From an uncultured Olsenella sp. (lineage in GTDB: Bacteria; Actinomycetota; Coriobacteriia; Coriobacteriales; Atopobiaceae): 64,000 bases of DNA. The stretch covers positions 1 through 64,000 of the forward strand of contig CASEQJ010000008.1 of the NCBI GenBank assembly GCA_949290055.1. The letters are read 5' to 3'. The translations under genes and the position numbers were made by a program. Below the pieces are notes generated by a model. The model did not search any database. It worked only from the letters and a program-made list of their open reading frames with translations, and was not told the DNA's origin. Of this stretch, positions 1 through 64,000 are shown one piece after another (the first letter of the stretch is position 1; every line of letters starts with the position of its first letter).

Positions 1-1005
<1,005 letters not shown>

Positions 1006-1108
1006 GGGGCATCCTCTCCCGGTCGTGTGCATATCAGTTCAACAGGATAGCACGTGGACACACCTCGGCCCTGCCTCGGCTTTCCGCCGTCGGACAGCTA
1101 TGACGCGC

Positions 1109-1330
1109 TCAAAACGCTCGCTCGTGCGACAATACGCCGGATTTCAAATCAAAACGCTCGCTCGTGTGACGTAGTTTTGGCCCAAAATCACGTCCCGGAG
1201 CTGTGACTCATTCATTGTTTTATTTCTTACCTGCGGAAACGCGGCTACAGGCTCGCGCGGACTCAAAATAATCATCGCACGAGCGAGCGTTTTGATTTCC
1301 GGAAAGGGAAAATATCGCATGAGCGATCTT
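1109..1330. repeat. Array A: two direct plus two inverted copies of a ~22 bp motif, 40 bp period
   Basis: This fills the 356 bp gap between divergent valS and tatD. Copies 1 and 2 (1109-1130, 1149-1170) read TCAAAACGCTCGCTCGTGYGAC. Copy 3 (1271-1297) is the inverted form and copy 4 (1314-1329) is a shortened inverted form. Both the direct pair and the inverted pair are spaced exactly 40 bp apart. The motif CAAAACG-N4-CTCGTGTGA is shared with array B. Nothing coding is seen here. The function is unknown; it could bind a protein or be a small mobile element. Confidence 0.85.
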
Positions 1331-1361
1331 TTTTACATTCACCGTCCCGTGGGAGAGGCTT

Positions 1362-2129
1362 ATGACCGAGAAGAGCGCCCTCTTTGACGCCCACTGTCAC
1401 CTGGGTTGGTTCGCCGATCCCGTTGCCGCGGCACGCGACGCGGCGCGGCAGGGCCTCGAGCTTCTCGCCGTCACGGTGACGCCGGACGAGTACCTCTCCT
1501 GGCAGGAGCCCCTGGCGGACGAGGCCAACGTCTCGCTCGCTGCGGGCCTGCACCCCTGGTGGGTCCGCAGACCGGAGGACGCCGACGCGCTGATCAACGT
1601 CCTCCCCGGGGTGCGCTTCGTTGGCGAGATCGGGCTCGACGCGGCGCCGAGACATGCGGGGACATGGGCGGCGCAGCTGGAGGTGTTCGAGCATATCTGC
1701 GCGACCTGCGCGGAGACGAGCGATCCCGAGACGCCCAAGGTGCTCTCGATTCACGCGGTGCGCGCGGCGGGCGCGGTCCTGGACACACTCGAGCGCACGG
1801 GGTCTGCCGAGCGGTGTCGCTGCGTGCTGCACTGGTTCTCCGGAAGCTCGGAGGAGCTCTGGCGTGCGGCGCGCCTGGGCTGCCGGTTCTCTCTCGGGGA
1901 GCGAGCGCTTGCCACTCGTCGGGGCCGCGAGTACGCACGAATCCTCCCGGCCGAGCTCCTGCTCGCCGAGACCGACCTCCCCGAGACAAAGGGCTCTACC
2001 ACGGGGGCTGCCGAGGTTCTCGCCCCACTCGAGAGAACCGTCTCGGTGGTGGCCGCGGCGCGCGGGGTCTCGGAGGAGGAGGTGCGCAGACTCTTCGCAG
2101 ACAACGCACGCGCACTTCTCGACGTTTGA
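1362..2129 (+). CDS. TatD-family metal-dependent hydrolase
   Basis: A 255 aa TIM-barrel amidohydrolase of the TatD DNase family, a group of cytoplasmic metal-dependent nucleases and hydrolases. Visible metal-binding landmarks in order are DAHCHL at the N-terminus, GLHPW, GEIGLD, a mid-protein SIHA histidine, HWFSGS and LLAETDLP. Length is typical of the family (about 250-260 aa). ATG at 1362 follows a GGGAGAGG ribosome binding site. It diverges from valS across array A and is followed 60 bp later by a glycosyltransferase on the same strand. The second motif is more divergent than in E. coli TatD, so the exact substrate is uncertain. Confidence 0.85.
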   Translation: MTEKSALFDAHCHLGWFADPVAAARDAARQGLELLAVTVTPDEYLSWQEPLADEANVSLAAGLHPWWVRRPEDADALINVLPGVRFVGEIGLDAAPRHAGTWAAQLEVFEHICATCAETSDPETPKVLSIHAVRAAGAVLDTLERTGSAERCRCVLHWFSGSSEELWRAARLGCRFSLGERALATRRGREYARILPAELLLAETDLPETKGSTTGAAEVLAPLERTVSVVAAARGVSEEEVRRLFADNARALLDV

Positions 2130-2189
2130 GGGCCGAAGCCGCGCATGGTAGAGTTTATGGTGTCCTGAAGGCGCACGAACCGAGGTCGC

Positions 2190-3314
2190 ATGAAGCCGCT
2201 GCGCAAGACAACGCACGTGAGAAACCCGCTCTCCTCGACGATGCTCGCGAGCACGTCGGGCGATTTGGACCTACCGCTCAATGACGTCGTGATCGTCTTT
2301 GCCTGCAGCGAGAACTTCGTCCCCTACCTCTCCGTCGCGATTCAGTCGATCTTTGACAACGCGAGCAGCGAGCGGCGCTATGACATTATCGTGCTGACGC
2401 GCAACATTTCTCCGGCGAGCATGATTACCCTCACGCGCCAGACCAAGGCCGACAACGTGGGGATAGGCTTCCTTGACGTCGACGCCGCCCTTGGGGACAT
2501 AGAGCTCCCCCACCACGGGCACTTCCGTCCCGAGACCTATTTCCGCCTGCTCGCGCCGCAGCTGCTTCCCAACGTTGACAAGGCCATATACCTTGACTCC
2601 GACCTCATCGTTGACGACGACGTCGCAAAGCTGTTCGACGTCGACGTGACGGGGTACCCGCTCGCAGCGACCCGCGACGCCGACACGATCGGCCAGATCG
2701 ACGGCTATGACACCACGGTCGGCCCCTATCTCAAAAACGAGCTCGGCATGCGCGACCCGCACGAGTACTTCCAGGCGGGCGTGCTGCTCATGAACCTTGC
2801 CGAGCTGCGCCGGACGATAACCCCCGAGGAGTTTCTCGACCTCTCCACGCAGCGCATGTGGCGCTGGCTTGACCAGGACGTGCTGAACAAGGTCGTGGAC
2901 GGCAACTACGTCCGCGTGCACATGCGTTGGAACTACCTCATGGACTGGCAGCACCTCCGCCGCACTCACATTATTGCCAACGCGCCGGCCGACGTGCGCG
3001 CGGAGTACGAGGAGGCGGCCGCGGACCCCGCCATAATCCACTTTGCCGGGCCCGACAACCGCCCCTGGCTCTATCCGGACGCCGACCGCGCAGAGCTCTT
3101 CTGGCACTACGCCATGCGCTCGCCCTACCTCGACGAGATTCGCGGGCAGCTCGAGGAGTCGCGCGCCTCCGCCGCGGGCCTTGCCAAGCGTCTGCAGGTC
3201 ATTGCGATCTACAAGGGCATAATGCCCGCCTTCGACAAGGTCTGCCCCGCCGGCTCGCGGCGTCGTGACGCCGTCATTCGCACCTACATGGCCCTCGGCG
3301 GCTCCAACCTGTAA
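2190..3314 (+). CDS. Glycosyltransferase family 8 protein
   Basis: A 374 aa GT-A fold glycosyltransferase. The fold begins around residue 33 with VVIVFACSENFVPYLSVAIQSI, and the metal and nucleotide-sugar binding DxD occurs as YLDSDLIV near residue 130. FQAGVLLMNL and the late IIHFAG histidine motif are characteristic of GT8 enzymes, which use UDP-glucose or UDP-galactose for cell-surface or glycogen-primer sugars. The first 30 residues are not conserved, so a later start such as the ATG near residue 18 is possible. A GAGG sequence upstream supports 2190. The acceptor cannot be told from sequence. Confidence 0.88.
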   Translation: MKPLRKTTHVRNPLSSTMLASTSGDLDLPLNDVVIVFACSENFVPYLSVAIQSIFDNASSERRYDIIVLTRNISPASMITLTRQTKADNVGIGFLDVDAALGDIELPHHGHFRPETYFRLLAPQLLPNVDKAIYLDSDLIVDDDVAKLFDVDVTGYPLAATRDADTIGQIDGYDTTVGPYLKNELGMRDPHEYFQAGVLLMNLAELRRTITPEEFLDLSTQRMWRWLDQDVLNKVVDGNYVRVHMRWNYLMDWQHLRRTHIIANAPADVRAEYEEAAADPAIIHFAGPDNRPWLYPDADRAELFWHYAMRSPYLDEIRGQLEESRASAAGLAKRLQVIAIYKGIMPAFDKVCPAGSRRRDAVIRTYMALGGSNL

Positions 3315-3347
3315 GACCCTAAAACCGAGGCGCGTCTACGAGCGCCG

Positions 3348-3378
3348 AAAAAAGGGACAGGCCCCAGCGACCTGTCCC
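3348..3378 (-). terminator. Rho-independent terminator after clpX, in a convergent gap
   Basis: An 8 bp stem GGGACAGG/CCTGTCCC (3354-3361 with 3371-3378) is followed on the minus strand by six T. It sits between the ends of the plus-strand GT8 gene and minus-strand clpX. Its GGGAC core resembles the 29 nt palindromes elsewhere in the window. Confidence 0.8.
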
Positions 3379-3413
3379 AAAACTGCTGCGCAGACAAACA
3401 CGCCCCGAAATTG

Positions 3414-4712
3414 CTAGCGCTTGCCGTGGGCTTTGGAGACGATTCTTGGTGAGGCTCCCCCGCCGACGCTCTCCTTGGTGACGACCACCTTGGTTATGTC
3501 GAGGTCGCTCGGCAGGTCGAACATGGTGTCCTGGAGCGTGGCCTCGCAGATCGCGCGCAAGCCGCGGGCGCCGGTGCCGCGCGCGATCGCCTGGTGGGCG
3601 ATCTCGGTGAGCGCGTCGTCCTCAAAGACGAGGTCAACGCCCTCGAGCTCGAACATGCGGCGATACTGCTTGACGAGCGCGTTGCGCGGCTGCGTGAGAA
3701 TGGACACGAGGTCGTCCTCGGTGAGCTCGCGCGTGGCCGTAATGACCGGAATGCGCCCCAGAAACTCGGGAATCATGCCGAACTTGTGCAGGTCCTGCGG
3801 CATGACCTGCTCCATGAGGTAGTCCTCGTCCTTCTCGGCGCTCCGGCCGACCTCGGCGTTGAAGCCAATGCCCTTCTTGCCAATGCGGTCGGCCACGATC
3901 TTGTCGAGGCCGACGAAGGCACCGCCGCAAATGAAGAGAATGTTGGTGGTGTCGATTCGAATGAGCTCCTGCTGGGGGTGCTTGCGACCGCCCTGCGGGG
4001 GCACGCTCGCCTCGGTACCCTCGAGAATCTTGAGCAGCGCCTGCTGCACGCCCTCGCCGGAGACGTCACGCGTGATCGAGAGGTTCTCGGCCTTGCGCGC
4101 GATCTTGTCGATCTCGTCGACGTAGACGATGCCGACCTGGGCGCGCTCGACGTCGCCGTCGGCGGCGGTAATGAGCTTGAGGAGAATGTTCTCCACGTCC
4201 TCGCCGACGTAGCCCGCCTCGGTGAGCGTGGTGGCGTCGGCAATGGCGAAGGGGACCTCGAGGAAGCGCGCGAGGGTCTGCGCGAGCAGGGTCTTGCCCG
4301 TACCGGTGGGGCCAAGCAGCAAAATGTTGCTCTTGGCGATCTCCACGTCCTCCTCGCCCTCCTCGACCTCGTCGTTTCCGGAGAGGATGCGTCGGTAGTG
4401 GTTGTAGACGGCCACGCTCATGGCGCGCTTCGCCTGCTCCTGACCCATGACGTACTGCGAGAGCTCGTCGTAGATCTCGTGCGGCGTGGGCAGGTTCTTG
4501 ATCGGTGCGCCGTCACCCGCGGTCTCGGGCCCCTCTTCCTCCAGGTCCTCGAGCTCGCTGCCGTCGATCATGTCCGTGCACGCGTGGACGCACTCGTCGC
4601 AGATGTAGACGCCGTTCGGGCCGGCAATGAGCTTGCTCACCTGGCTGCGCGTCTTGCCGCAGAAGGAGCAGCGCATCTCGTTGCCAAACGGGTCCATGTC
4701 GTTCGTGGGCAT
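3414..4712 (-). CDS. clpX: ClpX, ATPase subunit of the Clp protease
   Basis: A 432 aa AAA+ unfoldase that recognises tagged or damaged proteins and feeds them to ClpP. The N-terminal zinc-binding domain has Cys15, Cys18, Cys38 and Cys41. Walker A is GPTGTGKT at 134-141 and Walker B is in [10 protein letters not shown] at about 195-205. The sensor and arginine-finger region and the ClpX C-terminal domain are full length. It lies 3 bp downstream of clpP in a tig-clpP-clpX order on the minus strand, the classical arrangement. Start ATG 4712 gives the canonical MPxN...CSFCGK beginning. Confidence 0.98.
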
Positions 4713-4715
4713 CTG

Positions 4716-5333
4716 CTACTCCTGAGTCTGGTCGGTGCGCGAGCTAATGACCTTGTCGACGAGGCCATACTCGCAGGCCTCGACAGCGCGCATGTAGTTG
4801 TCGCGCTCGGTGTCGGCGTTGATCTTCTCGATCGGCTGACCGGTCGCCTCGGCGAAAATCTCGTTCAGGCGCTGGCGAATCCAGCGGGTCTCGTCGGCGA
4901 CGATCTGAATGTCGGTCTGCTGGCCGGAGACCCCCGAGCTCGGCTGGTGGATAAGAACCATGGAGTTGGGGAGCGCCAGGCGCTTGCCCTTCGCACCACA
5001 GGCGAGAATGGCCGCGCCCATGGAGGCCGCCATGCCCACGCAGATCGTGGAGACGTCGGGCTTGATGAAGTTCATGGTGTCGATTATGCCGAGGCCCGCG
5101 TAGACGTCTCCGCCAGGCGAGTCTATATAGAGGGAGATGTCCTTGTCGGGGTCCTGGCTCTCCAGGTGCAGGAGCTGCGCAATCACGAGGTTCGCCGAGT
5201 CGCGCGTGACCTCCTCGCCAAGAAAGACGATACGGTCGTTGAGCAGACGCGAGTAGATGTCGTAGCTGCGCTCGCCGCGCGGCGTCTGCTCGACGACGTA
5301 GGGAATGAGCGGAATGCTGGTCGGCTGGTGCAT
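4716..5333 (-). CDS. clpP: ClpP, proteolytic subunit of the Clp protease
   Basis: A 205 aa serine peptidase forming the tetradecameric ClpP barrel. The catalytic triad is visible as Ser104 (GMAASMGA), His129 (LIHQPSSG) and probably Asp178 (DTERDNY). The reading frame stays open far upstream, but ATG 5333 is chosen because GGAG lies 5 nt before it and the protein length matches the family (about 195-210 aa). No long propeptide is evident. It is cotranscribed with tig upstream and clpX downstream. Confidence 0.97.
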
Positions 5334-5406
5334 GTGATCTCCGTTTCGTATGGGAAGGCCCCGGGCGAGCGGTGTCGCCCGGGGCGCTCGCGAGTCGTGA
5401 GTGGAG

Positions 5407-6759
5407 CTACTCGGCGTCCCCGGCCTTCTCGGCCTCGGCGGCGCGCTCGGCAACCTCGTCAACAATGGTGACGTTGGCGTTCTCGACGAGCCAGTCGAGG
5501 GCCTTGGAGCGACGAATGGAGTCGCGAATGGCCGGCAGACGGCCCTCGTCGCGCCACTGCTTGACGGAGGCGTCAACGTCCTCGACGCCGGCCTTCTCGA
5601 ACTCCTCGCGGACCTCGTCCTCGGTGACCTCGAGGCCGAGCTTGGCGGCGAGGGCGTCGAGCGCCAGGGACTGACGCGCGCGCTCCTCCGCCTGGACGCG
5701 CAGGTCGGCAATGAAGTCGTCGGACTTCACGCCGCGGGCGCGCAGGTACATGTCGAGCGAGACGCCCTGGTTCTGAAGGCGGCCGAGGAACTCGGAGGCA
5801 AGCTCGTTGAAGATCTCGTTCTGGTAGGCCTCGGGCACGGTCTCGAGCTTGAGGAGCTTGCCGACGGCCTCGACGAGACGGTCCTCCTTGAGGTTGGGCA
5901 GCGTCGTCTTCTTGTCGCCCTCGATCTCCTCCTTGACGGCCTCGCGAAAGGCGGCGACGTCGTCGTAGCCGTACTTCTTGGCAACCTCGTCGTCGAGCTC
6001 GGGGGTGATGGCCTTCTTGATCGCGTTGAGCTTCACCTTGACGGAGAAGGTGTGGGAGTGCTCCTCGCCCTCGTGCTCGTGGGTGCGGGTCCACTCAATG
6101 GCCTTCTCGTCGCCCTTCTTCATGCCGACAATGCCCTCCTGGAGCTGGTCGGGCACCTGCTGGCCGTCGAGTGCGAGCATGCGGTTGGTGCCGGCGAGGT
6201 GACCGGCGCCCTCGACGTTCTCGACGTCCACGGAGACGACGTCGCCGGGCTCGACGGCGCGGTCCTCCTCGACGTCCTCGTAGGTGACCTGGTAGCTGAG
6301 GAGCTGGTTGATCTGCCAGTCAATCTCGGCCTCGGTGGCCTCCTCGGGCGGCATGTTGATCGTCGGGGCGTCGTAGCTCTCGAGCTCGCAGGCCGGGCGC
6401 ACGCCAATGGTGGCGGTGACCACGTAGTCGGCGCCCTGCTGGGCGAGCTCGGGGTCGGCATCCTCGGGACCAAAGCTCACGCGGCCGACGGGCACGACGT
6501 CGAGCTCCTCGAGCATGAGCGGCTCGGCGGCGTTCAGAAGGTCGTTGGTGGCCTGGGCAAGCACGGCCTCGCGGCCGATAATGCCGTCGATCACCGGGCG
6601 CGGCGCGTGGCCGCGGCGGAAGCCCTGGAAGTTGTACTTCTTGGCGATGTCCTTGTAGGTGTTGGCGATTGCCTTGTCAACATCGGCGGCCGCGACGGTG
6701 ACCTCGGCGGTCAGCGTGTCGTCGATCGGCTTCTCGGCAGCGGTAACGGTGATCTTCAA
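5407..6759 (-). CDS. tig: Trigger factor, ribosome-associated chaperone
   Basis: A 450 aa chaperone with peptidyl-prolyl isomerase activity that binds the ribosome exit tunnel. The ribosome-binding tail signature is [12 protein letters not shown] at about residues 43-55. The FKBP-like domain follows, with an unusual histidine-rich stretch ([11 protein letters not shown]), and then the helical C-terminal arms. The start is TTG at 6759, with GGAGG 4 nt upstream giving the KITVTAAEK beginning; a long upstream open frame would run through the tRNA-Leu gene and is rejected. It is the first gene of the tig-clpP-clpX operon. Confidence 0.95.
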
Positions 6760-6807
6760 CGTTCCTCCAGTGTCTCTGATGGCGGGTACCCGCCACTTCC
6801 TTCTCGC

Positions 6808-6894
6808 TGGTGCGGGCGAAAGGACTCGAACCTTCACGGGGTCTCCCCCACTGGAACCTAAATCCAGCGTGTCTACCAGTTCCACCACGCCCGC
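6808..6894 (-). tRNA. tRNA-Leu (anticodon TAG)
   Basis: The cloverleaf reads on the minus strand, with acceptor stem GCGGGCG/CGCCCGC, a long variable arm typical of class II tRNAs, anticodon loop TTTAGGT and GGTTCGAGTCC in the T arm. The 3' CCA is encoded. It lies just upstream of tig. Confidence 0.96.
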
Positions 6895-6995
6895 AGTTCG
6901 CACAGCCTTGTTAGTTTAGCAAACTTCAACAGGATACCCATGCCTCGGCATATATTTCACGCAGGCGAGAAGGACCGCGCCGGTGGGAGCGACGC

Positions 6996-8024
6996 TCAGA
7001 GGGGCCGGGTCTCGCTGACAGCGAGCGTGACGACGAGCGTGTTGCCCTCGAGGCGTGCAGAGAGGGTCATGCCCTGGGCCTCGGCGAGCTTGGCGGCGAC
7101 GGACAGACCGAGACCGGAACCGGCTGTCGCGCGTGAGGAGTCGGCCCGGTAGAAGCGCTCGAAGAGGCGGTCTGCGTCGATTGCGGACGGGTCCGCCACG
7201 GGGTTTGAGAACTCCACGGCGACGAGGTTCTTCTCCCCAACGGTACGAGCCGTCACCGCAAGAGAGCCGCAACCATGCCGAAGCGCGTTCACCACGAGGT
7301 TCTCCGCTATGCGCGCGAGCGCCTCGGCGTTCGCCTCCACCATGACGTCCTCGCACTCCAGCGCAGGCTCCCAGCCCTGCTCCTCGAACTCGGGAAAATG
7401 GCCGAGAAGAACCTGCTCCAGAAGCGGTCGCAGGGAAACGGGCGCCAGCTCGAGCGGGGTGTCAGGGTCCGCGGCACGGGCGTAGGAGAAGAGCTCGTCG
7501 AGCAGGCCGGACATGGCCGCGAGGCGCGCGTCAGCGGCCGCGAGCTGGGCGTCCCTCTGCGACGGGTCCGCCTCCTCACGAGCGAGCTGCAGGTAGCCCC
7601 GCGCGCCGGTGAGCGGCGTGCGGACGTCGTGGGAGAGCGCGGAGAGCCCGCGAGAGAACTCGTCCGCGGCGCGCAGGGCCTCCACGCGCTCCGCGTCCGC
7701 GACGGCAAGCTCGGCGTTCACGGCGTCGACCAGGGAGACCATGCCCGGCAGTCGGCTGCCGGTCGTGAGGCGCGCGTTGCTCGCACGGTCGCGGCCCGTC
7801 AGGAAGCGCGCCTGCCGCCCCAGCTCGGTAACGTAGCAGGCGGCGACGAAGAGCGCGCCGAAGGCCGCCCCCAGGACGAGCATTGCCACGAGCATGAGAG
7901 CGTCAGCCATGTGAAACCCCTCGACGATTCCGGACAGCCACTCCATCCTAGAGCTTGCGAGCAGCCAGTCTACGAGCGGCTCAAGCCAGCGGTAGAACTG
8001 CTCGAGAAACGCCTCGCGCATCAC
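6996..8024 (-). CDS. Membrane sensor histidine kinase
   Basis: A 342 aa kinase of a two-component system. One clear membrane segment spans about residues 40-64 and follows a short, possibly membrane-associated N-terminus, so there is little room for an external sensor. The H box is SHDVRTPLTG with His132. The ATP-binding domain shows the N box (ENLVVNALRHG) and G box (GSGLGLSV). ATG 8024 overlaps the stop of the upstream permease by 4 nt, so it is translated with the ABC exporter. This intramembrane-sensing layout beside an ABC exporter is typical of antimicrobial-peptide response systems. Its likely partner is the regulator at 10977-11663. Confidence 0.93.
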   Translation of the reverse strand: MMREAFLEQFYRWLEPLVDWLLASSRMEWLSGIVEGFHMADALMLVAMLVLGAAFGALFVAACYVTELGRQARFLTGRDRASNARLTTGSRLPGMVSLVDAVNAELAVADAERVEALRAADEFSRGLSALSHDVRTPLTGARGYLQLAREEADPSQRDAQLAAADARLAAMSGLLDELFSYARAADPDTPLELAPVSLRPLLEQVLLGHFPEFEEQGWEPALECEDVMVEANAEALARIAENLVVNALRHGCGSLAVTARTVGEKNLVAVEFSNPVADPSAIDADRLFERFYRADSSRATAGSGLGLSVAAKLAEAQGMTLSARLEGNTLVVTLAVSETRPL

Positions 8025-8842
8025 GCGAGGTCACGCTTCGTGCCAACGAGGGTGCCAAGCCCGGCGCACGCGAGGCAGAGCGGGACGCAGACGATGAGTG
8101 CGCGGACAGCCGGGGCAAAGCCGGTGGCGTCGACGGCCAGCATGTCCGCGACGCCGTTGCCGACCGCGGCCGTGGTGACATAGGGTGCCCAGGCGAGGGC
8201 GGCCTCAAGCGCGGGACCCCAGTTCAGACCGAACACGTTGCTCACGAGCAGCAGGAAGGTGAAGAACCCCTGCTCCACGGCACCCGAGAGCAGCAGGAAC
8301 GCGACGATAAAGGCAATGGCTCGGCTGCGCGTGAGCTGACCCACGAGCAGCACGATCAGTGCGTAGACACATGCCGCGAGCCAGCCCTCGCCCGCCCACG
8401 CCGCGACCTGCCAGAACGGCTCTACGTTGGTCACGGCACGCATGGTCACAAGGGCGCCGAGCCCGCTGAACGCGAGATAGGCAATCAGAATCGCGCCCGA
8501 GAGGAGCACCGTGAGCAGGTACTTCTCGGCAAAGTACGCGACGTGACCGCGCAGGGACGAGAGGAGCGTGCGGTCAAAGGCGGAATCGGAGTCCGCGCAG
8601 GAGAGGTGCGCGGCCGCGAAGGGGGCAATCGTCGACACGAGCACGATGCTCGAGCCGCGCCCGGCGAGGCGCAGGGCACCCGCGCGCCCGGTGAGACCGT
8701 CGTAGACGATGCCGGGCTCGAGCGGCCACCAGATCGTGAGGATCGCGGAACCAAGGGTGGCCAGTGCCACGAGGGCGAGCACCACCCACGGCCAGCGGGA
8801 GCGCGCGGTGCGGTACAGGTCGGACTTGAGCAGAGCGATCAT
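8021..8842 (-). CDS. ABC exporter permease subunit (second of two)
   Basis: A 273 aa integral membrane protein with about six hydrophobic segments and an N-terminal MIALLKSDLYR that matches the neighbouring permease, so the two are paralogues. It resembles the permeases of lantibiotic-immunity or bacitracin-type transporters (LanE/LanG, BcrB class). ATG 8842 has GAGGAGGG 7 nt upstream and overlaps the preceding permease stop by 4 nt. A longer upstream frame is a shadow of the neighbour. The substrate is not known; export or removal of a peptide antibiotic is inferred from the neighbouring kinase. Confidence 0.85.
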   Translation of the reverse strand: MIALLKSDLYRTARSRWPWVVLALVALATLGSAILTIWWPLEPGIVYDGLTGRAGALRLAGRGSSIVLVSTIAPFAAAHLSCADSDSAFDRTLLSSLRGHVAYFAEKYLLTVLLSGAILIAYLAFSGLGALVTMRAVTNVEPFWQVAAWAGEGWLAACVYALIVLLVGQLTRSRAIAFIVAFLLLSGAVEQGFFTFLLLVSNVFGLNWGPALEAALAWAPYVTTAAVGNGVADMLAVDATGFAPAVRALIVCVPLCLACAGLGTLVGTKRDLA

Positions 8843-9639
8843 GCGACATCCCTCCTCGAGACGAGCAGCGCATCGGCGGCGGTGGCGGCAACGGTAAGCG
8901 GCAGGCAAACGATAAGTGCGCGGATGGCGGGCGCCAACAGGACGGCATTCTCGGCGGAGAGCATCGTCTGCGCCCCGGCGCCCACCGCAGACGCAATTTC
9001 CGCGGGCAGCCACGGGCCCACGGCCGCCGTCACCGTAAGGAACTCTCCGCCGAGAAACGCATACAGAAAGTCGACCCCTATGAGCAGGCCGCCCTCGATC
9101 AGTCCTCCTGCGCTGAGCACGGCAAACACCGTGGTCACGCCCTCGCTGCGCGTGAGGTGGGCCACGAGCACCGTGAGCACGACGTAGGGCGCAGCGCAGA
9201 GCCACATGCAGCCAAGCCAAGCTGCCACCTGCCACGCGGGCTCCGGATTTGCCACCGGAACCCCGGAGATCGGCAGGGCGAGAAGCCCCACCACGAACGT
9301 AAATGCGAGCAGGACGGCGGCAAGCGCAAGCGAGAAGACGCACTTCTCGGCAAACCAGGCCATGCGGGCGCGCTCACCGAGGGACGAGAGGATCGACCGC
9401 GCGAACCCGATATCGGTTCGGTCGCAGCACACGATGCCTGCCATAGCCGCAGCGAGCATCTGAACGCCCGTCATGGCGAGCGCCGAGCCGGTGAGGTCGT
9501 CATAGCAGACGGGTCCCATGCTTGTCCAGCGCATCATGAGGGCCGGCGCAAGCAGGAGAAACGCCACAATGGCAGCCACAGCCCAGATCCAACGCGAGCG
9601 CAGGACGCGGTAGGCGTCCGAGCGGAGCAGGGCGATCAT
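8839..9639 (-). CDS. ABC exporter permease subunit (first of two)
   Basis: A 266 aa membrane protein with about six hydrophobic segments, beginning MIALLRSDAYR like its downstream paralogue. Start ATG 9639 overlaps the stop of the ATPase gene by 4 nt, and its own stop overlaps the next permease by 4 nt. The tight ATPase-permease-permease-kinase coupling suggests fixed stoichiometry and one shared stimulus. Confidence 0.85.
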   Translation of the reverse strand: MIALLRSDAYRVLRSRWIWAVAAIVAFLLLAPALMMRWTSMGPVCYDDLTGSALAMTGVQMLAAAMAGIVCCDRTDIGFARSILSSLGERARMAWFAEKCVFSLALAAVLLAFTFVVGLLALPISGVPVANPEPAWQVAAWLGCMWLCAAPYVVLTVLVAHLTRSEGVTTVFAVLSAGGLIEGGLLIGVDFLYAFLGGEFLTVTAAVGPWLPAEIASAVGAGAQTMLSAENAVLLAPAIRALIVCLPLTVAATAADALLVSRRDVA

Positions 9640-10565
9640 CGGGCGCCACCGTCCTTCTCGCCCGCCTCCATGAGCTCGACGAAGTACTCCTCGATGTCGC
9701 GCTCCTGCTGGGCGAGCTCGCGGACCTCGATGCCGGCCGAGAAGCACGCGGCACTGACGTCCTCGAGCGCAACGCCCGTCACCACGAGCGCGCCGTCGGG
9801 CTCCGCACGGAAGGTCGCCTGCGGCAGCGCCCGCTCGAGCAGGGCGAGCCCGCGCTCCGGCTGCGCCAGGCGCACGCGCACCGAGCTGCCGCAGCGCTCG
9901 TGGAGCTCGCCGTCAGTGAACTCTGCGGTGAGACGACCGTTCGAAATGACGCCAAAGCGCGTGGCCACGCGGTCGAGCTGGTCAAGCACGTGGCTTGAGA
10001 TCATGATTGTGACGCCGTGCTCGTGGTTGAGGCGCACGAGCGCGAGGCGCATGGCGCGCGTGGCCTCAGGGTCGAGGCCGTTGAACGGCTCGTCCAGGAG
10101 CAACAGGTCAGGGCTGCCCACGAGCGCGAGCGCCAGGCCCAGGCGCTGCTTCATGCCGAGCGAGTAGGCCTTCACGCGGCGGTGGTCCATTGGGTCCAGG
10201 CCCACGAGGCCGAGCAGGTCGTCTGCCACCTGTCCCGCGTGCGTCATGCCGAGCGCGAGCGCCTTGGCGACGAGGTTGTCGCGCGCGGTGAGGCTGGCGA
10301 GCACGCCAGGGCTCTCTATGAGCGCGCCAATGCGGGAGAAGCCCTGCGGGGTCGCGCCGCCGTTCTCGGGGTCGCCGAAGAGGACGACCTCACCAGCCGT
10401 GGGGCGCGCCAGACCGCAGATCATTTTCATGGTGGTCGACTTGCCGGAGCCGTTCTTGCCCACGAAGCCGTAGATGTCACCGGTGGCGACGGTCATGTCC
10501 AGGTTGTCCACGGCCAGCTTGCGGCGGTAGCGCTTGGTGAGGCCGTGCGTCTCTATGACGTTCAC
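9636..10565 (-). CDS. ABC exporter ATP-binding protein (BcrA/LanF-like)
   Basis: A 309 aa nucleotide-binding subunit. Walker A is GKNGSGKST at 36-44, followed by a Q-loop region, the signature YSLGMKQRLG, Walker B LLLLDEP and the H-loop ISSHVL. The roughly 90-residue C-terminal extension matches the drug and peptide exporter subfamily. The ribosome binding site AAAGGAG precedes ATG 10565. The upstream gap contains array B, so any promoter for this operon lies within or beside that array. Confidence 0.93.
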   Translation of the reverse strand: MNVIETHGLTKRYRRKLAVDNLDMTVATGDIYGFVGKNGSGKSTTMKMICGLARPTAGEVVLFGDPENGGATPQGFSRIGALIESPGVLASLTARDNLVAKALALGMTHAGQVADDLLGLVGLDPMDHRRVKAYSLGMKQRLGLALALVGSPDLLLLDEPFNGLDPEATRAMRLALVRLNHEHGVTIMISSHVLDQLDRVATRFGVISNGRLTAEFTDGELHERCGSSVRVRLAQPERGLALLERALPQATFRAEPDGALVVTGVALEDVSAACFSAGIEVRELAQQERDIEEYFVELMEAGEKDGGAR

Positions 10566-10680
10566 GCTCGCTCCTTTCTAGAGGCTGCCTCCCAGTCTGG
10601 CAGGCAGACCTTTAGAAACCGTGAGCCAAATCTAAAGAAAGTTTGAGAGTCCGACGCACCGGGCATGCGCGCTTGCGTTG

Positions 10681-10909
10681 TGCAAAACGGGCTCTCGTGT
10701 GATAAAAAGGCGCGATGGAATGCAAAACGGGCTCTCGTGTGATGATTTTTTCGCTCGTTTCAACACTTTGATTTCTCTTTCTATTTTATCAACTGGTCTT
10801 TTCCCGGCGAAGTCACTCTCTGGTGCGATGCAAGGGAAGAAAACTCATCACACGAGAGCCCGTTTTGCATTCAGGACGGGACAATCATCACACGAGAGCC
10901 CGTTTTGCA
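10681..10909. repeat. Array B: two direct plus two inverted 23-26 bp repeats, exact 40 bp period
   Basis: The direct copies at 10681-10703 and 10721-10746 read TGCAAAACGGGCTCTCGTG followed by TGAT. The inverted copies are at 10845-10869 and 10884-10909. Each pair is spaced exactly 40 bp and the copies are virtually identical. The core CAAAACG-N4-CTCGTGTGA is shared with array A. The centre (about 10747-10844) is AT-rich. It occupies the 411 bp gap between the response-regulator stop and the ABC operon start. Confidence 0.9.
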
Positions 10910-10910
10910 G

Positions 10911-10979
10911 TGAGACAAGGGGGGGCATTTGTCTCATTAATTGTGAAATGAGAAAAATGCCCCCGTCACCTTTGTCTCA
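10911..10979 (-). terminator. Nested hairpin terminator after the response regulator
   Basis: An inner stem GGGGGCATTTGTCTCAT (10921-10937) pairs with ATGAGAAAAATGCCCCC (10948-10964). An outer TGAGACAA/TTTGTCTCA arm closes it and includes the stop codon. It contains a run of seven G. Confidence 0.75.
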
Positions 10980-11663
10980 CGCGAGCTTGAAGCCCATGCC
11001 CCAGACGGTCTTGAGGTAGTCGTCGGTGCCGGTGGCGCGCAACTTGGCGCGTATGTTGGAGACGTGCACGGCCACCGTGGAGTCGTCGCCCGCAAAGGGC
11101 TCGCCCCACGCCAGCTCAAAGAGCTCGGCCTTCGAGAAAACCTTGTTCGGCCGGCGCACGAGCGCCTCGAGAATGTTGAACTCGATCCTGGTGAGCGGGA
11201 CCTCCGTGGCGTCGTCAACGGCGAGCGTGCGCGCCGTGGCGTCAAGGGTCCAGCGACGGTAGCGCAGCGCCTCGGCGGAGGCGGAGACGGCCGTGCCGCG
11301 GTGGCGCAGCTGCACGGCAACGCGCGCCGCGAGCTCGTCGAGGTCGAAGGGCTTCACGAGATAGTCGTCCGCGCCCAGGCCGAGAAGACCGATCTTGTCG
11401 GCAGCCGTCGCGCGGGCGGAGATCACCACGACGGGCGTCGCGGCGTCGCGTTCGCGAATGAGCCCCACGAGCTCCTCCCCCGTCGCGCCCGGCAGCATGA
11501 GGTCACAGACGACGAGGTCAAACGCCATGTTCTTCTCGCCCAGCAGAAGGCGTGCCTCGGAGCCGGAGAAGGCCTGCGTCACCGCGTGGCCGTCACGCGC
11601 GAGACGCGTCGTCACGACGTCGTTGATCGCCGCGTCGTCCTCAATCACCAGCACCCGCGCCAT
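10977..11663 (-). CDS. OmpR/PhoB-family response regulator
   Basis: A 228 aa regulator. The receiver domain has acidic residues Asp9 and Asp10, phospho-acceptor Asp54 (VVCDLMLPG) and the LVKPF lysine near 104. The C-terminal winged helix ends with the usual VWGMGFKL. It is transcribed in the same direction as the ABC exporter and sensor kinase and is the probable partner of that kinase, although the kinase lies four genes away. Array B lies directly downstream, in front of the exporter; whether this regulator binds it is unknown. Confidence 0.94.
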   Translation of the reverse strand: MARVLVIEDDAAINDVVTTRLARDGHAVTQAFSGSEARLLLGEKNMAFDLVVCDLMLPGATGEELVGLIRERDAATPVVVISARATAADKIGLLGLGADDYLVKPFDLDELAARVAVQLRHRGTAVSASAEALRYRRWTLDATARTLAVDDATEVPLTRIEFNILEALVRRPNKVFSKAELFELAWGEPFAGDDSTVAVHVSNIRAKLRATGTDDYLKTVWGMGFKLA

Positions 11664-11676
11664 GTTCCTCCCAAAG

Positions 11677-11705
11677 TGATACGAAGGGACCGTCCCTTCG
11701 TATCA
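11677..11705. repeat. Perfect 29 nt palindrome overlapping a stop codon
   Basis: Arms TGATACGAAGGGAC (11677-11690) and GTCCCTTCGTATCA (11692-11705) surround one central base. The right arm contains the stop codon of the PHP gene. The 14+1+14 geometry and the inner GGGACNGTCCC are the same as in the REP palindromes at 19537 and 52931, although the outer bases differ. Confidence 0.85.
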
Positions 11706-12542
11706 TAGCGGCATGGAGTCCCAGGAGCCGTCCGCGCGGGGAACCTCGACGCTGCGATAGCCGACCTCCCACGCATGCGCGTATGCCTCGGCTATGCCGT
11801 CGCATATGTCCTCGGGGCGGTGGCCGTCGGAGGCAACGGTTATGGGGACGCCGGCACGGCAGAAGCGCTCGAGCAGGCCCGGGGCCGGATAGTAGGACCC
11901 CACGCCCTTGCGCCAGCCCGCCGTCGAGAGCTCCACGCGCCGCCCGGTGTCGTGCGCGCACGCTGCCATCTCGTCCCAGAGCGGGTCCATGCTCCCCTCG
12001 TAGGCAAACCCCTTGGTCCGCATGAGCTCGGGCAGGTCGGGGTGGGCCATGGAGCCAAACGGCAGCGGGCTCTCGCAGGCGGCGCACCAGGAGTCCACGT
12101 AGCGGCGCCACACGCCGTTCGCCCCAAGCTCGCGCCAAATGGCGTAGTCCTCGGCGTCGTCCACCCACGAACCCTCCTCGGGCGTGCCGAGCCAGTGCAC
12201 GCTGCCGAGCAGAAAGCTCGCCCCCGCGGCAAAGCGCTCCACGTTGGGCTCGCAGCCCGGGTACCAGTCGCACTCAAAGCCGTAGACCATTTCCAGCTCC
12301 GGGTGCGCGTCGCGCGCGGCCTCCCACGCGGCGCGGTGCGCGGGGAGCTCCGCCTCGACGACGCCGATGCTGCCGTCGGGGTCCATAAGCGCGGGCAGCG
12401 TCAGGTGGTCGGTCGAGACGAGGACGGCGCACCCCGCCGCGACGGCGGAGCGGGCGTTCTCCTCGAAGGTCCCCACGCCGTCGGAGAAGTGCGTGTGGGT
12501 GTGCGTGTCGACAATCGCAGCCGCGGGCAGCGAGCGAGGCAT
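11703..12542 (-). CDS. PHP-domain phosphoesterase (histidinol-phosphatase-like)
   Basis: A 279 aa metal-dependent phosphoesterase. The PHP signature THTHTHFSD at residues 13-21 supplies the first metal ligands. Later histidines appear in STDHLTLP, GSVHWLG and MAHPDLPE, and ASDGHRPEDI closes the site. This is the HisK-type histidinol-phosphatase fold, but no his genes are nearby, so another substrate is possible. ATG 12542 with AAAGGAG upstream is preferred over an upstream in-frame start. Confidence 0.82.
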   Translation of the reverse strand: MPRSLPAAAIVDTHTHTHFSDGVGTFEENARSAVAAGCAVLVSTDHLTLPALMDPDGSIGVVEAELPAHRAAWEAARDAHPELEMVYGFECDWYPGCEPNVERFAAGASFLLGSVHWLGTPEEGSWVDDAEDYAIWRELGANGVWRRYVDSWCAACESPLPFGSMAHPDLPELMRTKGFAYEGSMDPLWDEMAACAHDTGRRVELSTAGWRKGVGSYYPAPGLLERFCRAGVPITVASDGHRPEDICDGIAEAYAHAWEVGYRSVEVPRADGSWDSMPL

Positions 12543-12565
12543 GCGCGGGCTCCTTTCTTCGAGAA

Positions 12566-12594
12566 GGGCCGCCGGGCGAGAGACCCGACGGCCC
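12566..12594 (-). terminator. GC-rich hairpin after carB
   Basis: Stem GGGCCGYCGGG paired with CCCGACGGCCC, with CTTCTCG immediately following on the minus strand instead of a long T run. A second weak inverted repeat TGACAAA/TTTGTCA lies between it and the carB stop (12602-12627). Confidence 0.55.
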
Positions 12595-12629
12595 AAGCTG
12601 TGACAAACGACCCTGGCACCTTTGTCAGG

Positions 12630-15600
12630 TTACAGGTCCTGGAGGGCGTAGACGGAGAGCGAGCCCTCGCGCAGGGCGGCGATCGCCTGGACGAGCGCCA
12701 CCGCGCCGGACATGGTCGTGGCCATGTCGATTCCGCGGCTCACGGCCTCGCCGCGCATCTTGGTGCCGTCGCCGCGGGAGCTGTGGCCCTTGGGCGTGTT
12801 GATCAGGAAGGAGATCTTGCCGTCGGCCATGAGGTCGAGAATGTTGGGACTGCCCTCGGAGATGGGCTTCACGACCTCGCAGGGAATGCCCGCGGCGCGC
12901 AGGGTCTTGGCCGTGCCGCGCGTGGCGAGCAGGTCGTAGCCAAGGTTGCGCAGCGACAGCGCCACCGGCGCCACCGAGCGCTTGTCGCGGTCGCACACGG
13001 AAATGAAGACGCTGCCGGACTGGGGCACGTCGTACTCGATCGCCTCGCGGGTCTTGGCGTAGGCCTTGGGGAAGGTGACGTCGAGGCCCATGACCTCGCC
13101 GGTGGACTTCATCTCGGGTCCAAGCGTGACGTCGGCGCCCGGGAAGCGGCTCCACGGCATGACGGCCTCCTTGACCGCGTAGTAGCCGCGGTCGTGCGCC
13201 TCCTCCGGAAGGCCGAGGTCGCGAATCCTCTCGCCGCTCATAATGCGCGCGGCGCACTTGGCCAGCGGCACGCCGGTGGCCTTGGACGAGAAGGGCACGG
13301 TGCGGCTCGCGCGCGGGTTGAGCTCGATCACGAAGACCTGCTCGTCACGAACGGCGTACTGCACGTTGAGGAGGCCCTGAATGTGGCAGGAGAGCGCGAG
13401 ACGACGCGTGGTCTCGCGGACCTTCTCGACCAGGCGGTCGGAGAGCGAGAAGGGCGGGAAGCAGCAGGCGGAGTCGCCGGAGTGGATGCCGCACTCCTCA
13501 ATGTGCTCGAGGACCGCGCCCACGTAGCACTCCTCGGTGTCGCAGAGGGCGTCCACGTCGAGCTCGATGGCGTCCTCGAGGAAGGCGTCCAGGTAGACGG
13601 GGTGGTCCGGGGAGACCTTGGTGGCCTCCTCCATGTAGCTCACCAGGTCCTCGTCGTCATAGACAATGCCCATGCCGCGGCCGCCGAGCACGTAGCTCGG
13701 ACGGACGAGCAGCGGGTAGCCCACGCGACGCGCCACGGACTTGGCCTCGTCGACGGTCTCGGCCGTGCTCGAGGGCGGATAGGCAATCTCGAGGCGGTCG
13801 AGCAGGCTCGCAAAGCGGTCGCGGTCCTCGGCGAGGTCAATCGCCTCGGGCTGGGTGCCCATAATGGGGACGCCGGCGGCCTTGAGGCGCTTGGCGAGGT
13901 TGATCGGGGTCTGGCCGCCAAGGGTGACGATCACGCCCACGGGCTTCTCGACCTCAATGACGTTCATGACGTCCTCGAAGGTGAGCGGCTCGAAGTAGAG
14001 GCGGTCGGAGGTGTCGTAGTCGGTGGAGACGGTCTCGGGGTTGCAGTTGACCATGACGGTCTCGTAGCCCTTGGCCGCGAGCGCGTAGGCCGCGTGGACG
14101 CAGCAGTAGTCGAACTCAATGCCCTGGCCGATGCGGTTGGGGCCGGCGGAGAGAATGACCACGCGGGGCTTCTCTGCCTCGTGGAACTCGGTCACGCCGC
14201 CCTTCTCGTAGGTGAGGTAGTGGTAGCTCGTGCGGGCCGCGAACTCGCCGGCGCAGGTGTCGACGGTCTTTATGCACGGGCGCACGCCGAGGACCTCGCG
14301 CACGGCGCGCACCGTGTCCTCGCGCTGGTTGGTGAGGTGCGCGAGCTGCGCGTCCGAGAAGCCCAGCTGCTTGGCGGCCATCATGGTGTCGGCGTCGAGC
14401 CCGGCGAGGCCGCGCTCGCGGATGACACCCTCGGCGGTCACGATGTCGGCAATGCGGTTGAGGAACCAGTGATCGATCTTGGTGAGGTCAAAGACGCGCT
14501 CGACGCTCCAGCCACGACGCAGCGCCTCGGTCACGTAGAGGATGCGGTCCGGCGTGGGCGTGGCCACGCGGCGCTCGAACTCCTCCTCGGTAAGGCCGGC
14601 AAAGTCGTCCGCCCCGTCGGCGCCCAGGCCGGCGTGCCCCTGCTCGAGGGAGCGCATGGCCTTCTGCATGGCCTCCTCAAAGGTGGAGCCAATAGACATG
14701 ACCTCGCCCACGGCCTTCATGCGCGTGGTGAGCGTGTCGTCGGTGCCCTTGAACTTCTCGAAGGCGAAGCGCGGGACCTTGACCACGCAGTAGTCGATCG
14801 AGGGCTCGAAGCAGGCCGGCGTCTCGCGCGTGATGTCGTTCTCGATCTCGTCGAGGGTGTAGCCCACGGAGAGCAGGGCGGCCATCTTGGCGATCGGGAA
14901 GCCGGTGGCCTTGGAGGCGAGCGCCGAGGAGCGCGAGACGCGCGGGTTCATCTCGATGACGATGACGCGGCCGTCGTCGGGGTTCACGGCGAACTGCACG
15001 TTGGAGCCGCCGCAGGCGACGCCAACGCGCTCGAGGATTGCGAGCGAGTAGTCGCGCAGGCGCTGGAGCTCGAAGTCGTTCAGGGTCTGGCACGGCGCCA
15101 CGGTGATGGAGTCGCCGGTGTGGACGCCCATGGGGTCGAGGTTCTCAATGGAGCAGATCACGACGCCGTTGCCCGCGGAGTCGCGCATGACCTCCATCTC
15201 GATCTCCTTCCAGCCCTCGACGGACTGCTCGACGAGCACCTCGCTCTCGGGCGAGAGCGCGAGGCCCTGCTCGGCAATGTGCACGAGGTCGTCGTGGTCG
15301 TAGGCCATGCCGCCGCCGGCGCCGCCGAGCGTGAAGGCCGGGCGCAGGACCACCGGGTAGCCGAGCTCGTCGGCGATCTTCTCGCACTCCTCGACGGTGT
15401 GCGCTATGCCGGACTTGGCGACCTCGAGGCCAATGTCGCGCATGGCGTTGGCAAAGAGCTCGCGGTCCTCGCCGGTCTCGATCGAGTCGACGTCGCAGCC
15501 TATGACCTCGACGCCGTACTTCTCAAGTACGCCCGACTTGCCGAGGGCGACGGCGCAGTTGAGGCCCGTCTGACCGCCCATGTTGGGCAGCAGCGCGTCC

Positions 15601-15848
15601 GGGCGCTCCTTCTCGATTACCTTGGTCACGGACTCGACGGTAATGGGCTCTATGTAGGTGCGGTCGGCGGTCTCCGGGTCGGTCATGATCGTGGCCGGGT
15701 TGGAGTTCACGAGGACGACCTCGTAGCCCTCCGAGCGCAGGGCCTTGCAGGCCTGGGTGCCGGAGTAGTCGAACTCGCAGGCCTGGCCAATGACGATGGG
15801 GCCGGAACCTATGATCAGGATCTTCTTTATGTCGGTGCGCTTGGGCAT
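12630..15848 (-). CDS. carB: Carbamoyl-phosphate synthase large subunit
   Basis: A 1072 aa subunit that makes carbamoyl phosphate from bicarbonate, ammonia and two ATP, for pyrimidine and arginine synthesis. Two homologous ATP-grasp halves are visible. The first starts with [23 protein letters not shown] and the second with [20 protein letters not shown] near residue 560. The C-terminal MGS-like allosteric domain covers about 930-1072. Length is canonical. Its start follows the carA stop directly (15849/15848), so the subunits are translated together. Confidence 0.98.
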
Positions 15849-17117
15849 CTAGAAGCGCCTCCCCTCGCGGACGTCGATGGCGAGGTAGTCGTCCTCGCCG
15901 CGCATGAGCTTGGCAAACGCCGAGAAGGCGTAGGTGGAGTCGTTGGGGCCGGGCTTGGCCTCGGGGTGGTACTGCATGGAGAAGGCGGGAATGTCGAGGA
16001 ACTGAATGCCCTCGGGCGTGCCGTCGTTGAGGTTGACGTGCGTGAGGCGCACGCGGCCGTACTTCTCGGTCTGGACGACGGGCGCCACGTGAGCGCGGGA
16101 CCAGAAGCGCAGGTCCTCGTCGGCGGGGTGCTCGGAGATGCCGCCGGAGAGCTCCGGGACGAGCGGGCCGAACGTGGAGAAGACCGGGCCGTAGTTGTGG
16201 TTCTGGGCCGTGATCTCGACCTTGCCGGTGAGCAGGTTCATGACAGGCTCGTTGCCGCCGTGGTGGCCGTACGGGAGCTTCTCGATCCGGGCGCCGGCCG
16301 CCATGGAGATGACCTGGTTGCCGAGGCAGATGCCAAAGACCGGCAGCTTGCCGAGGCAGGCGCGGACCGCCTCGACCACGGGGGGCACGCTGACCGGGTC
16401 GCCGGGGCCGTTGGAGAAGAACACGCCGTCAGGGCTCATCTCGAGGACCTTCTCGGCGAGCGTGTCCCACGGCACGACCGTGACCTCGCAGCCGGCGGCG
16501 GAGAGGCGCTTGGCGATGCCCTTCTTCTCGCCGCAGTCATAGGCGACGACGTGCAAGCGCGGCTGGCCGTCGGCGTCCTGGCCGGGAACGGTGTAGGGCT
16601 CTCGCGTGGAGACGTCGGCCACGTAGTTGTGGTCGGCGATGGCCGGGGAGGCCTTCACGCGCGCCACCAGGCTCTCGGGGTCGAGGTCCGTGGTGGAGAT
16701 GGCCGCCCTCATGGCGCCGCCCTCGCGAATCGCAATGGTGAGGGCGCGCGTGTCCACGTCCTCGATCGCCACGACGCCGTTCTGCGCGAGGAAGTTCGGA
16801 AAGGTCTCCACGGACTGCCAGTTGCTCGGCGTGTAGCACATGTCGTGGACCACGAGGCCGGCGAGGTGGAGCGGGTCGCCCTGCGTGTCCTTCTCGTTTA
16901 TGCCGTAGTTGCCGATCTGCGGGTAGGTCAGCGTGACGATCTGGCCCGCGTAGGACGGGTCGGAGACGATCTCCTGGTATCCAACCATCGAGGTGTTGAA
17001 CACGATCTCGCCGAAGGTCTCCCCCTCGGCGCCGGCAGAGCGCCCAAAGAAGTACATCCCGTTCTCGAGCGCGAGAAGCGCTCTCGGATGCCTGCCGTTG
17101 TCAACCAGTAGGTTCAC
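15849..17117 (-). CDS. carA: Carbamoyl-phosphate synthase small (glutaminase) subunit
   Basis: A 422 aa subunit that hydrolyses glutamine and channels ammonia to CarB. The N-terminal CarA domain starts MYFFGRSAGAEGETFGEIVFNT. The class I amidotransferase domain has nucleophile Cys264 and His384/Glu386 (QYHPEAKPGP). The normally conserved LGHQ reads LGNQ (Asn267); this residue is not part of the catalytic triad, so activity is expected. It is somewhat longer than E. coli CarA (382 aa). A probable PyrR-type attenuator lies upstream. Confidence 0.96.
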   Translation of the reverse strand: MNLLVDNGRHPRALLALENGMYFFGRSAGAEGETFGEIVFNTSMVGYQEIVSDPSYAGQIVTLTYPQIGNYGINEKDTQGDPLHLAGLVVHDMCYTPSNWQSVETFPNFLAQNGVVAIEDVDTRALTIAIREGGAMRAAISTTDLDPESLVARVKASPAIADHNYVADVSTREPYTVPGQDADGQPRLHVVAYDCGEKKGIAKRLSAAGCEVTVVPWDTLAEKVLEMSPDGVFFSNGPGDPVSVPPVVEAVRACLGKLPVFGICLGNQVISMAAGARIEKLPYGHHGGNEPVMNLLTGKVEITAQNHNYGPVFSTFGPLVPELSGGISEHPADEDLRFWSRAHVAPVVQTEKYGRVRLTHVNLNDGTPEGIQFLDIPAFSMQYHPEAKPGPNDSTYAFSAFAKLMRGEDDYLAIDVREGRRF

Positions 17118-17168
17118 AGCAACACCGCCCTTTCGTCACGCGCCCAGAGGGGCCCTGCCCGCAGCTAC

Positions 17169-17264
17169 AAAAAACGGAGCGACCGCCGCGAGGCGGAGAC
17201 TCCGAAGAAGGCAGCTGCGACTAGGTTGTGGACGCCTTTTCGGTCTCTCGTACCGTCTTAAAGG
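17169..17264 (-). promoter_or_regulatory. Probable PyrR-type attenuator in the carAB leader
   Basis: On the minus strand, 17264-17235 reads CCTTTAAG, then ACGGTACGAGAGACCG, then AAAAGG. This is a stem closed by CCTTT/AAAGG with a GAGAG loop, close to known PyrR-binding loops of pyr leaders. It is followed at 17204-17169 by a strong hairpin CGGAG..CTCCG with an inner CCGCC/GGCGG stem and six T, a terminator 52 bp before carA. Together they suggest uridine-nucleotide-dependent transcription attenuation. Family knowledge supports the logic; the match is by eye. Confidence 0.65.
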
Positions 17265-17378
17265 TCACGGGATAGCATAGCAGTTTGGGCGTTGCTCGTG
17301 TTGCGGGATAACGCATCCGCACAAAAGTCCGCATGGAAAGAGCTTGTTGCGCGAGGGCGCTGACTTCGGCGCTGGCAT

Positions 17379-17616
17379 GCTTAGGAATCCGGGGTAGTTG
17401 TAGGGTCGGACGGCGGCAACTTCGCTTAGGAATCAGGGGTTGTCGTAGGTTCTCACAGACGAGCCAGGGCGAGAAGTGCTTCTCGACGACAAAACCGCAG
17501 GAAGCCGGGAGCCCGCGGTGCTTCTCGCCAGCCGACGACACCCGAGAAGGTCCAACTACCCCAGATTCCTAAGCAAGCGTCCGAGACAAACCTACAACAA
17601 CCCCGAAATCCTTAGC
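17379..17616. repeat. Array C: two direct plus two inverted ~26 bp repeats
   Basis: Direct copies at 17379-17404 and 17424-17449 share the pattern GCTTAGGAATCMGGGGTWGT and end in GTAGG. Inverted copies lie at 17552-17574 and 17591-17616. Spacing is about 45 bp on the left and 42 bp on the right. The centre contains CGAGAAG-TG-CTTCTCG (about 17469-17485) and further CTTCTCG copies. The 650 bp gap between gdhA and carA otherwise holds only the pyr leader and a hairpin. The layout matches arrays A and B, but the repeat sequence is different. Confidence 0.85.
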
Positions 17617-17675
17617 ATTGCGCAGCGAGAAGGTCGCGCCCGCAACGAGGCATCGACAGGAGCGACCCTGTACGC

Positions 17676-17748
17676 GGGAGGCCCCTCCGGTTCTCTAAGC
17701 AAGAGTTCTGCGAAGCACACTCTTGCGTGAGAACCGGAGGGGCCTCCC
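17676..17748. repeat. 73 nt hairpin with 20 bp perfect arms
   Basis: Arms at 17676-17695 and 17729-17748 are perfect reverse complements (GGGAGGCCCCTCCGGTTCTC). A second 8 bp stem GCAAGAGT/ACTCTTGC is nested inside. No T run follows on either strand, so it is not a standard terminator. It lies 22 bp after the gdhA stop codon. Confidence 0.85.
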
Positions 17749-17770
17749 TACCGTGTATCAGGTCAGGCGA

Positions 17771-19501
<1,731 letters not shown>

Positions 19502-19536
19502 TCAAAGTATAGGTGAGCGTCGCGCGCCGGGCAATC

Positions 19537-19565
19537 TGTAAATTGGGGACAGTCCCCAATTTACA
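19537..19565. repeat. REP palindrome copy 1 (29 nt, perfect)
   Basis: TGTAAATTGGGGAC (19537-19550), a central base, then GTCCCCAATTTACA (19552-19565). It is one of four copies in the window related to the transposase gene at 20594-21355. Confidence 0.9.
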
Positions 19566-19651
19566 TATCCACGGACGTCGCGCCGCACGGCGCCCGGCAC
19601 TGCCGCGTGGCGTACAATCGATGCCACTGCAACCCTCGAGAAGGACGTCTT

Positions 19652-20575
19652 ATGGCCGGCTCTCCCCTCGGACGAACGCTGCTGATCGCCAACCCTGCCG
19701 CCCACAGCGGCAAGGGCGCCGCCGGCGCCGACTTTGCCCGTCACTTTCTGGGGAGCTTTGCCACCGCCACTCGTGGGTACGAGGTGCGCCTCACCCAGGG
19801 GCCGGGAGATGCCGTGGGCATTGCCGCCGGCGCCGTGGGCTTTGACACGGTGCTCGCGCTTGGCGGAGACGGCGTCATTCACGAGGTCGTAAACGGTCTC
19901 ATGAGGCTTCCCCAGTCCGCCCGACCGCAGCTCGGCATCATTCCCCTTGGGTCGGGCAACGACTACGCCCGCACGCTCGGCATGATGAAAAACGACGTGG
20001 AGGGCGCCTTTGCCCAGCTCGTGCGTGGCTCCGTGCGCGGGCTCGAGGTCGGCAGCGTCAACGGTGTTTACTTCATGCAGACGCTCTCGTTTGGTCTTGA
20101 CGCGGCAATTGCGCTCGACACTACGGAGCGGCGCACGGCCAACACCTCTCAGGAGGGGGAGGCGCTCTTCATCACCTCCGGACTCAAGATCCTCTCTCGG
20201 GCAAAGGACGGCTTCCCCTGCACCGCAAGCTTTGACGGCGAGAAGCCCGTCGACCTCAAGACGCTCATCTTTGCCGTGCAGGTGGGGCCCACCTACGGGG
20301 GCGGCTTCAAGGTTTGCCCGGGCGCCGATCCCGGAGACGGGCTTCTCGACGTCTGCTACAACGTCAGAAAGCCATTGCTCCCCCACCTGCTCGCGCTCTT
20401 TGGGCTGGCACGTAGCGGTCAACACGCAAGGTCACGCGTCGTGAGCCTGCGCCACATCCGTCACGCCGAGATCGACTTTGCGGAGGAGCCGCCCTGCCAG
20501 GTCGACGGCGAGCGCCTCATCGGCAGCCACTTTGTCATTGACGTCATCCCCCACGCCCTCCGCGTCGTCTGTTAA
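19652..20575 (+). CDS. Diacylglycerol/lipid kinase family protein (YegS/BmrU-like)
   Basis: A 307 aa cytoplasmic or membrane-peripheral kinase that phosphorylates a lipid such as diacylglycerol. The catalytic domain shows LLIANPAAHSGKG near the N-terminus, the nucleotide-binding LALGGDGVIHEVVNGL around 80-95, and IIPLGSGNDYARTLGM about 20 residues later. The C-terminal half shows the usual beta-sandwich ending with QVDGERL. ATG 19652 with GAGAAGGA upstream is preferred to an earlier ATG at 19607. Its stop codon lies inside REP copy 2. Confidence 0.92.
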   Translation: MAGSPLGRTLLIANPAAHSGKGAAGADFARHFLGSFATATRGYEVRLTQGPGDAVGIAAGAVGFDTVLALGGDGVIHEVVNGLMRLPQSARPQLGIIPLGSGNDYARTLGMMKNDVEGAFAQLVRGSVRGLEVGSVNGVYFMQTLSFGLDAAIALDTTERRTANTSQEGEALFITSGLKILSRAKDGFPCTASFDGEKPVDLKTLIFAVQVGPTYGGGFKVCPGADPGDGLLDVCYNVRKPLLPHLLALFGLARSGQHARSRVVSLRHIRHAEIDFAEEPPCQVDGERLIGSHFVIDVIPHALRVVC

Positions 20576-20598
20576 TTGGGGACAGTCCCCAATTTACA
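20570..20598. repeat. REP palindrome copy 2, shared by two converging stop codons
   Basis: TGTTAATTGGGGAC, a central base, then GTCCCCAATTTACA, with one arm mismatch. The left arm contains the TAA of the lipid kinase and the right arm the TAA of the transposase on the opposite strand. Confidence 0.9.
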
Positions 20599-21355
20599 CA
20601 CTTTTTTGATGCAGGGCCTTTTCGATGACGTATCGGCCAAGGCCCGTGAGCCTCCCAATCTGCTTTATTGAGAGACCGGCCTCGCCAAGTCGCCGCAGGT
20701 GGGTCGCACGCTTCTCCGACGGCAAGGCCTTTAGGCCGTCAAGGGGCTCGGGCCAGATAGCTGCCGACGCGGCCTCTTTCGCATCCTCGTCCGGAATTCT
20801 TGCCGAGGTTCTCGGATAGTAGGGGGCCGCCTCGGGATCGTTGACAAACCTAAGAAACCCAGAAACTCCGTCGAGCATATCAAGGAGCAGGCTCGTCTCC
20901 GAGAGATCAGCCGGCACCGAACCGACATACTCCGAGTAGCTACTCCACCTATAGGACCTGTGGTCAGCCATGCCCGCCTTGCTCGGATTGCGGAGGACGT
21001 ACCTCAGCGTGACCAACAACTGCGCGTCTGAGCCTATCGGAACGCTCTTGAAACGCGACAAGAACACGTGACCAACGTGCCCCCACCGCTCATTGAAATG
21101 GCGCGCATAGGTGGTCGACACAAAGTGAACGTATCTGCTCAACTCCTCTTCTGTGTCCTCGACGAGCAAATGGACGTGGTTGCTCATGAGACACCACGCC
21201 AGCACCACCAGAGAGAACTTGTCACGCGCCCGCCTCATGATTCGCAGGAATTCCTCGTAATCCGCTTCATCCTCGAAGATAATCTGATTACCTGCTCCCT
21301 TAATGATAACATGGTAGAATCCCTGCTCCGAATGCTTCCTCGGCCCCCTCGGCAT
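20594..21355 (-). CDS. REP-associated tyrosine transposase (Y1/IS200-like, RAYT)
   Basis: A 253 aa single-strand transposase-like protein of the Y1 HUH family. The HUH pair is His60 and His62 in WCLMSNHVHLLVE, and the catalytic tyrosine is probably Tyr119 in TLRYVLRNPSKAG. A C-terminal helix-turn-helix-like part (AGLSIKQIGRLTGLGRYVIEKAL) is added. ATG 21355 has GGGGGAGA upstream. It is flanked on both sides by the GGGGACWGTCCCC palindromes, the expected arrangement for a RAYT and its REP repeats. It lacks the transposon ends of an autonomous insertion sequence. Confidence 0.92.
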   Translation of the reverse strand: MPRGPRKHSEQGFYHVIIKGAGNQIIFEDEADYEEFLRIMRRARDKFSLVVLAWCLMSNHVHLLVEDTEEELSRYVHFVSTTYARHFNERWGHVGHVFLSRFKSVPIGSDAQLLVTLRYVLRNPSKAGMADHRSYRWSSYSEYVGSVPADLSETSLLLDMLDGVSGFLRFVNDPEAAPYYPRTSARIPDEDAKEAASAAIWPEPLDGLKALPSEKRATHLRRLGEAGLSIKQIGRLTGLGRYVIEKALHQKSV

Positions 21356-21407
21356 ATCTCCCCCAATCGACAACGTGCGGGGATTCTTACCCGGCGGGCA
21401 ACGCAAG

Positions 21408-21444
21408 AAAAATGCCGTCCGCCGATGGTTCGGCGAACGGCATC
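21408..21444 (-). terminator. Terminator after ptsI
   Basis: On the minus strand GATGCCGTTCGCCGA and TCGGCGGACGGCAT form a stem around ACCA, followed by a T-rich tract. It stands between the ptsI stop and the RAYT start. Confidence 0.85.
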
Positions 21445-21459
21445 AAAGATTTGTGCTAA

Positions 21460-21476
21460 TTGGGGACTGTCCCCAA
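21460..21476. repeat. REP palindrome copy 3 (core only)
   Basis: TTGGGGAC-T-GTCCCCAA keeps the core palindrome, while the outer bases on the right have diverged. It lies 8 bp after the ptsI stop and upstream of the RAYT gene. Confidence 0.8.
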
Positions 21477-21484
21477 CGAACAGG

Positions 21485-23188
21485 CTAGCGGGCGGCGGCC
21501 TGGAGCATGGCCTTGACCTCGGCGGCGGTCTTGAGCTTCATGACCTTCTCGGTGAGGGCGTCGGCCTCGGCCTTGGTCCACTCGGAGATGATGCGGCGAG
21601 TGCGCAGAATCGACGGCGCGGCCACGGAGTACTCACCCAGGCCGAAGGAGATCAGCACCGGAATCAGCAGCGGGTCGGCCGCGGCCTCGCCGCACATGCC
21701 GACCATGATACCGGCCTTGTTGCCCTCCTCGATAATGCGCTTGAGCGAGCGCAGGACGGCGGGCTGATAGACGTCGTAGAGGTAGGCCACGCGGTCGTTG
21801 CCACGGTCGGCGCACATGGTGTAGCCAATGAGGTCGTTGGTGCCAATGGAGAAGAAGTCGCACTCGGCGGCGAGGTCGTCGGCGATCAGCGACGCGGCGG
21901 GCGTCTCGATCATGGTGCCGACCTCGATGTCCTTGTTGTAGGCCACGCCGCGGGCGTCAAGATCGGCCTTGCACTCCTCGACGAGCGCCTTGACCTGGCG
22001 AATCTCGTCAATGTTGGTCACCAGCGGGACCATGATCTTGATGTCACCGAAGGCGGAGGCGCGCAGCAGGGCCGTGAGCTGGACCTTGTACTGGTCCGGG
22101 TTGTTCAGGCAGTAGCGCACCGCGCGGTAGCCCATGAAGGGATTCTCTTCCTGGCAGAGGTTGAGGTACGGAATCTCCTTGTCGCCGCCCACGTCAAGCG
22201 TGCGGATAATGACCGGCTGGTTCTTCATGCGCAGCGCGACCTTCTGGTACGCGGCGAACTGGTCGTCCTCGCTCGGAAGCTCCTTGGCGCCCATGAACAG
22301 GAACTCGGAGCGGAAGAGTCCCACGCCCTCGCAGTCGTGCTCAGCCGCGACGTTGGCGTCGTCCGGGTTGCCAATGTTGGCAACGAGAAGAACCTTCTCG
22401 CCGTCGCCGGTCACGGTCTCCTTGCCGCGGTAGGCCTCGAGCGCGAGCTTCTCCTCGGCGAACTGCTTCGCCTTGGTGCGGTAGTGGGTGAGGTCGTTGT
22501 CGGCGGGGTTGACCAGCACGCGACCGCGCGAGCCGTCGACAATGACCATGTCACCGCTCTTGACCACCTTGGTAATGTCGGCGACGGAGAGGACCGCCGG
22601 GATCTCGAGCGCACGCGCAATGATCGCGGAGTGGGAGGTGCGGCCACCGGTCTCGGTGACGATGGCGGCGACGTTGTCCTTGTCAATGTCGGCCGTCATG
22701 GACGGCGTGAGCTCGTGCACCACGACGACGGAGTTCTCGGGCAGCGTGGAGAGGTCCACGACCTCCTTGCCCAGCAGGTCGGCGAGAAGCCCGGTCTTGA
22801 CGTCGGCCACGTCGGCGGCGCGCTCGCGGAAGAGCTCGTCCTCCATGTTGGAGAACATGTTGTAGTACATGTCGTAGGCCTCGGAGACGGCCTGCTCGGC
22901 GCACATGCCCGCCTCAATGGAGCTGTTGACCATCTCGACAATGCCCTCGTCCTCGGCAAACTCGATGTGGGCCCCCATAATGGCGGCGGCCTCCTCGCCG
23001 ACGGTCTCGGTCATGCGCTCGATCTGGGCGTTCGTCTGCTCGACGAACTTGGCGACAGCGGCGGAATAGCGCTGCTTCTCGTCGCCGGCGTCCTCCGGAG
23101 CATGCGGCGTGAAGCTGAGGTCGGGCTCGACGGCGACGCGCGCCACGCCAATGCCAATGCCGTCAGATGCGTTGACTCCCTCGTACAT
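21485..23188 (-). CDS. ptsI: PTS enzyme I (phosphoenolpyruvate-protein phosphotransferase)
   Basis: A 567 aa cytoplasmic enzyme that takes phosphate from phosphoenolpyruvate and passes it to HPr for sugar uptake. The phosphorylated residue is His186 in GGRTSHSAI. The PEP-binding TIM barrel shows GVGLFRSEFLFM, RTLDVGGDKE and FFSIGTNDLIGYTMCADR. The motif normally reading MCGEMAGD here reads MCGEAAAD. ATG 23188 starts with MYEGVNAS. The gene lies 91 bp downstream of fruK on the same strand, and no HPr gene is in view. Confidence 0.96.
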   Translation of the reverse strand: MYEGVNASDGIGIGVARVAVEPDLSFTPHAPEDAGDEKQRYSAAVAKFVEQTNAQIERMTETVGEEAAAIMGAHIEFAEDEGIVEMVNSSIEAGMCAEQAVSEAYDMYYNMFSNMEDELFRERAADVADVKTGLLADLLGKEVVDLSTLPENSVVVVHELTPSMTADIDKDNVAAIVTETGGRTSHSAIIARALEIPAVLSVADITKVVKSGDMVIVDGSRGRVLVNPADNDLTHYRTKAKQFAEEKLALEAYRGKETVTGDGEKVLLVANIGNPDDANVAAEHDCEGVGLFRSEFLFMGAKELPSEDDQFAAYQKVALRMKNQPVIIRTLDVGGDKEIPYLNLCQEENPFMGYRAVRYCLNNPDQYKVQLTALLRASAFGDIKIMVPLVTNIDEIRQVKALVEECKADLDARGVAYNKDIEVGTMIETPAASLIADDLAAECDFFSIGTNDLIGYTMCADRGNDRVAYLYDVYQPAVLRSLKRIIEEGNKAGIMVGMCGEAAADPLLIPVLISFGLGEYSVAAPSILRTRRIISEWTKAEADALTEKVMKLKTAAEVKAMLQAAAR

Positions 23189-23279
23189 TTCGACTCCCCC
23201 AATGTCTTCCGGGTCGCCTGGGCGACCAATACCCTGTTACGTCCACACCCTCTCGGGCGTAAAGACCCCTGAAGCCGCG

Positions 23280-24278
23280 CTACTTCTCGGAGGCTGCCTC
23301 CGCGGCCGCCTCGCGCGCACGGTTGTTCTCCATGTCGCGCGCGATGGTGCCGGGAATGGCGCGCCCCATCTTCTTGTACAGCGCCGCGACGACGCGGTCG
23401 ATCGTCGAGCGCTTGGCGATACCCTTGCTCGCCGCCGTCGCGGTGCCGCAGGCGGAGGCAAAAATGAGCGCGGTCTCGTAGTCGGCGCCGCGCGTGACCT
23501 GCGCGAGGAAGCCGCCGACCATGGAGTCGCCGGCGCCGGTGGCGTTGACCAGGCGAATCTTGGCCGTGGGCACCACGTGCTCGGCGCCGTTCTCGTCAAG
23601 CAGCAGCGAGCCGTGGCCGCCGCAGGAGATAATGACGTTGCGGGCGCCCGCGTCCTGGAGCTTGTGGGCGTAGGGCATGCACGCCTCGGGCTCCTCGATC
23701 TCCACGCCGAAAATACGGCCGACCTCATGGTTGTTAGGCTTGATCAGGAAGGGGTGCGCCTCGAGCGACTCCATAAGGAGCTGACCCGGCGCGTCCACGA
23801 CGAACTGAATGCCGCGCCCGCCGAGGCGCCGCATGATCTGCATGTACATGTCCTCGGGAAGCGAGTTGGGAATGGAGCCCGTGAGGACCAGCGTGTCGCC
23901 GGCGCCCACCACGTCCATGCGGGCGAGCAGCTCGTCGACCTTCTTCTCGGGAATCTTGGGGCCCATGCCGTTGACCATGGTCATGACAATGCCGTTGAGC
24001 TTGATGTTGATACGCGTGTAGCCGCGGTCGAGAAGGACGAAGTTCAGCGCGACGCCCTTCTCCTGAAGACGGCGAAGGAGGTAGTCGCCGGTGAAGCCGG
24101 CGGCAATGCCCATGGCTATGCTGGGAACGTCGAGCTCGTTGAGAAGCGTCGAGATGTTGATTCCGTTGCCGCCGCAGTGCAGCTCCTCCGAGGAGGATCG
24201 GTTGGTGAAGCCCATGTCCAGGGTCAGGGGGTGCATGACGTAGTCGAGTGCAGGGTTCAACGTCATCGTGTAAATCAA
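23280..24278 (-). CDS. fruK: 1-phosphofructokinase (PfkB family)
   Basis: A 332 aa sugar kinase. It begins IYTMTLNPALDY, the signature of the 1-phosphofructokinase/tagatose-6-phosphate kinase branch. GGNGINIS near residue 37 is the substrate-binding part, and NATGAGDSMVGGF near 250 carries the catalytic aspartate and anion hole. The start is TTG 24278 with AAGGAG 7 nt upstream; the longer frame runs into the tRNA terminator. It lies beside ptsI, fitting fructose uptake as fructose 1-phosphate, though a fructose permease is not in the window. Confidence 0.9.
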   Translation of the reverse strand: MIYTMTLNPALDYVMHPLTLDMGFTNRSSSEELHCGGNGINISTLLNELDVPSIAMGIAAGFTGDYLLRRLQEKGVALNFVLLDRGYTRINIKLNGIVMTMVNGMGPKIPEKKVDELLARMDVVGAGDTLVLTGSIPNSLPEDMYMQIMRRLGGRGIQFVVDAPGQLLMESLEAHPFLIKPNNHEVGRIFGVEIEEPEACMPYAHKLQDAGARNVIISCGGHGSLLLDENGAEHVVPTAKIRLVNATGAGDSMVGGFLAQVTRGADYETALIFASACGTATAASKGIAKRSTIDRVVAALYKKMGRAIPGTIARDMENNRAREAAAEAASEK

Positions 24279-24387
24279 CGCGCGCTCCTTCCAACGGACG
24301 TGCTCGCACTTGCTAAGTATGCCGCAACCAAGCTCGCGCCCGCAGAAGAACTTCGCGAGCGCACCGCTTGCCGCCGTCAGAGGCGGC

Positions 24388-24421
24388 AAAAAGCCGGGTA
24401 TCGAGTCGCTCGACACCCGGC
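24388..24421 (-). terminator. Terminator after tRNA-Arg
   Basis: Stem GCCGGGT..ACCCGGC with an inner CGAGT/ACTCG-type pairing (24393-24421), then five T on the minus strand. Confidence 0.85.
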
Positions 24422-24432
24422 CAGCGTGTGCG

Positions 24433-24509
24433 TGGTGCGCCTTGAGGGATTCGAACCCCCGACCTTGGGATTAGAAGTCCCCTGCTCTATCCAGCTGAGC
24501 TAAAGGCGC
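24433..24509 (-). tRNA. tRNA-Arg (anticodon TCT)
   Basis: Acceptor GCGCCTT/AAGGCGC, anticodon loop CTTCTAA, GGTTCGAATCC in the T arm and encoded CCA. Confidence 0.96.
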
Positions 24510-24530
24510 GTGCGGCATGCGAGGGACATT

Positions 24531-25109
24531 CTAGAGCATCCCGTAGGCCTTCGCCGCGAGAATGCCCGAGACAGTCTTGGCGTCGTCGATCAGCCCGGCG
24601 CGAATCGCCGCGAGCGCGTCGTCGAGCGGCACCCAGACCACGTTCAAAAACTCGCCCTCGTCGAGCGAGGCCTCGCCCTGGGTGAGGCCGTGCGCGAGGT
24701 AGACGGAGGTGTGCTCGTTCGTGAAGCCGGGGGCGCCGTAGGACTCGGTGAGCAGCTCGAGGCGCTCGGCGATAAGCCCCGTCTCCTCGGCGAGCTCGCG
24801 CGCGGCGCAGACCTCGCGCGGCTCGCTCGGGTCGACCTTGCCGGCGGGAATCTCGAGCGTCATGCGGCCAAGCGCCACGCGGTACTGCCTCACCAGGCAG
24901 ACGCGGCCGTCGCGCACCGCGACGACGCCGGCGCCGCCATGGTGGCGAACCACCTCGCGCCAGGCGCGCGACCCGTCGGAGAGCTCGACCTCCAGGTGCT
25001 CGACCGAGAAGATCGTCCCCTCCCACTCGCGCTCCGCGCGCACGACGCCCTCGTAGAGCGCGGGATCGCACGCGAGCGCGGCGCGGATAGCCTCAAGCCC
25101 CTCGGACAT
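24531..25109 (-). CDS. NUDIX hydrolase, ADP-ribose pyrophosphatase type
   Basis: A 192 aa enzyme that hydrolyses a nucleoside diphosphate linked to another group, most likely ADP-ribose. The full Nudix box is at residues 90-111 (GKVDPSEPREV then CAARELAEETG) and fits Gx5Ex7REUxEExG. A downstream PGFTNEHTSVYLA region is typical of the ADP-ribose branch. It is followed at once, on the same strand upstream, by the secreted nuclease gene (1 bp gap), so the two may be cotranscribed. Confidence 0.92.
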   Translation of the reverse strand: MSEGLEAIRAALACDPALYEGVVRAEREWEGTIFSVEHLEVELSDGSRAWREVVRHHGGAGVVAVRDGRVCLVRQYRVALGRMTLEIPAGKVDPSEPREVCAARELAEETGLIAERLELLTESYGAPGFTNEHTSVYLAHGLTQGEASLDEGEFLNVVWVPLDDALAAIRAGLIDDAKTVSGILAAKAYGML

Positions 25110-25110
25110 G

Positions 25111-25893
25111 CTAGACCTCCCAGAACCGTCCGGTCTCGTAGTCTATCCCGAAGCCCCCGACGGCGTTGAAGACCTCGATCTCCTGGTCAATGCTACCGTC
25201 CGAGGACCGCACGTCAACGATGACGCTGCGACAGACGAGCTCGTCGCCCTCGTAGACGGGCGTGGCCGAGTAGTAGACCGTGCCGTCGCGGTGGTCCCAC
25301 AGCCAGTCGCGCGCAATGCCCTCGGCGTAGGCCATGCCGCCGTCCTGCCCGCGGTTGTCGCCGACGTTTTGGGTGCGCGTGCCGGTCACCATGTTCTCGG
25401 GGACCTCCTCGCCGCCGAGCGACTTGGCAAGCAGGTGGCTGCGGTTGAAGAGCGCGCCGTGGTAGGTGTCGCCGTCGGGCATGACGATGTCGACCTCGCG
25501 GTTGTGCCCCCAGCCCGAGGGGCGGATCCACGACATGTCCCCTCGCTCTCGCTCGCTGCCGGCGCGCGCCATGTCAAACGTCACGCAGGCGGACACGCGG
25601 CCGGTGCGCCCGAGCCCGTCGAGGCCCTCGTAGCGAATCTCGCCGGGCTCGAGGTCGCCGTCGGTGACGGCGGTGCCGACGACGCGGTAGTACTCCGGGT
25701 AGTCGTCCTCGCTCCAAGCAGTGTAGGTCGCCTGGCGCTCCGAGAGGCGCTCAAGGTGCCCCTGCGGGCTCCCGGGCAGCGAGACCGCGCCCGACCCGAG
25801 CGCGGTCGCAATTGCGACGAGCAGGGCGGCGACAAGGGCAAGCGGGCCGCGGGCCCTCGTACTTCTCGACATGTTTGCGTTCAGGCGCGCCAC
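25111..25893 (-). CDS. Secreted or membrane-anchored DNA/RNA non-specific endonuclease
   Basis: A 260 aa protein with a basic N-terminus and a hydrophobic stretch at about 18-36 (LALVAALLVAIATALGSGAV), a signal peptide or anchor. The beta-beta-alpha metal nuclease core is recognisable from the ALFNRSHLLAKSLGG motif, the equivalent of DRGHL in EndA and NucA relatives, followed by NMVTGTRTQNVG. It probably degrades extracellular DNA for nutrition or competence. The start is GTG 25893 with GGGAGG upstream; ATG 25872 is an alternative. Confidence 0.88.
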   Translation of the reverse strand: MARLNANMSRSTRARGPLALVAALLVAIATALGSGAVSLPGSPQGHLERLSERQATYTAWSEDDYPEYYRVVGTAVTDGDLEPGEIRYEGLDGLGRTGRVSACVTFDMARAGSERERGDMSWIRPSGWGHNREVDIVMPDGDTYHGALFNRSHLLAKSLGGEEVPENMVTGTRTQNVGDNRGQDGGMAYAEGIARDWLWDHRDGTVYYSATPVYEGDELVCRSVIVDVRSSDGSIDQEIEVFNAVGGFGIDYETGRFWEV

Positions 25894-25912
25894 GGAGCCT
25901 CCCGGTTCACAG

Positions 25913-25940
25913 AAAAGGGGCCGTCTTGCGACGACCCCTG
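25913..25940 (-). terminator. Terminator after the tRNA-Lys pair
   Basis: AGGGG-CGTC pairs with GACG-CCCCT around GCAA, followed by TTTT on the minus strand, 9 bp after the second tRNA-Lys. Confidence 0.75.
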
Positions 25941-25948
25941 CTTTATCG

Positions 25949-26024
25949 TGGTGGATCGTCAGGGGTTCGAACCCTGGACCTTGGGATTAAGAGTCCCCTG
26001 CTCTACCAGCTGAGCTAACGATCC
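25949..26024 (-). tRNA. tRNA-Lys (anticodon CTT), copy 1
   Basis: Acceptor GGATCGT/ACGATCC, anticodon loop CTCTTAA, T-arm GGTTCGAACCC and encoded CCA. It looks identical to its neighbour. Confidence 0.96.
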
Positions 26025-26029
26025 AAAAA

Positions 26030-26105
26030 TGGTGGATCGTCAGGGGTTCGAACCCTGGACCTTGGGATTAAGAGTCCCCTGCTCTACCAGCTGAGCTAAC
26101 GATCC
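26030..26105 (-). tRNA. tRNA-Lys (anticodon CTT), copy 2
   Basis: Same sequence as the copy 5 bp away, so a recent tandem duplication or gene conversion is likely. Confidence 0.96.
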
Positions 26106-26118
26106 GTATTCGATTGGA

Positions 26119-26195
26119 TGGGGTGGGCGAAGGGTCTCGAACCCTCGACCTACGGAGCCACAGTCCGTCGCTCTGCCAACTGAGCTACGCCCACC
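26119..26195 (-). tRNA. tRNA-His (anticodon GTG)
   Basis: Acceptor GTGGGCG/CGCCCAC with an encoded G-1 opposite C73, anticodon loop CTGTGGC and encoded CCA. It is the first of a His-Lys-Lys tRNA unit on the minus strand. Confidence 0.95.
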
Positions 26196-26291
26196 ATTTC
26201 GCCACCTCTTGAAGCAGCTCGACTATTATGCAAAACCGAGCCTCGCGATGCAAGGACTTTTTTGCGGGCGAGAAGAACGCGTGAAGACCGC

Positions 26292-26504
26292 TCACGCCCC
26301 CGGCGAGAAGAGCAGCGTGAGCAAAAGCCATGCGAGGCAAACGAAACAGCACAGGACCAGCAGGGTCAGACAACCCAGACAGCCGCAGCCCGCTGGCCGA
26401 TCGTCACCCTCGCCCAGCAAGTCGCTCACGCCGTAGTGCGTGAACGCGCGCTCGGGGGTGGACCAGCGACCGTCGCGGTTGAAGTCGAACGGGTTGCCCG
26501 CCAT
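26292..26504 (-). CDS. Small cysteine-rich membrane protein, unknown function
   Basis: A 70 aa protein starting at ATG 26504, one base after the stop of the preceding small gene. The N-terminal half is soluble and charged (FNRDGRWSTPERAFTHYG). The C-terminal half is one hydrophobic helix of about 25 residues with five cysteines, including GCGCLGC and LCCFVC. This suggests a single-pass protein with possible palmitoylation-like or metal-binding cysteines. No family is recognised. The CTTCTCG motif lies 17 nt after its stop. Confidence 0.7.
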   Translation of the reverse strand: MAGNPFDFNRDGRWSTPERAFTHYGVSDLLGEGDDRPAGCGCLGCLTLLVLCCFVCLAWLLLTLLFSPGA

Positions 26505-26505
26505 G

Positions 26506-26730
26506 CTAGAAGATCGTCTCGGTGCCGCGGTCGGGCGAGAAGTGCATGTTGCCAACCTGCTGCTCGGTGACGCTCGTACCGTCCGGGCGCGTCACCATGC
26601 GCAGCCCGTCCCCGGGCTCGCCGAAGACCGTCGACACCTCCCCCGTCAGGACGTCCCAGCGCAGCGAGCCAAACTCCTGCTCCATGTGCATGCCGTCGGG
26701 ACCCAGGACCGTGCGGATCGGGTTGTCCAT
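26506..26730 (-). CDS. Small hypothetical protein
   Basis: A 74 aa soluble acidic protein without a recognised family. Short beta-type repeats such as GPDGMHMEQEFG and RPDGTSVTEQQVG suggest a small beta sheet. ATG 26730 has GGGGAGG 5-6 nt upstream. It lies 12 bp after the Fic gene and 1 bp before the small membrane protein, so the three probably form one operon. Confidence 0.68.
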   Translation of the reverse strand: MDNPIRTVLGPDGMHMEQEFGSLRWDVLTGEVSTVFGEPGDGLRMVTRPDGTSVTEQQVGNMHFSPDRGTETIF

Positions 26731-26742
26731 GCGCGCCTCCCC

Positions 26743-27495
26743 TCAGTCGTCGAGCACGCCCTCCCAGGTGAGCATCGTCTCGGAGCGCAGGAAGCGCCTG
26801 AGCGGGCCCAGGTCGCCCTCCAGGTGGAAGACGTCGAGCGCGGCGTGGTAGGCGGCGTGGTTCTGCGCGTGGATCACGATCGGCGGCATGCCCATGGCGA
26901 GCAGCACGCCGTTCATGAGCAGGCGCGCCGTGCGGCCGTTGCCGTCGGCGAAGGGGTGAATGTCAAAGAGCTTGGCGTGGAGGTAGGCCGCTATGGTGAG
27001 GCGTCGCTCGCCCTCCTCCAGGTAGGTGTTCACGTCGTCGGCGAGCAGGCCCACCTCGCGCGGGACCTCTGCCGCGGGAATGCCCACGCTCGCCGGTCCG
27101 CCCACGTAGTTCTCGAGCTTGAAGGTGCCCGGGCGCTCGCCGGCGAGCAGGCGCTTCTCGTCGTAGGTGCCCATCGTGACGAGCCCCTGGGTCTCCTGAA
27201 TGAGCTCCTCGGAGAGGCACGGGCTCTCGGCGAGCTTGACGCGCGCGAGGTCCCAGGAGAGCTTGAGGTTGTAGGTCTCTATGAGCAGCTGGACGTCACC
27301 GGTGTAGTCCGTGACGGAGCCCGTCTCCACGATCTGCTTGACGGTGGTGTAGGTGAGCTCGGCGTTCTCGATCTTCTCGGAGTTGTAGACGTAGTCGGGC
27401 ACAAACTCCGCGAGCAGCTCCTCGCGGCGCTCGGGCGCGAGCGCGGACCACCTGGCGACGAGCTCGTCGTACTGGGGCTTCAGCGAATCTGCCAT
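26743..27495 (-). CDS. Fic-family protein (probable AMP transferase, autoinhibited class II)
   Basis: A 250 aa enzyme that likely transfers AMP from ATP to a protein hydroxyl. The Fic core HPFADGNGRTAR is intact at 180-191. An N-terminal inhibitory helix motif SEKIEN fits [S/T]xxxE[G/N] at 39-44, placing it in the self-inhibited class in which the glutamate blocks ATP binding. ATG 27495 has GGGAGG upstream; a longer frame is rejected. The target is unknown. It lies between the tRNA cluster and the BREX island. Confidence 0.92.
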   Translation of the reverse strand: MADSLKPQYDELVARWSALAPERREELLAEFVPDYVYNSEKIENAELTYTTVKQIVETGSVTDYTGDVQLLIETYNLKLSWDLARVKLAESPCLSEELIQETQGLVTMGTYDEKRLLAGERPGTFKLENYVGGPASVGIPAAEVPREVGLLADDVNTYLEEGERRLTIAAYLHAKLFDIHPFADGNGRTARLLMNGVLLAMGMPPIVIHAQNHAAYHAALDVFHLEGDLGPLRRFLRSETMLTWEGVLDD

Positions 27496-27621
27496 GGGAC
27501 ACCTCCCGTCCTCGGCCTGTTGGGGGCATTGTAGCGCCCAGCGCAGCCGCGCGCGCCGCCCCATCCGTCAGAGGCGCGGACGCTTCGGCAAGGGGGCGAG
27601 AAGGGCCGCGGCCCCGTTGGT

Positions 27622-29190
27622 CTAGACAACTGGCACGCCAAGCGCGTGCAGGGCGTAGAGCAGCGTCCGCGCGGAGAGAGGAACGGCAAATCGGTAGCGC
27701 AGCACTGCAAACGGGATGCCGGCGAGCATGAGCTCAGCCTCAACTTGCGCGCCCTCAACCGTCGCGAAGGGGGTCTCACCCTCGAAGCGCTCGGCGGAGA
27801 CGAACTCGTCGAAGCTGACGACGTCAAGACTCATGCCGGACTCACCCATCTGATCCGCGCCGCAGGAAATGATGAGACGCCCCTGCGGGGAATACCTTGA
27901 CGCATTCTCGTATTGAGCGAAGCGGACGGAGGGGGCCTCGCCAACAGACAGGGGCCAGATGTTTTCGACGGGGATTTTAGTCTCGCGCAACTCGCTCATG
28001 GTTGCCAGGTCATACCCGAGCACACCGTCCCCAAGAAGCTCCCCATGGTTCTCGCCGTCGACGAACGGGGGACCGTCCAGGCTCTCGTACCGCTCGAGAA
28101 GCGCTGGAAGCTCCTGGTTCCTGATGTGGGAAAGTCGGGCGCTCTTCCGCTGCGCCGCAGCCCTACTCTTGGAAAGCCCCAAGATCCCGCGATCGAACAG
28201 AATCTGCTTGGAAACGATGCCTCGCCTGCGCCCTTGCGAGATGAGCCCCTCGTATTCCGGGAACCGCTCGCACAGGCTCGTCAAAGTGGATGGTCTCTCA
28301 TCGACGGGGACGTCTGCGAGCCGCTGTTCCATATCGCCAAGCGCGGCGAGCAACTTCGCAGTCTCGGACTCACGCTGCTCGACACGAGCACCGCGCGCCG
28401 CCTCGGCATCAGAACTCCGAGAGGAACCCCTATCAACGAGCCCTCGGGCCTCGAGCTCTTTGCCCAGCGATCTTCCAAAGAACTTGCGAGCGCCGCTGTT
28501 GAGCGCTTCATAGTGTTCGGCGAGGTCGGGATTCTCCTCGAAGAGGGTCTTGGTTGTCCGCGGCCTGGGCTTCCCCTCGTCCTCATAGCGTCTCTGGAGT
28601 TCTGCGAGAACCGTCTCGAAGTCGCAGGAGCGCGGCCTGCCCCCCTTCTCGCTCGGCATCTCGAAGCCGAACGACTCTATCATTTCACGGCGCGAGGAGT
28701 ACCCAAGCTCCCTATAGAGCTTCCTCAGCCGCTCGCCCAATTTTTTGTGGTCCGCATCGAGCCGTGCAATCCTGCCATCAGGGTAATAGTTCTTCAAGTC
28801 CGCGACAGCCCGCTCGCGGCGCTCCTCCAAACTCAGTGGCCCCCTAGAAGCCCTGCTCATAATGAGGGGCGCTCGTTGGCCGGCCGACTCCGTTGGCTGA
28901 GGATCGCGCTTTGCCGCCCCCTTATCGATGAGCCCGCGGGCCACGAGCTCTTTACCGAGCGTCCTCCCAAAGAAGTCGCGAGCCTTGACGTTGAGGACGG
29001 CATAGTAGCCGCCAAGGTCGGGGTTATCCTCAAAGAGAAGCTTGGCCGTGCGCGGCTTAGGCCTAGAGCCATCCTCGTAGCGCCTCTGGAACTCTGCCAG
29101 CACCACCTCGGGATCGAAGGCACTCGACCCGACCGAAGCGTGCTCGCGGGGGTCTTCCATGTTCAGCGGCTGATCACTCACGGCTATCAT
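27622..29190 (-). CDS. Unrecognised 522 aa protein with an internal duplicated domain, BREX-linked
   Basis: No family is recognised. Two copies of a domain of about 65 residues are obvious at residues 25-89 and 189-253, sharing LAEFQRRYED, PRTAKLLFEDNPDL, the LN-ARDFFGR core and LGKELxARGL. A basic region (RAAAQRKSARLSHIR) follows near 330-345, then an acidic beta-rich C-terminus. The repeats look like small helical DNA- or protein-binding modules, but this is inference. ATG 29190 overlaps the upstream gene stop by 4 nt, so the two products are probably made together. It is the last gene of the island. Confidence 0.72.
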   Translation of the reverse strand: MIAVSDQPLNMEDPREHASVGSSAFDPEVVLAEFQRRYEDGSRPKPRTAKLLFEDNPDLGGYYAVLNVKARDFFGRTLGKELVARGLIDKGAAKRDPQPTESAGQRAPLIMSRASRGPLSLEERRERAVADLKNYYPDGRIARLDADHKKLGERLRKLYRELGYSSRREMIESFGFEMPSEKGGRPRSCDFETVLAELQRRYEDEGKPRPRTTKTLFEENPDLAEHYEALNSGARKFFGRSLGKELEARGLVDRGSSRSSDAEAARGARVEQRESETAKLLAALGDMEQRLADVPVDERPSTLTSLCERFPEYEGLISQGRRRGIVSKQILFDRGILGLSKSRAAAQRKSARLSHIRNQELPALLERYESLDGPPFVDGENHGELLGDGVLGYDLATMSELRETKIPVENIWPLSVGEAPSVRFAQYENASRYSPQGRLIISCGADQMGESGMSLDVVSFDEFVSAERFEGETPFATVEGAQVEAELMLAGIPFAVLRYRFAVPLSARTLLYALHALGVPVV

Positions 29191-30698
29191 CCCCTCTTGA
29201 CCGAAGAGCGGCTATTGCGCTCGCTGCAGCGCCGAGCCAGCAGGGCGAGGGCGTCCTCCTCGATTCGCTCGTATGCCCCGTCGGCAAGCTCGATTCGTAC
29301 AATGAAAATCGAGTGTCTCGCGTGCCCGGACCTGAGGGCGATGGGCATTACCTTGTCGACCCGTGCCGTGAGATGCGGCAGCAGGCACGCGATCGTGGCG
29401 GACGAGTTCACCATCTCCCCAACCGAATCCGTCATCGACCAGAGCTGGCCGTTGCCCAGGCGCCCGTACTCCACGCCATCCGGGGTCGTTATCGCGAGCT
29501 CGACCGGAGCACGAGACCTCGAGTCGTGCCACGTGGACGTGATGACGACCTCGTCACCAGCGAGCGCGGAGGCGATGGCGTCCTGGTTCACCGCGTGGTT
29601 CACATCATCGAGCATCACATGGATGGGGAGCAGCCGCACCATGTGCGCAAGGCATCGGCCGATCTGCGCGAGGTCGCCCTTGCTTGGGGAGATCCAGTCG
29701 ATCCGCTTTGCCTCGATGGAGGAGGCCGACAGCCGTCCGCCCTTCGCCAATAGGTCTATGGAGCCATCCTTGGCTTCACCGGGATAGAGCTTCTCGTATT
29801 CCTCCTCGTAATTAATGTAATCAGGGAAGTTCTCATCGTACCACCTTTCGAAGTTGCCTTCTTCGCCGTCCTGGCAGTGCTCGTAGTAGTCGTCCGCACA
29901 GTATGAGTGCTGGGCCGACTCGTACTCGGGCCATCGGCACACGGCGACCGCATAGGCGAGCTCCGCGAGATCGTGGATGTCCTCTCGCCTGACCTGCACG
30001 CACTTCTCGACATCCTTCTGCAGGTCCCGAGCGTCGCGATCCTCGTCCACGCTCGGGGAGGCGATGTCCTTGAGCCCGCACCCGCCGTGATGGAGGCCGC
30101 TGAACGCTGATACCAGCGCGTACGCGTCCCCCTCGTCTGCGTCTAGGAAGGCGACACCATAGTCGCCCGGCTCAAGGAGCGAGAAGAACGCGTCGATATC
30201 TCCCGAGTTCGGCTCCCACGCCGTCGAGTACGTCATCGAGAGGACGAATGTCCCCGCGTACTCGTCGAACCGGGACTCCGCCGCGTCGCTCAAGGGGCGC
30301 GCGGTGGGCGCGGTCGAAACGTGAATCTCGCTGCTCGGGACCCCCAAGAGATTGCTGAGATAGTTCGCGATCCTATCGTCCCCGTCCGCGAGATGCGCAC
30401 GGCTGGACACGTTGACTCCCCACGTAACGGCACCAGCGCCCTGATCCGCGTCTGGCCCGTCCGCATCGTGGGCAGGCGCCGCGGAGGCCCCGGACAGCGC
30501 GTAGTAGTACCAACCCTCGAGGCTCCCTCTGAGCTGGTTGTAGAGCTCCGCCGAGCTCTCGCATCCCTCGAGGTCCTCCAAGGCGAGCCGCGTCTCGTCG
30601 GCATATGCCAGGAGGTTCCGGGCGCAGAGCCTCAGGACCTTGAGCATGTCCCGCTCGCTCGCCGCAACCACGAACAGGTTTGTGTGATAGTTCGCCAT
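29187..30698 (-). CDS. Unrecognised 503 aa protein downstream of brxL
   Basis: No family is recognised. It begins MANYHTNLFVVAASERDMLKVL and is strongly acidic, with a DE-rich, tyrosine-rich stretch in the middle (about residues 270-310, wording such as CADDYYEHCQDGEEGNF) and several cysteines. ATG 30698 is chosen; AGGAG lies about 11 nt upstream, and a GTG at 30734 would add 12 residues. It is separated from brxL by 142 bp and overlaps the next gene by 4 nt. Position beside brxL suggests a defence accessory role, but nothing in the protein proves it. Confidence 0.7.
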   Translation of the reverse strand: MANYHTNLFVVAASERDMLKVLRLCARNLLAYADETRLALEDLEGCESSAELYNQLRGSLEGWYYYALSGASAAPAHDADGPDADQGAGAVTWGVNVSSRAHLADGDDRIANYLSNLLGVPSSEIHVSTAPTARPLSDAAESRFDEYAGTFVLSMTYSTAWEPNSGDIDAFFSLLEPGDYGVAFLDADEGDAYALVSAFSGLHHGGCGLKDIASPSVDEDRDARDLQKDVEKCVQVRREDIHDLAELAYAVAVCRWPEYESAQHSYCADDYYEHCQDGEEGNFERWYDENFPDYINYEEEYEKLYPGEAKDGSIDLLAKGGRLSASSIEAKRIDWISPSKGDLAQIGRCLAHMVRLLPIHVMLDDVNHAVNQDAIASALAGDEVVITSTWHDSRSRAPVELAITTPDGVEYGRLGNGQLWSMTDSVGEMVNSSATIACLLPHLTARVDKVMPIALRSGHARHSIFIVRIELADGAYERIEEDALALLARRCSERNSRSSVKRG

Positions 30699-30840
30699 GT
30701 GGTTCTTTGCTCCTCTTCTGCCGGTGGGACGCACGAGGCGTCTTGGGCGTGGACTCCCAACGTTAACGTAGCGTAGGGACGCGACAGCTCACGCCTCGCG
30801 CCGAGAAGACCCCCGACGACGACGCCGGTCGCCCGCTCCC

Positions 30841-32964
30841 CTACAGTCCCAGAGCCTTCCGCGCCGCGGCCACGAAGTCGCCGTCGGGGTAGAACTCCGG
30901 GCTCACCGCCTCGGTCAGCTCGCCCGGCACGTCCATGAGGTCGCGGATGGCGCCGCGCGGCAGCAGCAGCCGCTGCGCACCGGCGTTGCGTGCCACGCGG
31001 AAGATGTCGGCAAGCCCCACGAGCTCGTCCATCGTGCCCGAGAGGCGCACCACGCCCGGAATCGCGAGACCCGCCATCACCGGACGCCCGCACGCCGCCG
31101 AGCACAGCCCCACGAACTCCGCGAGCGAGAGCTCGTCGGAGACGCCGTGCCCCTGGAGGTCGTTCAGGAACAGCAGGTAGTCCTTCTCGCCCGCCCGCAT
31201 GCCGCTCGCGATGGCACCCGCGTTGTCCCTGAACTGGGAGAACGCCGCCTCGAACGACTCCTTGGCAAAGCGCGGGACGTTCTCGGTCTGAAAGCGCAGG
31301 GAGCCCGCCACCGCCTTGTTCTCGAGCCGGTAGACCGACCACTCCCCGCTCTCGACCGAGCGCCCTATGCCATAGGCGAAGCCCGCCTGCACAGCCACGT
31401 CGCCAATGAGGCGCGTGCTCGTCTGCTCCGGGACCTCCACGATGTGCGGCACCTGCGGCTCGTCCGCGTCGTAGTAGCCCAGGCTGACGTCGTTGAACTC
31501 CACGCCCGCCATGATCTTGAGCTGCTCCTTGACGCGCCGGCGCCCCTCGATCGCGTACTCGAGCAGCGCGCGGGCCTGCTCCTTGCCCAGCCGCCCCGTG
31601 GGGTACATGAGCTTGGCCAGGCCCGAGAAGGTCTTGCGCACGCCGATCTCGTCTCGCACGTTGAAGTCGCCGTTGAGACGGAACCACTCGTCGAAGAGGT
31701 GCGTGTAGTCACGCCAGCGCATGGCATGGCAGAACTCGGAGAGGCAGTCCGTGATGAGGGCGTAGCGGCCGGTGAGAAGGTCGCTGCGCATCTTCGGGAC
31801 CTCCCAGCCAGGCAGGTAGCAGTGGATGCGGTCGAAGAAGGCGCTGTCGTTGTTGAACTCCGGCGGGAACGGGTCGAAGAGGTGCGTCCGCTTGAGCAGC
31901 GCCGTGGGCGACTCGTTGATGTTGCCCTCGAAGACCATCGACGCCTCGGCGGTGTAGGAGGTGGTCCCGCGCCCGAAGCTGCCGTTGGCCATGTACCCCT
32001 TCATGATGTTGATGGCGTCCGTGGCGTGGAAGCGCATGCCCGCCACCTCGTCGAAGGCGATGCAGTCCCAGAAGCCCACGAGCCCCATGGATCCAGAGCC
32101 CGCGCCGCGCAGGTCGGCGAAGAGCTTGGCCGTGGTAGTCTGCCCGCCGGAGAGCAGGTAGGCGTGAGGCGACACCTCGGTGTAGAGATGCGACTTGCCC
32201 GTGCCGCGCGGCCCCAGCTCGCAGAGGTTGTAGTTGCGCTCCACGAGCGGCACCATGCGCTCCAGGAAGTGCACCCGCTCGCGCGGCGTGAGCGCGGTGG
32301 GCTCGTAGCCGGCGGAGCGCAGGATCATGGCCTCCCACTCCTCGTCGCTGAACTCGCCGCGATGCGAGATGATCTCGTCGAGGTCGAGGTTAGGCATCTG
32401 GATGGGCGTGATGCTCGTGATGGCAAAGGGCGACTCCCGCGGGTCGCGCCTCTTGCGCTTGCCCGGCACCTCGATGTCGGAGTAGTGCCGGTACTCGATG
32501 CCCAGGATGCACCAGATGCCCCCCGAGAGCATCTTGGCGTACTGACGGACGTACTTGTCGGGCACCACAAAGGGCTCGATGTCCAGGCTCGCGAGCGTCC
32601 CCACGTAGAGGTCGAGGCCCTCGGAGAGCACGGCGGAGAGCCGGTCGATGACGGTGTGGCGCCCACGCTCGCGGATGCGCGACTTCACCACCTCCGACTC
32701 GTCCGGGCGGACGTAGTTCTCCGTCAGGATCTTGCGGATGCGGGCCATGCCCTCGGCCGCCGCCTCCTCGTCGTCGGTGGCGCAGTACATGCCCAGCAGG
32801 TACTCCAGCACGAAGGTGGGCACGCCAAAGCCCTGCTTCATCTGCGCGGTGAGGTCCTTGCGGACGATCTTTCCCGGGAAGGCGGAGACGATCTTCTCGT
32901 CCAGCGCGTCCTTCTGGTACACGGGAACCGTCGTCACGTTGTTCTTCTCGTCCATGGCTACCAT
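30841..32964 (-). CDS. brxL: BrxL, Lon-like ATPase of the BREX system
   Basis: A 707 aa AAA+ protein with a C-terminal Lon-like domain. The N-terminal domain contains VRKDLTAQMKQG and the strongly conserved VLEYLLGMYCATDDEE. Walker A is GPRGTGKSHLY at about residue 253. The C-terminal 150 residues resemble the Lon protease fold, which in BrxL is thought to help form a DNA-translocating ring. ATG 32964 overlaps the pglZ stop; ATG 32955 is equally possible. CTTCTCG lies 33 nt after the stop. It is the last core gene of this type 1 BREX locus. Confidence 0.95.
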   Translation of the reverse strand: MVAMDEKNNVTTVPVYQKDALDEKIVSAFPGKIVRKDLTAQMKQGFGVPTFVLEYLLGMYCATDDEEAAAEGMARIRKILTENYVRPDESEVVKSRIRERGRHTVIDRLSAVLSEGLDLYVGTLASLDIEPFVVPDKYVRQYAKMLSGGIWCILGIEYRHYSDIEVPGKRKRRDPRESPFAITSITPIQMPNLDLDEIISHRGEFSDEEWEAMILRSAGYEPTALTPRERVHFLERMVPLVERNYNLCELGPRGTGKSHLYTEVSPHAYLLSGGQTTTAKLFADLRGAGSGSMGLVGFWDCIAFDEVAGMRFHATDAINIMKGYMANGSFGRGTTSYTAEASMVFEGNINESPTALLKRTHLFDPFPPEFNNDSAFFDRIHCYLPGWEVPKMRSDLLTGRYALITDCLSEFCHAMRWRDYTHLFDEWFRLNGDFNVRDEIGVRKTFSGLAKLMYPTGRLGKEQARALLEYAIEGRRRVKEQLKIMAGVEFNDVSLGYYDADEPQVPHIVEVPEQTSTRLIGDVAVQAGFAYGIGRSVESGEWSVYRLENKAVAGSLRFQTENVPRFAKESFEAAFSQFRDNAGAIASGMRAGEKDYLLFLNDLQGHGVSDELSLAEFVGLCSAACGRPVMAGLAIPGVVRLSGTMDELVGLADIFRVARNAGAQRLLLPRGAIRDLMDVPGELTEAVSPEFYPDGDFVAAARKALGL

Positions 32965-35549
32965 CCAAAGTCAATCGAGGGGGCAAAGGCCACCTGCATG
33001 CGCAGCTCGCGCAGCGTGGCGACCTCCCCCGTTCCCACATTGCGTGCCAGAAGCGGATACCGCTCGCCCTCGCCTGGCGAGAAGCCCGGGCGCAGCGAGA
33101 GCCGCACGGCAAAGGTGCGCTCTGAGGCGTCCGCCGAGGCGCGGTCGGCCACCACGCGCGCCACGTCCGTCACCGGCTCGTGCGCGGCGTTGCCCACGAA
33201 GACCTCGTACTCGGCCGGCAGTGCCTTGCCGCCCGCCGGCTCGTCCTGCAGAAGCTCCAGCGAGAAGAGCGAGTTGGTGATCGTGTCCAGCGTGGAGACG
33301 AGCGAGAGCGAGACGGGCGCGGACTCCACGTAGCCCTTGCTCCCCGCTCGGCGGTTGCGGAAGCGCAGGACCGGCACGCACATCTCCTGCAGGGAGATGC
33401 CTCCGTGCACGTAGTTCTCGCCGCCGCCCGCCATGGCTATACGCACGCACTCGCGGGGCATGAGGGCCCTGAGGTGGTCACCGGGCAGCGCCACGGGAAG
33501 AAGGACCTCGGAGCTCGCGCTCGGCTCCGCGACCACGTAGCGCCGACCCGCCTCCACGACCTCGCCGGACACGTCCTTGAGCGAGACGTGATCGGAGGCG
33601 GCAAGCGGCTCGTCGGTGTAGAGGAAGCCATGGTCGGCCGTCACGAGCACGTCCGTGGCGCGGAACTCGCGGACGATGAGCTTCACGAGGCCGGAGATCT
33701 CCTCGACGGCGTCCGCGCAGGCGTCAAAGACCTTGCGCTCGGTGGCCGCCTTGTCACCGGTGGCGTCGATGGCGTTGTGGTAGACGTAGACCACGTCCGC
33801 CTCCCCCACCAGCTCCTTGCGCTCCGCGCGCCCCATGCCGTTCACAAAGTCGTCGTACGTCACGGCGACGCCCGAGGGGTGCGTACGGCGGATGACCTCC
33901 TGACGCTTGGCACAAGTCGTGGCCTCCACGCCGTCCACGAGCACGGAGAGCACGGTCTTGCCGCCCGCCTGTCCCCGCCCGAGCGAGAAGAACCCATGCG
34001 GCAGCAGCGCCGGCATACCGCACTTGGTGATCGAGGGCAGCGTCGCCTGCACAGAGGCCAGCTCAGCCGAGCCCTTGGTCTCGCGCTCGAGCACGTCCGC
34101 GAGCTCTGTCGCCACTTCGTAGCGCAGCGCGTCAGAGACGATCACCCACGCGCGACGCTTGCCCTGCGCGAGACCCTCCACCTCGGACATGAAGAAGTCC
34201 TGCTGGCGCGGCACGCCGGAAACGTAGCCCTGGCTTGCGAGCTCCGCCTCCGCCGCCTTCGCCCAGCGCTCGGAGAGCATGCGCAGGAACCATCCCTTGT
34301 AGAGGTTCTCCATCGCCGCCCGCGCGACACGGAAGTCCTCGTCCAGCTCGTACTCGCCGGACCTGATGGCGCCGGCAAAGGCCTGGTGGAATGCCCGGTA
34401 CCAAGTGTCCATCTGGTACCACTCCTGCTCGTAGGCCTCCCAGACGCGCTCGGCGGGCATGGCGGCAAGGCCCTCGGGGTGCTCGCGCCAGAAGCGGCGC
34501 ATGCGAGCCGCCTGCGTCACGCCCCCGTAGTAGCAGGAGAGCTCCTCGTACCAGGCAAGCCCGCGGCGCGCGCCGACCGCCGCGAGCACGTCCTCGCTCG
34601 AGGAGGGGTCGCACACGGCCGAGAAGAGCCTGCGGAGAATGACGGCGTCCACGCACGGGAAGACGCCCATCGTGAGGAGCTCGGGAAGGGCAGCTTCCGC
34701 AAGGCGGTCCTCAAGCTTGCACGCGCCCTCGACCTCCACGCAGACGTCGAGCAGCGAAGCGCGGTCCTCAGAGGCGAGCCACGTCCGGAACACCTCATGA
34801 CAGAGATCGGCATGGTCCGACGAATAGCAGCGCTCGAGCCCGGCAAGCACGCCCGCGGGCGCCGTGCGAGAAAACGCAGAGAGCAGCACGTGCTGCGTGA
34901 GTGCCGTGACATCGGTCACCTCAGCGGAGAATTCCGTCCACGCGCGCACGGCCGCACGGAAGGAGCCCGCGACGCCCACCGTCTCGAGCGGGGTGAGTGC
35001 CTCGACCCCTCCCCGCTCGCAGGCGTGAACGAGGTAGCGAACAAGCACCGGCACGGGCTCCGCGGCATCCGCCCCCAGCTCGACGGCCATGATCGCCAGC
35101 TCGAGCTCCTGCGGCACCGCAAAGGAGTCGCGCAGCGCCATAAGCTTGCGCACGTTGGTCTTCTTGGAGAGCCACCGCTTGCGCGCCTTGAGCTCGGAAC
35201 GCATCTCGGGGGTGTCCGCAGCCCCAAACTCACGCAGCTGGATGGAGGCGTAGTCTGCCGAGAAGGGCGTGGAGCGCACCTCCACGTCCGCGAGCCAATC
35301 CCCCTCGAGGTGACGCTCGCGCGGCCGGTAGAGCAGGATGCGGCGGCCCGCAAGGTCCTCGTTCAGCGCCTGCTTGAGCGTAAAGAGCTCGTTCTCACGC
35401 TCCACCATCAGCTCAACTCCGGGCAGGTCGAGCCCCTCGACGCTCTCGGCGAACTCGCCGTCAGGGTCATGCCACACGACCACGCGCCCGGCGTCCCCCG
35501 CCTCGTCAAAGAGCCGCATGAGCTCGGTCTGTATGTCTGTCTGCTTCAT
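32958..35549 (-). CDS. pglZ: PglZ, BREX-1 phosphatase-like protein (type A)
   Basis: An 863 aa protein of the alkaline-phosphatase superfamily required for BREX methylation and restriction. The N-terminal domain includes VVVWHDPDGEF, the usual start of PglZ. Metal-binding features are visible as VIVSDALRYEVATEL near 470-485 and VLVTADHGFLYTDEP near 640. Length is typical of type A PglZ. It lies 14 bp after pglX-C and overlaps brxL, so it is part of a minus-strand operon. Confidence 0.95.
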   Translation of the reverse strand: MKQTDIQTELMRLFDEAGDAGRVVVWHDPDGEFAESVEGLDLPGVELMVERENELFTLKQALNEDLAGRRILLYRPRERHLEGDWLADVEVRSTPFSADYASIQLREFGAADTPEMRSELKARKRWLSKKTNVRKLMALRDSFAVPQELELAIMAVELGADAAEPVPVLVRYLVHACERGGVEALTPLETVGVAGSFRAAVRAWTEFSAEVTDVTALTQHVLLSAFSRTAPAGVLAGLERCYSSDHADLCHEVFRTWLASEDRASLLDVCVEVEGACKLEDRLAEAALPELLTMGVFPCVDAVILRRLFSAVCDPSSSEDVLAAVGARRGLAWYEELSCYYGGVTQAARMRRFWREHPEGLAAMPAERVWEAYEQEWYQMDTWYRAFHQAFAGAIRSGEYELDEDFRVARAAMENLYKGWFLRMLSERWAKAAEAELASQGYVSGVPRQQDFFMSEVEGLAQGKRRAWVIVSDALRYEVATELADVLERETKGSAELASVQATLPSITKCGMPALLPHGFFSLGRGQAGGKTVLSVLVDGVEATTCAKRQEVIRRTHPSGVAVTYDDFVNGMGRAERKELVGEADVVYVYHNAIDATGDKAATERKVFDACADAVEEISGLVKLIVREFRATDVLVTADHGFLYTDEPLAASDHVSLKDVSGEVVEAGRRYVVAEPSASSEVLLPVALPGDHLRALMPRECVRIAMAGGGENYVHGGISLQEMCVPVLRFRNRRAGSKGYVESAPVSLSLVSTLDTITNSLFSLELLQDEPAGGKALPAEYEVFVGNAAHEPVTDVARVVADRASADASERTFAVRLSLRPGFSPGEGERYPLLARNVGTGEVATLRELRMQVAFAPSIDFGW

Positions 35550-35563
35550 CTTTCTGCTACGTC

Positions 35564-36538
35564 CTACTTGATCTTTGCCAGCACGTCCTGGAACTTCGCG
35601 TAGTTGACCTTCACGCCGTCATCGAGGTCGATGGCGATCATCTGGTCGGCGAGGTGGTGTACCTTCTCCTCGTATTTCGCAAGCTCGCCCGCCTGGTCGG
35701 CGACCTTCTTGCGCTCCTTGGTGAAGGCGGCCTGCTGACGCCCCTTTGAAGCCGCTATCGAGTCGTCAAGGTGCGCGAGGCGCGTGCGATAGCGATCCTG
35801 CTGCGGGTGCACGTAGTCCGTGCGAATGCGGGCGAGAAGATCAGGCTGGTAGCGATGCATGTAGACAAGCGCCTTGAAGCCGTTCTTCTTGCCTGAGTCA
35901 AAGAGCCAGTAGATGGGCCGCTTCTTGTACGTCTTGCAGTGGTCGGCGAAGAACTCCTTGAGGAAGTAGCTGCGGATGACGTCGCGGGCGGTGCCCTTAG
36001 CCGCAGGGTCGAGCGCGTCGGCCACGAACTGCAGGTTCTCCTCGAGCGTCTCGTCACCGTAGACAACGCGCACGAACTCGACGAAGCGCGCCACCGCATC
36101 ATCCTCGAAGTACTCGTCGTCCGTGATGGGGATGACGTTGTCGGCGTCCGGCATGAAGGTCACGCGCTCGGGATCGGGCATCTTGGCGAGGTAGTCCTCC
36201 ACGGTGTCACCTTGGTTGGCAAGCACGAGACCGTCCGCGTCGAGCGAGTAGCGCCCAAGCATGCAGCCCACGGCGTAGCTTATGAGCGAGACGATCTCGT
36301 CGCGCTTGGTGCGGACGTACTTGTTGCCCTTGAAGGACTCCGGAATCTCCTCAGCAGTATCAAAAATGCGCGCCACCGAGACGTACTTGTCCTCGACCTC
36401 GATGGGCACCTCCCCCACCATGTCGTAGATCTCCGCAAAGATGCGGTTGAGCTCCTCCTCGTTGGCCTTGAGCTGGTCAAAACGGGCGTTGACCTCAGCT
36501 TTCTCAGCCTCGTACTTGTCACGTATGAGCGTTGCCAT
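35564..36538 (-). CDS. pglX: PglX C-terminal domain as a separate polypeptide
   Basis: A 324 aa protein equal to the C-terminal quarter of a normal BREX-1 PglX of about 1200 aa. Landmarks are RFDQLKANEEELNRIFAEIYDM at the start, ISYAVGCMLGRYSLD, the RPIYWLFDSGKKNGFKALVYMHRY segment and the ending DDGVKVNYAKFQDVLAKIK. It contains no methyltransferase motif. ATG 36538 has AGGAG 5 nt upstream, so independent translation is expected. The N-terminal part lies 5.7 kb upstream in the same orientation. Whether the two chains assemble into an active enzyme or this is a broken gene cannot be settled from sequence. Confidence 0.9.
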   Translation of the reverse strand: MATLIRDKYEAEKAEVNARFDQLKANEEELNRIFAEIYDMVGEVPIEVEDKYVSVARIFDTAEEIPESFKGNKYVRTKRDEIVSLISYAVGCMLGRYSLDADGLVLANQGDTVEDYLAKMPDPERVTFMPDADNVIPITDDEYFEDDAVARFVEFVRVVYGDETLEENLQFVADALDPAAKGTARDVIRSYFLKEFFADHCKTYKKRPIYWLFDSGKKNGFKALVYMHRYQPDLLARIRTDYVHPQQDRYRTRLAHLDDSIAASKGRQQAAFTKERKKVADQAGELAKYEEKVHHLADQMIAIDLDDGVKVNYAKFQDVLAKIK

Positions 36539-36571
36539 AGGTTCTCCTGTTACTTGGTCCTTTGCGTTCTG

Positions 36572-39500
36572 CTACGAAAGGTCGATTTCCGGCTTATCGG
36601 TCACATGCATCAACATTGGACATTCCTGCGCGCCTGTGACTGGCTTGTCGACTTCGCCCAGATACTCGTCGGCGTCGAAGCTTCTTGTTGCAAGAAACAC
36701 GATGTCAAAAGGACGGCCCTTAAGCGCAACCATACATTCGCGCAAATCCCAGAGCGTGCGCGCAACGAGGCTGAAGAACTGCGGGATCCCTCGTGACAGG
36801 CGGGTGTCGAAGCACACTTCGTACCTGTCGTATCCCCCTCCGAAGACAAGACCTTGGCTGCTCTCACAAAGGTTGACCAGGGTGAGCCCCGTAAGGTCGC
36901 CCTCAGGAAGGGCCTTCTTCACGCCAGGGGCGATGCAGCCGCGAGGGACGCGAATGCCCTCATCTTGTTCCACAGATAGGACGAGGCGGAGGAAGTGACT
37001 TCTTACGTCGTCAAGACCGTCGAAATCAACGTTGACGCCTTCAATATGCTCCTCAATTTGCTCAAGACAGGGCTCGCGCCACGTTATTGCGCGGACGCTG
37101 TGATGCATTCCGTCCCACGCGATGTCCCCCTCATCGAAGAAGAACCAGCTTTTTGACAGGAACGTCAAGAAGAACACCACGAGGTCCATGCCCTCGCCCT
37201 GCGCGGGGACTGGATCAGGCCCCTGGGGCACCGTCGAGCCATCTTGCTCGTCGGCAACGCTTTCGTTTGCCGGCAGGCCCAGCGATGCCCTCAGGCCGTC
37301 GATTCGGTCGAGAAGTACCTGCTGTTTGGGCGTGGGCGTGCAGAGGGGCACGATTTCCCCATAGAACTCCGGATTCGTCCTCTTAATGTCAGCAAACGCA
37401 TCGGGACGCACTGCAGCGCTCGCCGACAGACTTCCGAGCATGTTTCTACAGTATCCCAGTTCCCCTGCATCAAGCGGATGGATCCCGATCCACGTGTCGA
37501 GAAGCGTGACGATCCTACCCACAAGCGGCGCGCACGCATCGCAGTACTGGTTGAACCCGCAGATGCACGCACGGGCGAGCCCCTCGTACGCCACAGCCTC
37601 CTCTCCGACCCCGCTCGCATAGAAGCGCAGGGCGGCATCGAGAGCCTGCTGACAAAGTGTTGTCAAGGCAACCAGCACGGGAGATATGACCTCGTCCACC
37701 TCCTTAAGCGAACTCGCCTCTGCGGCGCGCTCCTCAAAACGCTCCAGGAACGCAGGCGTTATGGGGCCATCAATCTCCACAGTCCGAGCAAGGCTGTCCA
37801 CGAAGGTTCTTGCCTGCTCGAACGTGATGTCACCCGGTTCGTAGAAGGTAATGCGAAGGTAATCCTGTCCAATGAGGGAGTAGGGGTAGACATAGAACTC
37901 GAAACAGCTCTCATCGGCGGTTGGAACCTGCACGACCGCGCAGCGGCAGTTGCGAGCGGTGACTTCGTGCATCTCAGTGGTGAAGTTCGCGCTATAGCTT
38001 CTTCCGGCATAGCAGAATGCCCAAAGAACCGGAGCCATGCCGTATTGCTGCACGTTCGAAGCGTAGTCTTCACCAACGGGCGTCTTGCCGTACAGAATCG
38101 CGATGTCAGACTCAAGACCCTCGCCAGCGTGGTCCCCCGGCACCAGCACGAACGCGCGCCCGCCGGTGTCTTTCTCGCTTGTCCAGCCGTCAGGAATGGC
38201 GCAGGAGAAGATGGCGCCTTCGGCGCGCGGGGCGTCCGCACTCACCGAATACTTCGATGCAGCATCGAAGACCGGAGCGTCCTCCGCGAGCAGGAACATC
38301 ATGGTCGAGCCCTCGAACTTCTTGTAGAACGCCTTTGTCTGCTCGAGAAGATCCGCGTCGGTCTTCGCAGGCATAGGATGCTGCGGCTTCTTCGCGGTCG
38401 TCTTGCGCTTCGGCTGCCTTGCGGGTGCAGGCGCCTCCGCGGGTGTCGCATCGGCCACCACTGGCTCTGCCGAAGCTAACACCTCGGGCTCAATCTCCCT
38501 AATGACATCCATGAACGCATCCGGATGCGCACGAAACGCCTTTCTAGCTTCGCTGATGGAGGCTAGATTGCTCGCGAGCCGCTGGACCTTAGAGCCGCCG
38601 AGCATCGAGACCAGCCACGCACCGTCTTCGCCCTCGAGCTGCTTGTTCGCAGCCTCCATTGCATAGCCAGCCGCGCGAACCTGCCCGTCGTCAGCAAGGA
38701 GCCAGTCAACCGGATCCGCCGCATACCGCAGCGCCTCGAGCTGCGTGTCATTCAGCAACTTCAGGCCGGCAAGCGCCTTCTGGGCCCTGTCGTGGAGGCT
38801 GCCAAGTTCGAGGTATGCCTGCACGGTGCGAAGGAGAAGCATGGCAGCGTCAGTCTTGTCATCGGCGGCGAGCTTGAGGCGCCAGCGCTTCCGGATACCC
38901 CCGACGATCGGGTTCAGGTACGCCTCGATGGCGTCAAGAGTCTTAGGACCCACCCCGGGCAGGTCGCCCTTCTCAGGCGAGCTTAGGCGCTCGTAAAGGT
39001 CGGCGAGCGTGGTGACGCCCGCATCCTGCAGCCTCTTGACCTGTGCGCCCGTCTTTTGCTTGCCAAGCTCGTCAATGGGGATCAGCGCAAGCTGCGCGAG
39101 GACGTCGCTCTCCCTCATTTCATCTATCGCGGAGGGAATCCCGTTCTTGACGTCCCCTTGGGCAGCGGCGATGGAGGCGGGGACATCTGCAATGCCCTGG
39201 AAGCGATCGAGCAGCTGCTGCGCCTCCTCGGACGAGAAGGGCCTGGCGTCGGCACTTTCCATCTTGAAGCCATCAATCTCCTTCTGCAGGCAGCCAAGGA
39301 TATTGCCCCTGTCTTCCTCGTCATGCCGGAAGCAATAGACGAGCGCCTCCTTCGAAGAGAAGCGGTCAGCGCTGAACGTTGGCCAGTAGTCCATGTGGGT
39401 GGCGATGCGTGCCACATCCATTTTCTGCAGCTTGTCGAGGGCGTCGAACGCAGCCTGCTTGGTCGCGGAGTTCATGAAGAGTCGCGTCAGCCCTCCCTGC

Positions 39501-39994
39501 AGGGCGGGCTCGGCAGCCTCGATGGCCTTAGCGATGACGGGACGCATGGCCTTCCACTCGGCAAGAGGCTTCTCGATGATCTCCCCGTGGAGCCACTTCT
39601 TATAGCCCGCGAACACAAGGTCCTCAAAAGCATCGTCATACTCGTCGATACCAGCAAGATCAAGAGCACGCTTGTAGCATTCCTGGGCGTCATACGTCCC
39701 AGAGTGCGTTTGAACTGTCGCGCCCGCACCCGACTTAGCCGCGAGGTACAGGTTGGACTTCGTGCCGCCCCTTTTTCCGCCGGCGAGGGTACGGTACTTG
39801 CCTGGGCTCACTCGAACGAGCTTGATGCTCTTGGCAAGCGCGTTGCCGCTCTGGTCTAGCAGCTGGCCATAGAGCTCGGCAATCTCCTTGGCATACCTCT
39901 CCTGCTCTTCAATGATTGCGTCGATCGTCTTCAGCGCCGCCTGAGCGGCTCTGATAATCTGCTGTGCCTCAAAGCTTGAGAATGAGCTGGACAT
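36572..39994 (-). CDS. Unrecognised 1140 aa protein with helix-hairpin-helix segment, inside split pglX
   Basis: No family is recognised. Visible layout: an N-terminal coiled-coil-prone helix (about 5-45), an alpha-helical region with a helix-hairpin-helix-type motif LPGVGPKTLDAIEAYL near residue 345, and a Pro/Ala/Lys-rich linker at about 510-550. Then comes a beta-rich domain (FSCAIPDGWTSEKDTGG onward, loosely like DcrB/PsbP folds) and a C-terminal domain of about 400 residues without known motifs. There is no Walker box, nuclease or methyltransferase signature. ATG 39994 has AAGGAGG upstream. It is followed 33 bp later by pglX-C. DNA binding is inferred from the hairpin motif only. Confidence 0.75.
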   Translation of the reverse strand: MSSSFSSFEAQQIIRAAQAALKTIDAIIEEQERYAKEIAELYGQLLDQSGNALAKSIKLVRVSPGKYRTLAGGKRGGTKSNLYLAAKSGAGATVQTHSGTYDAQECYKRALDLAGIDEYDDAFEDLVFAGYKKWLHGEIIEKPLAEWKAMRPVIAKAIEAAEPALQGGLTRLFMNSATKQAAFDALDKLQKMDVARIATHMDYWPTFSADRFSSKEALVYCFRHDEEDRGNILGCLQKEIDGFKMESADARPFSSEEAQQLLDRFQGIADVPASIAAAQGDVKNGIPSAIDEMRESDVLAQLALIPIDELGKQKTGAQVKRLQDAGVTTLADLYERLSSPEKGDLPGVGPKTLDAIEAYLNPIVGGIRKRWRLKLAADDKTDAAMLLLRTVQAYLELGSLHDRAQKALAGLKLLNDTQLEALRYAADPVDWLLADDGQVRAAGYAMEAANKQLEGEDGAWLVSMLGGSKVQRLASNLASISEARKAFRAHPDAFMDVIREIEPEVLASAEPVVADATPAEAPAPARQPKRKTTAKKPQHPMPAKTDADLLEQTKAFYKKFEGSTMMFLLAEDAPVFDAASKYSVSADAPRAEGAIFSCAIPDGWTSEKDTGGRAFVLVPGDHAGEGLESDIAILYGKTPVGEDYASNVQQYGMAPVLWAFCYAGRSYSANFTTEMHEVTARNCRCAVVQVPTADESCFEFYVYPYSLIGQDYLRITFYEPGDITFEQARTFVDSLARTVEIDGPITPAFLERFEERAAEASSLKEVDEVISPVLVALTTLCQQALDAALRFYASGVGEEAVAYEGLARACICGFNQYCDACAPLVGRIVTLLDTWIGIHPLDAGELGYCRNMLGSLSASAAVRPDAFADIKRTNPEFYGEIVPLCTPTPKQQVLLDRIDGLRASLGLPANESVADEQDGSTVPQGPDPVPAQGEGMDLVVFFLTFLSKSWFFFDEGDIAWDGMHHSVRAITWREPCLEQIEEHIEGVNVDFDGLDDVRSHFLRLVLSVEQDEGIRVPRGCIAPGVKKALPEGDLTGLTLVNLCESSQGLVFGGGYDRYEVCFDTRLSRGIPQFFSLVARTLWDLRECMVALKGRPFDIVFLATRSFDADEYLGEVDKPVTGAQECPMLMHVTDKPEIDLS

Positions 39995-40175
39995 TGGGAC
40001 CTCCTTAAAGCTTTATTCCGCCGACCAGGACGATAAGCTCGCACGTCTTGAGGCGACGCGCCGCTGCTGCGTTCGATTCCACCTATGCCGCCTCCCTGTA
40101 TGTAGAACATGTGTTTGCCTCTATTGTGACGAACTTGTGTTCTGGTTCGCATACAATTGATTCAACGCTTCGGCT

Positions 40176-40250
40176 TGTGGTATAAGGTTGATAGCTTTCC
40201 ACGCAAGGAGGGCTGTCTCTTAGCCGGGGGGTTTCCCTCGGCATTTTTAT
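40176..40250 (+). ncRNA. DUF3800-associated RNA element, copy 1
   Basis: A unit of about 75 nt upstream of the intact DUF3800 gene. It starts with GTGG, then TATAAGG and a closing CCAC, followed by AAGGAGG and a hairpin GCCGGGGG-TTT-CCCTCGGC with five T. Two further copies lie at 40970 and 41061. A set of candidate structured RNAs next to DUF3800 genes is known from the literature; assignment to one of those named motifs was not possible here. Confidence 0.7.
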
Positions 40251-40268
40251 TATGGAAGGGGCAGCCTG

Positions 40269-40940
40269 ATGCGAGAGCTCTCTATCTTCATAGACGAGTC
40301 GGGAGATATCGGCGACTGCTCCACTTTTTATCTGGTTGCACTCGTATTCCACGACCAAAGCGAGGATCTTCGCGGAGGCGTCGAGAAATACGTGCGCAGC
40401 CTCTCGGATTCTGGACTCGACGCTGTACCATTTCACTTCGCGCCGGTCATGCGCGGGCATGATCAATACGAAGCAATGACGCTCGATACTAGAAAAAGCT
40501 ACTTCTCCCACTTCCGCATCTTCGCCGAGCGAGCCCCCTACCACTACCATGTCCTGTGCTACGAGAAGAGTCAGTTTCCTAGCGTGTACAAACTTGCCGA
40601 GCGAATCGAAAAGAATCTCGAGGAGTTCATTAACTCCAGGCTGGAGTTCTTCCAAAGCTTTGACCACGTGAAAATCTACTACGACAACGGGCAGCAAATT
40701 GTTAAGCACGCCATCCATCAGGCGATTAGAAACTGTCTCTCTAAGCATGCGGCAATCTATCGAAATGCCAGGCCAAACGACTATCATCTCTTTCAGATAG
40801 CTGACTATGTCTGCGGAATCGAGCTTGCCGCCCTGCGATATGAGCGGCGCAGCGACAATCCGACCGACCATCGGTTCTTTGGAGACAAGCGGAGCTTTAC
40901 TAGAAACTACCTGCGAAGAATTCGCGAGAAAAACCTGTAG
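40269..40940 (+). CDS. DUF3800 domain protein
   Basis: A 223 aa protein with the DUF3800 hallmark near the N-terminus (LSIFIDESGDIGD) and later acidic and polar positions in KIYYDNGQQIVKHAI and QIADYVCGIELAALRYE. The fold is thought to resemble RNase H-like or transposase-like enzymes and its role is unknown; such genes are often mobile or defence-linked. It is on the plus strand, against all neighbouring island genes. ATG 40269 has GGAAGGGG upstream. Codon use is more AT-rich than the housekeeping genes, which suggests transfer. Confidence 0.9.
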   Translation: MRELSIFIDESGDIGDCSTFYLVALVFHDQSEDLRGGVEKYVRSLSDSGLDAVPFHFAPVMRGHDQYEAMTLDTRKSYFSHFRIFAERAPYHYHVLCYEKSQFPSVYKLAERIEKNLEEFINSRLEFFQSFDHVKIYYDNGQQIVKHAIHQAIRNCLSKHAAIYRNARPNDYHLFQIADYVCGIELAALRYERRSDNPTDHRFFGDKRSFTRNYLRRIREKNL

Positions 40941-40969
40941 GGAGCAGCGTCCGCCCATCCAACCTTGGT

Positions 40970-41042
40970 ATGTGATATAAGGAATATGGTCTTCCACACA
41001 GAGAGGACTTCCGGAGACTGGAGGTTTTCCCTCGGCGTTTTC
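40970..41042 (+). ncRNA. DUF3800-associated RNA element, copy 2
   Basis: Repeats the plan of copy 1: TGTG, ATATAAGGA, closing CACA, then GAGAGGA and a hairpin ending CCCTCGGCGTTTTC. The closing stem differs from copy 1 but still pairs (TGTG/CACA instead of GTGG/CCAC). No gene directly follows before copy 3. Confidence 0.65.
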
Positions 41043-41060
41043 TGGTTCTGCATTTCTATT

Positions 41061-41135
41061 TGCGATATAAGAAATGCAGGGTTTCCGTACAAGGAGATCC
41101 GTCAAGGGCCGGGGGATTCCCCCGGCATATTTTGT
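41061..41135 (+). ncRNA. DUF3800-associated RNA element, copy 3
   Basis: TGCG, ATATAAGAA, closing CGTA, AAGGAG, then a perfect hairpin GCCGGGGG-ATT-CCCCCGGC and a T-rich tail. It lies just before the broken DUF3800 gene at 41153. Confidence 0.68.
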
Positions 41136-41152
41136 GCCAGGGAGCGATATCT

Positions 41153-41243
41153 CCCGAAGGAGCTCTCCATCTTTGTAGATGAGTCCGGCGACCTCGGAGG
41201 AAAATCCAAGCACTACCTGTTCACCCCGGTTAGCGCTACGTAG
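41153..41243 (+). pseudogene. Remnant of a second DUF3800 gene
   Basis: The frame encodes KELSIFVDESGDLGGKSKHY and then stops after about eight more residues. It matches the first 20 codons of the intact neighbour at 40269 (LSIFIDESGDIGD), but the remaining 200 codons are missing. With RNA copy 3 in front, this is a decayed duplicate of the RNA-plus-DUF3800 unit. Confidence 0.78.
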
Positions 41244-41335
41244 CAGCAATCCTTTTTGGCAACCAGCATCGCTAAGAGTGAAGCCGCTCATCAGGCAATC
41301 AGCAAAACAGCCCACAGACAATCCATAGTCCATAG

Positions 41336-42235
41336 TTACCGGACCCACGATTCACCCAACATTTCAGCAAGTATTTGATAACCTTCTGGATAGCTATCTG
41401 CCGTAATTTGAAAAGGTTCTACACTGAGAGCGTGAAGAGCGCGCATTCTTCCCCTGTAAGCCGGCGAATCATTACTCGAAGAAGTATTTATATAATAGTA
41501 TGTAATATTATTTGCGTAATCATCCATATTGTTGCATGGTGCAAATATTGCAGCCCTCTGTGCTAGCAGCCACCAAAAATCAATCTCCGAGTAGTCGAGC
41601 TCTAAGCCAACTATGGCAACGTCCGTAGTGAATAGCAGCTCAGGCCACGTACCCGTGCCATTCGCTCCTCCCCTGATAATCTGAGTAAGGCCCTCCTTGT
41701 TCTCATCATTGGCGTCAGTGAAAAACGTATTTCGGATTTTTGTTATGAGCGAGATATAGTGTTCATGGCTCAGGCACAATGTGTTCTTCCATTTTCCAAG
41801 TCCGTGCGCATGGTAGAACTTGATACCGCTACTCTCACTAATAGGGGTTAGGATGTTTTTATATCCACCAGGGTTTTTGACAAGCTGGTCACAATCATAC
41901 ATTGACTCAAAGATACTGTCATAGTTTGTCGTTATTACATTAGTCATGCCCAAATTTCGAAATGACTGATGAATCATCCCTGCCGTTGCCTTGTCTATAT
42001 CATCGACGATGCCTGACATGTTCTCTCGAAGCCGTTTATACGCATCGCTAGACCGGTTGCCAATCATGCCGCCTAGATTCGCCGCGATTTGTTCAAAATC
42101 AATTGGATAAGGTATTTCATCTTCTTCAGTCGCTGTCGATCCAAGCTTCTTCATAAGCTCTGACCAGCTAACGCTATTATCCAGAGTCCTATTGAGCCCA
42201 TTTCCGAGAAGCAGCGTCTTTTCTTTCATCTTCAT
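41336..42235 (-). CDS. SIR2-like domain protein, probable NAD-consuming defence effector
   Basis: A 299 aa protein with a SIR2-like fold. The nucleotide-binding start is LLLGNGLNR at 8-16, followed by ITTNYDSIFE, KFYHAHGLGKW with the expected catalytic-type histidine, and a late AIVGLELDYSEIDFWWLL segment. Such proteins often degrade NAD in phage defence. ATG 42235 overlaps the pglX-N stop (TGATG), so it is translationally coupled; ATG 42229 is an alternative. The gene is clearly more AT-rich than the core BREX genes, which suggests separate acquisition. No partner effector is seen. Confidence 0.85.
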   Translation of the reverse strand: MKMKEKTLLLGNGLNRTLDNSVSWSELMKKLGSTATEEDEIPYPIDFEQIAANLGGMIGNRSSDAYKRLRENMSGIVDDIDKATAGMIHQSFRNLGMTNVITTNYDSIFESMYDCDQLVKNPGGYKNILTPISESSGIKFYHAHGLGKWKNTLCLSHEHYISLITKIRNTFFTDANDENKEGLTQIIRGGANGTGTWPELLFTTDVAIVGLELDYSEIDFWWLLAQRAAIFAPCNNMDDYANNITYYYINTSSSNDSPAYRGRMRALHALSVEPFQITADSYPEGYQILAEMLGESWVR

Positions 42236-44724
42236 CACACCAATGAATGACGTCTGAAATCCCAGGAGATTTCCTGAGAGTTCCAATCGGACTTCGACAG
42301 CGAAACCTCCTCTTTAACTATGCTCTGTACTTCCTCTGATGACAGCTCACTCTCCGCTATCGGAAGATGCCCGAGCGGGCCCTCGTGATAGTCAAGGGTT
42401 GGAGAAAGTATTGTTTGTAAGTGATTGACTACTGAGCTGTTCATAAATCCCAATAGATAGTTTGATTGGACAGAGTCAGCTGGAAGGCAAGCCGCTCCTT
42501 TGGTCTCAAACATAAAACCCTTAGGAGATTCTCGCATCGAAAAACGTGAACTAGAAATTGTCCCCCAGGTCAAACCCCCGCGAAAAGGCCAGGAGAAGGG
42601 TCTTGTTGGACTGATATCAGAGCCAGGGCAGTTTCTAATCGCTTCGCCATCGTTTTCCCAGTCGATAACAAACCAGTTGTTTCCAAACCACCTCCTAAAT
42701 CCTCCCCCCTTATTGCACGGAAACCACTTTCGCTTTGACGCGGCGGCATCTCCTATAGAAGTTGCAGTAATGCACATATGCTCGAAAGACGCTTCCCACC
42801 AGTAGCGCAAAAACGAGTCGTTGTCCCCGGTTCTCACACCGGAGTGAATTGGGCATTCATGTTTAAGTGGCGTTCCACATAAAAATGCCTTATGAACCGC
42901 CTCGCTGGCCCAATAGGCGATGGGGGTGCCGGGGATGTCGTGGAAGGTGGAGGCGTCGGCGCGGTAGAACCCGTGCAAGTCGCTGGGAAACTCAAGAGGC
43001 CCAGCCGTCTCATCAATTACGTCACATTGATCAACTCGCGTATAGGCACCCACAATGCCTGTCTCCGAATTAAAGAAAACTGTGGCACTCGTATTGAATG
43101 CAATGCGCATAACCATGTGACCCATATATAGCAGGGAGATAATCCCCTTTCGGTCGATCACGCGATTTCGAAGCCGCTCGAAGCTTCCAAGGAACATCCA
43201 CGAAGCCATAGTGACCATCGCCGAATAGCTCTGCCTATGTGCAAGTTTAAAACCGCGCTCAATAAAGCAAGTGCAAAGGTCGCTCTTGACGTCGGGGTAG
43301 TTCTTCTTGATCCAGCCGGACATAAAGGGGTTGAAGGAGCTGGAGCCCATGTAGGGAGGGTTGGCCACTACGACGTCGTAGCGGTTCGAAATCGCATTGA
43401 GGGCAGGCTCGATAGCCCTGAGGGATTCGGCGAGCTTGCTGTCCAGGAGGCTTTCACCGGCCTCCTGAGCAAGGACGTGAATCGAGTCGAGGTCCTTCTC
43501 GGTGAGCTTTACAAGACTGCCGATCTCACCGAGGTGCTCGAGCTGTTCGGAGACGGACTTGGGCAGGTCTGCACCCTCACAGTCGATGGACTGGAAGACA
43601 TGGATTCTCGCCGTCACGTCGCGCTTGAGGAAACGGCGGTCGTGCTCTCGTGCGCGCATGGCGAGCACGAGGGAGGCGATTTGCGCCGCACGCTCGTCAA
43701 TCTCGAAACCTGTGAGGTTCTTCTTGAGAATGAGCTCGGGGATCTCGGAGGGGCGGTAGCCGCGCTCCTCGTACATGGCATAGAGCAGCTCGAAGGCATA
43801 CGAGAGAATGTGGCCCGATCCGCAGGCGGGGTCGCAGAAGGTGATGTCCTCGGGGCCGCTGATGCGAATGAAATCCTCGTGCTCGTCATCCGGGGCGATG
43901 AAGTACTTCATCTGGTCCTTGAGATGCGAGTCCGGATTGTTGAGCATCCAGAGGCGACCGAGGGAGTTATCCACGAGATACTGGACAATCCACTTGGGCG
44001 TGAAGAGCTGCGTCGCAGGGGCAAGGTCGTCGACTGACGCCTTGCGCTTTGACTTGAAGAAGTCGTCCTTGCGCTCGGAGTTGTAGAACTGGTACATCCA
44101 GCCGAGAACCTCGACGTCCTGCCAGGTCTCCTCGGGGATGTCCGCCACGAGGTGGTAGAGCACGTCATTCTCGCCCGTGCGAAGGAGGCCGTCCGGAAGC
44201 ATGAGCTCGTCGGCGGCACCGAGGTGGGAAAAGACCTCGGGAAGGGCGTCGGCGAGCTCGTTGCACTGGGCGAGGAGGATGAGGCGGAAGAGGCCCTCGT
44301 CGTCAGCGGCATCCATGAGGTCGAAGATGCGTGCCTTGTCGAGGCCGGGAAGCTCAATCTCGGAGGCCACGCGGAGGCAGTCAGGGCGGAAGCTTCCGTC
44401 CGCCGCGCAGGAGAGCATGCGGACGCGGCTGGGCAGATAGTCGTGAAGCTCCATGTAGCGAATGGCCGCAAAGCGGTTGAACCAGGTGTAGGCCATCTCC
44501 TCAAGGAAGTGGGTGTAGCCGCACTCCTCGATGCGAGCGTAGAGCGTCGCACGCTGGCTTTTCTCGGCAGCGGTGAGGACGGTGCCGCTCACCACATCGG
44601 AGTCGGCGGGATTTTCGGTGCGAGCATCGTCGGTGAGGCCGTACCTGCGACAGCGCAGGTCCACGGCCTCCATGAGGCGATTGCGAGCCCAGGGACAGAA
44701 CTTCTCGAGCGTCTTGGTGTCCAC
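42235..44724 (-). CDS. pglX: PglX N-terminal part: adenine-specific DNA methyltransferase of BREX
   Basis: An 829 aa protein carrying the catalytic part of BREX methyltransferase PglX. AdoMet motif I is DPACGSGHIL near residue 298 and motif IV is NPPYMGS near 454, both typical of N6-adenine enzymes. The target-recognition region (about 500-829) is lower in GC than the catalytic part. The protein stops after SWDFRRHSLV with two TGA codons, exactly where a full-length PglX continues into its C-terminal domain, which here is encoded at 35564-36538. The start is GTG 44724 with GGGGAGAGG upstream. It lies 16 bp after brxC. Confidence 0.93.
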   Translation of the reverse strand: MDTKTLEKFCPWARNRLMEAVDLRCRRYGLTDDARTENPADSDVVSGTVLTAAEKSQRATLYARIEECGYTHFLEEMAYTWFNRFAAIRYMELHDYLPSRVRMLSCAADGSFRPDCLRVASEIELPGLDKARIFDLMDAADDEGLFRLILLAQCNELADALPEVFSHLGAADELMLPDGLLRTGENDVLYHLVADIPEETWQDVEVLGWMYQFYNSERKDDFFKSKRKASVDDLAPATQLFTPKWIVQYLVDNSLGRLWMLNNPDSHLKDQMKYFIAPDDEHEDFIRISGPEDITFCDPACGSGHILSYAFELLYAMYEERGYRPSEIPELILKKNLTGFEIDERAAQIASLVLAMRAREHDRRFLKRDVTARIHVFQSIDCEGADLPKSVSEQLEHLGEIGSLVKLTEKDLDSIHVLAQEAGESLLDSKLAESLRAIEPALNAISNRYDVVVANPPYMGSSSFNPFMSGWIKKNYPDVKSDLCTCFIERGFKLAHRQSYSAMVTMASWMFLGSFERLRNRVIDRKGIISLLYMGHMVMRIAFNTSATVFFNSETGIVGAYTRVDQCDVIDETAGPLEFPSDLHGFYRADASTFHDIPGTPIAYWASEAVHKAFLCGTPLKHECPIHSGVRTGDNDSFLRYWWEASFEHMCITATSIGDAAASKRKWFPCNKGGGFRRWFGNNWFVIDWENDGEAIRNCPGSDISPTRPFSWPFRGGLTWGTISSSRFSMRESPKGFMFETKGAACLPADSVQSNYLLGFMNSSVVNHLQTILSPTLDYHEGPLGHLPIAESELSSEEVQSIVKEEVSLSKSDWNSQEISWDFRRHSLV

Positions 44725-44740
44725 GGTCCTCTCCCCTTCC

Positions 44741-47700
44741 CTAGCTCAACTGGATAGCGTCGTTGCCGTCGAGCGCCTCGAGCAGGCGGCTGCGAATCTC
44801 CTCGACGTAGGCGTTGACCTCGTCCTCGTTGGTAAGGCGCTTGGGCGGGCAGATGCGCTCCCTGCCGAGACGGCGCACGCGGACCTTGGGAGGCTCGGGC
44901 GCGGACGTCGTCGTTGAAACGGGTGTCTTGGGCCTGTTCCTCCGCTCCACCTCGCGATCAACATCCGCGTAGAAGGTTCTCTGGTCGTTAGAAAGCTTGG
45001 TCTTGAGGGCGTCAAGCGCGGTAAGCGATGTCGAGGTATTGACGGAGTTTCTCCGCTCGAGCTCGGTCTGTGCGATTGCGGAGAGCTGGACGTCCTTGGA
45101 CTCGGCGTATGCCTTGATATCCTCGTACATGTCCTTGACCTGGTCGAGCATGTCGGTCTTCTTGGCGGAGAGCAGCCCGTTGTAGGCGTCCTCGACGGTC
45201 TGGCACGCCGGGACGAGCTCGCGAATGCGCCGGTAGGGTCGCTGCTGGGAGAGCACGTCCTTGATCGTGGCGAGGGCCTGCGCAGCCTCCTCGTTGCTGT
45301 CCAGGTACTCGTGCTCGGGGGCCATGCGCTTGACGAGCCTGAGCGCACGGTCAAAGAGCTCGCGCTGGTTGCTGAAGAAGCCCTCCACGTCCTCGAGGCC
45401 CTCAGCGGCGTCCGCCAGGTCATCGTCCTTGCGAGCGATAACCGGGAGCAGGTCCGTGGGGTCGGGGCCGGCGGAGAGGACCTCGTCGAGCAGCTCAATG
45501 GCGTTTGCCACCTCGGACCTGCCAGGGTACTCGTGGCCGCGGTACTCGACGTCGAGCAGGCGCTTGAGCTCGCCCCTTCTGGCGACGAGCAGCTCGCAGG
45601 CGTGCTTGGTCAGCTCGTCCTCGCCCGTGGGGACGTCGCTCGCGTGGCAGAAGTCCATCACCGCCTCGCGTGCGGTAAGCCGTGTTGCCTCGGAGACGAA
45701 GACGCGTCGCTCGATCGTGGCCTTTCTCACCTCGCTCTTCTTGCGCAGGCAGTCGATGGCCTTGGGGGAGCCCAGATCGAGCGCCGCGCCCGCGTAGCGG
45801 AGCTTGGCCCTTCCCTGGACGAGAAGCTCCGCCACCACGGCGGCGATGTCCTGCTCGCGCCAGCCATAGGGCTTCTCGCTAAAGCGCTTCTGAACGTCCT
45901 CCATGGTGGTGGAAAGCTGACGGCTGGACTGAAGGCCGAGGTAGGCGTCTACCTCGTCGATGGCGCTCTGGTTGGGCTGCTGGCCCTCGAGGGCTTGCGC
46001 TTGCCCGTTGAGGATCGCGCGAATCTCTGCGTCCGAGTGGTAGAAGGTGTCTATGTAGGAGAGCTTGGGATAGGTGCCGTCCACGAGGCGCCCGACGCAC
46101 TCCTCCACCATCTTGCGGGCGGACGTGGTGCCGGCGGGACGGACCTCCTCGCCCGCCGCGTAGAAGGCGCCCCTGCGGACGGCCTCCTCGATGAGCTCCT
46201 TGGCGCGGCGCTCGAGCGCGGTACGCTCCTGGTTCTTCTCGCGAATGATGCGCTGCTGGTTCTCTGGCAGGTTGGCGATGTTCTGGGTGGAGACGAAGCG
46301 GTCGATCTTTGCCGCCTCGAGCAGGCAGTCGTAGTAGCCAATCTCGTCGGAGAGCACGACGATCGCCTCGCCGCCCGAGGAGCGCAGGATGAGACCGGCG
46401 CGATCGGTGGCACCGCGCTCGGCGAGCGCCGTCATGACGCGCAGCGTGAGGCCGTCCGCCTGGTTGATGCGGGTCTCGTCCACCCACTCCTCGACGGGGA
46501 AGTTGTTCTCCCCCACCGCGAGCTTGGGCGCGGGGAAGACGTTGTCATAGAAGACGTCCGCGATCTTCTTCACGATGCGCGCGGAGTCAACCTCCGTGCG
46601 CGCGATCTGACGGGCGATCTCCTGCTCGTCGTCCGTGAGGAACTGGTAGGTCTCGCCGTTGCGGCTCACGTAGTTCTCGCGCACGAGGCGCTCGAGCGAG
46701 GCCTGGGTGCGCTCGCGCAGCGCCACGCGGTCGGCGCGCACGTCGTCGGTCATGAGGGTGACAATGTTGCCCACGTTGAGCTTGACGTCGTCAACCCAGC
46801 GCAGCAGGAAGAGGAGCTTGAGCACGGGCACGTCCTCCGGCTCCAGTCCCTCATGGGCGGCAGCGGCCTCCTCGGCGCGATTGATGACGCGGCGGATGTG
46901 CCCCTCGAGGAAGGTCTGGACCGTGTCGTAGAACATCCAGAACGGCACGAGGGCGTTCTCGTCCCTCTCCTCCACGCGCTGGGCCGCCTCCTGGAAGCCG
47001 GAGAGCATGGAGCGCTCGCCGCTGGAGAGGTGCTTGCCGGAGCTGCCGTGCTTGCGGAGCTCCGTCATGACCTTCTGCATGAGGGTGAACTGGTAGTCGG
47101 CAAAGGGGAAGGTCTCGGCAAAGTCCTCCGCTCCGTCGTAGCCATGAAGGTCCGAGACGGCGCCCTCAAAGGTGAAGAGGTTGCGCAGGACCGCCGAGCT
47201 TTGGCCGTACTGCATGGTGAGTAGGCTCGCGGCGTCCGGCGTCTTGGCGAGCACGCGGCGCTTGATGACCTCGTCGGCGCTCGAGCTGGAGAGCGAGAGG
47301 CGCGTGTTGAAGCGGCCCTGGATTCTTGAGAAGTCGTCCGAGGCGACTCGGGTAACCTCGTCTATTGCCTCTTGACTCGTAACCATTACCCAGACGCGAC
47401 CGCCGCAGATATCCCCAATCTTCTCAACGATTCCCTGCAGGTTCAACATAAGGTTGGTGTCTGATCCGATGAACTGACCAATCTCGTCAACCATGAAGAG
47501 AAGTCTGAACTGACCACCGTTTTCTGCAGATCGGGCACACACATACTCGTTGATCTGGTCAACAAGCAAGTCAATAGGGACGCTCTCCTTCTCCTTGTCG
47601 CTGAACCAGTACTTTGCGTCCTCCTCGGTCATTACCTGCGACTCAACGAGCGCATCGACAATTTTTTGTCGGCGATACTTGTATTTCTTTCTATCGTCCA

Positions 47701-48274
47701 GCCAGGAGACACCCGCAATCCGCTCATAGGTCTCTTGAAAAAGCTTTCCTTTGCCCTCTTCGTCGATGAACTTCTCCAGCCGAGCCAGCCTGAGCTCGGC
47801 GCCGTAGTACCCAAGGTGGTCGTAGAACACGCGAGCGAACGTCCTTTTGATTACATCTGCGTCATGCGCGCCAATGGCCTTCTCGTCGATGTTGAAAAGG
47901 ATTGACTCGGTTGGGACGCCAGCGCAACGGACCGCCTTTGCCGCCACCATCTCGTCTTCAAACTTACCTTTGAAATACTCGAGCGCCGTGCGGCCTGCCA
48001 CCTCACGATTAGAGAGGAGGTAGGAAAGCATCTTGAGGAAGTGAGACTTGCCCGAGCCAAAGAAACCGCTGATCCAGACGCCGATCTTGTCCGTAGGAAC
48101 ATCGAGAGCTCGCTCATAGGCGTCGAAGAAAGTAGCGAAGTGGCCAGAGAGCTCACGCGTTATCACATATTCAGAGAGCTCCTGCTTAAGGCTCTCCTCA
48201 TTCTCGCCCGAGACCTTAATGACACCGTTGATATCTCGGTTGATGTCGCGCTCGAACATGTCCTGAATGCGCAT
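44741..48274 (-). CDS. brxC: BrxC, large P-loop ATPase of the BREX system
   Basis: An 1177 aa AAA-type ATPase. It begins MRIQDMFERDINRDINGVIK, the standard BrxC opening, and has Walker A GFFGSGKSHF at 70-79. A Walker B-like LLFMVDEIGQF lies near 255. The rest is a long helical region with winged-helix-like parts. Length is canonical. ATG 48274 with AAGGAG upstream lies 9 bp after brxB. Confidence 0.96.
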   Translation of the reverse strand: MRIQDMFERDINRDINGVIKVSGENEESLKQELSEYVITRELSGHFATFFDAYERALDVPTDKIGVWISGFFGSGKSHFLKMLSYLLSNREVAGRTALEYFKGKFEDEMVAAKAVRCAGVPTESILFNIDEKAIGAHDADVIKRTFARVFYDHLGYYGAELRLARLEKFIDEEGKGKLFQETYERIAGVSWLDDRKKYKYRRQKIVDALVESQVMTEEDAKYWFSDKEKESVPIDLLVDQINEYVCARSAENGGQFRLLFMVDEIGQFIGSDTNLMLNLQGIVEKIGDICGGRVWVMVTSQEAIDEVTRVASDDFSRIQGRFNTRLSLSSSSADEVIKRRVLAKTPDAASLLTMQYGQSSAVLRNLFTFEGAVSDLHGYDGAEDFAETFPFADYQFTLMQKVMTELRKHGSSGKHLSSGERSMLSGFQEAAQRVEERDENALVPFWMFYDTVQTFLEGHIRRVINRAEEAAAAHEGLEPEDVPVLKLLFLLRWVDDVKLNVGNIVTLMTDDVRADRVALRERTQASLERLVRENYVSRNGETYQFLTDDEQEIARQIARTEVDSARIVKKIADVFYDNVFPAPKLAVGENNFPVEEWVDETRINQADGLTLRVMTALAERGATDRAGLILRSSGGEAIVVLSDEIGYYDCLLEAAKIDRFVSTQNIANLPENQQRIIREKNQERTALERRAKELIEEAVRRGAFYAAGEEVRPAGTTSARKMVEECVGRLVDGTYPKLSYIDTFYHSDAEIRAILNGQAQALEGQQPNQSAIDEVDAYLGLQSSRQLSTTMEDVQKRFSEKPYGWREQDIAAVVAELLVQGRAKLRYAGAALDLGSPKAIDCLRKKSEVRKATIERRVFVSEATRLTAREAVMDFCHASDVPTGEDELTKHACELLVARRGELKRLLDVEYRGHEYPGRSEVANAIELLDEVLSAGPDPTDLLPVIARKDDDLADAAEGLEDVEGFFSNQRELFDRALRLVKRMAPEHEYLDSNEEAAQALATIKDVLSQQRPYRRIRELVPACQTVEDAYNGLLSAKKTDMLDQVKDMYEDIKAYAESKDVQLSAIAQTELERRNSVNTSTSLTALDALKTKLSNDQRTFYADVDREVERRNRPKTPVSTTTSAPEPPKVRVRRLGRERICPPKRLTNEDEVNAYVEEIRSRLLEALDGNDAIQLS

Positions 48275-48283
48275 AATGACTCC

Positions 48284-48868
48284 TTAGAGCAGGTTGAAGG
48301 CTCGGTAGTAGTTGCCGTCACTGATGCTGCTGAAGAGATGAAGCTGAGTGCCGTCGTATTTCCCTGGGTAGAGCATCACCACAGGCACATCCTCGAAAAC
48401 GTGTTGGGCATTTTCGAGGATGCTGTGCGCTCGAACAAAGGGATAGACCTTGCCCACTCCCGTAATGAGCAGCACATCCTTCCCTGGTTCATGGGATTCG
48501 TAGTCCATCTCACTGATAAATGACTCCGGAGTGACAACGGCCTGAGTGTCTTCCAGAAATGCGACCGACCCCTCATCTGCCTCTAACCCAGACATTTCAT
48601 CAAGAATCTCTTCTTTCTCGCAGATCTGGAGGAAGACGTCCCAGAGGTCGCGATGCACGATGCGGCACGGGAGCCTGCCCTCGTCTGAGAGGCCCACGAG
48701 CTCGGCCGTGCGTGCGCGGACCTCGTCCTCGCGCGCGGCGTCATACGGGAAGACGAAGAAGCCCACCTCGTTGCCGATACCCTTGTTCGCAAGGAACATC
48801 GGGTCCGAGAGCTTGGCCCGCAGGCGGGCAAAGTCCTCCTCGAGGTTCTGGGCGTGTTGGGTGACCAT
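48284..48868 (-). CDS. brxB: BrxB (DUF1788), BREX core protein
   Basis: A 194 aa protein of DUF1788, always found with BrxC. Recognisable points are the start NLEEDFARLRAKLSDPMF, LLITGVGKVYPFVRAHSILENAQ and the ending VVMLYPGKYDG..LFSSISDGNYYRAF. Its biochemical role is unknown. It lies 12 bp after brxA and 9 bp before brxC. Confidence 0.95.
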   Translation of the reverse strand: MVTQHAQNLEEDFARLRAKLSDPMFLANKGIGNEVGFFVFPYDAAREDEVRARTAELVGLSDEGRLPCRIVHRDLWDVFLQICEKEEILDEMSGLEADEGSVAFLEDTQAVVTPESFISEMDYESHEPGKDVLLITGVGKVYPFVRAHSILENAQHVFEDVPVVMLYPGKYDGTQLHLFSSISDGNYYRAFNLL

Positions 48869-48880
48869 TCCCTCTCCCCC

Positions 48881-49501
48881 CTAGTCCATGACGCCGAAGG
48901 CGGGAAGGATTGCCGCGTCGTCGTTTGCACGGACGAGGTCCTCGAGCTCAAAGTCGAGAAGGACCGAAGTCAGCTGCTCCGAGCTACGGTCGTACATGCC
49001 GCACTCCTCGAGGCACTTGACGAAGACCTGGCGGATCTTGTTGAGCGTGGCGTCGCTCCAGCCGGCGACTTTCTCGTCCTGTGCCCGGAGCCCCTCGAGG
49101 AAGGAGACGATCTCGCGCTTGGGGAGGTGTGCGTCAAGCTGTCGGCGCTTTGACGCGACCACCACCGTCATGAACTCCCACATGACGCGGTAGTCGCAGG
49201 AGATGGCGTAGAGGTTGGTCTGGCGCGCCTGGTCGACGGTGCCGTGGGCAATGAGTCGCGCGAGCTGCGCACGGCGCCCCTCGTCGTCCGAGAGGACCGT
49301 GAGCCTGCGGCAGAGCGCGCGGGCGATGGACTTGAGCTCGCGCTCGGTGGGGTACTGAAAGAGGTTCTGCTCGACAACGCGCTCGACGATGTCCGCGTCC
49401 GAGAGGCCTTCGTCCAGGCGCAGACGGGCAACGATGCGAATCTCGCGGAAGAGCCACTGCTCGCGCGTGAGGGCACCCCGATAGGGCTGGTTGTGCAGCA
49501 C
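48881..49501 (-). CDS. brxA: BrxA (DUF1819), first gene of the BREX operon
   Basis: A 206 aa helical DNA-binding protein of DUF1819. It shows YRGALTREQWLFREIRIVARL near the start, and NLYAISCDYRVMWEFMTVVV and GMYD later, as in other BrxA proteins. The start is GTG 49501 with a G-rich Shine-Dalgarno sequence just upstream. A run of nine G lies 68 bp upstream in the leader. Confidence 0.94.
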   Translation of the reverse strand: MLHNQPYRGALTREQWLFREIRIVARLRLDEGLSDADIVERVVEQNLFQYPTERELKSIARALCRRLTVLSDDEGRRAQLARLIAHGTVDQARQTNLYAISCDYRVMWEFMTVVVASKRRQLDAHLPKREIVSFLEGLRAQDEKVAGWSDATLNKIRQVFVKCLEECGMYDRSSEQLTSVLLDFELEDLVRANDDAAILPAFGVMD

Positions 49502-49568
49502 CTACGCCACCCCCTCGGGACGGCGCGGCAGGGCATGCGGGACTAGATGGGCACCCCTACTCGGAGAA

Positions 49569-49577
49569 CCCCCCCCC
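49569..49577 (-). promoter_or_regulatory. Homopolymer of nine G in the brxA leader
   Basis: Nine consecutive C on the plus strand (G on the coding strand), 68 bp before the brxA start. Such tracts slip during replication and can change promoter or leader spacing. No clear promoter was recognised around it, so a regulatory role is inference. Confidence 0.5.
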
Positions 49578-49674
49578 GTTAGGTTTTTGCAGCTCACAAA
49601 CGCGTTCATGTGCTCGCTCCCGTTACGACCGGCACCGCCCCCATCGTAGCGAGGGCGCCGGACAATAATTCAGC

Positions 49675-49694
49675 ACTCCCATGATACCGGGAGT
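49675..49694 (-). terminator. Small hairpin after the 69 aa gene
   Basis: ACTCCC and GGGAGT pair around an 8 nt loop, followed on the minus strand by an A/T-rich tract (GCTGAATTATT). It is a weak terminator candidate separating the small gene from brxA. The rest of the gap from 49502 to 49727 holds only the nine-G run. Confidence 0.45.
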
Positions 49695-49727
49695 CGCAAG
49701 CGTTGGCACATGCTCGCGGGCGGACGG

Positions 49728-49937
49728 TCAGTCCTCGACCTCGATCTCTCCCACGATGCGCTTTAGGTAGCCGGGGAGCGTCTCGTAGCGCTGCCCGTAG
49801 AGGTCGAGCAGCGCCTCCACGCGGCGGCGGTCCACCGGCGCACGTCGACTCTCGCGCAGCAGCGCCTCCGCCTCGCCCGCGAGCTGTTCCTCGGCGAGGC
49901 TCCCCCACGCGGCCCATTCGGGCATGCCGCCACTCAT
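49728..49937 (-). CDS. Small hypothetical protein (69 aa)
   Basis: A 69 aa acidic, helical protein (EWAAWGSLAEEQLAGEAEALL, then RRVEALLDLYGQRYETLPGYLKRIVGEI). ATG 49937 has GGAGGG upstream. No family is recognised. It lies between the S33 peptidase and brxA on the same strand and is preceded by an inverted repeat that may be an operator. Confidence 0.6.
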   Translation of the reverse strand: MSGGMPEWAAWGSLAEEQLAGEAEALLRESRRAPVDRRRVEALLDLYGQRYETLPGYLKRIVGEIEVED

Positions 49938-49979
49938 GCGAGCCCTCCGTTCTTCTCGGCCGTCGCTTGTGTCCGAAGG

Positions 49980-50056
49980 ATTAACGCGCTGAATCAAGCA
50001 CAACTTTCTATATCCGCAGGTGGAAATAACGCACTTGTATGATTGAGCGCGTTATT
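49980..50056. promoter_or_regulatory. Inverted repeat upstream of the 69 aa gene, possible operator
   Basis: ATTAACGCGCTGAATCA (49980-49996) and the reverse complement of TGATTGAGCGCGTTATT (50040-50056) match at 15 of 17 bases. A related AAATAACGCAC sits between them at about 50025-50035. The placement before the small gene suggests a protein-binding site. Confidence 0.5.
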
Positions 50057-50074
50057 CTTGCGGGCGCAGATCCG

Positions 50075-51520
50075 CTACAGCACGCCCGCGAGGTCGCCGC
50101 GGTCGCGCGCCTCATTCAGCAGGTGCTTGAACACGTGTTCCCCGTGCAGGCCGTCGTGCTCGAACTCGCTCGTGACCCAGGCGTGGCTCGCGCCCACGCG
50201 GCCGAGCGTGTCCAGTTGCAGGCCGGAATCCACGTAGAGGTCGTCAAAGTACACGGCCGCCTGGAGCGGCGTCTCGTTGGCGAGAAGGGCCTCGAGGTCG
50301 TAGAGCCGCCCGAACGACGTATCCGCCATGAGGCGCTCCATGGCGCCCGCAAAGGGTCGCAGCTCCGGCATCTCCTCGAACATCCACGGGAAGCACGCCT
50401 CACCGGTGAGCATGAGCGGACGGGCCGCAGGGTCGAACTCGGGACGCTCGCGCCAGGCGCGCTCGGCTGCCCATGAGATCGGGGCCTCCAGTTCGCCGTC
50501 GGCGTAGATGAGCTCCTGGAGCACCCAGTAGAGCGGGTTTGCGGCAACGTTGGTGGCCAACCACGCGCCCGCGAGAAACGCCGGCGAGAGCTCGATCTTC
50601 TCGGCACGCCCGCCCGCTGCGGCAAGGGCGGCCTCCGCGGAACCGTCGCCGGCCGTGAACGCGAGGTCAAGCAGGTTGTGCAGGCGCTCGTGGCCCGGCT
50701 TCATACCAAGCCCCTGCCCCAGTGACTGCAGTCGGCGCAGCAAGAGCGGCGAGCCGTCCGGCAGCCGCACGTCGCCGGCGGCGACGCGCTCGGCGAGAAG
50801 CGCGAGGCGGCGCTCGTCGTCCGGATAGCGCTCGTAGAGGAGGCTCGTCTTGGCGACCATGCGCGGAAACGTGTGGGCGTAGACCTCGTCGGCGCTCGCC
50901 GGGACGTGCGGGATGCCGCCGCAGGTGAAGCTTGCCGCCGCCGCGCCTGGGAACGTGGAGAGGTACGTGAGCGTGAGAAAGCCGCCGTAGCTCTGGCCGA
51001 GCGTGACCCAACGGGCGCCACCGAGCTCGGTGAGGCGCAGGTACTCAAAGTCGCGGACGATCGAGTCAGCGAGAAAGCGCTTGAGGAAGCGGGCCTGCGC
51101 GACGGCGTCACCCTCGTGCGCGACCGTGACGCCGTCCACGCGGCTGGAGCGTCCGGTGCCGCGCTGATCGGGCAGGATCACGCGGAAGTGGCGCACCGCC
51201 TCCGCGACCCAGCCGTCGCTTGTGGGCGAGGTCAGGCGCGGTCCGGCGCCACCGGGCCCGCCCTGGAGGAAGACCAGGTACGGAAGGTCGCGACCAACGT
51301 TCTCCGGCGCGCAGAGCACGCGGTAGAAGAGTCGCAGGGAGCGGCCCTCAAAGGCGGGGTCGCATTTCTCGGCCGCCGAGGCCTCCGCGAGAGGCGAGCT
51401 GGGGGCGCCCTGGGCGCCCGCCAGCTGCGCGGGAGACGTCCCCCGCCAGTCGAGCGGGACGTCGATTGCACGATCCTCCACGGCAAGCCCGGGCAGGTAA
51501 TAGCTCGACAGAAGCGACAT
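50075..51520 (-). CDS. Alpha/beta hydrolase, proline iminopeptidase-like (family S33)
   Basis: A 481 aa hydrolase likely to cleave N-terminal proline or other residues from peptides. The oxyanion motif is FLQGGPGGAGP, the LPDQRGTGRS motif follows, and the nucleophile elbow is GQSYGGF. The catalytic histidine is probably in SEFEHDGLHG near the C-terminus. No signal peptide is seen, so it is cytoplasmic. ATG 51520 has GGGGGAG upstream. Array D lies in its upstream gap. Confidence 0.9.
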   Translation of the reverse strand: MSLLSSYYLPGLAVEDRAIDVPLDWRGTSPAQLAGAQGAPSSPLAEASAAEKCDPAFEGRSLRLFYRVLCAPENVGRDLPYLVFLQGGPGGAGPRLTSPTSDGWVAEAVRHFRVILPDQRGTGRSSRVDGVTVAHEGDAVAQARFLKRFLADSIVRDFEYLRLTELGGARWVTLGQSYGGFLTLTYLSTFPGAAAASFTCGGIPHVPASADEVYAHTFPRMVAKTSLLYERYPDDERRLALLAERVAAGDVRLPDGSPLLLRRLQSLGQGLGMKPGHERLHNLLDLAFTAGDGSAEAALAAAGGRAEKIELSPAFLAGAWLATNVAANPLYWVLQELIYADGELEAPISWAAERAWRERPEFDPAARPLMLTGEACFPWMFEEMPELRPFAGAMERLMADTSFGRLYDLEALLANETPLQAAVYFDDLYVDSGLQLDTLGRVGASHAWVTSEFEHDGLHGEHVFKHLLNEARDRGDLAGVL

Positions 51521-51626
51521 GTCTCCCCCTTGACGCTAGTACGATTGTTGATGCCACAGACTACACGGTTTTGGGTTTTTCTCCTCCGCCGCGCTATTCG
51601 AGGGTCTAAAACTCAGGCAAACAACC

Positions 51627-51772
51627 ATGTTTTGGGGCAATCATTTTATGCTCTGATTAAAATAGTGTTGCAAAACTTTGCCACGTACGCCACAAGCACG
51701 AAATTACGGCCCCGAACGAGGCCCGTTTGGCTGCGTGCGTGCGGCGAGCATAAAACTTGTTGCCCAAAACCA
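51627..51772. repeat. Array D: GTTTTGGGGCAA-type repeats
   Basis: The direct copy at 51627-51654 reads CATGTTTTGGGGCAATCATT followed by TTATGC. A clear inverted copy lies at 51746-51772 (GCATAAAACTTGTTGCCCAA onward). A degenerate inverted copy is at about 51670-51683. The copies match those of arrays E and F. The gap between the S33 gene and asd (342 bp) has no gene. Confidence 0.8.
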
Positions 51773-51862
51773 GAGAAGAACCCCGCAGAAGCCAAAGAAG
51801 CCACACGGAAGCCGAGAAAAACGCAGGGACCGAGAAGGACCTCGACCTCTGCGCCCTTCTCG

Positions 51863-52873
51863 CTAGACCAGGTGCTCCGCGATCTGGACCGCGTTCGTGG
51901 CCGCGCCCTTGCGGATCTGGTCGCCGCAGCACCAGAACGTGAGCGCGCTCGCGCCCTCGGGCGCGGAGAGGTCGCGCCTCAGGCGGCCGACCCAAATGAG
52001 GTCCTGGTCAGAGGTTTCGAGCGGCATGGGGTAGCGGCTCGCCGCCGGCTCGTCCACCACCTTCACGCCCGGCGCCGCCTCCAGCGCCGCACGCGCCTCC
52101 TCCACCGAGATCGGCCGCTCGAACTCGGCCGTAATGGACTCGGAGTGCGAGCGCACCACCGGCACGCGCACGCAGGTGCAGTTCACGCGCAGCTCGGGCA
52201 GGTGCATGATCTTGCGGCCCTCGTTGAGCATTTTCATTTCCTCGGAGGTGTAGCCCTCCTCGTTGAAGCCGCCGATCTGCGGGATGAGGTTCTCGGCAAG
52301 CTGGTACTGGAAGGGCTTGCTCTCCCCCACCGGCTCGCCCGCCGCCACGCAGCCGATCTCGCGCACGAGCTCGTCGAGGCCGGGCTTGCCGGCGCCCGAG
52401 GCCGCCTGGTAGGTGGAGACGACGAGGCGCGTCACACCCGCGAGCTGGTGGAGCGGCCACACGGGCACGAGGCCTATGATCGTGGCGCAGTTGGGGTTGG
52501 CTATTATGCCGTGGTGCCCGGCAATGTCCGCGGCGTTGATCTCCGGCACGACGAGCGGCACGTCGGCGTCCATGCGGAAGGCGTGCGAGTTGTCCACGCA
52601 TACGGCGCCGCGGCGCACGGCCTCGGGCATGAGCGCACGGGCGGTGGCGTCGTCAGCGGCGCCGAGGACGATGTCCACGCCCTCGAAGGCGTCCGGCTCG
52701 GCGAGTCGGCAGGCAACGTCCTCGCCGCGGAAGCGCACGGGCTTGCCCACGGATCGCTCGGAGGCCAGCGGGACCAGGCGCCCCACCGGGAAGTCGCGCT
52801 CCTCCAGGCACTGGAGCATCTGCTGGCCCACCACGCCGGTGGCGCCGAGGATGGCAACGGTCTTCTCGCTCAT
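51863..52873 (-). CDS. asd: Aspartate-semialdehyde dehydrogenase
   Basis: A 336 aa NADP-dependent enzyme converting aspartyl phosphate to aspartate semialdehyde, for lysine, threonine and methionine. The Rossmann motif is LGATGVVGQQML and the catalytic cysteine is in IIANPNCATI. The substrate-binding YQAASGAGKPG and the SHSES histidine follow. It lies 88 bp downstream of lysC, separated by a REP palindrome. CTTCTCG lies within its 3' flank. Confidence 0.96.
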   Translation of the reverse strand: MSEKTVAILGATGVVGQQMLQCLEERDFPVGRLVPLASERSVGKPVRFRGEDVACRLAEPDAFEGVDIVLGAADDATARALMPEAVRRGAVCVDNSHAFRMDADVPLVVPEINAADIAGHHGIIANPNCATIIGLVPVWPLHQLAGVTRLVVSTYQAASGAGKPGLDELVREIGCVAAGEPVGESKPFQYQLAENLIPQIGGFNEEGYTSEEMKMLNEGRKIMHLPELRVNCTCVRVPVVRSHSESITAEFERPISVEEARAALEAAPGVKVVDEPAASRYPMPLETSDQDLIWVGRLRRDLSAPEGASALTFWCCGDQIRKGAATNAVQIAEHLV

Positions 52874-52930
52874 GGCGGTTCCTCTCGTGACGCGCGAGCC
52901 GGATAGGCTCCGTCTCGCATAAATCTTTTC

Positions 52931-52959
52931 TGTAAATTGGGGACTGTCCCCAATTTACA
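52931..52959. repeat. REP palindrome copy 4 (29 nt, perfect)
   Basis: TGTAAATTGGGGAC, a central T, then GTCCCCAATTTACA. It lies one base after the lysC stop, far (32 kb) from the RAYT gene, showing that the family is dispersed. Confidence 0.9.
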
Positions 52960-52960
52960 G

Positions 52961-54292
52961 CTAGCCGGCGGTGACCATCTCGTCGCGGACGAAGCGGTCG
53001 TAGATCACCTGAATGGCGCGGTCGAAGTCGTCGTTGTTGACGCCGAGAATGATCGAGATCTCCTGCGAGCTCTGCGTGATCATGCGAATGTTGACACCGG
53101 CCTCGCCGAGCGCGCCGAAGATCTTGCCCGAGGTGCCGGAGCGCTTGGACATGTTGCGGCCGACGACGGAGATCAGCGCGAGCTTGTCCACCATGGTTAT
53201 GTCGTCGGGCTCGAGCTCGCGGCGAATGTCGGCGACGATCGAGTAGATCGAGTCGCGCACGTCGGCGCCGTTGACCACCACGGAGAACGAGTCCACGCCC
53301 GTGGGAATGTGCTCCACGGAGACGCCGTAGCGCTCCAGAATCGTGAGCGCGCGGCGCACAAAGCCCACCTCGTTGGACATGTGCGCCTTCTTGACGTGCA
53401 CCGAGATGAAGTCCTTCTTGCCGGCAATGCCGGTGATCAGGTGCTCGTCCTCGCCGGCGCGAGCGCGCTCGCGAATGATCGTGCCCTCGTCCTCGGGGCG
53501 GTTGGTGTTCTTGATCTGAATCGGGATGTTGACCTCGCGCACCGGGAAGATCGCCTCCTCCTGCAGCACCGAGGCGCCCATGTAGGAGAGCTCGCGCATT
53601 TCGTCGAAGGTGATGCGGCGGATGGAGCGCGGGTGCTCCACGATGCGCGGGTCGGCCGAGAGGAAGCCCGAGACGTCGGTCCAGTTCTCGTAGAGCCCGG
53701 CGTCGATGCAGCGCGCGAGGATGGCGCCCGTGATGTCGCCGCCGCCGCGCTGGAAGAGCTTGATCTGGCCGTCCACCGTGGCACCGTAGAAGCCCGGCAG
53801 CACGAAGGAGCCCTCGCGCACCATGACGTCCTTCAGGCGCACGGCGGTGCGCTCCATGTCCACCTCGCCGTTGTGGTGGAAGACCACCACGTCAGCGGCG
53901 TCAACAAACGGCATCTGCAGGTACTCGGCCATGAGGTGCGCGGTGAACCACTCGCCGCGGCTGACCACGTACTCGGGCGAGTGCTTCTTTATGTTCTTGG
54001 CAAAGAGCTCGAACTTCTCATGCACCGGCCACTTGAGGCCGAGCTCGTCGGCAATGTCGACGAAGCGCTGCTCTATGTCCGCGAGAAGGGCGGTGCAGTC
54101 CACGTGGTACTGAATGTGGGCGTTCACCAGCAGCAGCAGGTCGGTGATCTTGTTGTCGGCGGAGTCGCGCTTGCCGGCGGCGGACACCACCACGAAGCGA
54201 CGGTCGGGGTCCGCCTCGACGATCCCCTTGACCTTGCGGAACTGCTCGGCGGACGCGACGGAGGAGCCGCCGAACTTGGCAATCTTGATCAT
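52961..54292 (-). CDS. lysC: Aspartate kinase
   Basis: A 443 aa kinase that phosphorylates aspartate as the first step of the aspartate family. It begins IKIAKFGGSSVASAEQF; the GGGGDITGAILA active-site region lies near 180-190, and two ACT domains close the protein (about 300-440, with VVVNGADVRDSIYSI and LISVVGRNMSK). Feedback by lysine and/or threonine is expected from the ACT domains. ATG 54292 is chosen rather than the long upstream extension, which overlaps hom. It is 17 bp after hom. Confidence 0.96.
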   Translation of the reverse strand: MIKIAKFGGSSVASAEQFRKVKGIVEADPDRRFVVVSAAGKRDSADNKITDLLLLVNAHIQYHVDCTALLADIEQRFVDIADELGLKWPVHEKFELFAKNIKKHSPEYVVSRGEWFTAHLMAEYLQMPFVDAADVVVFHHNGEVDMERTAVRLKDVMVREGSFVLPGFYGATVDGQIKLFQRGGGDITGAILARCIDAGLYENWTDVSGFLSADPRIVEHPRSIRRITFDEMRELSYMGASVLQEEAIFPVREVNIPIQIKNTNRPEDEGTIIRERARAGEDEHLITGIAGKKDFISVHVKKAHMSNEVGFVRRALTILERYGVSVEHIPTGVDSFSVVVNGADVRDSIYSIVADIRRELEPDDITMVDKLALISVVGRNMSKRSGTSGKIFGALGEAGVNIRMITQSSQEISIILGVNNDDFDRAIQVIYDRFVRDEMVTAG

Positions 54293-54309
54293 GCGGGAAC
54301 CTTGCCTTT

Positions 54310-55440
54310 CTACGCCACGGGAAGCGCGGCCATGAACGTGGTGGGGTCGGCGGCGAGCGCCTCGTCGAGAAGCGCCCGCGCGCCCTCGGCGGTGAGGTCG
54401 CGAACCAGGACGGCGCCCGGCCCGTAGGGCTCCGTGTCCCCGAGCTCGGCGGTCGTGCGCAGCACGTAGTCCGCGCGCAGCAGCGTGGGGTCGTAGGCGA
54501 GCGGGCGCGTGAAGTCGTAGACGGGGCGACGGGCGCCGCTCGCGCAGTCGAGCACGTCCTGGACGATCGCGTTGCCGGTGGGCAGGCTCCCCGCCCCCTG
54601 GCCGTAGAACTTGAGCTCGCCGACCGTGGTGGCATCGAGCGTGAGCAGGTTGAAGTTGCCGGGGACGCTCGCCTCGAGCGAGTCGGCGGCAACGGCGACC
54701 GGCTCCACCGCGGCGGCGTAGCGCCCGTCCGCGGCGACGCCGCGACCGAGCAGCTTCACCGTGCGGCCGTGCGCGGCAAAGAGCTCGAGGTCGGCCTTGG
54801 TGAGTGTGCGAATGCCCGACGCGGGGAGGTTCTTCTCGCACGCCACGTCAAAGGCGACGGAGGCGGAGATGATCGTCTTGTTGAGGACGTCTATGCCGTC
54901 AATGTCAGCGGAGGGGTCGCGCTCGGCGTAGCCCAGGCGCTGGGCCTCGGCGAGAACGACGTCGAACTCGGCGCCCTGCCGGCGCATGGCGTCGACAATG
55001 TAGTTGGTCGTGCCGTTCATGATTCCCGAGAAGGACGTGACCTCGTCGATCCTCCGGACCTTCTCGACGCTCGCGATCCACGGCACGCCGCCGCCGACGG
55101 CGGCCTCGACGAACAGGCCCGCGCCCGACGCCACGGACGCGGCGGCGAACTCGGCAAAGTGGGCCGCCACCACAGCCTTGTTGGACGTCACGACGTGGCG
55201 GCCGGACTCGAGGGCGGCCATGAGGTAGGTGCGCGCCGGCTCGACGCCGCCCATGCACTCGACGACGAGCTCGATCTCGCCGTCCGCAAGAATGTCGTCA
55301 TAACTCGCGGTCATGCGGGGGTCGCTCAGGCGGTCCGGCAGCTCGAGGATACGCGTCACCTCGACGCCGTCCACGCGCTCGGCAATGATCTGGTCCACGC
55401 CGCGGCCGACCGTCCCGTAGCCGAGGATGGCAATCTTCAT
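54310..55440 (-). CDS. hom: Homoserine dehydrogenase
   Basis: A 376 aa NAD(P)-dependent enzyme reducing aspartate semialdehyde to homoserine. The N-terminal ILGYGTVGRGV binds the cofactor. The catalytic region shows VTSNKAVVA, EAAVGGGVPWI, the SGIMNGTTNYI motif and YAERDPSADIDGID. It is shorter than the classical enzyme and appears to lack the usual C-terminal ACT domain, so feedback probably acts on the kinase. It forms hom-lysC on the minus strand, divergent from thrCB across 102 bp. Confidence 0.95.
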   Translation of the reverse strand: MKIAILGYGTVGRGVDQIIAERVDGVEVTRILELPDRLSDPRMTASYDDILADGEIELVVECMGGVEPARTYLMAALESGRHVVTSNKAVVAAHFAEFAAASVASGAGLFVEAAVGGGVPWIASVEKVRRIDEVTSFSGIMNGTTNYIVDAMRRQGAEFDVVLAEAQRLGYAERDPSADIDGIDVLNKTIISASVAFDVACEKNLPASGIRTLTKADLELFAAHGRTVKLLGRGVAADGRYAAAVEPVAVAADSLEASVPGNFNLLTLDATTVGELKFYGQGAGSLPTGNAIVQDVLDCASGARRPVYDFTRPLAYDPTLLRADYVLRTTAELGDTEPYGPGAVLVRDLTAEGARALLDEALAADPTTFMAALPVA

Positions 55441-55542
55441 GGGCGTCCAATCTTTCGAGTGTGTGTCCGTCGGGCCGTGCGTCCCGCGCTGCGGCTATGA
55501 TACTGGCAACAGGGCCGATACCGCCTCAACGCAAGGAGCACC

Positions 55543-57024
55543 ATGTCGTTCTATCACAGCACGCGCTCGGGCGCGAATTCCGTAACAAGCAAGCAAGCTA
55601 TCCTCACCGGAATCGCCCCGGACGGCGGCCTCTACGTCTCCGACGAGCTGGGCGAGAAGCGCCTCTCGCTGGAGGCCGTGTGCGGCCAGACCTACCACGA
55701 GACCGCGCGCCTCGTGCTGGGCACGCTGCTGGGCGACTACACAGGCGACGAGCTCGCCCGCTGCGTGGATGCCGCCTACGGGAGCCAGTGGGACGCGCCC
55801 GAGATCTGCCCGGTGACCCCGCTCGGCACCGACTGGCTGCTCGAGCTCTACCACGGCCCCACCTGCGCCTTCAAGGACGTGGCGCTGCAAATGCTGCCGC
55901 AGCTCATGGGCGTGGCGCGCGGCGAGGGCGGCGAGAAGATCATGATCGTGACCGCCACCTCCGGCGACACCGGCAAGGCCGCGCTCGACGGCTTCGCGGG
56001 CGTGGACGGCATGGGAGTCACGGTGTTCTACCCCGCCGGAAAGGTGTCGGACATACAGCGCCTCCAAATGGTGACGCAGCTCGGCGGCAACGTGGCCGTG
56101 TGCGCCGTCAACGGCACCTTCGACGACTGCCAGGGCCAGGTCAAGCGCGTCTTTGCGGACCGCGAGCTGGCCGCCCGTCTCGCCGAGGACGGCGTGGTGC
56201 TCTCGAGCGCCAACTCAATCAACGTCGGCCGCCTCGCACCGCAGGTCACCTACTACTTTGACGCCTACGCGCAGCTCGTGCGCCGCGAGGCCGTGCGCCC
56301 CGGCGACGAGGTCACCTTCTGCGTGCCCACCGGCAACTTCGGCGACGTCCTCGCCGGCTACTACGCCAAGCGCATGGGCCTGCCGGTCCACCGCCTGATC
56401 GTTGCCTCCAACGCCAACGACGTGCTCACGGACTTCCTCACGACCGGCACCTACGACCGCAGGCGCGACTTCCACAAGACGATCTCGCCCTCCATGGACA
56501 TACTCGTGTCCTCCAACCTCGAGCGCCTGCTCTACTTCGCCTCCGACGGCGACTGCGAGCTCGTCTCCTCCCTCATGGCGGACCTTGCCGAGAAGGGCGT
56601 CTACACCGTGCCCGAGCGCGTCATGGACGAGATACGCTCCGTGTTCTCCTGCGGCCGCGCCGACGACGAGGCCACGCGCGCGACGATCCGCGACGCCTGG
56701 CGCGAGCTCGACGTCCTTATCGACCCGCACACCGCGGTTGCCAAGAACGTGCTGGACACGACGCCCACCGACGGCAGCGAGCGCGTCTGCCTCTCCACGG
56801 CGAGCCCCTACAAGTTCTGCGCCGACGTCCTGGCGGCGCTGGGCGAGGTCACCGACGGCATGAACGGCTTTGCCTGCATGGACGCCCTCGAGCAGCTCAC
56901 GGGCACCGTGGCGCCGCCGCAGCTCTCCGGGCTGCGCGCCGGCGAGGTTCTGCACGACGACGTCTGCGACCCCGAGCGCGTGGGCGCCTTCGTCGAGTCC
57001 GCCTGCGCGCGGGTGTTCCTGTGA
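55543..57024 (+). CDS. thrC: Threonine synthase
   Basis: A 493 aa PLP enzyme converting phosphohomoserine to threonine. The cofactor lysine is Lys111 in GPTCAFKDVALQ. The phosphate-binding loop TATSGDTGKAAL follows and the length matches the longer (E. coli-like) class. ATG 55543 has AAGGAG upstream. A TATGAT sequence at 55496-55501 could be the -10 element. It overlaps thrB by 4 nt. Confidence 0.96.
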   Translation: MSFYHSTRSGANSVTSKQAILTGIAPDGGLYVSDELGEKRLSLEAVCGQTYHETARLVLGTLLGDYTGDELARCVDAAYGSQWDAPEICPVTPLGTDWLLELYHGPTCAFKDVALQMLPQLMGVARGEGGEKIMIVTATSGDTGKAALDGFAGVDGMGVTVFYPAGKVSDIQRLQMVTQLGGNVAVCAVNGTFDDCQGQVKRVFADRELAARLAEDGVVLSSANSINVGRLAPQVTYYFDAYAQLVRREAVRPGDEVTFCVPTGNFGDVLAGYYAKRMGLPVHRLIVASNANDVLTDFLTTGTYDRRRDFHKTISPSMDILVSSNLERLLYFASDGDCELVSSLMADLAEKGVYTVPERVMDEIRSVFSCGRADDEATRATIRDAWRELDVLIDPHTAVAKNVLDTTPTDGSERVCLSTASPYKFCADVLAALGEVTDGMNGFACMDALEQLTGTVAPPQLSGLRAGEVLHDDVCDPERVGAFVESACARVFL

Positions 57025-57929
57025 TCGGGGCCGACGGGAGGGAGCGCCCGGTCGCGATCGTGCGCGTGCCCGCGACGAGCGCGAACGTGGGCGTGGGCTT
57101 TGACTGCCTTGGCCTTGCGCTCGACCTCACGGCGACGTTTCTCATGACGCCCGCGGAGCAACTCGAGATCGTGGGCTGCGAGGAGCGCTTCCGTGGGGAG
57201 GACAACCTCGTCTGGCAGAGCTACCTCGACGCGTGCGCGCGCCTCGGCGTGGAGCCAACGCCGCTGCACATAACGATTCTCTCCCCCATACCGCTCTCGG
57301 GCGGCCTGGGGTCGAGCTCCGCCTGCGTGATCGCGGGCATAGCCGGCGCCATGGCGCTCTCGGGGGACGGCTTTGACCGCGAGCGCGCCCTCGAGCTCGC
57401 CTGCTCCGAGGAGGGCCACCCCGACAACGTGGCGCCGGCGCTGCTCGGCGGGCTCGTGAGCTCGTTCGTGAGCGACGGGCAGACCACCTCCACGCGCATG
57501 GACGTGGCTGACAACCTGCGCTTTGTTGCCATTGCGCCGCCCTATGAGGTGCGCACGGCCGACGCGCGGCGCGTGCTGCCGGAGGAGGTCTCGCGCGAGA
57601 CGGCCGTCTGGCAAATGGGCCGGTGCGTGGCCACGGTGCGCGCGCTCGAGCTCGGTGACGCGGAGCTGCTCTCCAAGGCGTGCCACGACCGGCTGCACGA
57701 GCCGTACCGCGCCAAGCTGATCCCGGACTACGAGGCCCTGCGGGCTGCGGCGCTCGGGGCCGGCGCGTGCGCGTTCATGATCTCCGGCTCCGGGTCCACG
57801 ATGCTCGCGGTTGCTGACGGCGACGAGGTCGCCGGGCGCGTGGCGGCGGCGCTTGCCGAGGCATGCCCCGGGTACTGGCTGCGCACCCTGCCCGCCAACA
57901 CCCTCGGCACCACCGTCGAGGTCCACTAG
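57021..57929 (+). CDS. thrB: Homoserine kinase
   Basis: A 302 aa GHMP-family kinase making phosphohomoserine. Motif 1 is VPATSANVGVGFDCLG, the ATP-binding loop is PLSGGLGSSSA, and the third motif appears as FMISGSGSTMLAV. The start GTG 57021 overlaps the thrC stop, so the two are translationally coupled. CTTCTCG follows 10 nt after the stop, ahead of a tandem repeat. Confidence 0.95.
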   Translation: MIGADGRERPVAIVRVPATSANVGVGFDCLGLALDLTATFLMTPAEQLEIVGCEERFRGEDNLVWQSYLDACARLGVEPTPLHITILSPIPLSGGLGSSSACVIAGIAGAMALSGDGFDRERALELACSEEGHPDNVAPALLGGLVSSFVSDGQTTSTRMDVADNLRFVAIAPPYEVRTADARRVLPEEVSRETAVWQMGRCVATVRALELGDAELLSKACHDRLHEPYRAKLIPDYEALRAAALGAGACAFMISGSGSTMLAVADGDEVAGRVAAALAEACPGYWLRTLPANTLGTTVEVH

Positions 57930-57952
57930 CCGCACGTACTTCTCGCCCGTCC

Positions 57953-58038
57953 GCGGCCCGACGCCCTTCTCGCCCGACGCCCCTCTCGTGCACTTGCGGC
58001 CCGACGCCCTTCTCGCCCGACGCCCCTCTCGTGCACCC
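57953..58038. repeat. Two tandem 43 bp repeats after thrB
   Basis: Units 57953-57995 and 57996-58038 are almost identical (41 of 43) and begin GCGGCCCGACGCCCTTCTCG. Each contains one CTTCTCGCCC. A partial third unit begins after the second. No gene is seen. Confidence 0.85.
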
Positions 58039-58050
58039 GCGGCCCTGCCC

Positions 58051-58175
58051 CCATGTTTTGGGCAACATCTTTGATGCGCTGACACGTTCAAGCGGGTTTT
58101 GCATAAGAGATGTTGCCCACAACGTTGAAAAGCATGGCCATTCAGGTTGGCAGCATAAAACGTTTGCCCCAAAAG
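58051..58175. repeat. Array E: TTGGGCAAC-type repeats after thrB
   Basis: The direct copy at 58051-58080 reads CCATGTTTTGGGCAACATCT followed by TTGATGC. Inverted copies lie at 58095-58124 and 58152-58175, about 51 bp apart. It is the same family as arrays D and F and lies 66 bp beyond the 3' end of the DUF559 gene. Confidence 0.85.
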
Positions 58176-58240
58176 CCGAAGAATCACCCTGGAATCAGTG
58201 CCTCGCCGCGCACGCAAAGCCCCTCGCCCCAAAACCGTGG

Positions 58241-59338
58241 CTACGCAGCCAGTGTGGACCCCGCGGCCGCGCGCATGTCGTCAATGAACCGCAGAAGACG
58301 GTTTCGCAGCCCGACCTGCCGTGTCGCGTCCCGCGCCCCAGGCTGCCGCCAGCGCCGCCCCAGCCCCGTCGTCACCGACTTGGCAACCTCGTCCATAAGC
58401 GACGCCCGCTCGAGCATGGAACGGTCTACCTCGACCACCTTCCAGCCGTCCGCCCCGAGGACGTTCCCCTTGCGCCGGTCATACGAGCGGCGGCTGCGCA
58501 GCTTGTGCTGTGCACCCTGAAACTCCGCCACGAGCCCATACCCCTCCCAGCTCAAATCGCAGACGAACTCGTCTATGCCAAAGAGCCTGGCTGCCTCCGC
58601 CCCAAGCCGCACGCTCGCGTTCAGCCGCGCGGGCGGGAGCCCGTAGCCGCCCATGCGTCGCGGCATGGTGAGAACCATGGACAGCACCGCCTCCTCCGGC
58701 GAGGCGGCGCCGTCGCGAACGTGCGCGAGCGCGGCGCGTGCCTTGCGCAGGCCCCACGGCATGCCCTCGCCGCGACTCGCCCGAAGCGCCTCAAGTCGAT
58801 CGAGGTACGCCTCGAGGCGCTCCGTGCTGGTGAGCGCCGGACAGTTGCAGAAGCCGTGCTCCCCCATGCCGTGGGCGAAGCAGCCGCAGAGCTCGTGACC
58901 ATACAGGACGAGCAGCTCTTCGCTCAGAGCGCGCGCCGCCTGCAGGAAGGTGAGCTCGGGGCACGTCACCATGATTCCCTCGTCAAGCCCAAAGAACGAG
59001 CCCACGGGATAGGACCCCGTCATGAGGTGGCACGTGGCACCCGCTATGAAGCGGCGCCCCCTCTGCCGGGACACGCAGAGGTCAAGGGTGGCCGGCGCCT
59101 CGGTGAGCGCGAGGCGGGCCTGCGTGACAAGCGCTCCGTCAACGGTCTCCGGGACCTTGCTCGCGCGGGTCCGGCGCGGCATGGAGCCCAGGTCGATTCC
59201 TTCGCCGCGCTCAAAGAGCAGCCGCACGAGCAGAGGCGGTCGCGTCGCTGTGGGAGGATTGGCCTCCGCCACGCGCCGGCCGACGGCCCGCCACACCCAC
59301 TGCGCGGTCTCGAACCCCAAAAGCAGCCTCTCGCCCAT
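58241..59338 (-). CDS. DUF559/Vsr-like endonuclease-domain protein (AbiEi-like architecture)
   Basis: A 365 aa protein. The C-terminal domain (about 260-320) carries VCDLSWEGYGLVAEFQGAQH and KVVEVDRSML. This fits the D-(x)-EFxGxxH core of DUF559 and very-short-patch-type nucleases. The N-terminal 250 residues are of unknown fold with cysteines in CGCFAHGMGEHGFCNC, possibly a metal site. Related proteins are sometimes labelled AbiEi-like antitoxins, but no toxin gene is adjacent. ATG 59338 has GAGAGGGG upstream. It is bracketed by repeat arrays E and F. Confidence 0.75.
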   Translation of the reverse strand: MGERLLLGFETAQWVWRAVGRRVAEANPPTATRPPLLVRLLFERGEGIDLGSMPRRTRASKVPETVDGALVTQARLALTEAPATLDLCVSRQRGRRFIAGATCHLMTGSYPVGSFFGLDEGIMVTCPELTFLQAARALSEELLVLYGHELCGCFAHGMGEHGFCNCPALTSTERLEAYLDRLEALRASRGEGMPWGLRKARAALAHVRDGAASPEEAVLSMVLTMPRRMGGYGLPPARLNASVRLGAEAARLFGIDEFVCDLSWEGYGLVAEFQGAQHKLRSRRSYDRRKGNVLGADGWKVVEVDRSMLERASLMDEVAKSVTTGLGRRWRQPGARDATRQVGLRNRLLRFIDDMRAAAGSTLAA

Positions 59339-59607
59339 CCCTGCCCCTCTCCCCTATCGTGCCCGCAGCATATCCGTCGGGTGCGAATGGGGTACAGGGG
59401 GCCAGCTGAAACCCTCGTGTCAGTCAGGTGTAATGTAACGTCGTGCCTCATAAATGCACTATTTGGTTTCAGTTTGCATAGTTCTTCTCGCCACGGAGAA
59501 GGCATCGTGGCGCGCCTTCACGGACTCTCCAGATTGGCGAGAAACACGAGCTTTTGAGGAACTGGCTCCCCCTGCGCACGGGACGAGAAGGTTTTCGAAG
59601 GTCTTCT

Positions 59608-59737
59608 CCATGTTTTGGGGCAAATCATTTATGCCAACAAGCGGGACGGCCGTGTTTCACAAGGTTGTGGGCAACACGTTTGATGCAAAACCCGCGCCAA
59701 GGCGGCAGCCCATCAAAGTTGTTGCCCAATACATGCA
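59608..59737. repeat. Array F: GTTTTGGGGCAA-type repeats between the DUF559 gene and livF
   Basis: Direct copies lie at 59608-59635 (CCATGTTTTGGGGCAAATCA onward) and 59661-59693 (GGTTGTGGGCAACACGTTTG onward). An inverted copy lies at 59708-59737. The first is almost identical to the first copy of array D, 8 kb away. Confidence 0.85.
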
Positions 59738-60634
59738 AGTTGGCTTGCGATCCGGAGAAGAGCGGAAAAGGCGGGCGAGAAGAGCGGCAGGCGAGAAGGA
59801 CAAACGGGCTGTGGGCGAGAAGAGCGGCGGGCGAGAAGGACAAACGAAGCGCAAGCGAGAAGGACCTCGGCGCAAAAAAACGGCGACGGACCCGGGAGGA
59901 GGAGTGGTCCGTCGCCGCCTGACGCCATAGGTGTAGGAGGCGCTACCCGCCGAGGTACGCCTTGCGGACGTCGTCGTCCACCAGGAGCTCTTGATCGTGC
60001 CGATCTCGAGCACGTAGGCGCGGTCAGCGATCGAGAGCGCCATGTTGGCGTTCTGCTCGACCAGAAGAATCGTCGTTCCCGCCTCGTTCAGCTGCTTCAC
60101 AATGTCAAAGATCTCCTGCACCAGAATCGGCGCGAGACCCATGGACGGCTCGTCGAGCATGAGCAGGCGCGGACGGCTCATGAGGGCGCGCCCCATGGCC
60201 AGCATTTGCTGCTCGCCGCCCGAGAGCGTGCCGGCCACCTGGCCGCGGCGCTCCTTCAGGCGTGGGAAGTGCGCGTAGACCTTCTCGAGCGTCTCCCCGT
60301 TCTCGGCGTCCGAGCGCGTGTACCCGCCCATTTCAAGGTTCTCCGCCACGGTCATTTGCGTGAAGACGCGCCGACCCTCGGGGCAGAGCGCCATGCCACG
60401 GCCCACGACCTTGTGCGCGGGCACGCCCACCACAGACGCGCCGTCAAACTCCACGGAGCCCGACTCGGGCTTGATCAGCCCGGCCACGGTGTTGAGCGTC
60501 GTCGACTTGCCGGCGCCGTTCGCGCCAATCAGCGTCACGATCTCGCCCTCGTTGATGTCGAAGGAGATTCCGCGCACCGCCTTGATCGCCCCATAGGAGA
60601 CGTGCAGGTCCTGTACGGAAAGCAGGGACGCCAT
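59657..60634 (-). CDS. livF: LivF, branched-chain amino acid ABC ATPase, with frameshifted C-terminus
   Basis: ATP-binding subunit of the high-affinity leucine/isoleucine/valine importer. Walker A is GANGAGKST at 37-45, the signature is LSGGEQQML, Walker B is LLMLDEPSMGL and the H-loop is LVEQNANMAL. After YVLEIGTI the frame shifts: the normal ending ELLVDDDVRKAYLGG and its stop at 59943 are in another frame. The open frame therefore runs about 95 residues further, through the terminator and into array F. About 19 nt seem to have been lost near 59990. The core is intact, so the protein may still work, or the gene may be damaged. Confidence 0.85.
   Translation of the reverse strand: MASLLSVQDLHVSYGAIKAVRGISFDINEGEIVTLIGANGAGKSTTLNTVAGLIKPESGSVEFDGASVVGVPAHKVVGRGMALCPEGRRVFTQMTVAENLEMGGYTRSDAENGETLEKVYAHFPRLKERRGQVAGTLSGGEQQMLAMGRALMSRPRLLMLDEPSMGLAPILVQEIFDIVKQLNEAGTTILLVEQNANMALSIADRAYVLEIGTIKSSWWTTTSARRTSAGSASYTYGVRRRRTTPPPGSVAVFLRRGPSRLRFVCPSRPPLFSPTARLSFSPAALLARLFRSSPDRKPTCMYWATTLMGCRLGAGFASNVLPTTL
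59773..59862. repeat. Tandem 40 bp repeat rich in CGAGAAG
   Basis: Two units of about 40 bp (59773 and 59813 starts) read GGGCGAGAAGAGCGGC then RGGCGAGAAGGACAAACG. Five CGAGAAG copies fall in 90 bp, all in the same orientation, which is CTTCTCG read in the livF direction. Confidence 0.8.
59874..59917 (-). terminator. Terminator of the liv operon
   Basis: GGCGACGGACC (59882-59892) pairs with GGTCCGTCGCC (59906-59916), followed by seven T on the minus strand. It lies 26 bp after the original livF stop at 59943. Confidence 0.9.
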
Positions 60635-60635
60635 C

Positions 60636-61490
60636 CTACTTCACCTCCTGCTTGCCGAGATACGCCTCTATGACGCGCGGGTCGTTCTGGATCTGCTCGG
60701 GGGTGCCCTTGGCAATGATCTTGCCGTAGTCCAGCACGCCCACGACCTCGCAGACGCCCATGACGAGCGACATGTCGTGCTCGATCAGAAGGATCGCGAT
60801 CTGGAACTCGTCGCGGATCTTCTGAATGTTCTCCATGAGCTCCTCGGTCTCCGCCGGGTTCATGCCGGCGGCGGGCTCGTCGAGCAGCAGCACCTTGGGA
60901 CCGGTCGCCAGCGCGCGCAGAATCTCAAGGCGGCGCTGGGCGCCATAGGGAAGGTTACCCGCCTGCGTGTCCGCGTACTTGCGCATGTCGAATATGTCCA
61001 GCAGCTCGAGCGCGCGCTCGTGGAACTCGGCCTCCTGCCTCCAGTGGCCGGGCAGACGCAGCATGTCCGTGATCAGGTGCGTGCTCATGGTGTTGCCAAA
61101 GCCCACCAGCACGTTCTGCTCGACGGTCATCTGCGAGAACAGGCGAATGTTCTGGAACGTGCGGGCAATGCCCATGCGGTTGACCTCGGCCACAGACTTG
61201 CCCGCCGTGTCGTAGCCGTCGATCAGCACGGTGCCGCGCGTCGGCTTGTAGACGTTGGTCAGCAGGTTGAAGATCGTGGTCTTGCCGGCGCCGTTGGGGC
61301 CGATCAGACCGGAGATCTCGGTCTTGCCCATGGCAATGTTGAAGTCGTCCACGGCGGTGAGGCCACCGAAGTCGATTCCCAGGTGCTCGGCCTGCAGCAC
61401 CGGAATGGTGCCGAGGTCGCGCTCGGGAATGAGGTTGGGCGTCTCCATCTGCACGAGGACGGAGCGGCGCTTCCTCTTATCGCTCGGCAT
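60636..61490 (-). CDS. livG: LivG, branched-chain amino acid ABC ATPase
   Basis: A 284 aa second ATPase of the importer. Walker A is GPNGAGKTT, the ARTFQNIRLF Q-loop is characteristic of LivG, the signature is LPYGAQRRLE and Walker B is VLLLDEPAAGMN. The C-terminal helix is present. It overlaps livM by 14 bp and its stop abuts livF. A start up to 20 residues further in is possible, as the first 25 residues are not conserved. Confidence 0.95.
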   Translation of the reverse strand: MPSDKRKRRSVLVQMETPNLIPERDLGTIPVLQAEHLGIDFGGLTAVDDFNIAMGKTEISGLIGPNGAGKTTIFNLLTNVYKPTRGTVLIDGYDTAGKSVAEVNRMGIARTFQNIRLFSQMTVEQNVLVGFGNTMSTHLITDMLRLPGHWRQEAEFHERALELLDIFDMRKYADTQAGNLPYGAQRRLEILRALATGPKVLLLDEPAAGMNPAETEELMENIQKIRDEFQIAILLIEHDMSLVMGVCEVVGVLDYGKIIAKGTPEQIQNDPRVIEAYLGKQEVK

Positions 61491-62640
61491 GAGCGCTCAC
61501 CTCCTCTCCGTCCTTCTCGGCCGCGGGCTTGTCGTCACGCCTCTTCCAGGGGAAGTCCCGGTTCATGACGCGCTCGATCACGCGGGAGAGCGAGAAGTCG
61601 TAGGAGCCGAGAAGACCCTGCGGCCGGAAGATCATGACTATGATCAGCACCACGGCGTAGGCAATCATGCGGTACTCGGAGAACGCGCGCAGCGCCTCGG
61701 GAAGGATCGTGAGGACCGTGGCGGAGAGCGCAGAGCCGAGCATGGAGCCCATGCCACCGAGGACCACCATGACCAGGATCTCGATCGACTTCATGAAGCC
61801 AAAGACCGCCGGCTGCAGCACGCCGACGCAGCCCGCGTACAAGCCGCCGGCCACGCCCGCAAAGAACGCGGACACGACGAAGGCAAGCGTCTTGTAGTAC
61901 GTGGTGTTGACGCCCGTGGCCTCGGCCGCGATCTCGTTGTCGCGAATCGCCAGGATCGCGCGGCCGTGCCGGGACTTCATCATGGTGTGGATCAGAAAGC
62001 ACACCACCGCGACGCAGCCAAACACGAGCAGGAAGCTCGAGAAGCCCGGAATGCCCGTGAGGCCGGCCGCGCCGCCCGTGAGCTCAAAGCCCAGCACGTC
62101 GTCAATGTTGAGCATGACGACGCGAATGATCTCGGCGAAGGCAAGCGTAATGATTGCGAGGTAGTCGCCTTTCAGACGCAGGGCGGGAATGCCGATGACG
62201 ATGCCGGCCACCGCCGCGCACAAACCGCCGACGACAAGGCCGCCGATCACGAGGACCAGCGCCATGGGCGTGCCGGTCACGAAGTCGCGCGCGCCGACGC
62301 CGAGCACCTCGCTCATGCGGATTATGAAGATCGAGCAGCCATAGGCGCCCATTGACATGAAGCCGGCATGGCCGAGCGGCAGCTGGCCCAGGTAGCCGGT
62401 CGCAATGTTCAGCGAGACGGCGAGGATTATGTAGATTCCCACCTGCTCGAGCACCGTGGACTGGTAGCGGTTGATGGCGCCGCCGTCGATCATGAGCTCG
62501 CCCAGGACGAGAAGGACGAGCACCACGACGGCGTTGATCGCATAGCGCGCGGGCATTGGGAGGCGGCGGTACACGCCGGTGTCGCCCTTGGAGGCGCTGG
62601 CGGAAATGACGGGCTTATCCTCGGTCTTTTCGTGTCTCAT
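61477..62640 (-). CDS. livM: LivM, branched-chain amino acid permease
   Basis: A 387 aa membrane permease with about nine hydrophobic segments. LivM-type landmarks are ATGYLGQLPLGHAGFMSMGAY, PALRLKGDYLAIITLAF, ELTGGAAGLTGIP, GRAILAIRDNEIAAEATG and the GGMGSMLGSALSATVLT segment. ATG 62640 follows a G-rich Shine-Dalgarno; GTG 62646 is too close to it. It lies 12 bp after livH. Confidence 0.95.
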   Translation of the reverse strand: MRHEKTEDKPVISASASKGDTGVYRRLPMPARYAINAVVVLVLLVLGELMIDGGAINRYQSTVLEQVGIYIILAVSLNIATGYLGQLPLGHAGFMSMGAYGCSIFIIRMSEVLGVGARDFVTGTPMALVLVIGGLVVGGLCAAVAGIVIGIPALRLKGDYLAIITLAFAEIIRVVMLNIDDVLGFELTGGAAGLTGIPGFSSFLLVFGCVAVVCFLIHTMMKSRHGRAILAIRDNEIAAEATGVNTTYYKTLAFVVSAFFAGVAGGLYAGCVGVLQPAVFGFMKSIEILVMVVLGGMGSMLGSALSATVLTILPEALRAFSEYRMIAYAVVLIIVMIFRPQGLLGSYDFSLSRVIERVMNRDFPWKRRDDKPAAEKDGEEVSAHAER

Positions 62641-62652
62641 GCTCACACCCCC

Positions 62653-63525
62653 CTAGACCTTCTCGCTCATGGTTCGGCCGAAGATGCCGGTCGGGCGCAC
62701 GACGAGGACGATTATGAGCAGCAGGAACACGACCGCGTCCTTCCAGACGGAAAGCCCGATCGCGGTCACGAAGACCTCGGCAAAGCCGACGAGCAGGCCA
62801 CCCACGACGGCGCCGGGGATCGAGCCGATGCCGCCGAGGACCGCCGCGACGAACGCCTTGGTTCCAAGCATCATGCCCATCGTCGGGTTCGCCTGCGTGT
62901 AGGCCATGGCGTAGAGCACGGCACCTATGCCGGCGAGCGCCGAGCCCACGGCGAAGGTGAACGAAATCGTGGAGTTGACGTTTATACCCATGAGACGAGC
63001 CGCACCCATGTCCTCGGAGACCGCGCGCATGGCCTTGCCGAGCTTGGTCTTCTGCACGACGAGCGTGAGGGCGACCGTGGCGGCAATGGTCACGAGGACC
63101 GTCAGCACCGACGGGAACGACAGCGAGAGGCCGCCGAGCTGGATCGTCGTGAGGTCGGTGTAGGCCGGCACCACCTTGGCGTCGGCGCCAAAGACGAGCT
63201 GGGCGCCGTTCTCAAGGAAGTAGGAAACGCCGATGGCGGTAATGAGGATCGAGAGCCTCGGCGCGTTGCGCAAGGGCGCGTAGGCGACCTTGTCTATGAG
63301 CACGCCCATGAGCGTGCACGCCGCGACCGACAGCACGATCGCGAGCACGGGGGGAAGCCCCAGCTGGGCCATGACCAGCCACGACACATACGCGCCGACC
63401 ATGATGATGTCACCGTGGGCAAAGTTGAGAAGGAGGATGATGCCGTACACCATCGTATAGCCCAGGGCGACGAGCGCGTAGATGCTGCCGAGCTGCAGGC
63501 CGTTGAGCACCTGCGTGATGAACAA
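62653..63525 (-). CDS. livH: LivH, branched-chain amino acid permease
   Basis: A 290 aa membrane permease with about eight hydrophobic segments. It begins FITQVLNGLQLGSIYALVAL and contains LLNFAHGDIIMVGAY, GVSYFLENGAQLVFG, AVSEDMGAARLMGIN and the C-terminal GGIGSIPGAVVGGLLVG. It pairs with LivM as the membrane channel. A terminator between livJ and livH suggests that livJ is made in larger amounts. Confidence 0.95.
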   Translation of the reverse strand: MFITQVLNGLQLGSIYALVALGYTMVYGIILLLNFAHGDIIMVGAYVSWLVMAQLGLPPVLAIVLSVAACTLMGVLIDKVAYAPLRNAPRLSILITAIGVSYFLENGAQLVFGADAKVVPAYTDLTTIQLGGLSLSFPSVLTVLVTIAATVALTLVVQKTKLGKAMRAVSEDMGAARLMGINVNSTISFTFAVGSALAGIGAVLYAMAYTQANPTMGMMLGTKAFVAAVLGGIGSIPGAVVGGLLVGFAEVFVTAIGLSVWKDAVVFLLLIIVLVVRPTGIFGRTMSEKV

Positions 63526-63569
63526 GGAAGAGCTCCTCTCGAATCTGCGCGGGAGAGACCGCGTCTAGC

Positions 63570-63602
63570 AAAAATCGGGGCAAGGCGCGCGGCCTTGCCC
63601 CG
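63570..63602 (-). terminator. Hairpin terminator between livJ and livH
   Basis: CGGGGCAAGG (63576-63585) pairs with CCTTGCCCCG (63593-63602), then an A and T run on the minus strand. It probably lets only part of transcription continue into livHMGF. Confidence 0.85.
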
Positions 63603-63625
63603 AAATGGGGCGAGAAGGACGAGAC

Positions 63626-64000
63626 CTACGCCTCGAGGACCTCGAAGGTCTCCTCGGTGCCGTCCTCGGCGAAGGTAATGATCAGCGAGGACTTGACGGG
63701 GTCGCCGGTGCCCTCGTAGGCGATGGAGCCAGTGACGCCCTCGACGGTGCCGCCGGCGATGCCGTCGATCACGGCCTGCTTGTAGTCCTCGGAGCCGGGC
63801 TCGAGGCCGGCCTCCTCGGCGGCGGCGAGGCCGTTCGCGAGCACCATGGCGGCGTCATAGCCGAGCGCGCAGAAGTTCGTGGGGGTCTCGCCGTACTCGG
63901 CCTCGTAGTCCTCGACGAACTTCGTCGCGGTCTCGGACTCGTTGGAGGAGCTGAAGGCGCAGCAGTAGTAGCAGTCGTGGAGGTTGGCGGCCTCGGCGTA
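63626..64000 (-). CDS. livJ: LivJ-type substrate-binding protein, C-terminal end (cut by window edge)
   Basis: The last 124 codons of a periplasmic-binding-protein-like lipoprotein or secreted receptor. NESETATKFVEDYEAEYGETPT and ALGYDAAMVLANGL are typical of the type I fold used for branched-chain amino acids. The start and signal peptide lie beyond the right edge. The stop is followed 9 nt later by CTTCTCG and then a terminator. Ligand specificity is inferred from the operon. Confidence 0.88.
   Translation of the reverse strand, partial: YAEAANLHDCYYCCAFSSSNESETATKFVEDYEAEYGETPTNFCALGYDAAMVLANGLAAAEEAGLEPGSEDYKQAVIDGIAGGTVEGVTGSIAYEGTGDPVKSSLIITFAEDGTEETFEVLEA

Follow-up and report, generated by a model that had tools for sequence, protein, structure and literature searches.

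Why should one 23-bp sequence stand four times, twice in direct and twice in inverted orientation, in an intergenic stretch between the gene for an OmpR-type response regulator and an exporter operon? This question is raised by array B, a repeat array within a 64-kb window of DNA (i.e., the whole stretch analysed, 64,000 nucleotides long) from an uncultured Olsenella sp. The sequence analysis described below indicates that array B probably belongs to a family of non-coding elements that are dispersed between genes and paired with an endonuclease-like protein; this protein would bind the elements and take part in their dispersal. On this reading, the paired protein is a single-copy, vertically inherited and fast-diversifying partner.

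Array B and its surroundings

The original prediction described two direct and two inverted repeats at exactly 40-bp spacing, and both their coordinates and their identity were reproduced (Table 1). The repeat TGCAAAACGGGCTCTCGTGTGAT occurs in the window in four copies that are identical over all 23 bp, and the two copies of each pair are spaced exactly 40 bp apart. When up to three mismatches are allowed, exactly four matches are found in the window and none in 100 shuffles. An independent detector, which searches for two direct and two inverted 22-mers (2+2), finds exactly two elements in the 64-kb window, namely array B and a second element of the same family (array A), and no elements in shuffled window sequence. 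The four repeats, which had been taken as the unit, are thus real; however, the unit is larger, because it includes an asymmetric core, GATTTCTCTTTCTATTTTATCAACTGGTCTTTTCC, which is set in constant helical phase between the two pairs. An arrangement of two direct and two inverted copies with a core between them is unlike a CRISPR array, and the view that the locus is neither a terminator nor a CRISPR is upheld. Palindromes of the TGAGACAAA...TTTGTCTCA type, one of which lies directly beside array B, also occur beside or in place of elements in relatives (G027 and G030) and are perhaps REP-like. A further palindrome, TGTAAATTGGGGACAGTCCCCAATTTACA, is dispersed in intergenic positions and perhaps belongs to another element family.

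Table 1. Positions of arrays, genes and further repeats in the 64-kb window
Feature	Position	Strand	Remarks
Array A, second element of the same family	1108-1334		between valS and tatD
Array A arms	1110-1129, 1150-1169, 1275-1294, 1315-1334 (degenerate)	+, +, -, -	core 1208-1242
Exporter-operon ABC transporter ATPase	9636-10565	-	neighbour of array B, outside the system
Array B, whole element	10681-10909
Array B outer-left arm	10681-10703	+	23 bp
Array B inner-left arm	10721-10743	+	starts 40 bp after outer-left arm
Array B T-tract beside inner arm	10746-10751	+	position logo, 39 elements
Array B asymmetric core	10770-10804	+	motif fitted over 73 elements; 27 bp from left inner arm
Array B inner-right arm	10847-10869	-
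Array B outer-right arm	10887-10909	-
Palindrome beside array B	10921-10964
OmpR-type response regulator	10977-11663	-	neighbour of array B, outside the system
Dispersed palindrome	19537-19565, 20570-20598, 21458-21482, 52931-52959		intergenic
Second-family solo element	51630-51769
Imperfect tandem repeat	57926-58054		43 nt x3
Second-family element, downstream side of paralog gene	58056-58174		arms 58056+, 58101-, 58153-
Remote paralog of the presumed arm-binding protein	58241-59338	-	365 aa, DUF559-like nuclease domain
Second-family element, upstream side of paralog gene	59613-59731		arms 59613+, 59665+, 59710-
Imperfect tandem repeat	59773-59852		40 nt x2

Architecture of the element family

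The genome from which the window comes (G000; 2.13 Mb in a fragmented assembly of 78 contigs, 94% complete) holds 12 complete elements, each approx. 230 bp long and built on the plan of array B, i.e., arm-17-arm / asymmetric core / arm-17-arm. The genome-wide motif search that had been suggested for array B thus shows that its motif is not absent elsewhere. Two species besides this one carry approx. 14 elements apiece; in three species, 39 elements are counted, all of them 2+2 at 40 bp. Up to 16 copies occur per chromosome. Within a set of 73 elements, for which the search prescribed a direct spacing of 40 bp that holds in every case, the distance between the inner arms is 124-126 bp in 59 elements, 114-116 bp in nine and 134-135 bp in four, with one misfit at 164 bp; these distances are almost exclusively whole helical turns. 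The core (consensus over the 73 elements, GATTnnAnTnTTgATnTTnnnAnCTGsGnAAACGC) mostly lies 27 bp, sometimes 38 bp, from one inner arm and approx. 32, 42 or 53 bp from the other, so that the steps in arm-arm and in arm-core distance each equal one helical turn. A logo of 39 elements reveals a T-tract followed by G-n-CCC (TTTTT-n-G-n-CCC) just inside the inner arms, conserved in all elements, and a terminal TG of which the T is conserved on the outer arms only. The 17-bp spacers between paired arms are unconserved.

The spacing of 40 bp had been equated with about four helical turns. A spacing of 40-41 bp is indeed kept nearly everywhere and in all arm variants (dialects, see below), but 40 bp corresponds to approx. 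3.8 turns of B-DNA; the view that helical geometry matters is upheld. Such phasing of arms and core is characteristic of proteins assembled on one face of bent DNA.

The elements flank valS/tatD, gpmA/glnA, def/trmL, yebC, engB and other genes, which form no common regulon. An RNA guide gene was rejected, as no convincing stray motif copy was found outside the elements of the own genome. The arms fold no better than shuffles in four of five dialects. The variable N4 positions of paired arms are alike at 0.53-0.60 within an element and at 0.51 between elements; since this likeness is barely higher within elements, stem pairing is not maintained, and an RNA structure was rejected on this ground. 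In the closed genome G028, GC skew was uninformative on the placement of elements relative to origin and terminus, and dnaA was not located.

Arm dialects, orthologous sites and the question of movement

Genome scans identified Thermophilibacter gallinarum DSM 107455 (G004), 'Olsenella uli' An820 (G030), Olsenella sp. An270 (G014) and Atopobium sp. UBA1382 as relatives, which places the window genome in the Thermophilibacter group. One genome per species was compared, a design that hides gain and loss at the level of strains. A relaxed pair search recovered the architecture in 11 of 31 genomes of the genus and nowhere among 109 genomes from the rest of the bacterial family. The arms occur in dialects, in which CAAAACG-N4-CTCGTG is followed by TGATGA, CAACAT, ATGAA, CCACA or ATGGAA. 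Most elements occupy the same intergenic regions across dialects, i.e., the architecture is kept and the arm sequence differs. For example, the def-trmL intergene carries a 2+2 element at 40-41 bp in 14 of 30 species, the other species being without one; its arms comprise about ten unrelated sequences (compare GCAGTCACCGGGATAGTGCGAA with TTTGCAATTTGGCCATAACTG), and the CTGSG core between them is shared. The element at the gpmA-glnA site is absent from close relatives. Overall, the arm sequence shifts between species, and the neighbouring genes stay approx. 80% alike.

Within a dialect, the arms are constrained. Between G004 and G016, whose glnA genes are 1% apart, three orthologous elements have accumulated 5 changes in 288 arm positions vs. 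42 in 398 positions of the remainder (p=2e-6), in agreement with the earlier view that the copies are under selection. Non-orthologous family-1 copies from one genome are unlike outside arms and core, and even the likeness of their cores is not above chance (0.48). Target-site duplications show no excess at k=5-9, and the excess at k=4 is the palindrome TGCA at the element ends. Given this chance-level likeness and the lack of target duplication, no recent movement of family 1 is visible.

At one locus in G028 and G030, which share a dialect, core and arms of the element face opposite ways with respect to the genes beside them; this may reflect an inversion or an independent insertion. Flips of core orientation between species at the same locus may point to an inverton, but the homology of opposite-orientation cores is weak (0.55 vs. 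a baseline of 0.49). In G023, the gpmA-glnA intergene, where the window genome has a 2+2 element, is occupied by a larger array of approx. four direct and five inverted CGAGAAA...CCGTACC units, perhaps the family of yet another paralog of the protein described below.

The likely partner protein

The likely partner of array B is encoded elsewhere in the genome rather than by the adjacent response regulator gene. The candidate, a protein of 335 aa that Pfam leaves unnamed, is encoded on contig C18 (148-1155) beside the element there. Its orthologs flank an element in every dialect first checked, and protein divergence follows dialect. A profile search found the ortholog in 26 of 31 genomes of the genus, once in each, together with many remote paralogs. 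In all 26, a 2+2 element in the dialect of the respective genome is situated no more than approx. 40 bp from the stop codon of the ortholog (24 of them found by the detector, and those of G014 and G017 by direct inspection of the sequence). The same holds for three of three orthologs from two other genera, which brings the total to 29/29; at approx. 14 elements per 2 Mb, chance adjacency of gene and element is negligible. The partner locus is syntenic, with a TlyC-type gene following in 24 of 25 other members of the genus and in two of three cases outside it.

Protein and arm divergence correlate beyond phylogeny, and this correlation is moderate (Mantel r=0.51; partial r=0.46 given glnA divergence; both p=0.0005). 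The arms are tracked best by residues 39-89, where the protein is most variable. In a comparison of 12 genomes, moreover, the arms beside the partner gene agree with those found at def-trmL in the same genome (16.0 vs. 11.5 matches, p=5e-5). The G004 and G016 proteins agree over approx. the first 62 residues and diverge after them, and the element behind the gene carries CAACAT in one of these genomes and ATGAA in the other; such mosaic alleles suggest that recombination swaps specificity. In G002, G003 and G004, a further dialect occurs for which no matching ortholog is present, and G005 lacks the ortholog yet has a def-trmL element; these cases require the assumption of relics, of polymorphic alleles or of a paralog that serves the elements.

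The C-terminal part bears the signature D...E-Y...H...D, in which D231, E241, H248 and D257 are invariant in the 26 orthologs and which corresponds to that of PD-(D/E)XK/DUF559 proteins. DUF559 (up to 1.4e-5) and REase_MTES_1575 are matched by the 26 orthologs and 10 paralogs, mostly below curated cut-offs, and Y1_Tnp is never matched. A profile search of solved structures with the partner protein returned nothing. Thus, judging from these profile matches, the partner is likely a putative DUF559/MTES_1575-type PD-(D/E)XK endonuclease-like protein with a variable N-terminal half.

Remote paralogs and a second arm family

One remote paralog is encoded in the window itself, and its gene is flanked by two elements that belong to a second arm family, TTTTGGGCAACnnnTTTdATGC, which numbers 118 arms genome-wide. 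Second-family elements are 119, 130, 140 or 150 bp long, and the distances of their inverted pairs again step by one turn (35/45; 97/107/118/129). Several copies are up to 80% alike along the entire 119-150 bp, a sign of copying. Among 19 further paralogs in six species, approx. 12 are flanked on either side by repeat blocks that match each other (71-98% identical), several of which carry the core CTACCTGCGGAAACG (a CTGCGG core) or close variants; six of the 19 have no flanking repeats. Imperfect tandem repeats also lie near the window paralog (Table 1).

Relation to known systems

Several features recall REPIN-RAYT systems, in which doublets of REP sequences are served by REP-associated tyrosine transposases (PMC3116915). 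These likewise comprise dispersed intergenic miniature elements with conserved inverted arms and a lineage-specific sequence, a single-copy, non-spreading enzyme gene with elements adjoining, several enzyme-element pairs per genome, and co-evolution of enzyme and repeat (PMC3116915). Repeats both beside the enzyme gene and dispersed between genes are found here (26/26 plus 3/3; 12 elements in the own genome). However, the partner is of the PD-(D/E)XK/DUF559 type and not a Y1 HUH transposase, the arms form no hairpins, paired arms lack complementarity at their N4 positions, and four arms are helically phased around a shared asymmetric core. Both defining features of REPIN-RAYT, i.e., the Y1 enzyme and palindromic hairpin repeats, are thus absent.

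As regards arm binding, AbiEi-type antitoxins offer an analogy. They recognise non-palindromic 23-bp sites as monomers, the sites being arranged in inverted pairs; Rv2827c occupies four such repeats, AbiEi bends DNA, and operator spacing differs by 10 bp between systems (PMC7319586). In contrast to the elements described here, AbiEi operators are confined to their own promoter and have no copies scattered elsewhere, and the toxin is a nucleotidyltransferase (PMC7319586). The scanned orthologs gave no Pfam or NCBIfam match to an AbiEi domain, and their downstream neighbour is the TlyC-type gene; the likeness to AbiEi is one of analogy, homology not being detected by Pfam. A further likeness is to DUF559 and REase_MTES_1575 (PF04480, PF18741), whose C-terminal PD-(D/E)XK signature is present in orthologs and paralogs alike. 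In the open-access literature, neither a DNA target nor a dispersed partner element is described for such proteins, and no description of an element/protein pair of the present kind was found.

Proposed mechanism and alternative explanations

The reading of array B as one of many copies served by a distant protein is set upon computational observations, namely the architecture, turn quantisation, conservation at orthologous sites, selection on arms, gene linkage and co-divergence. Each 23-bp arm would be bound by one protomer through the variable region (approx. residues 40-95), and bending of the approx. 125 bp between them would bring the two inverted pairs together. Four protomers could then face the core from one side of the helix, where the conserved nuclease domain would act on, or be positioned at, the conserved CTGSG core. 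Binding and cleavage of the elements by the partner protein are inferred. The most likely outcome, which is favoured over a purely structural role, is that the elements are dispersed or rewritten as an enzyme-dependent miniature-element system; such a system would operate in the manner of REPIN-RAYT, although its enzyme would be unrelated and its nucleoprotein complex double-stranded and phased.

Instead of being dispersed, arms and core may have a host role in chromosome structure or regulation. According to such an explanation, the same protein would bind domesticated sites as structural or regulatory anchors (for looping, domain boundaries or transcription), its nuclease being inactive or used elsewhere. 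The persistence of elements at orthologous intergenic loci, purifying selection on the arms, helical phasing, and the lack of target duplications and of whole-length likeness among family-1 copies all agree with domestication. However, the neighbouring genes share no theme, the presence of elements differs between close species, the putative catalytic residues are invariant, and the arm dialects change far quicker than host architecture would. In addition, second-family copies look copied, and paralogs are bracketed by near-identical blocks. Domestication without dispersal is therefore regarded as unlikely, albeit with some residual weight. Ordinary MITEs with 5'-TG..CA-3' ends, moved by a conventional DDE/rve transposase or tyrosine recombinase, would also be short, non-coding and intergenic with terminal inverted arms, as these elements are, and would account for the T of the terminal TG being kept on outer arms only and for presence or absence between close species. 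Yet G030 has 14 elements without an rve transposase, and G003 and G004, where 12-13 elements occur, each encode no more than two tyrosine recombinases, probably XerC and XerD. Neither target duplication nor a conventional transposase is found here, the ends are multi-armed and phased, and only arms and core are conserved between copies; whole-length likeness is absent in family 1 and present in the second family. This origin is largely refuted and now very improbable. Derivation from a known insertion sequence, which the original prediction had named as grounds for its own refutation, fares no better, as none explains the elements and no dedicated tyrosine recombinase or rve transposase tracks them.

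The attachment site of bacteriophage lambda, attP, likewise consists of arms and a core and tolerates changes by helical turns. The elements are similar in size and tolerance, which could speak for a lambda-type integrase attachment site. Nevertheless, no integrase gene accompanies them, G003 and G004 have no dedicated tyrosine recombinase, up to 16 copies per chromosome exist, and two exact-pattern scans of viral contigs found none, so that such a site is hardly credible. A phage origin was itself rejected on these empty scans. Finally, array B could be an operator through which the OmpR-type response regulator controls the ABC exporter operon. The placement between these genes, noted in the original prediction, is true of its location, and nothing else supports an operator; it appears incidental, since eleven more copies stand beside unrelated genes, and the arms change between species even where the neighbouring genes remain similar. 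This explanation, too, has almost no probability.

Implications for DUF559-type proteins

For DUF559-type endonuclease-like proteins, several paralogs of which occur per genome here, the enzyme-element pairing provides a concrete candidate DNA partner and hence a testable function. It seems somewhat better than an even chance that the DUF559-type proteins of this bacterial family each own dispersed, helically phased multi-arm elements with one universal core; they would form an undescribed enzyme-element class, whose arm-recognition part and sites change together as 'dialects' within one genus. More than 12 dialects of the 23-bp site with matching protein alleles constitute a natural record of rapid protein-DNA co-evolution, and the stretch of the partner protein that likely sets specificity has been narrowed down. 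Because arm-arm and arm-core distances change strictly by single turns, the complex lends itself unusually well to biochemical work. Should the elements prove mobile, they would represent a second enzyme solution to the REPIN problem, i.e., why a single-copy enzyme and cargo-less repeats persist; if they are not, they would point to an unknown system of chromosomal architecture.
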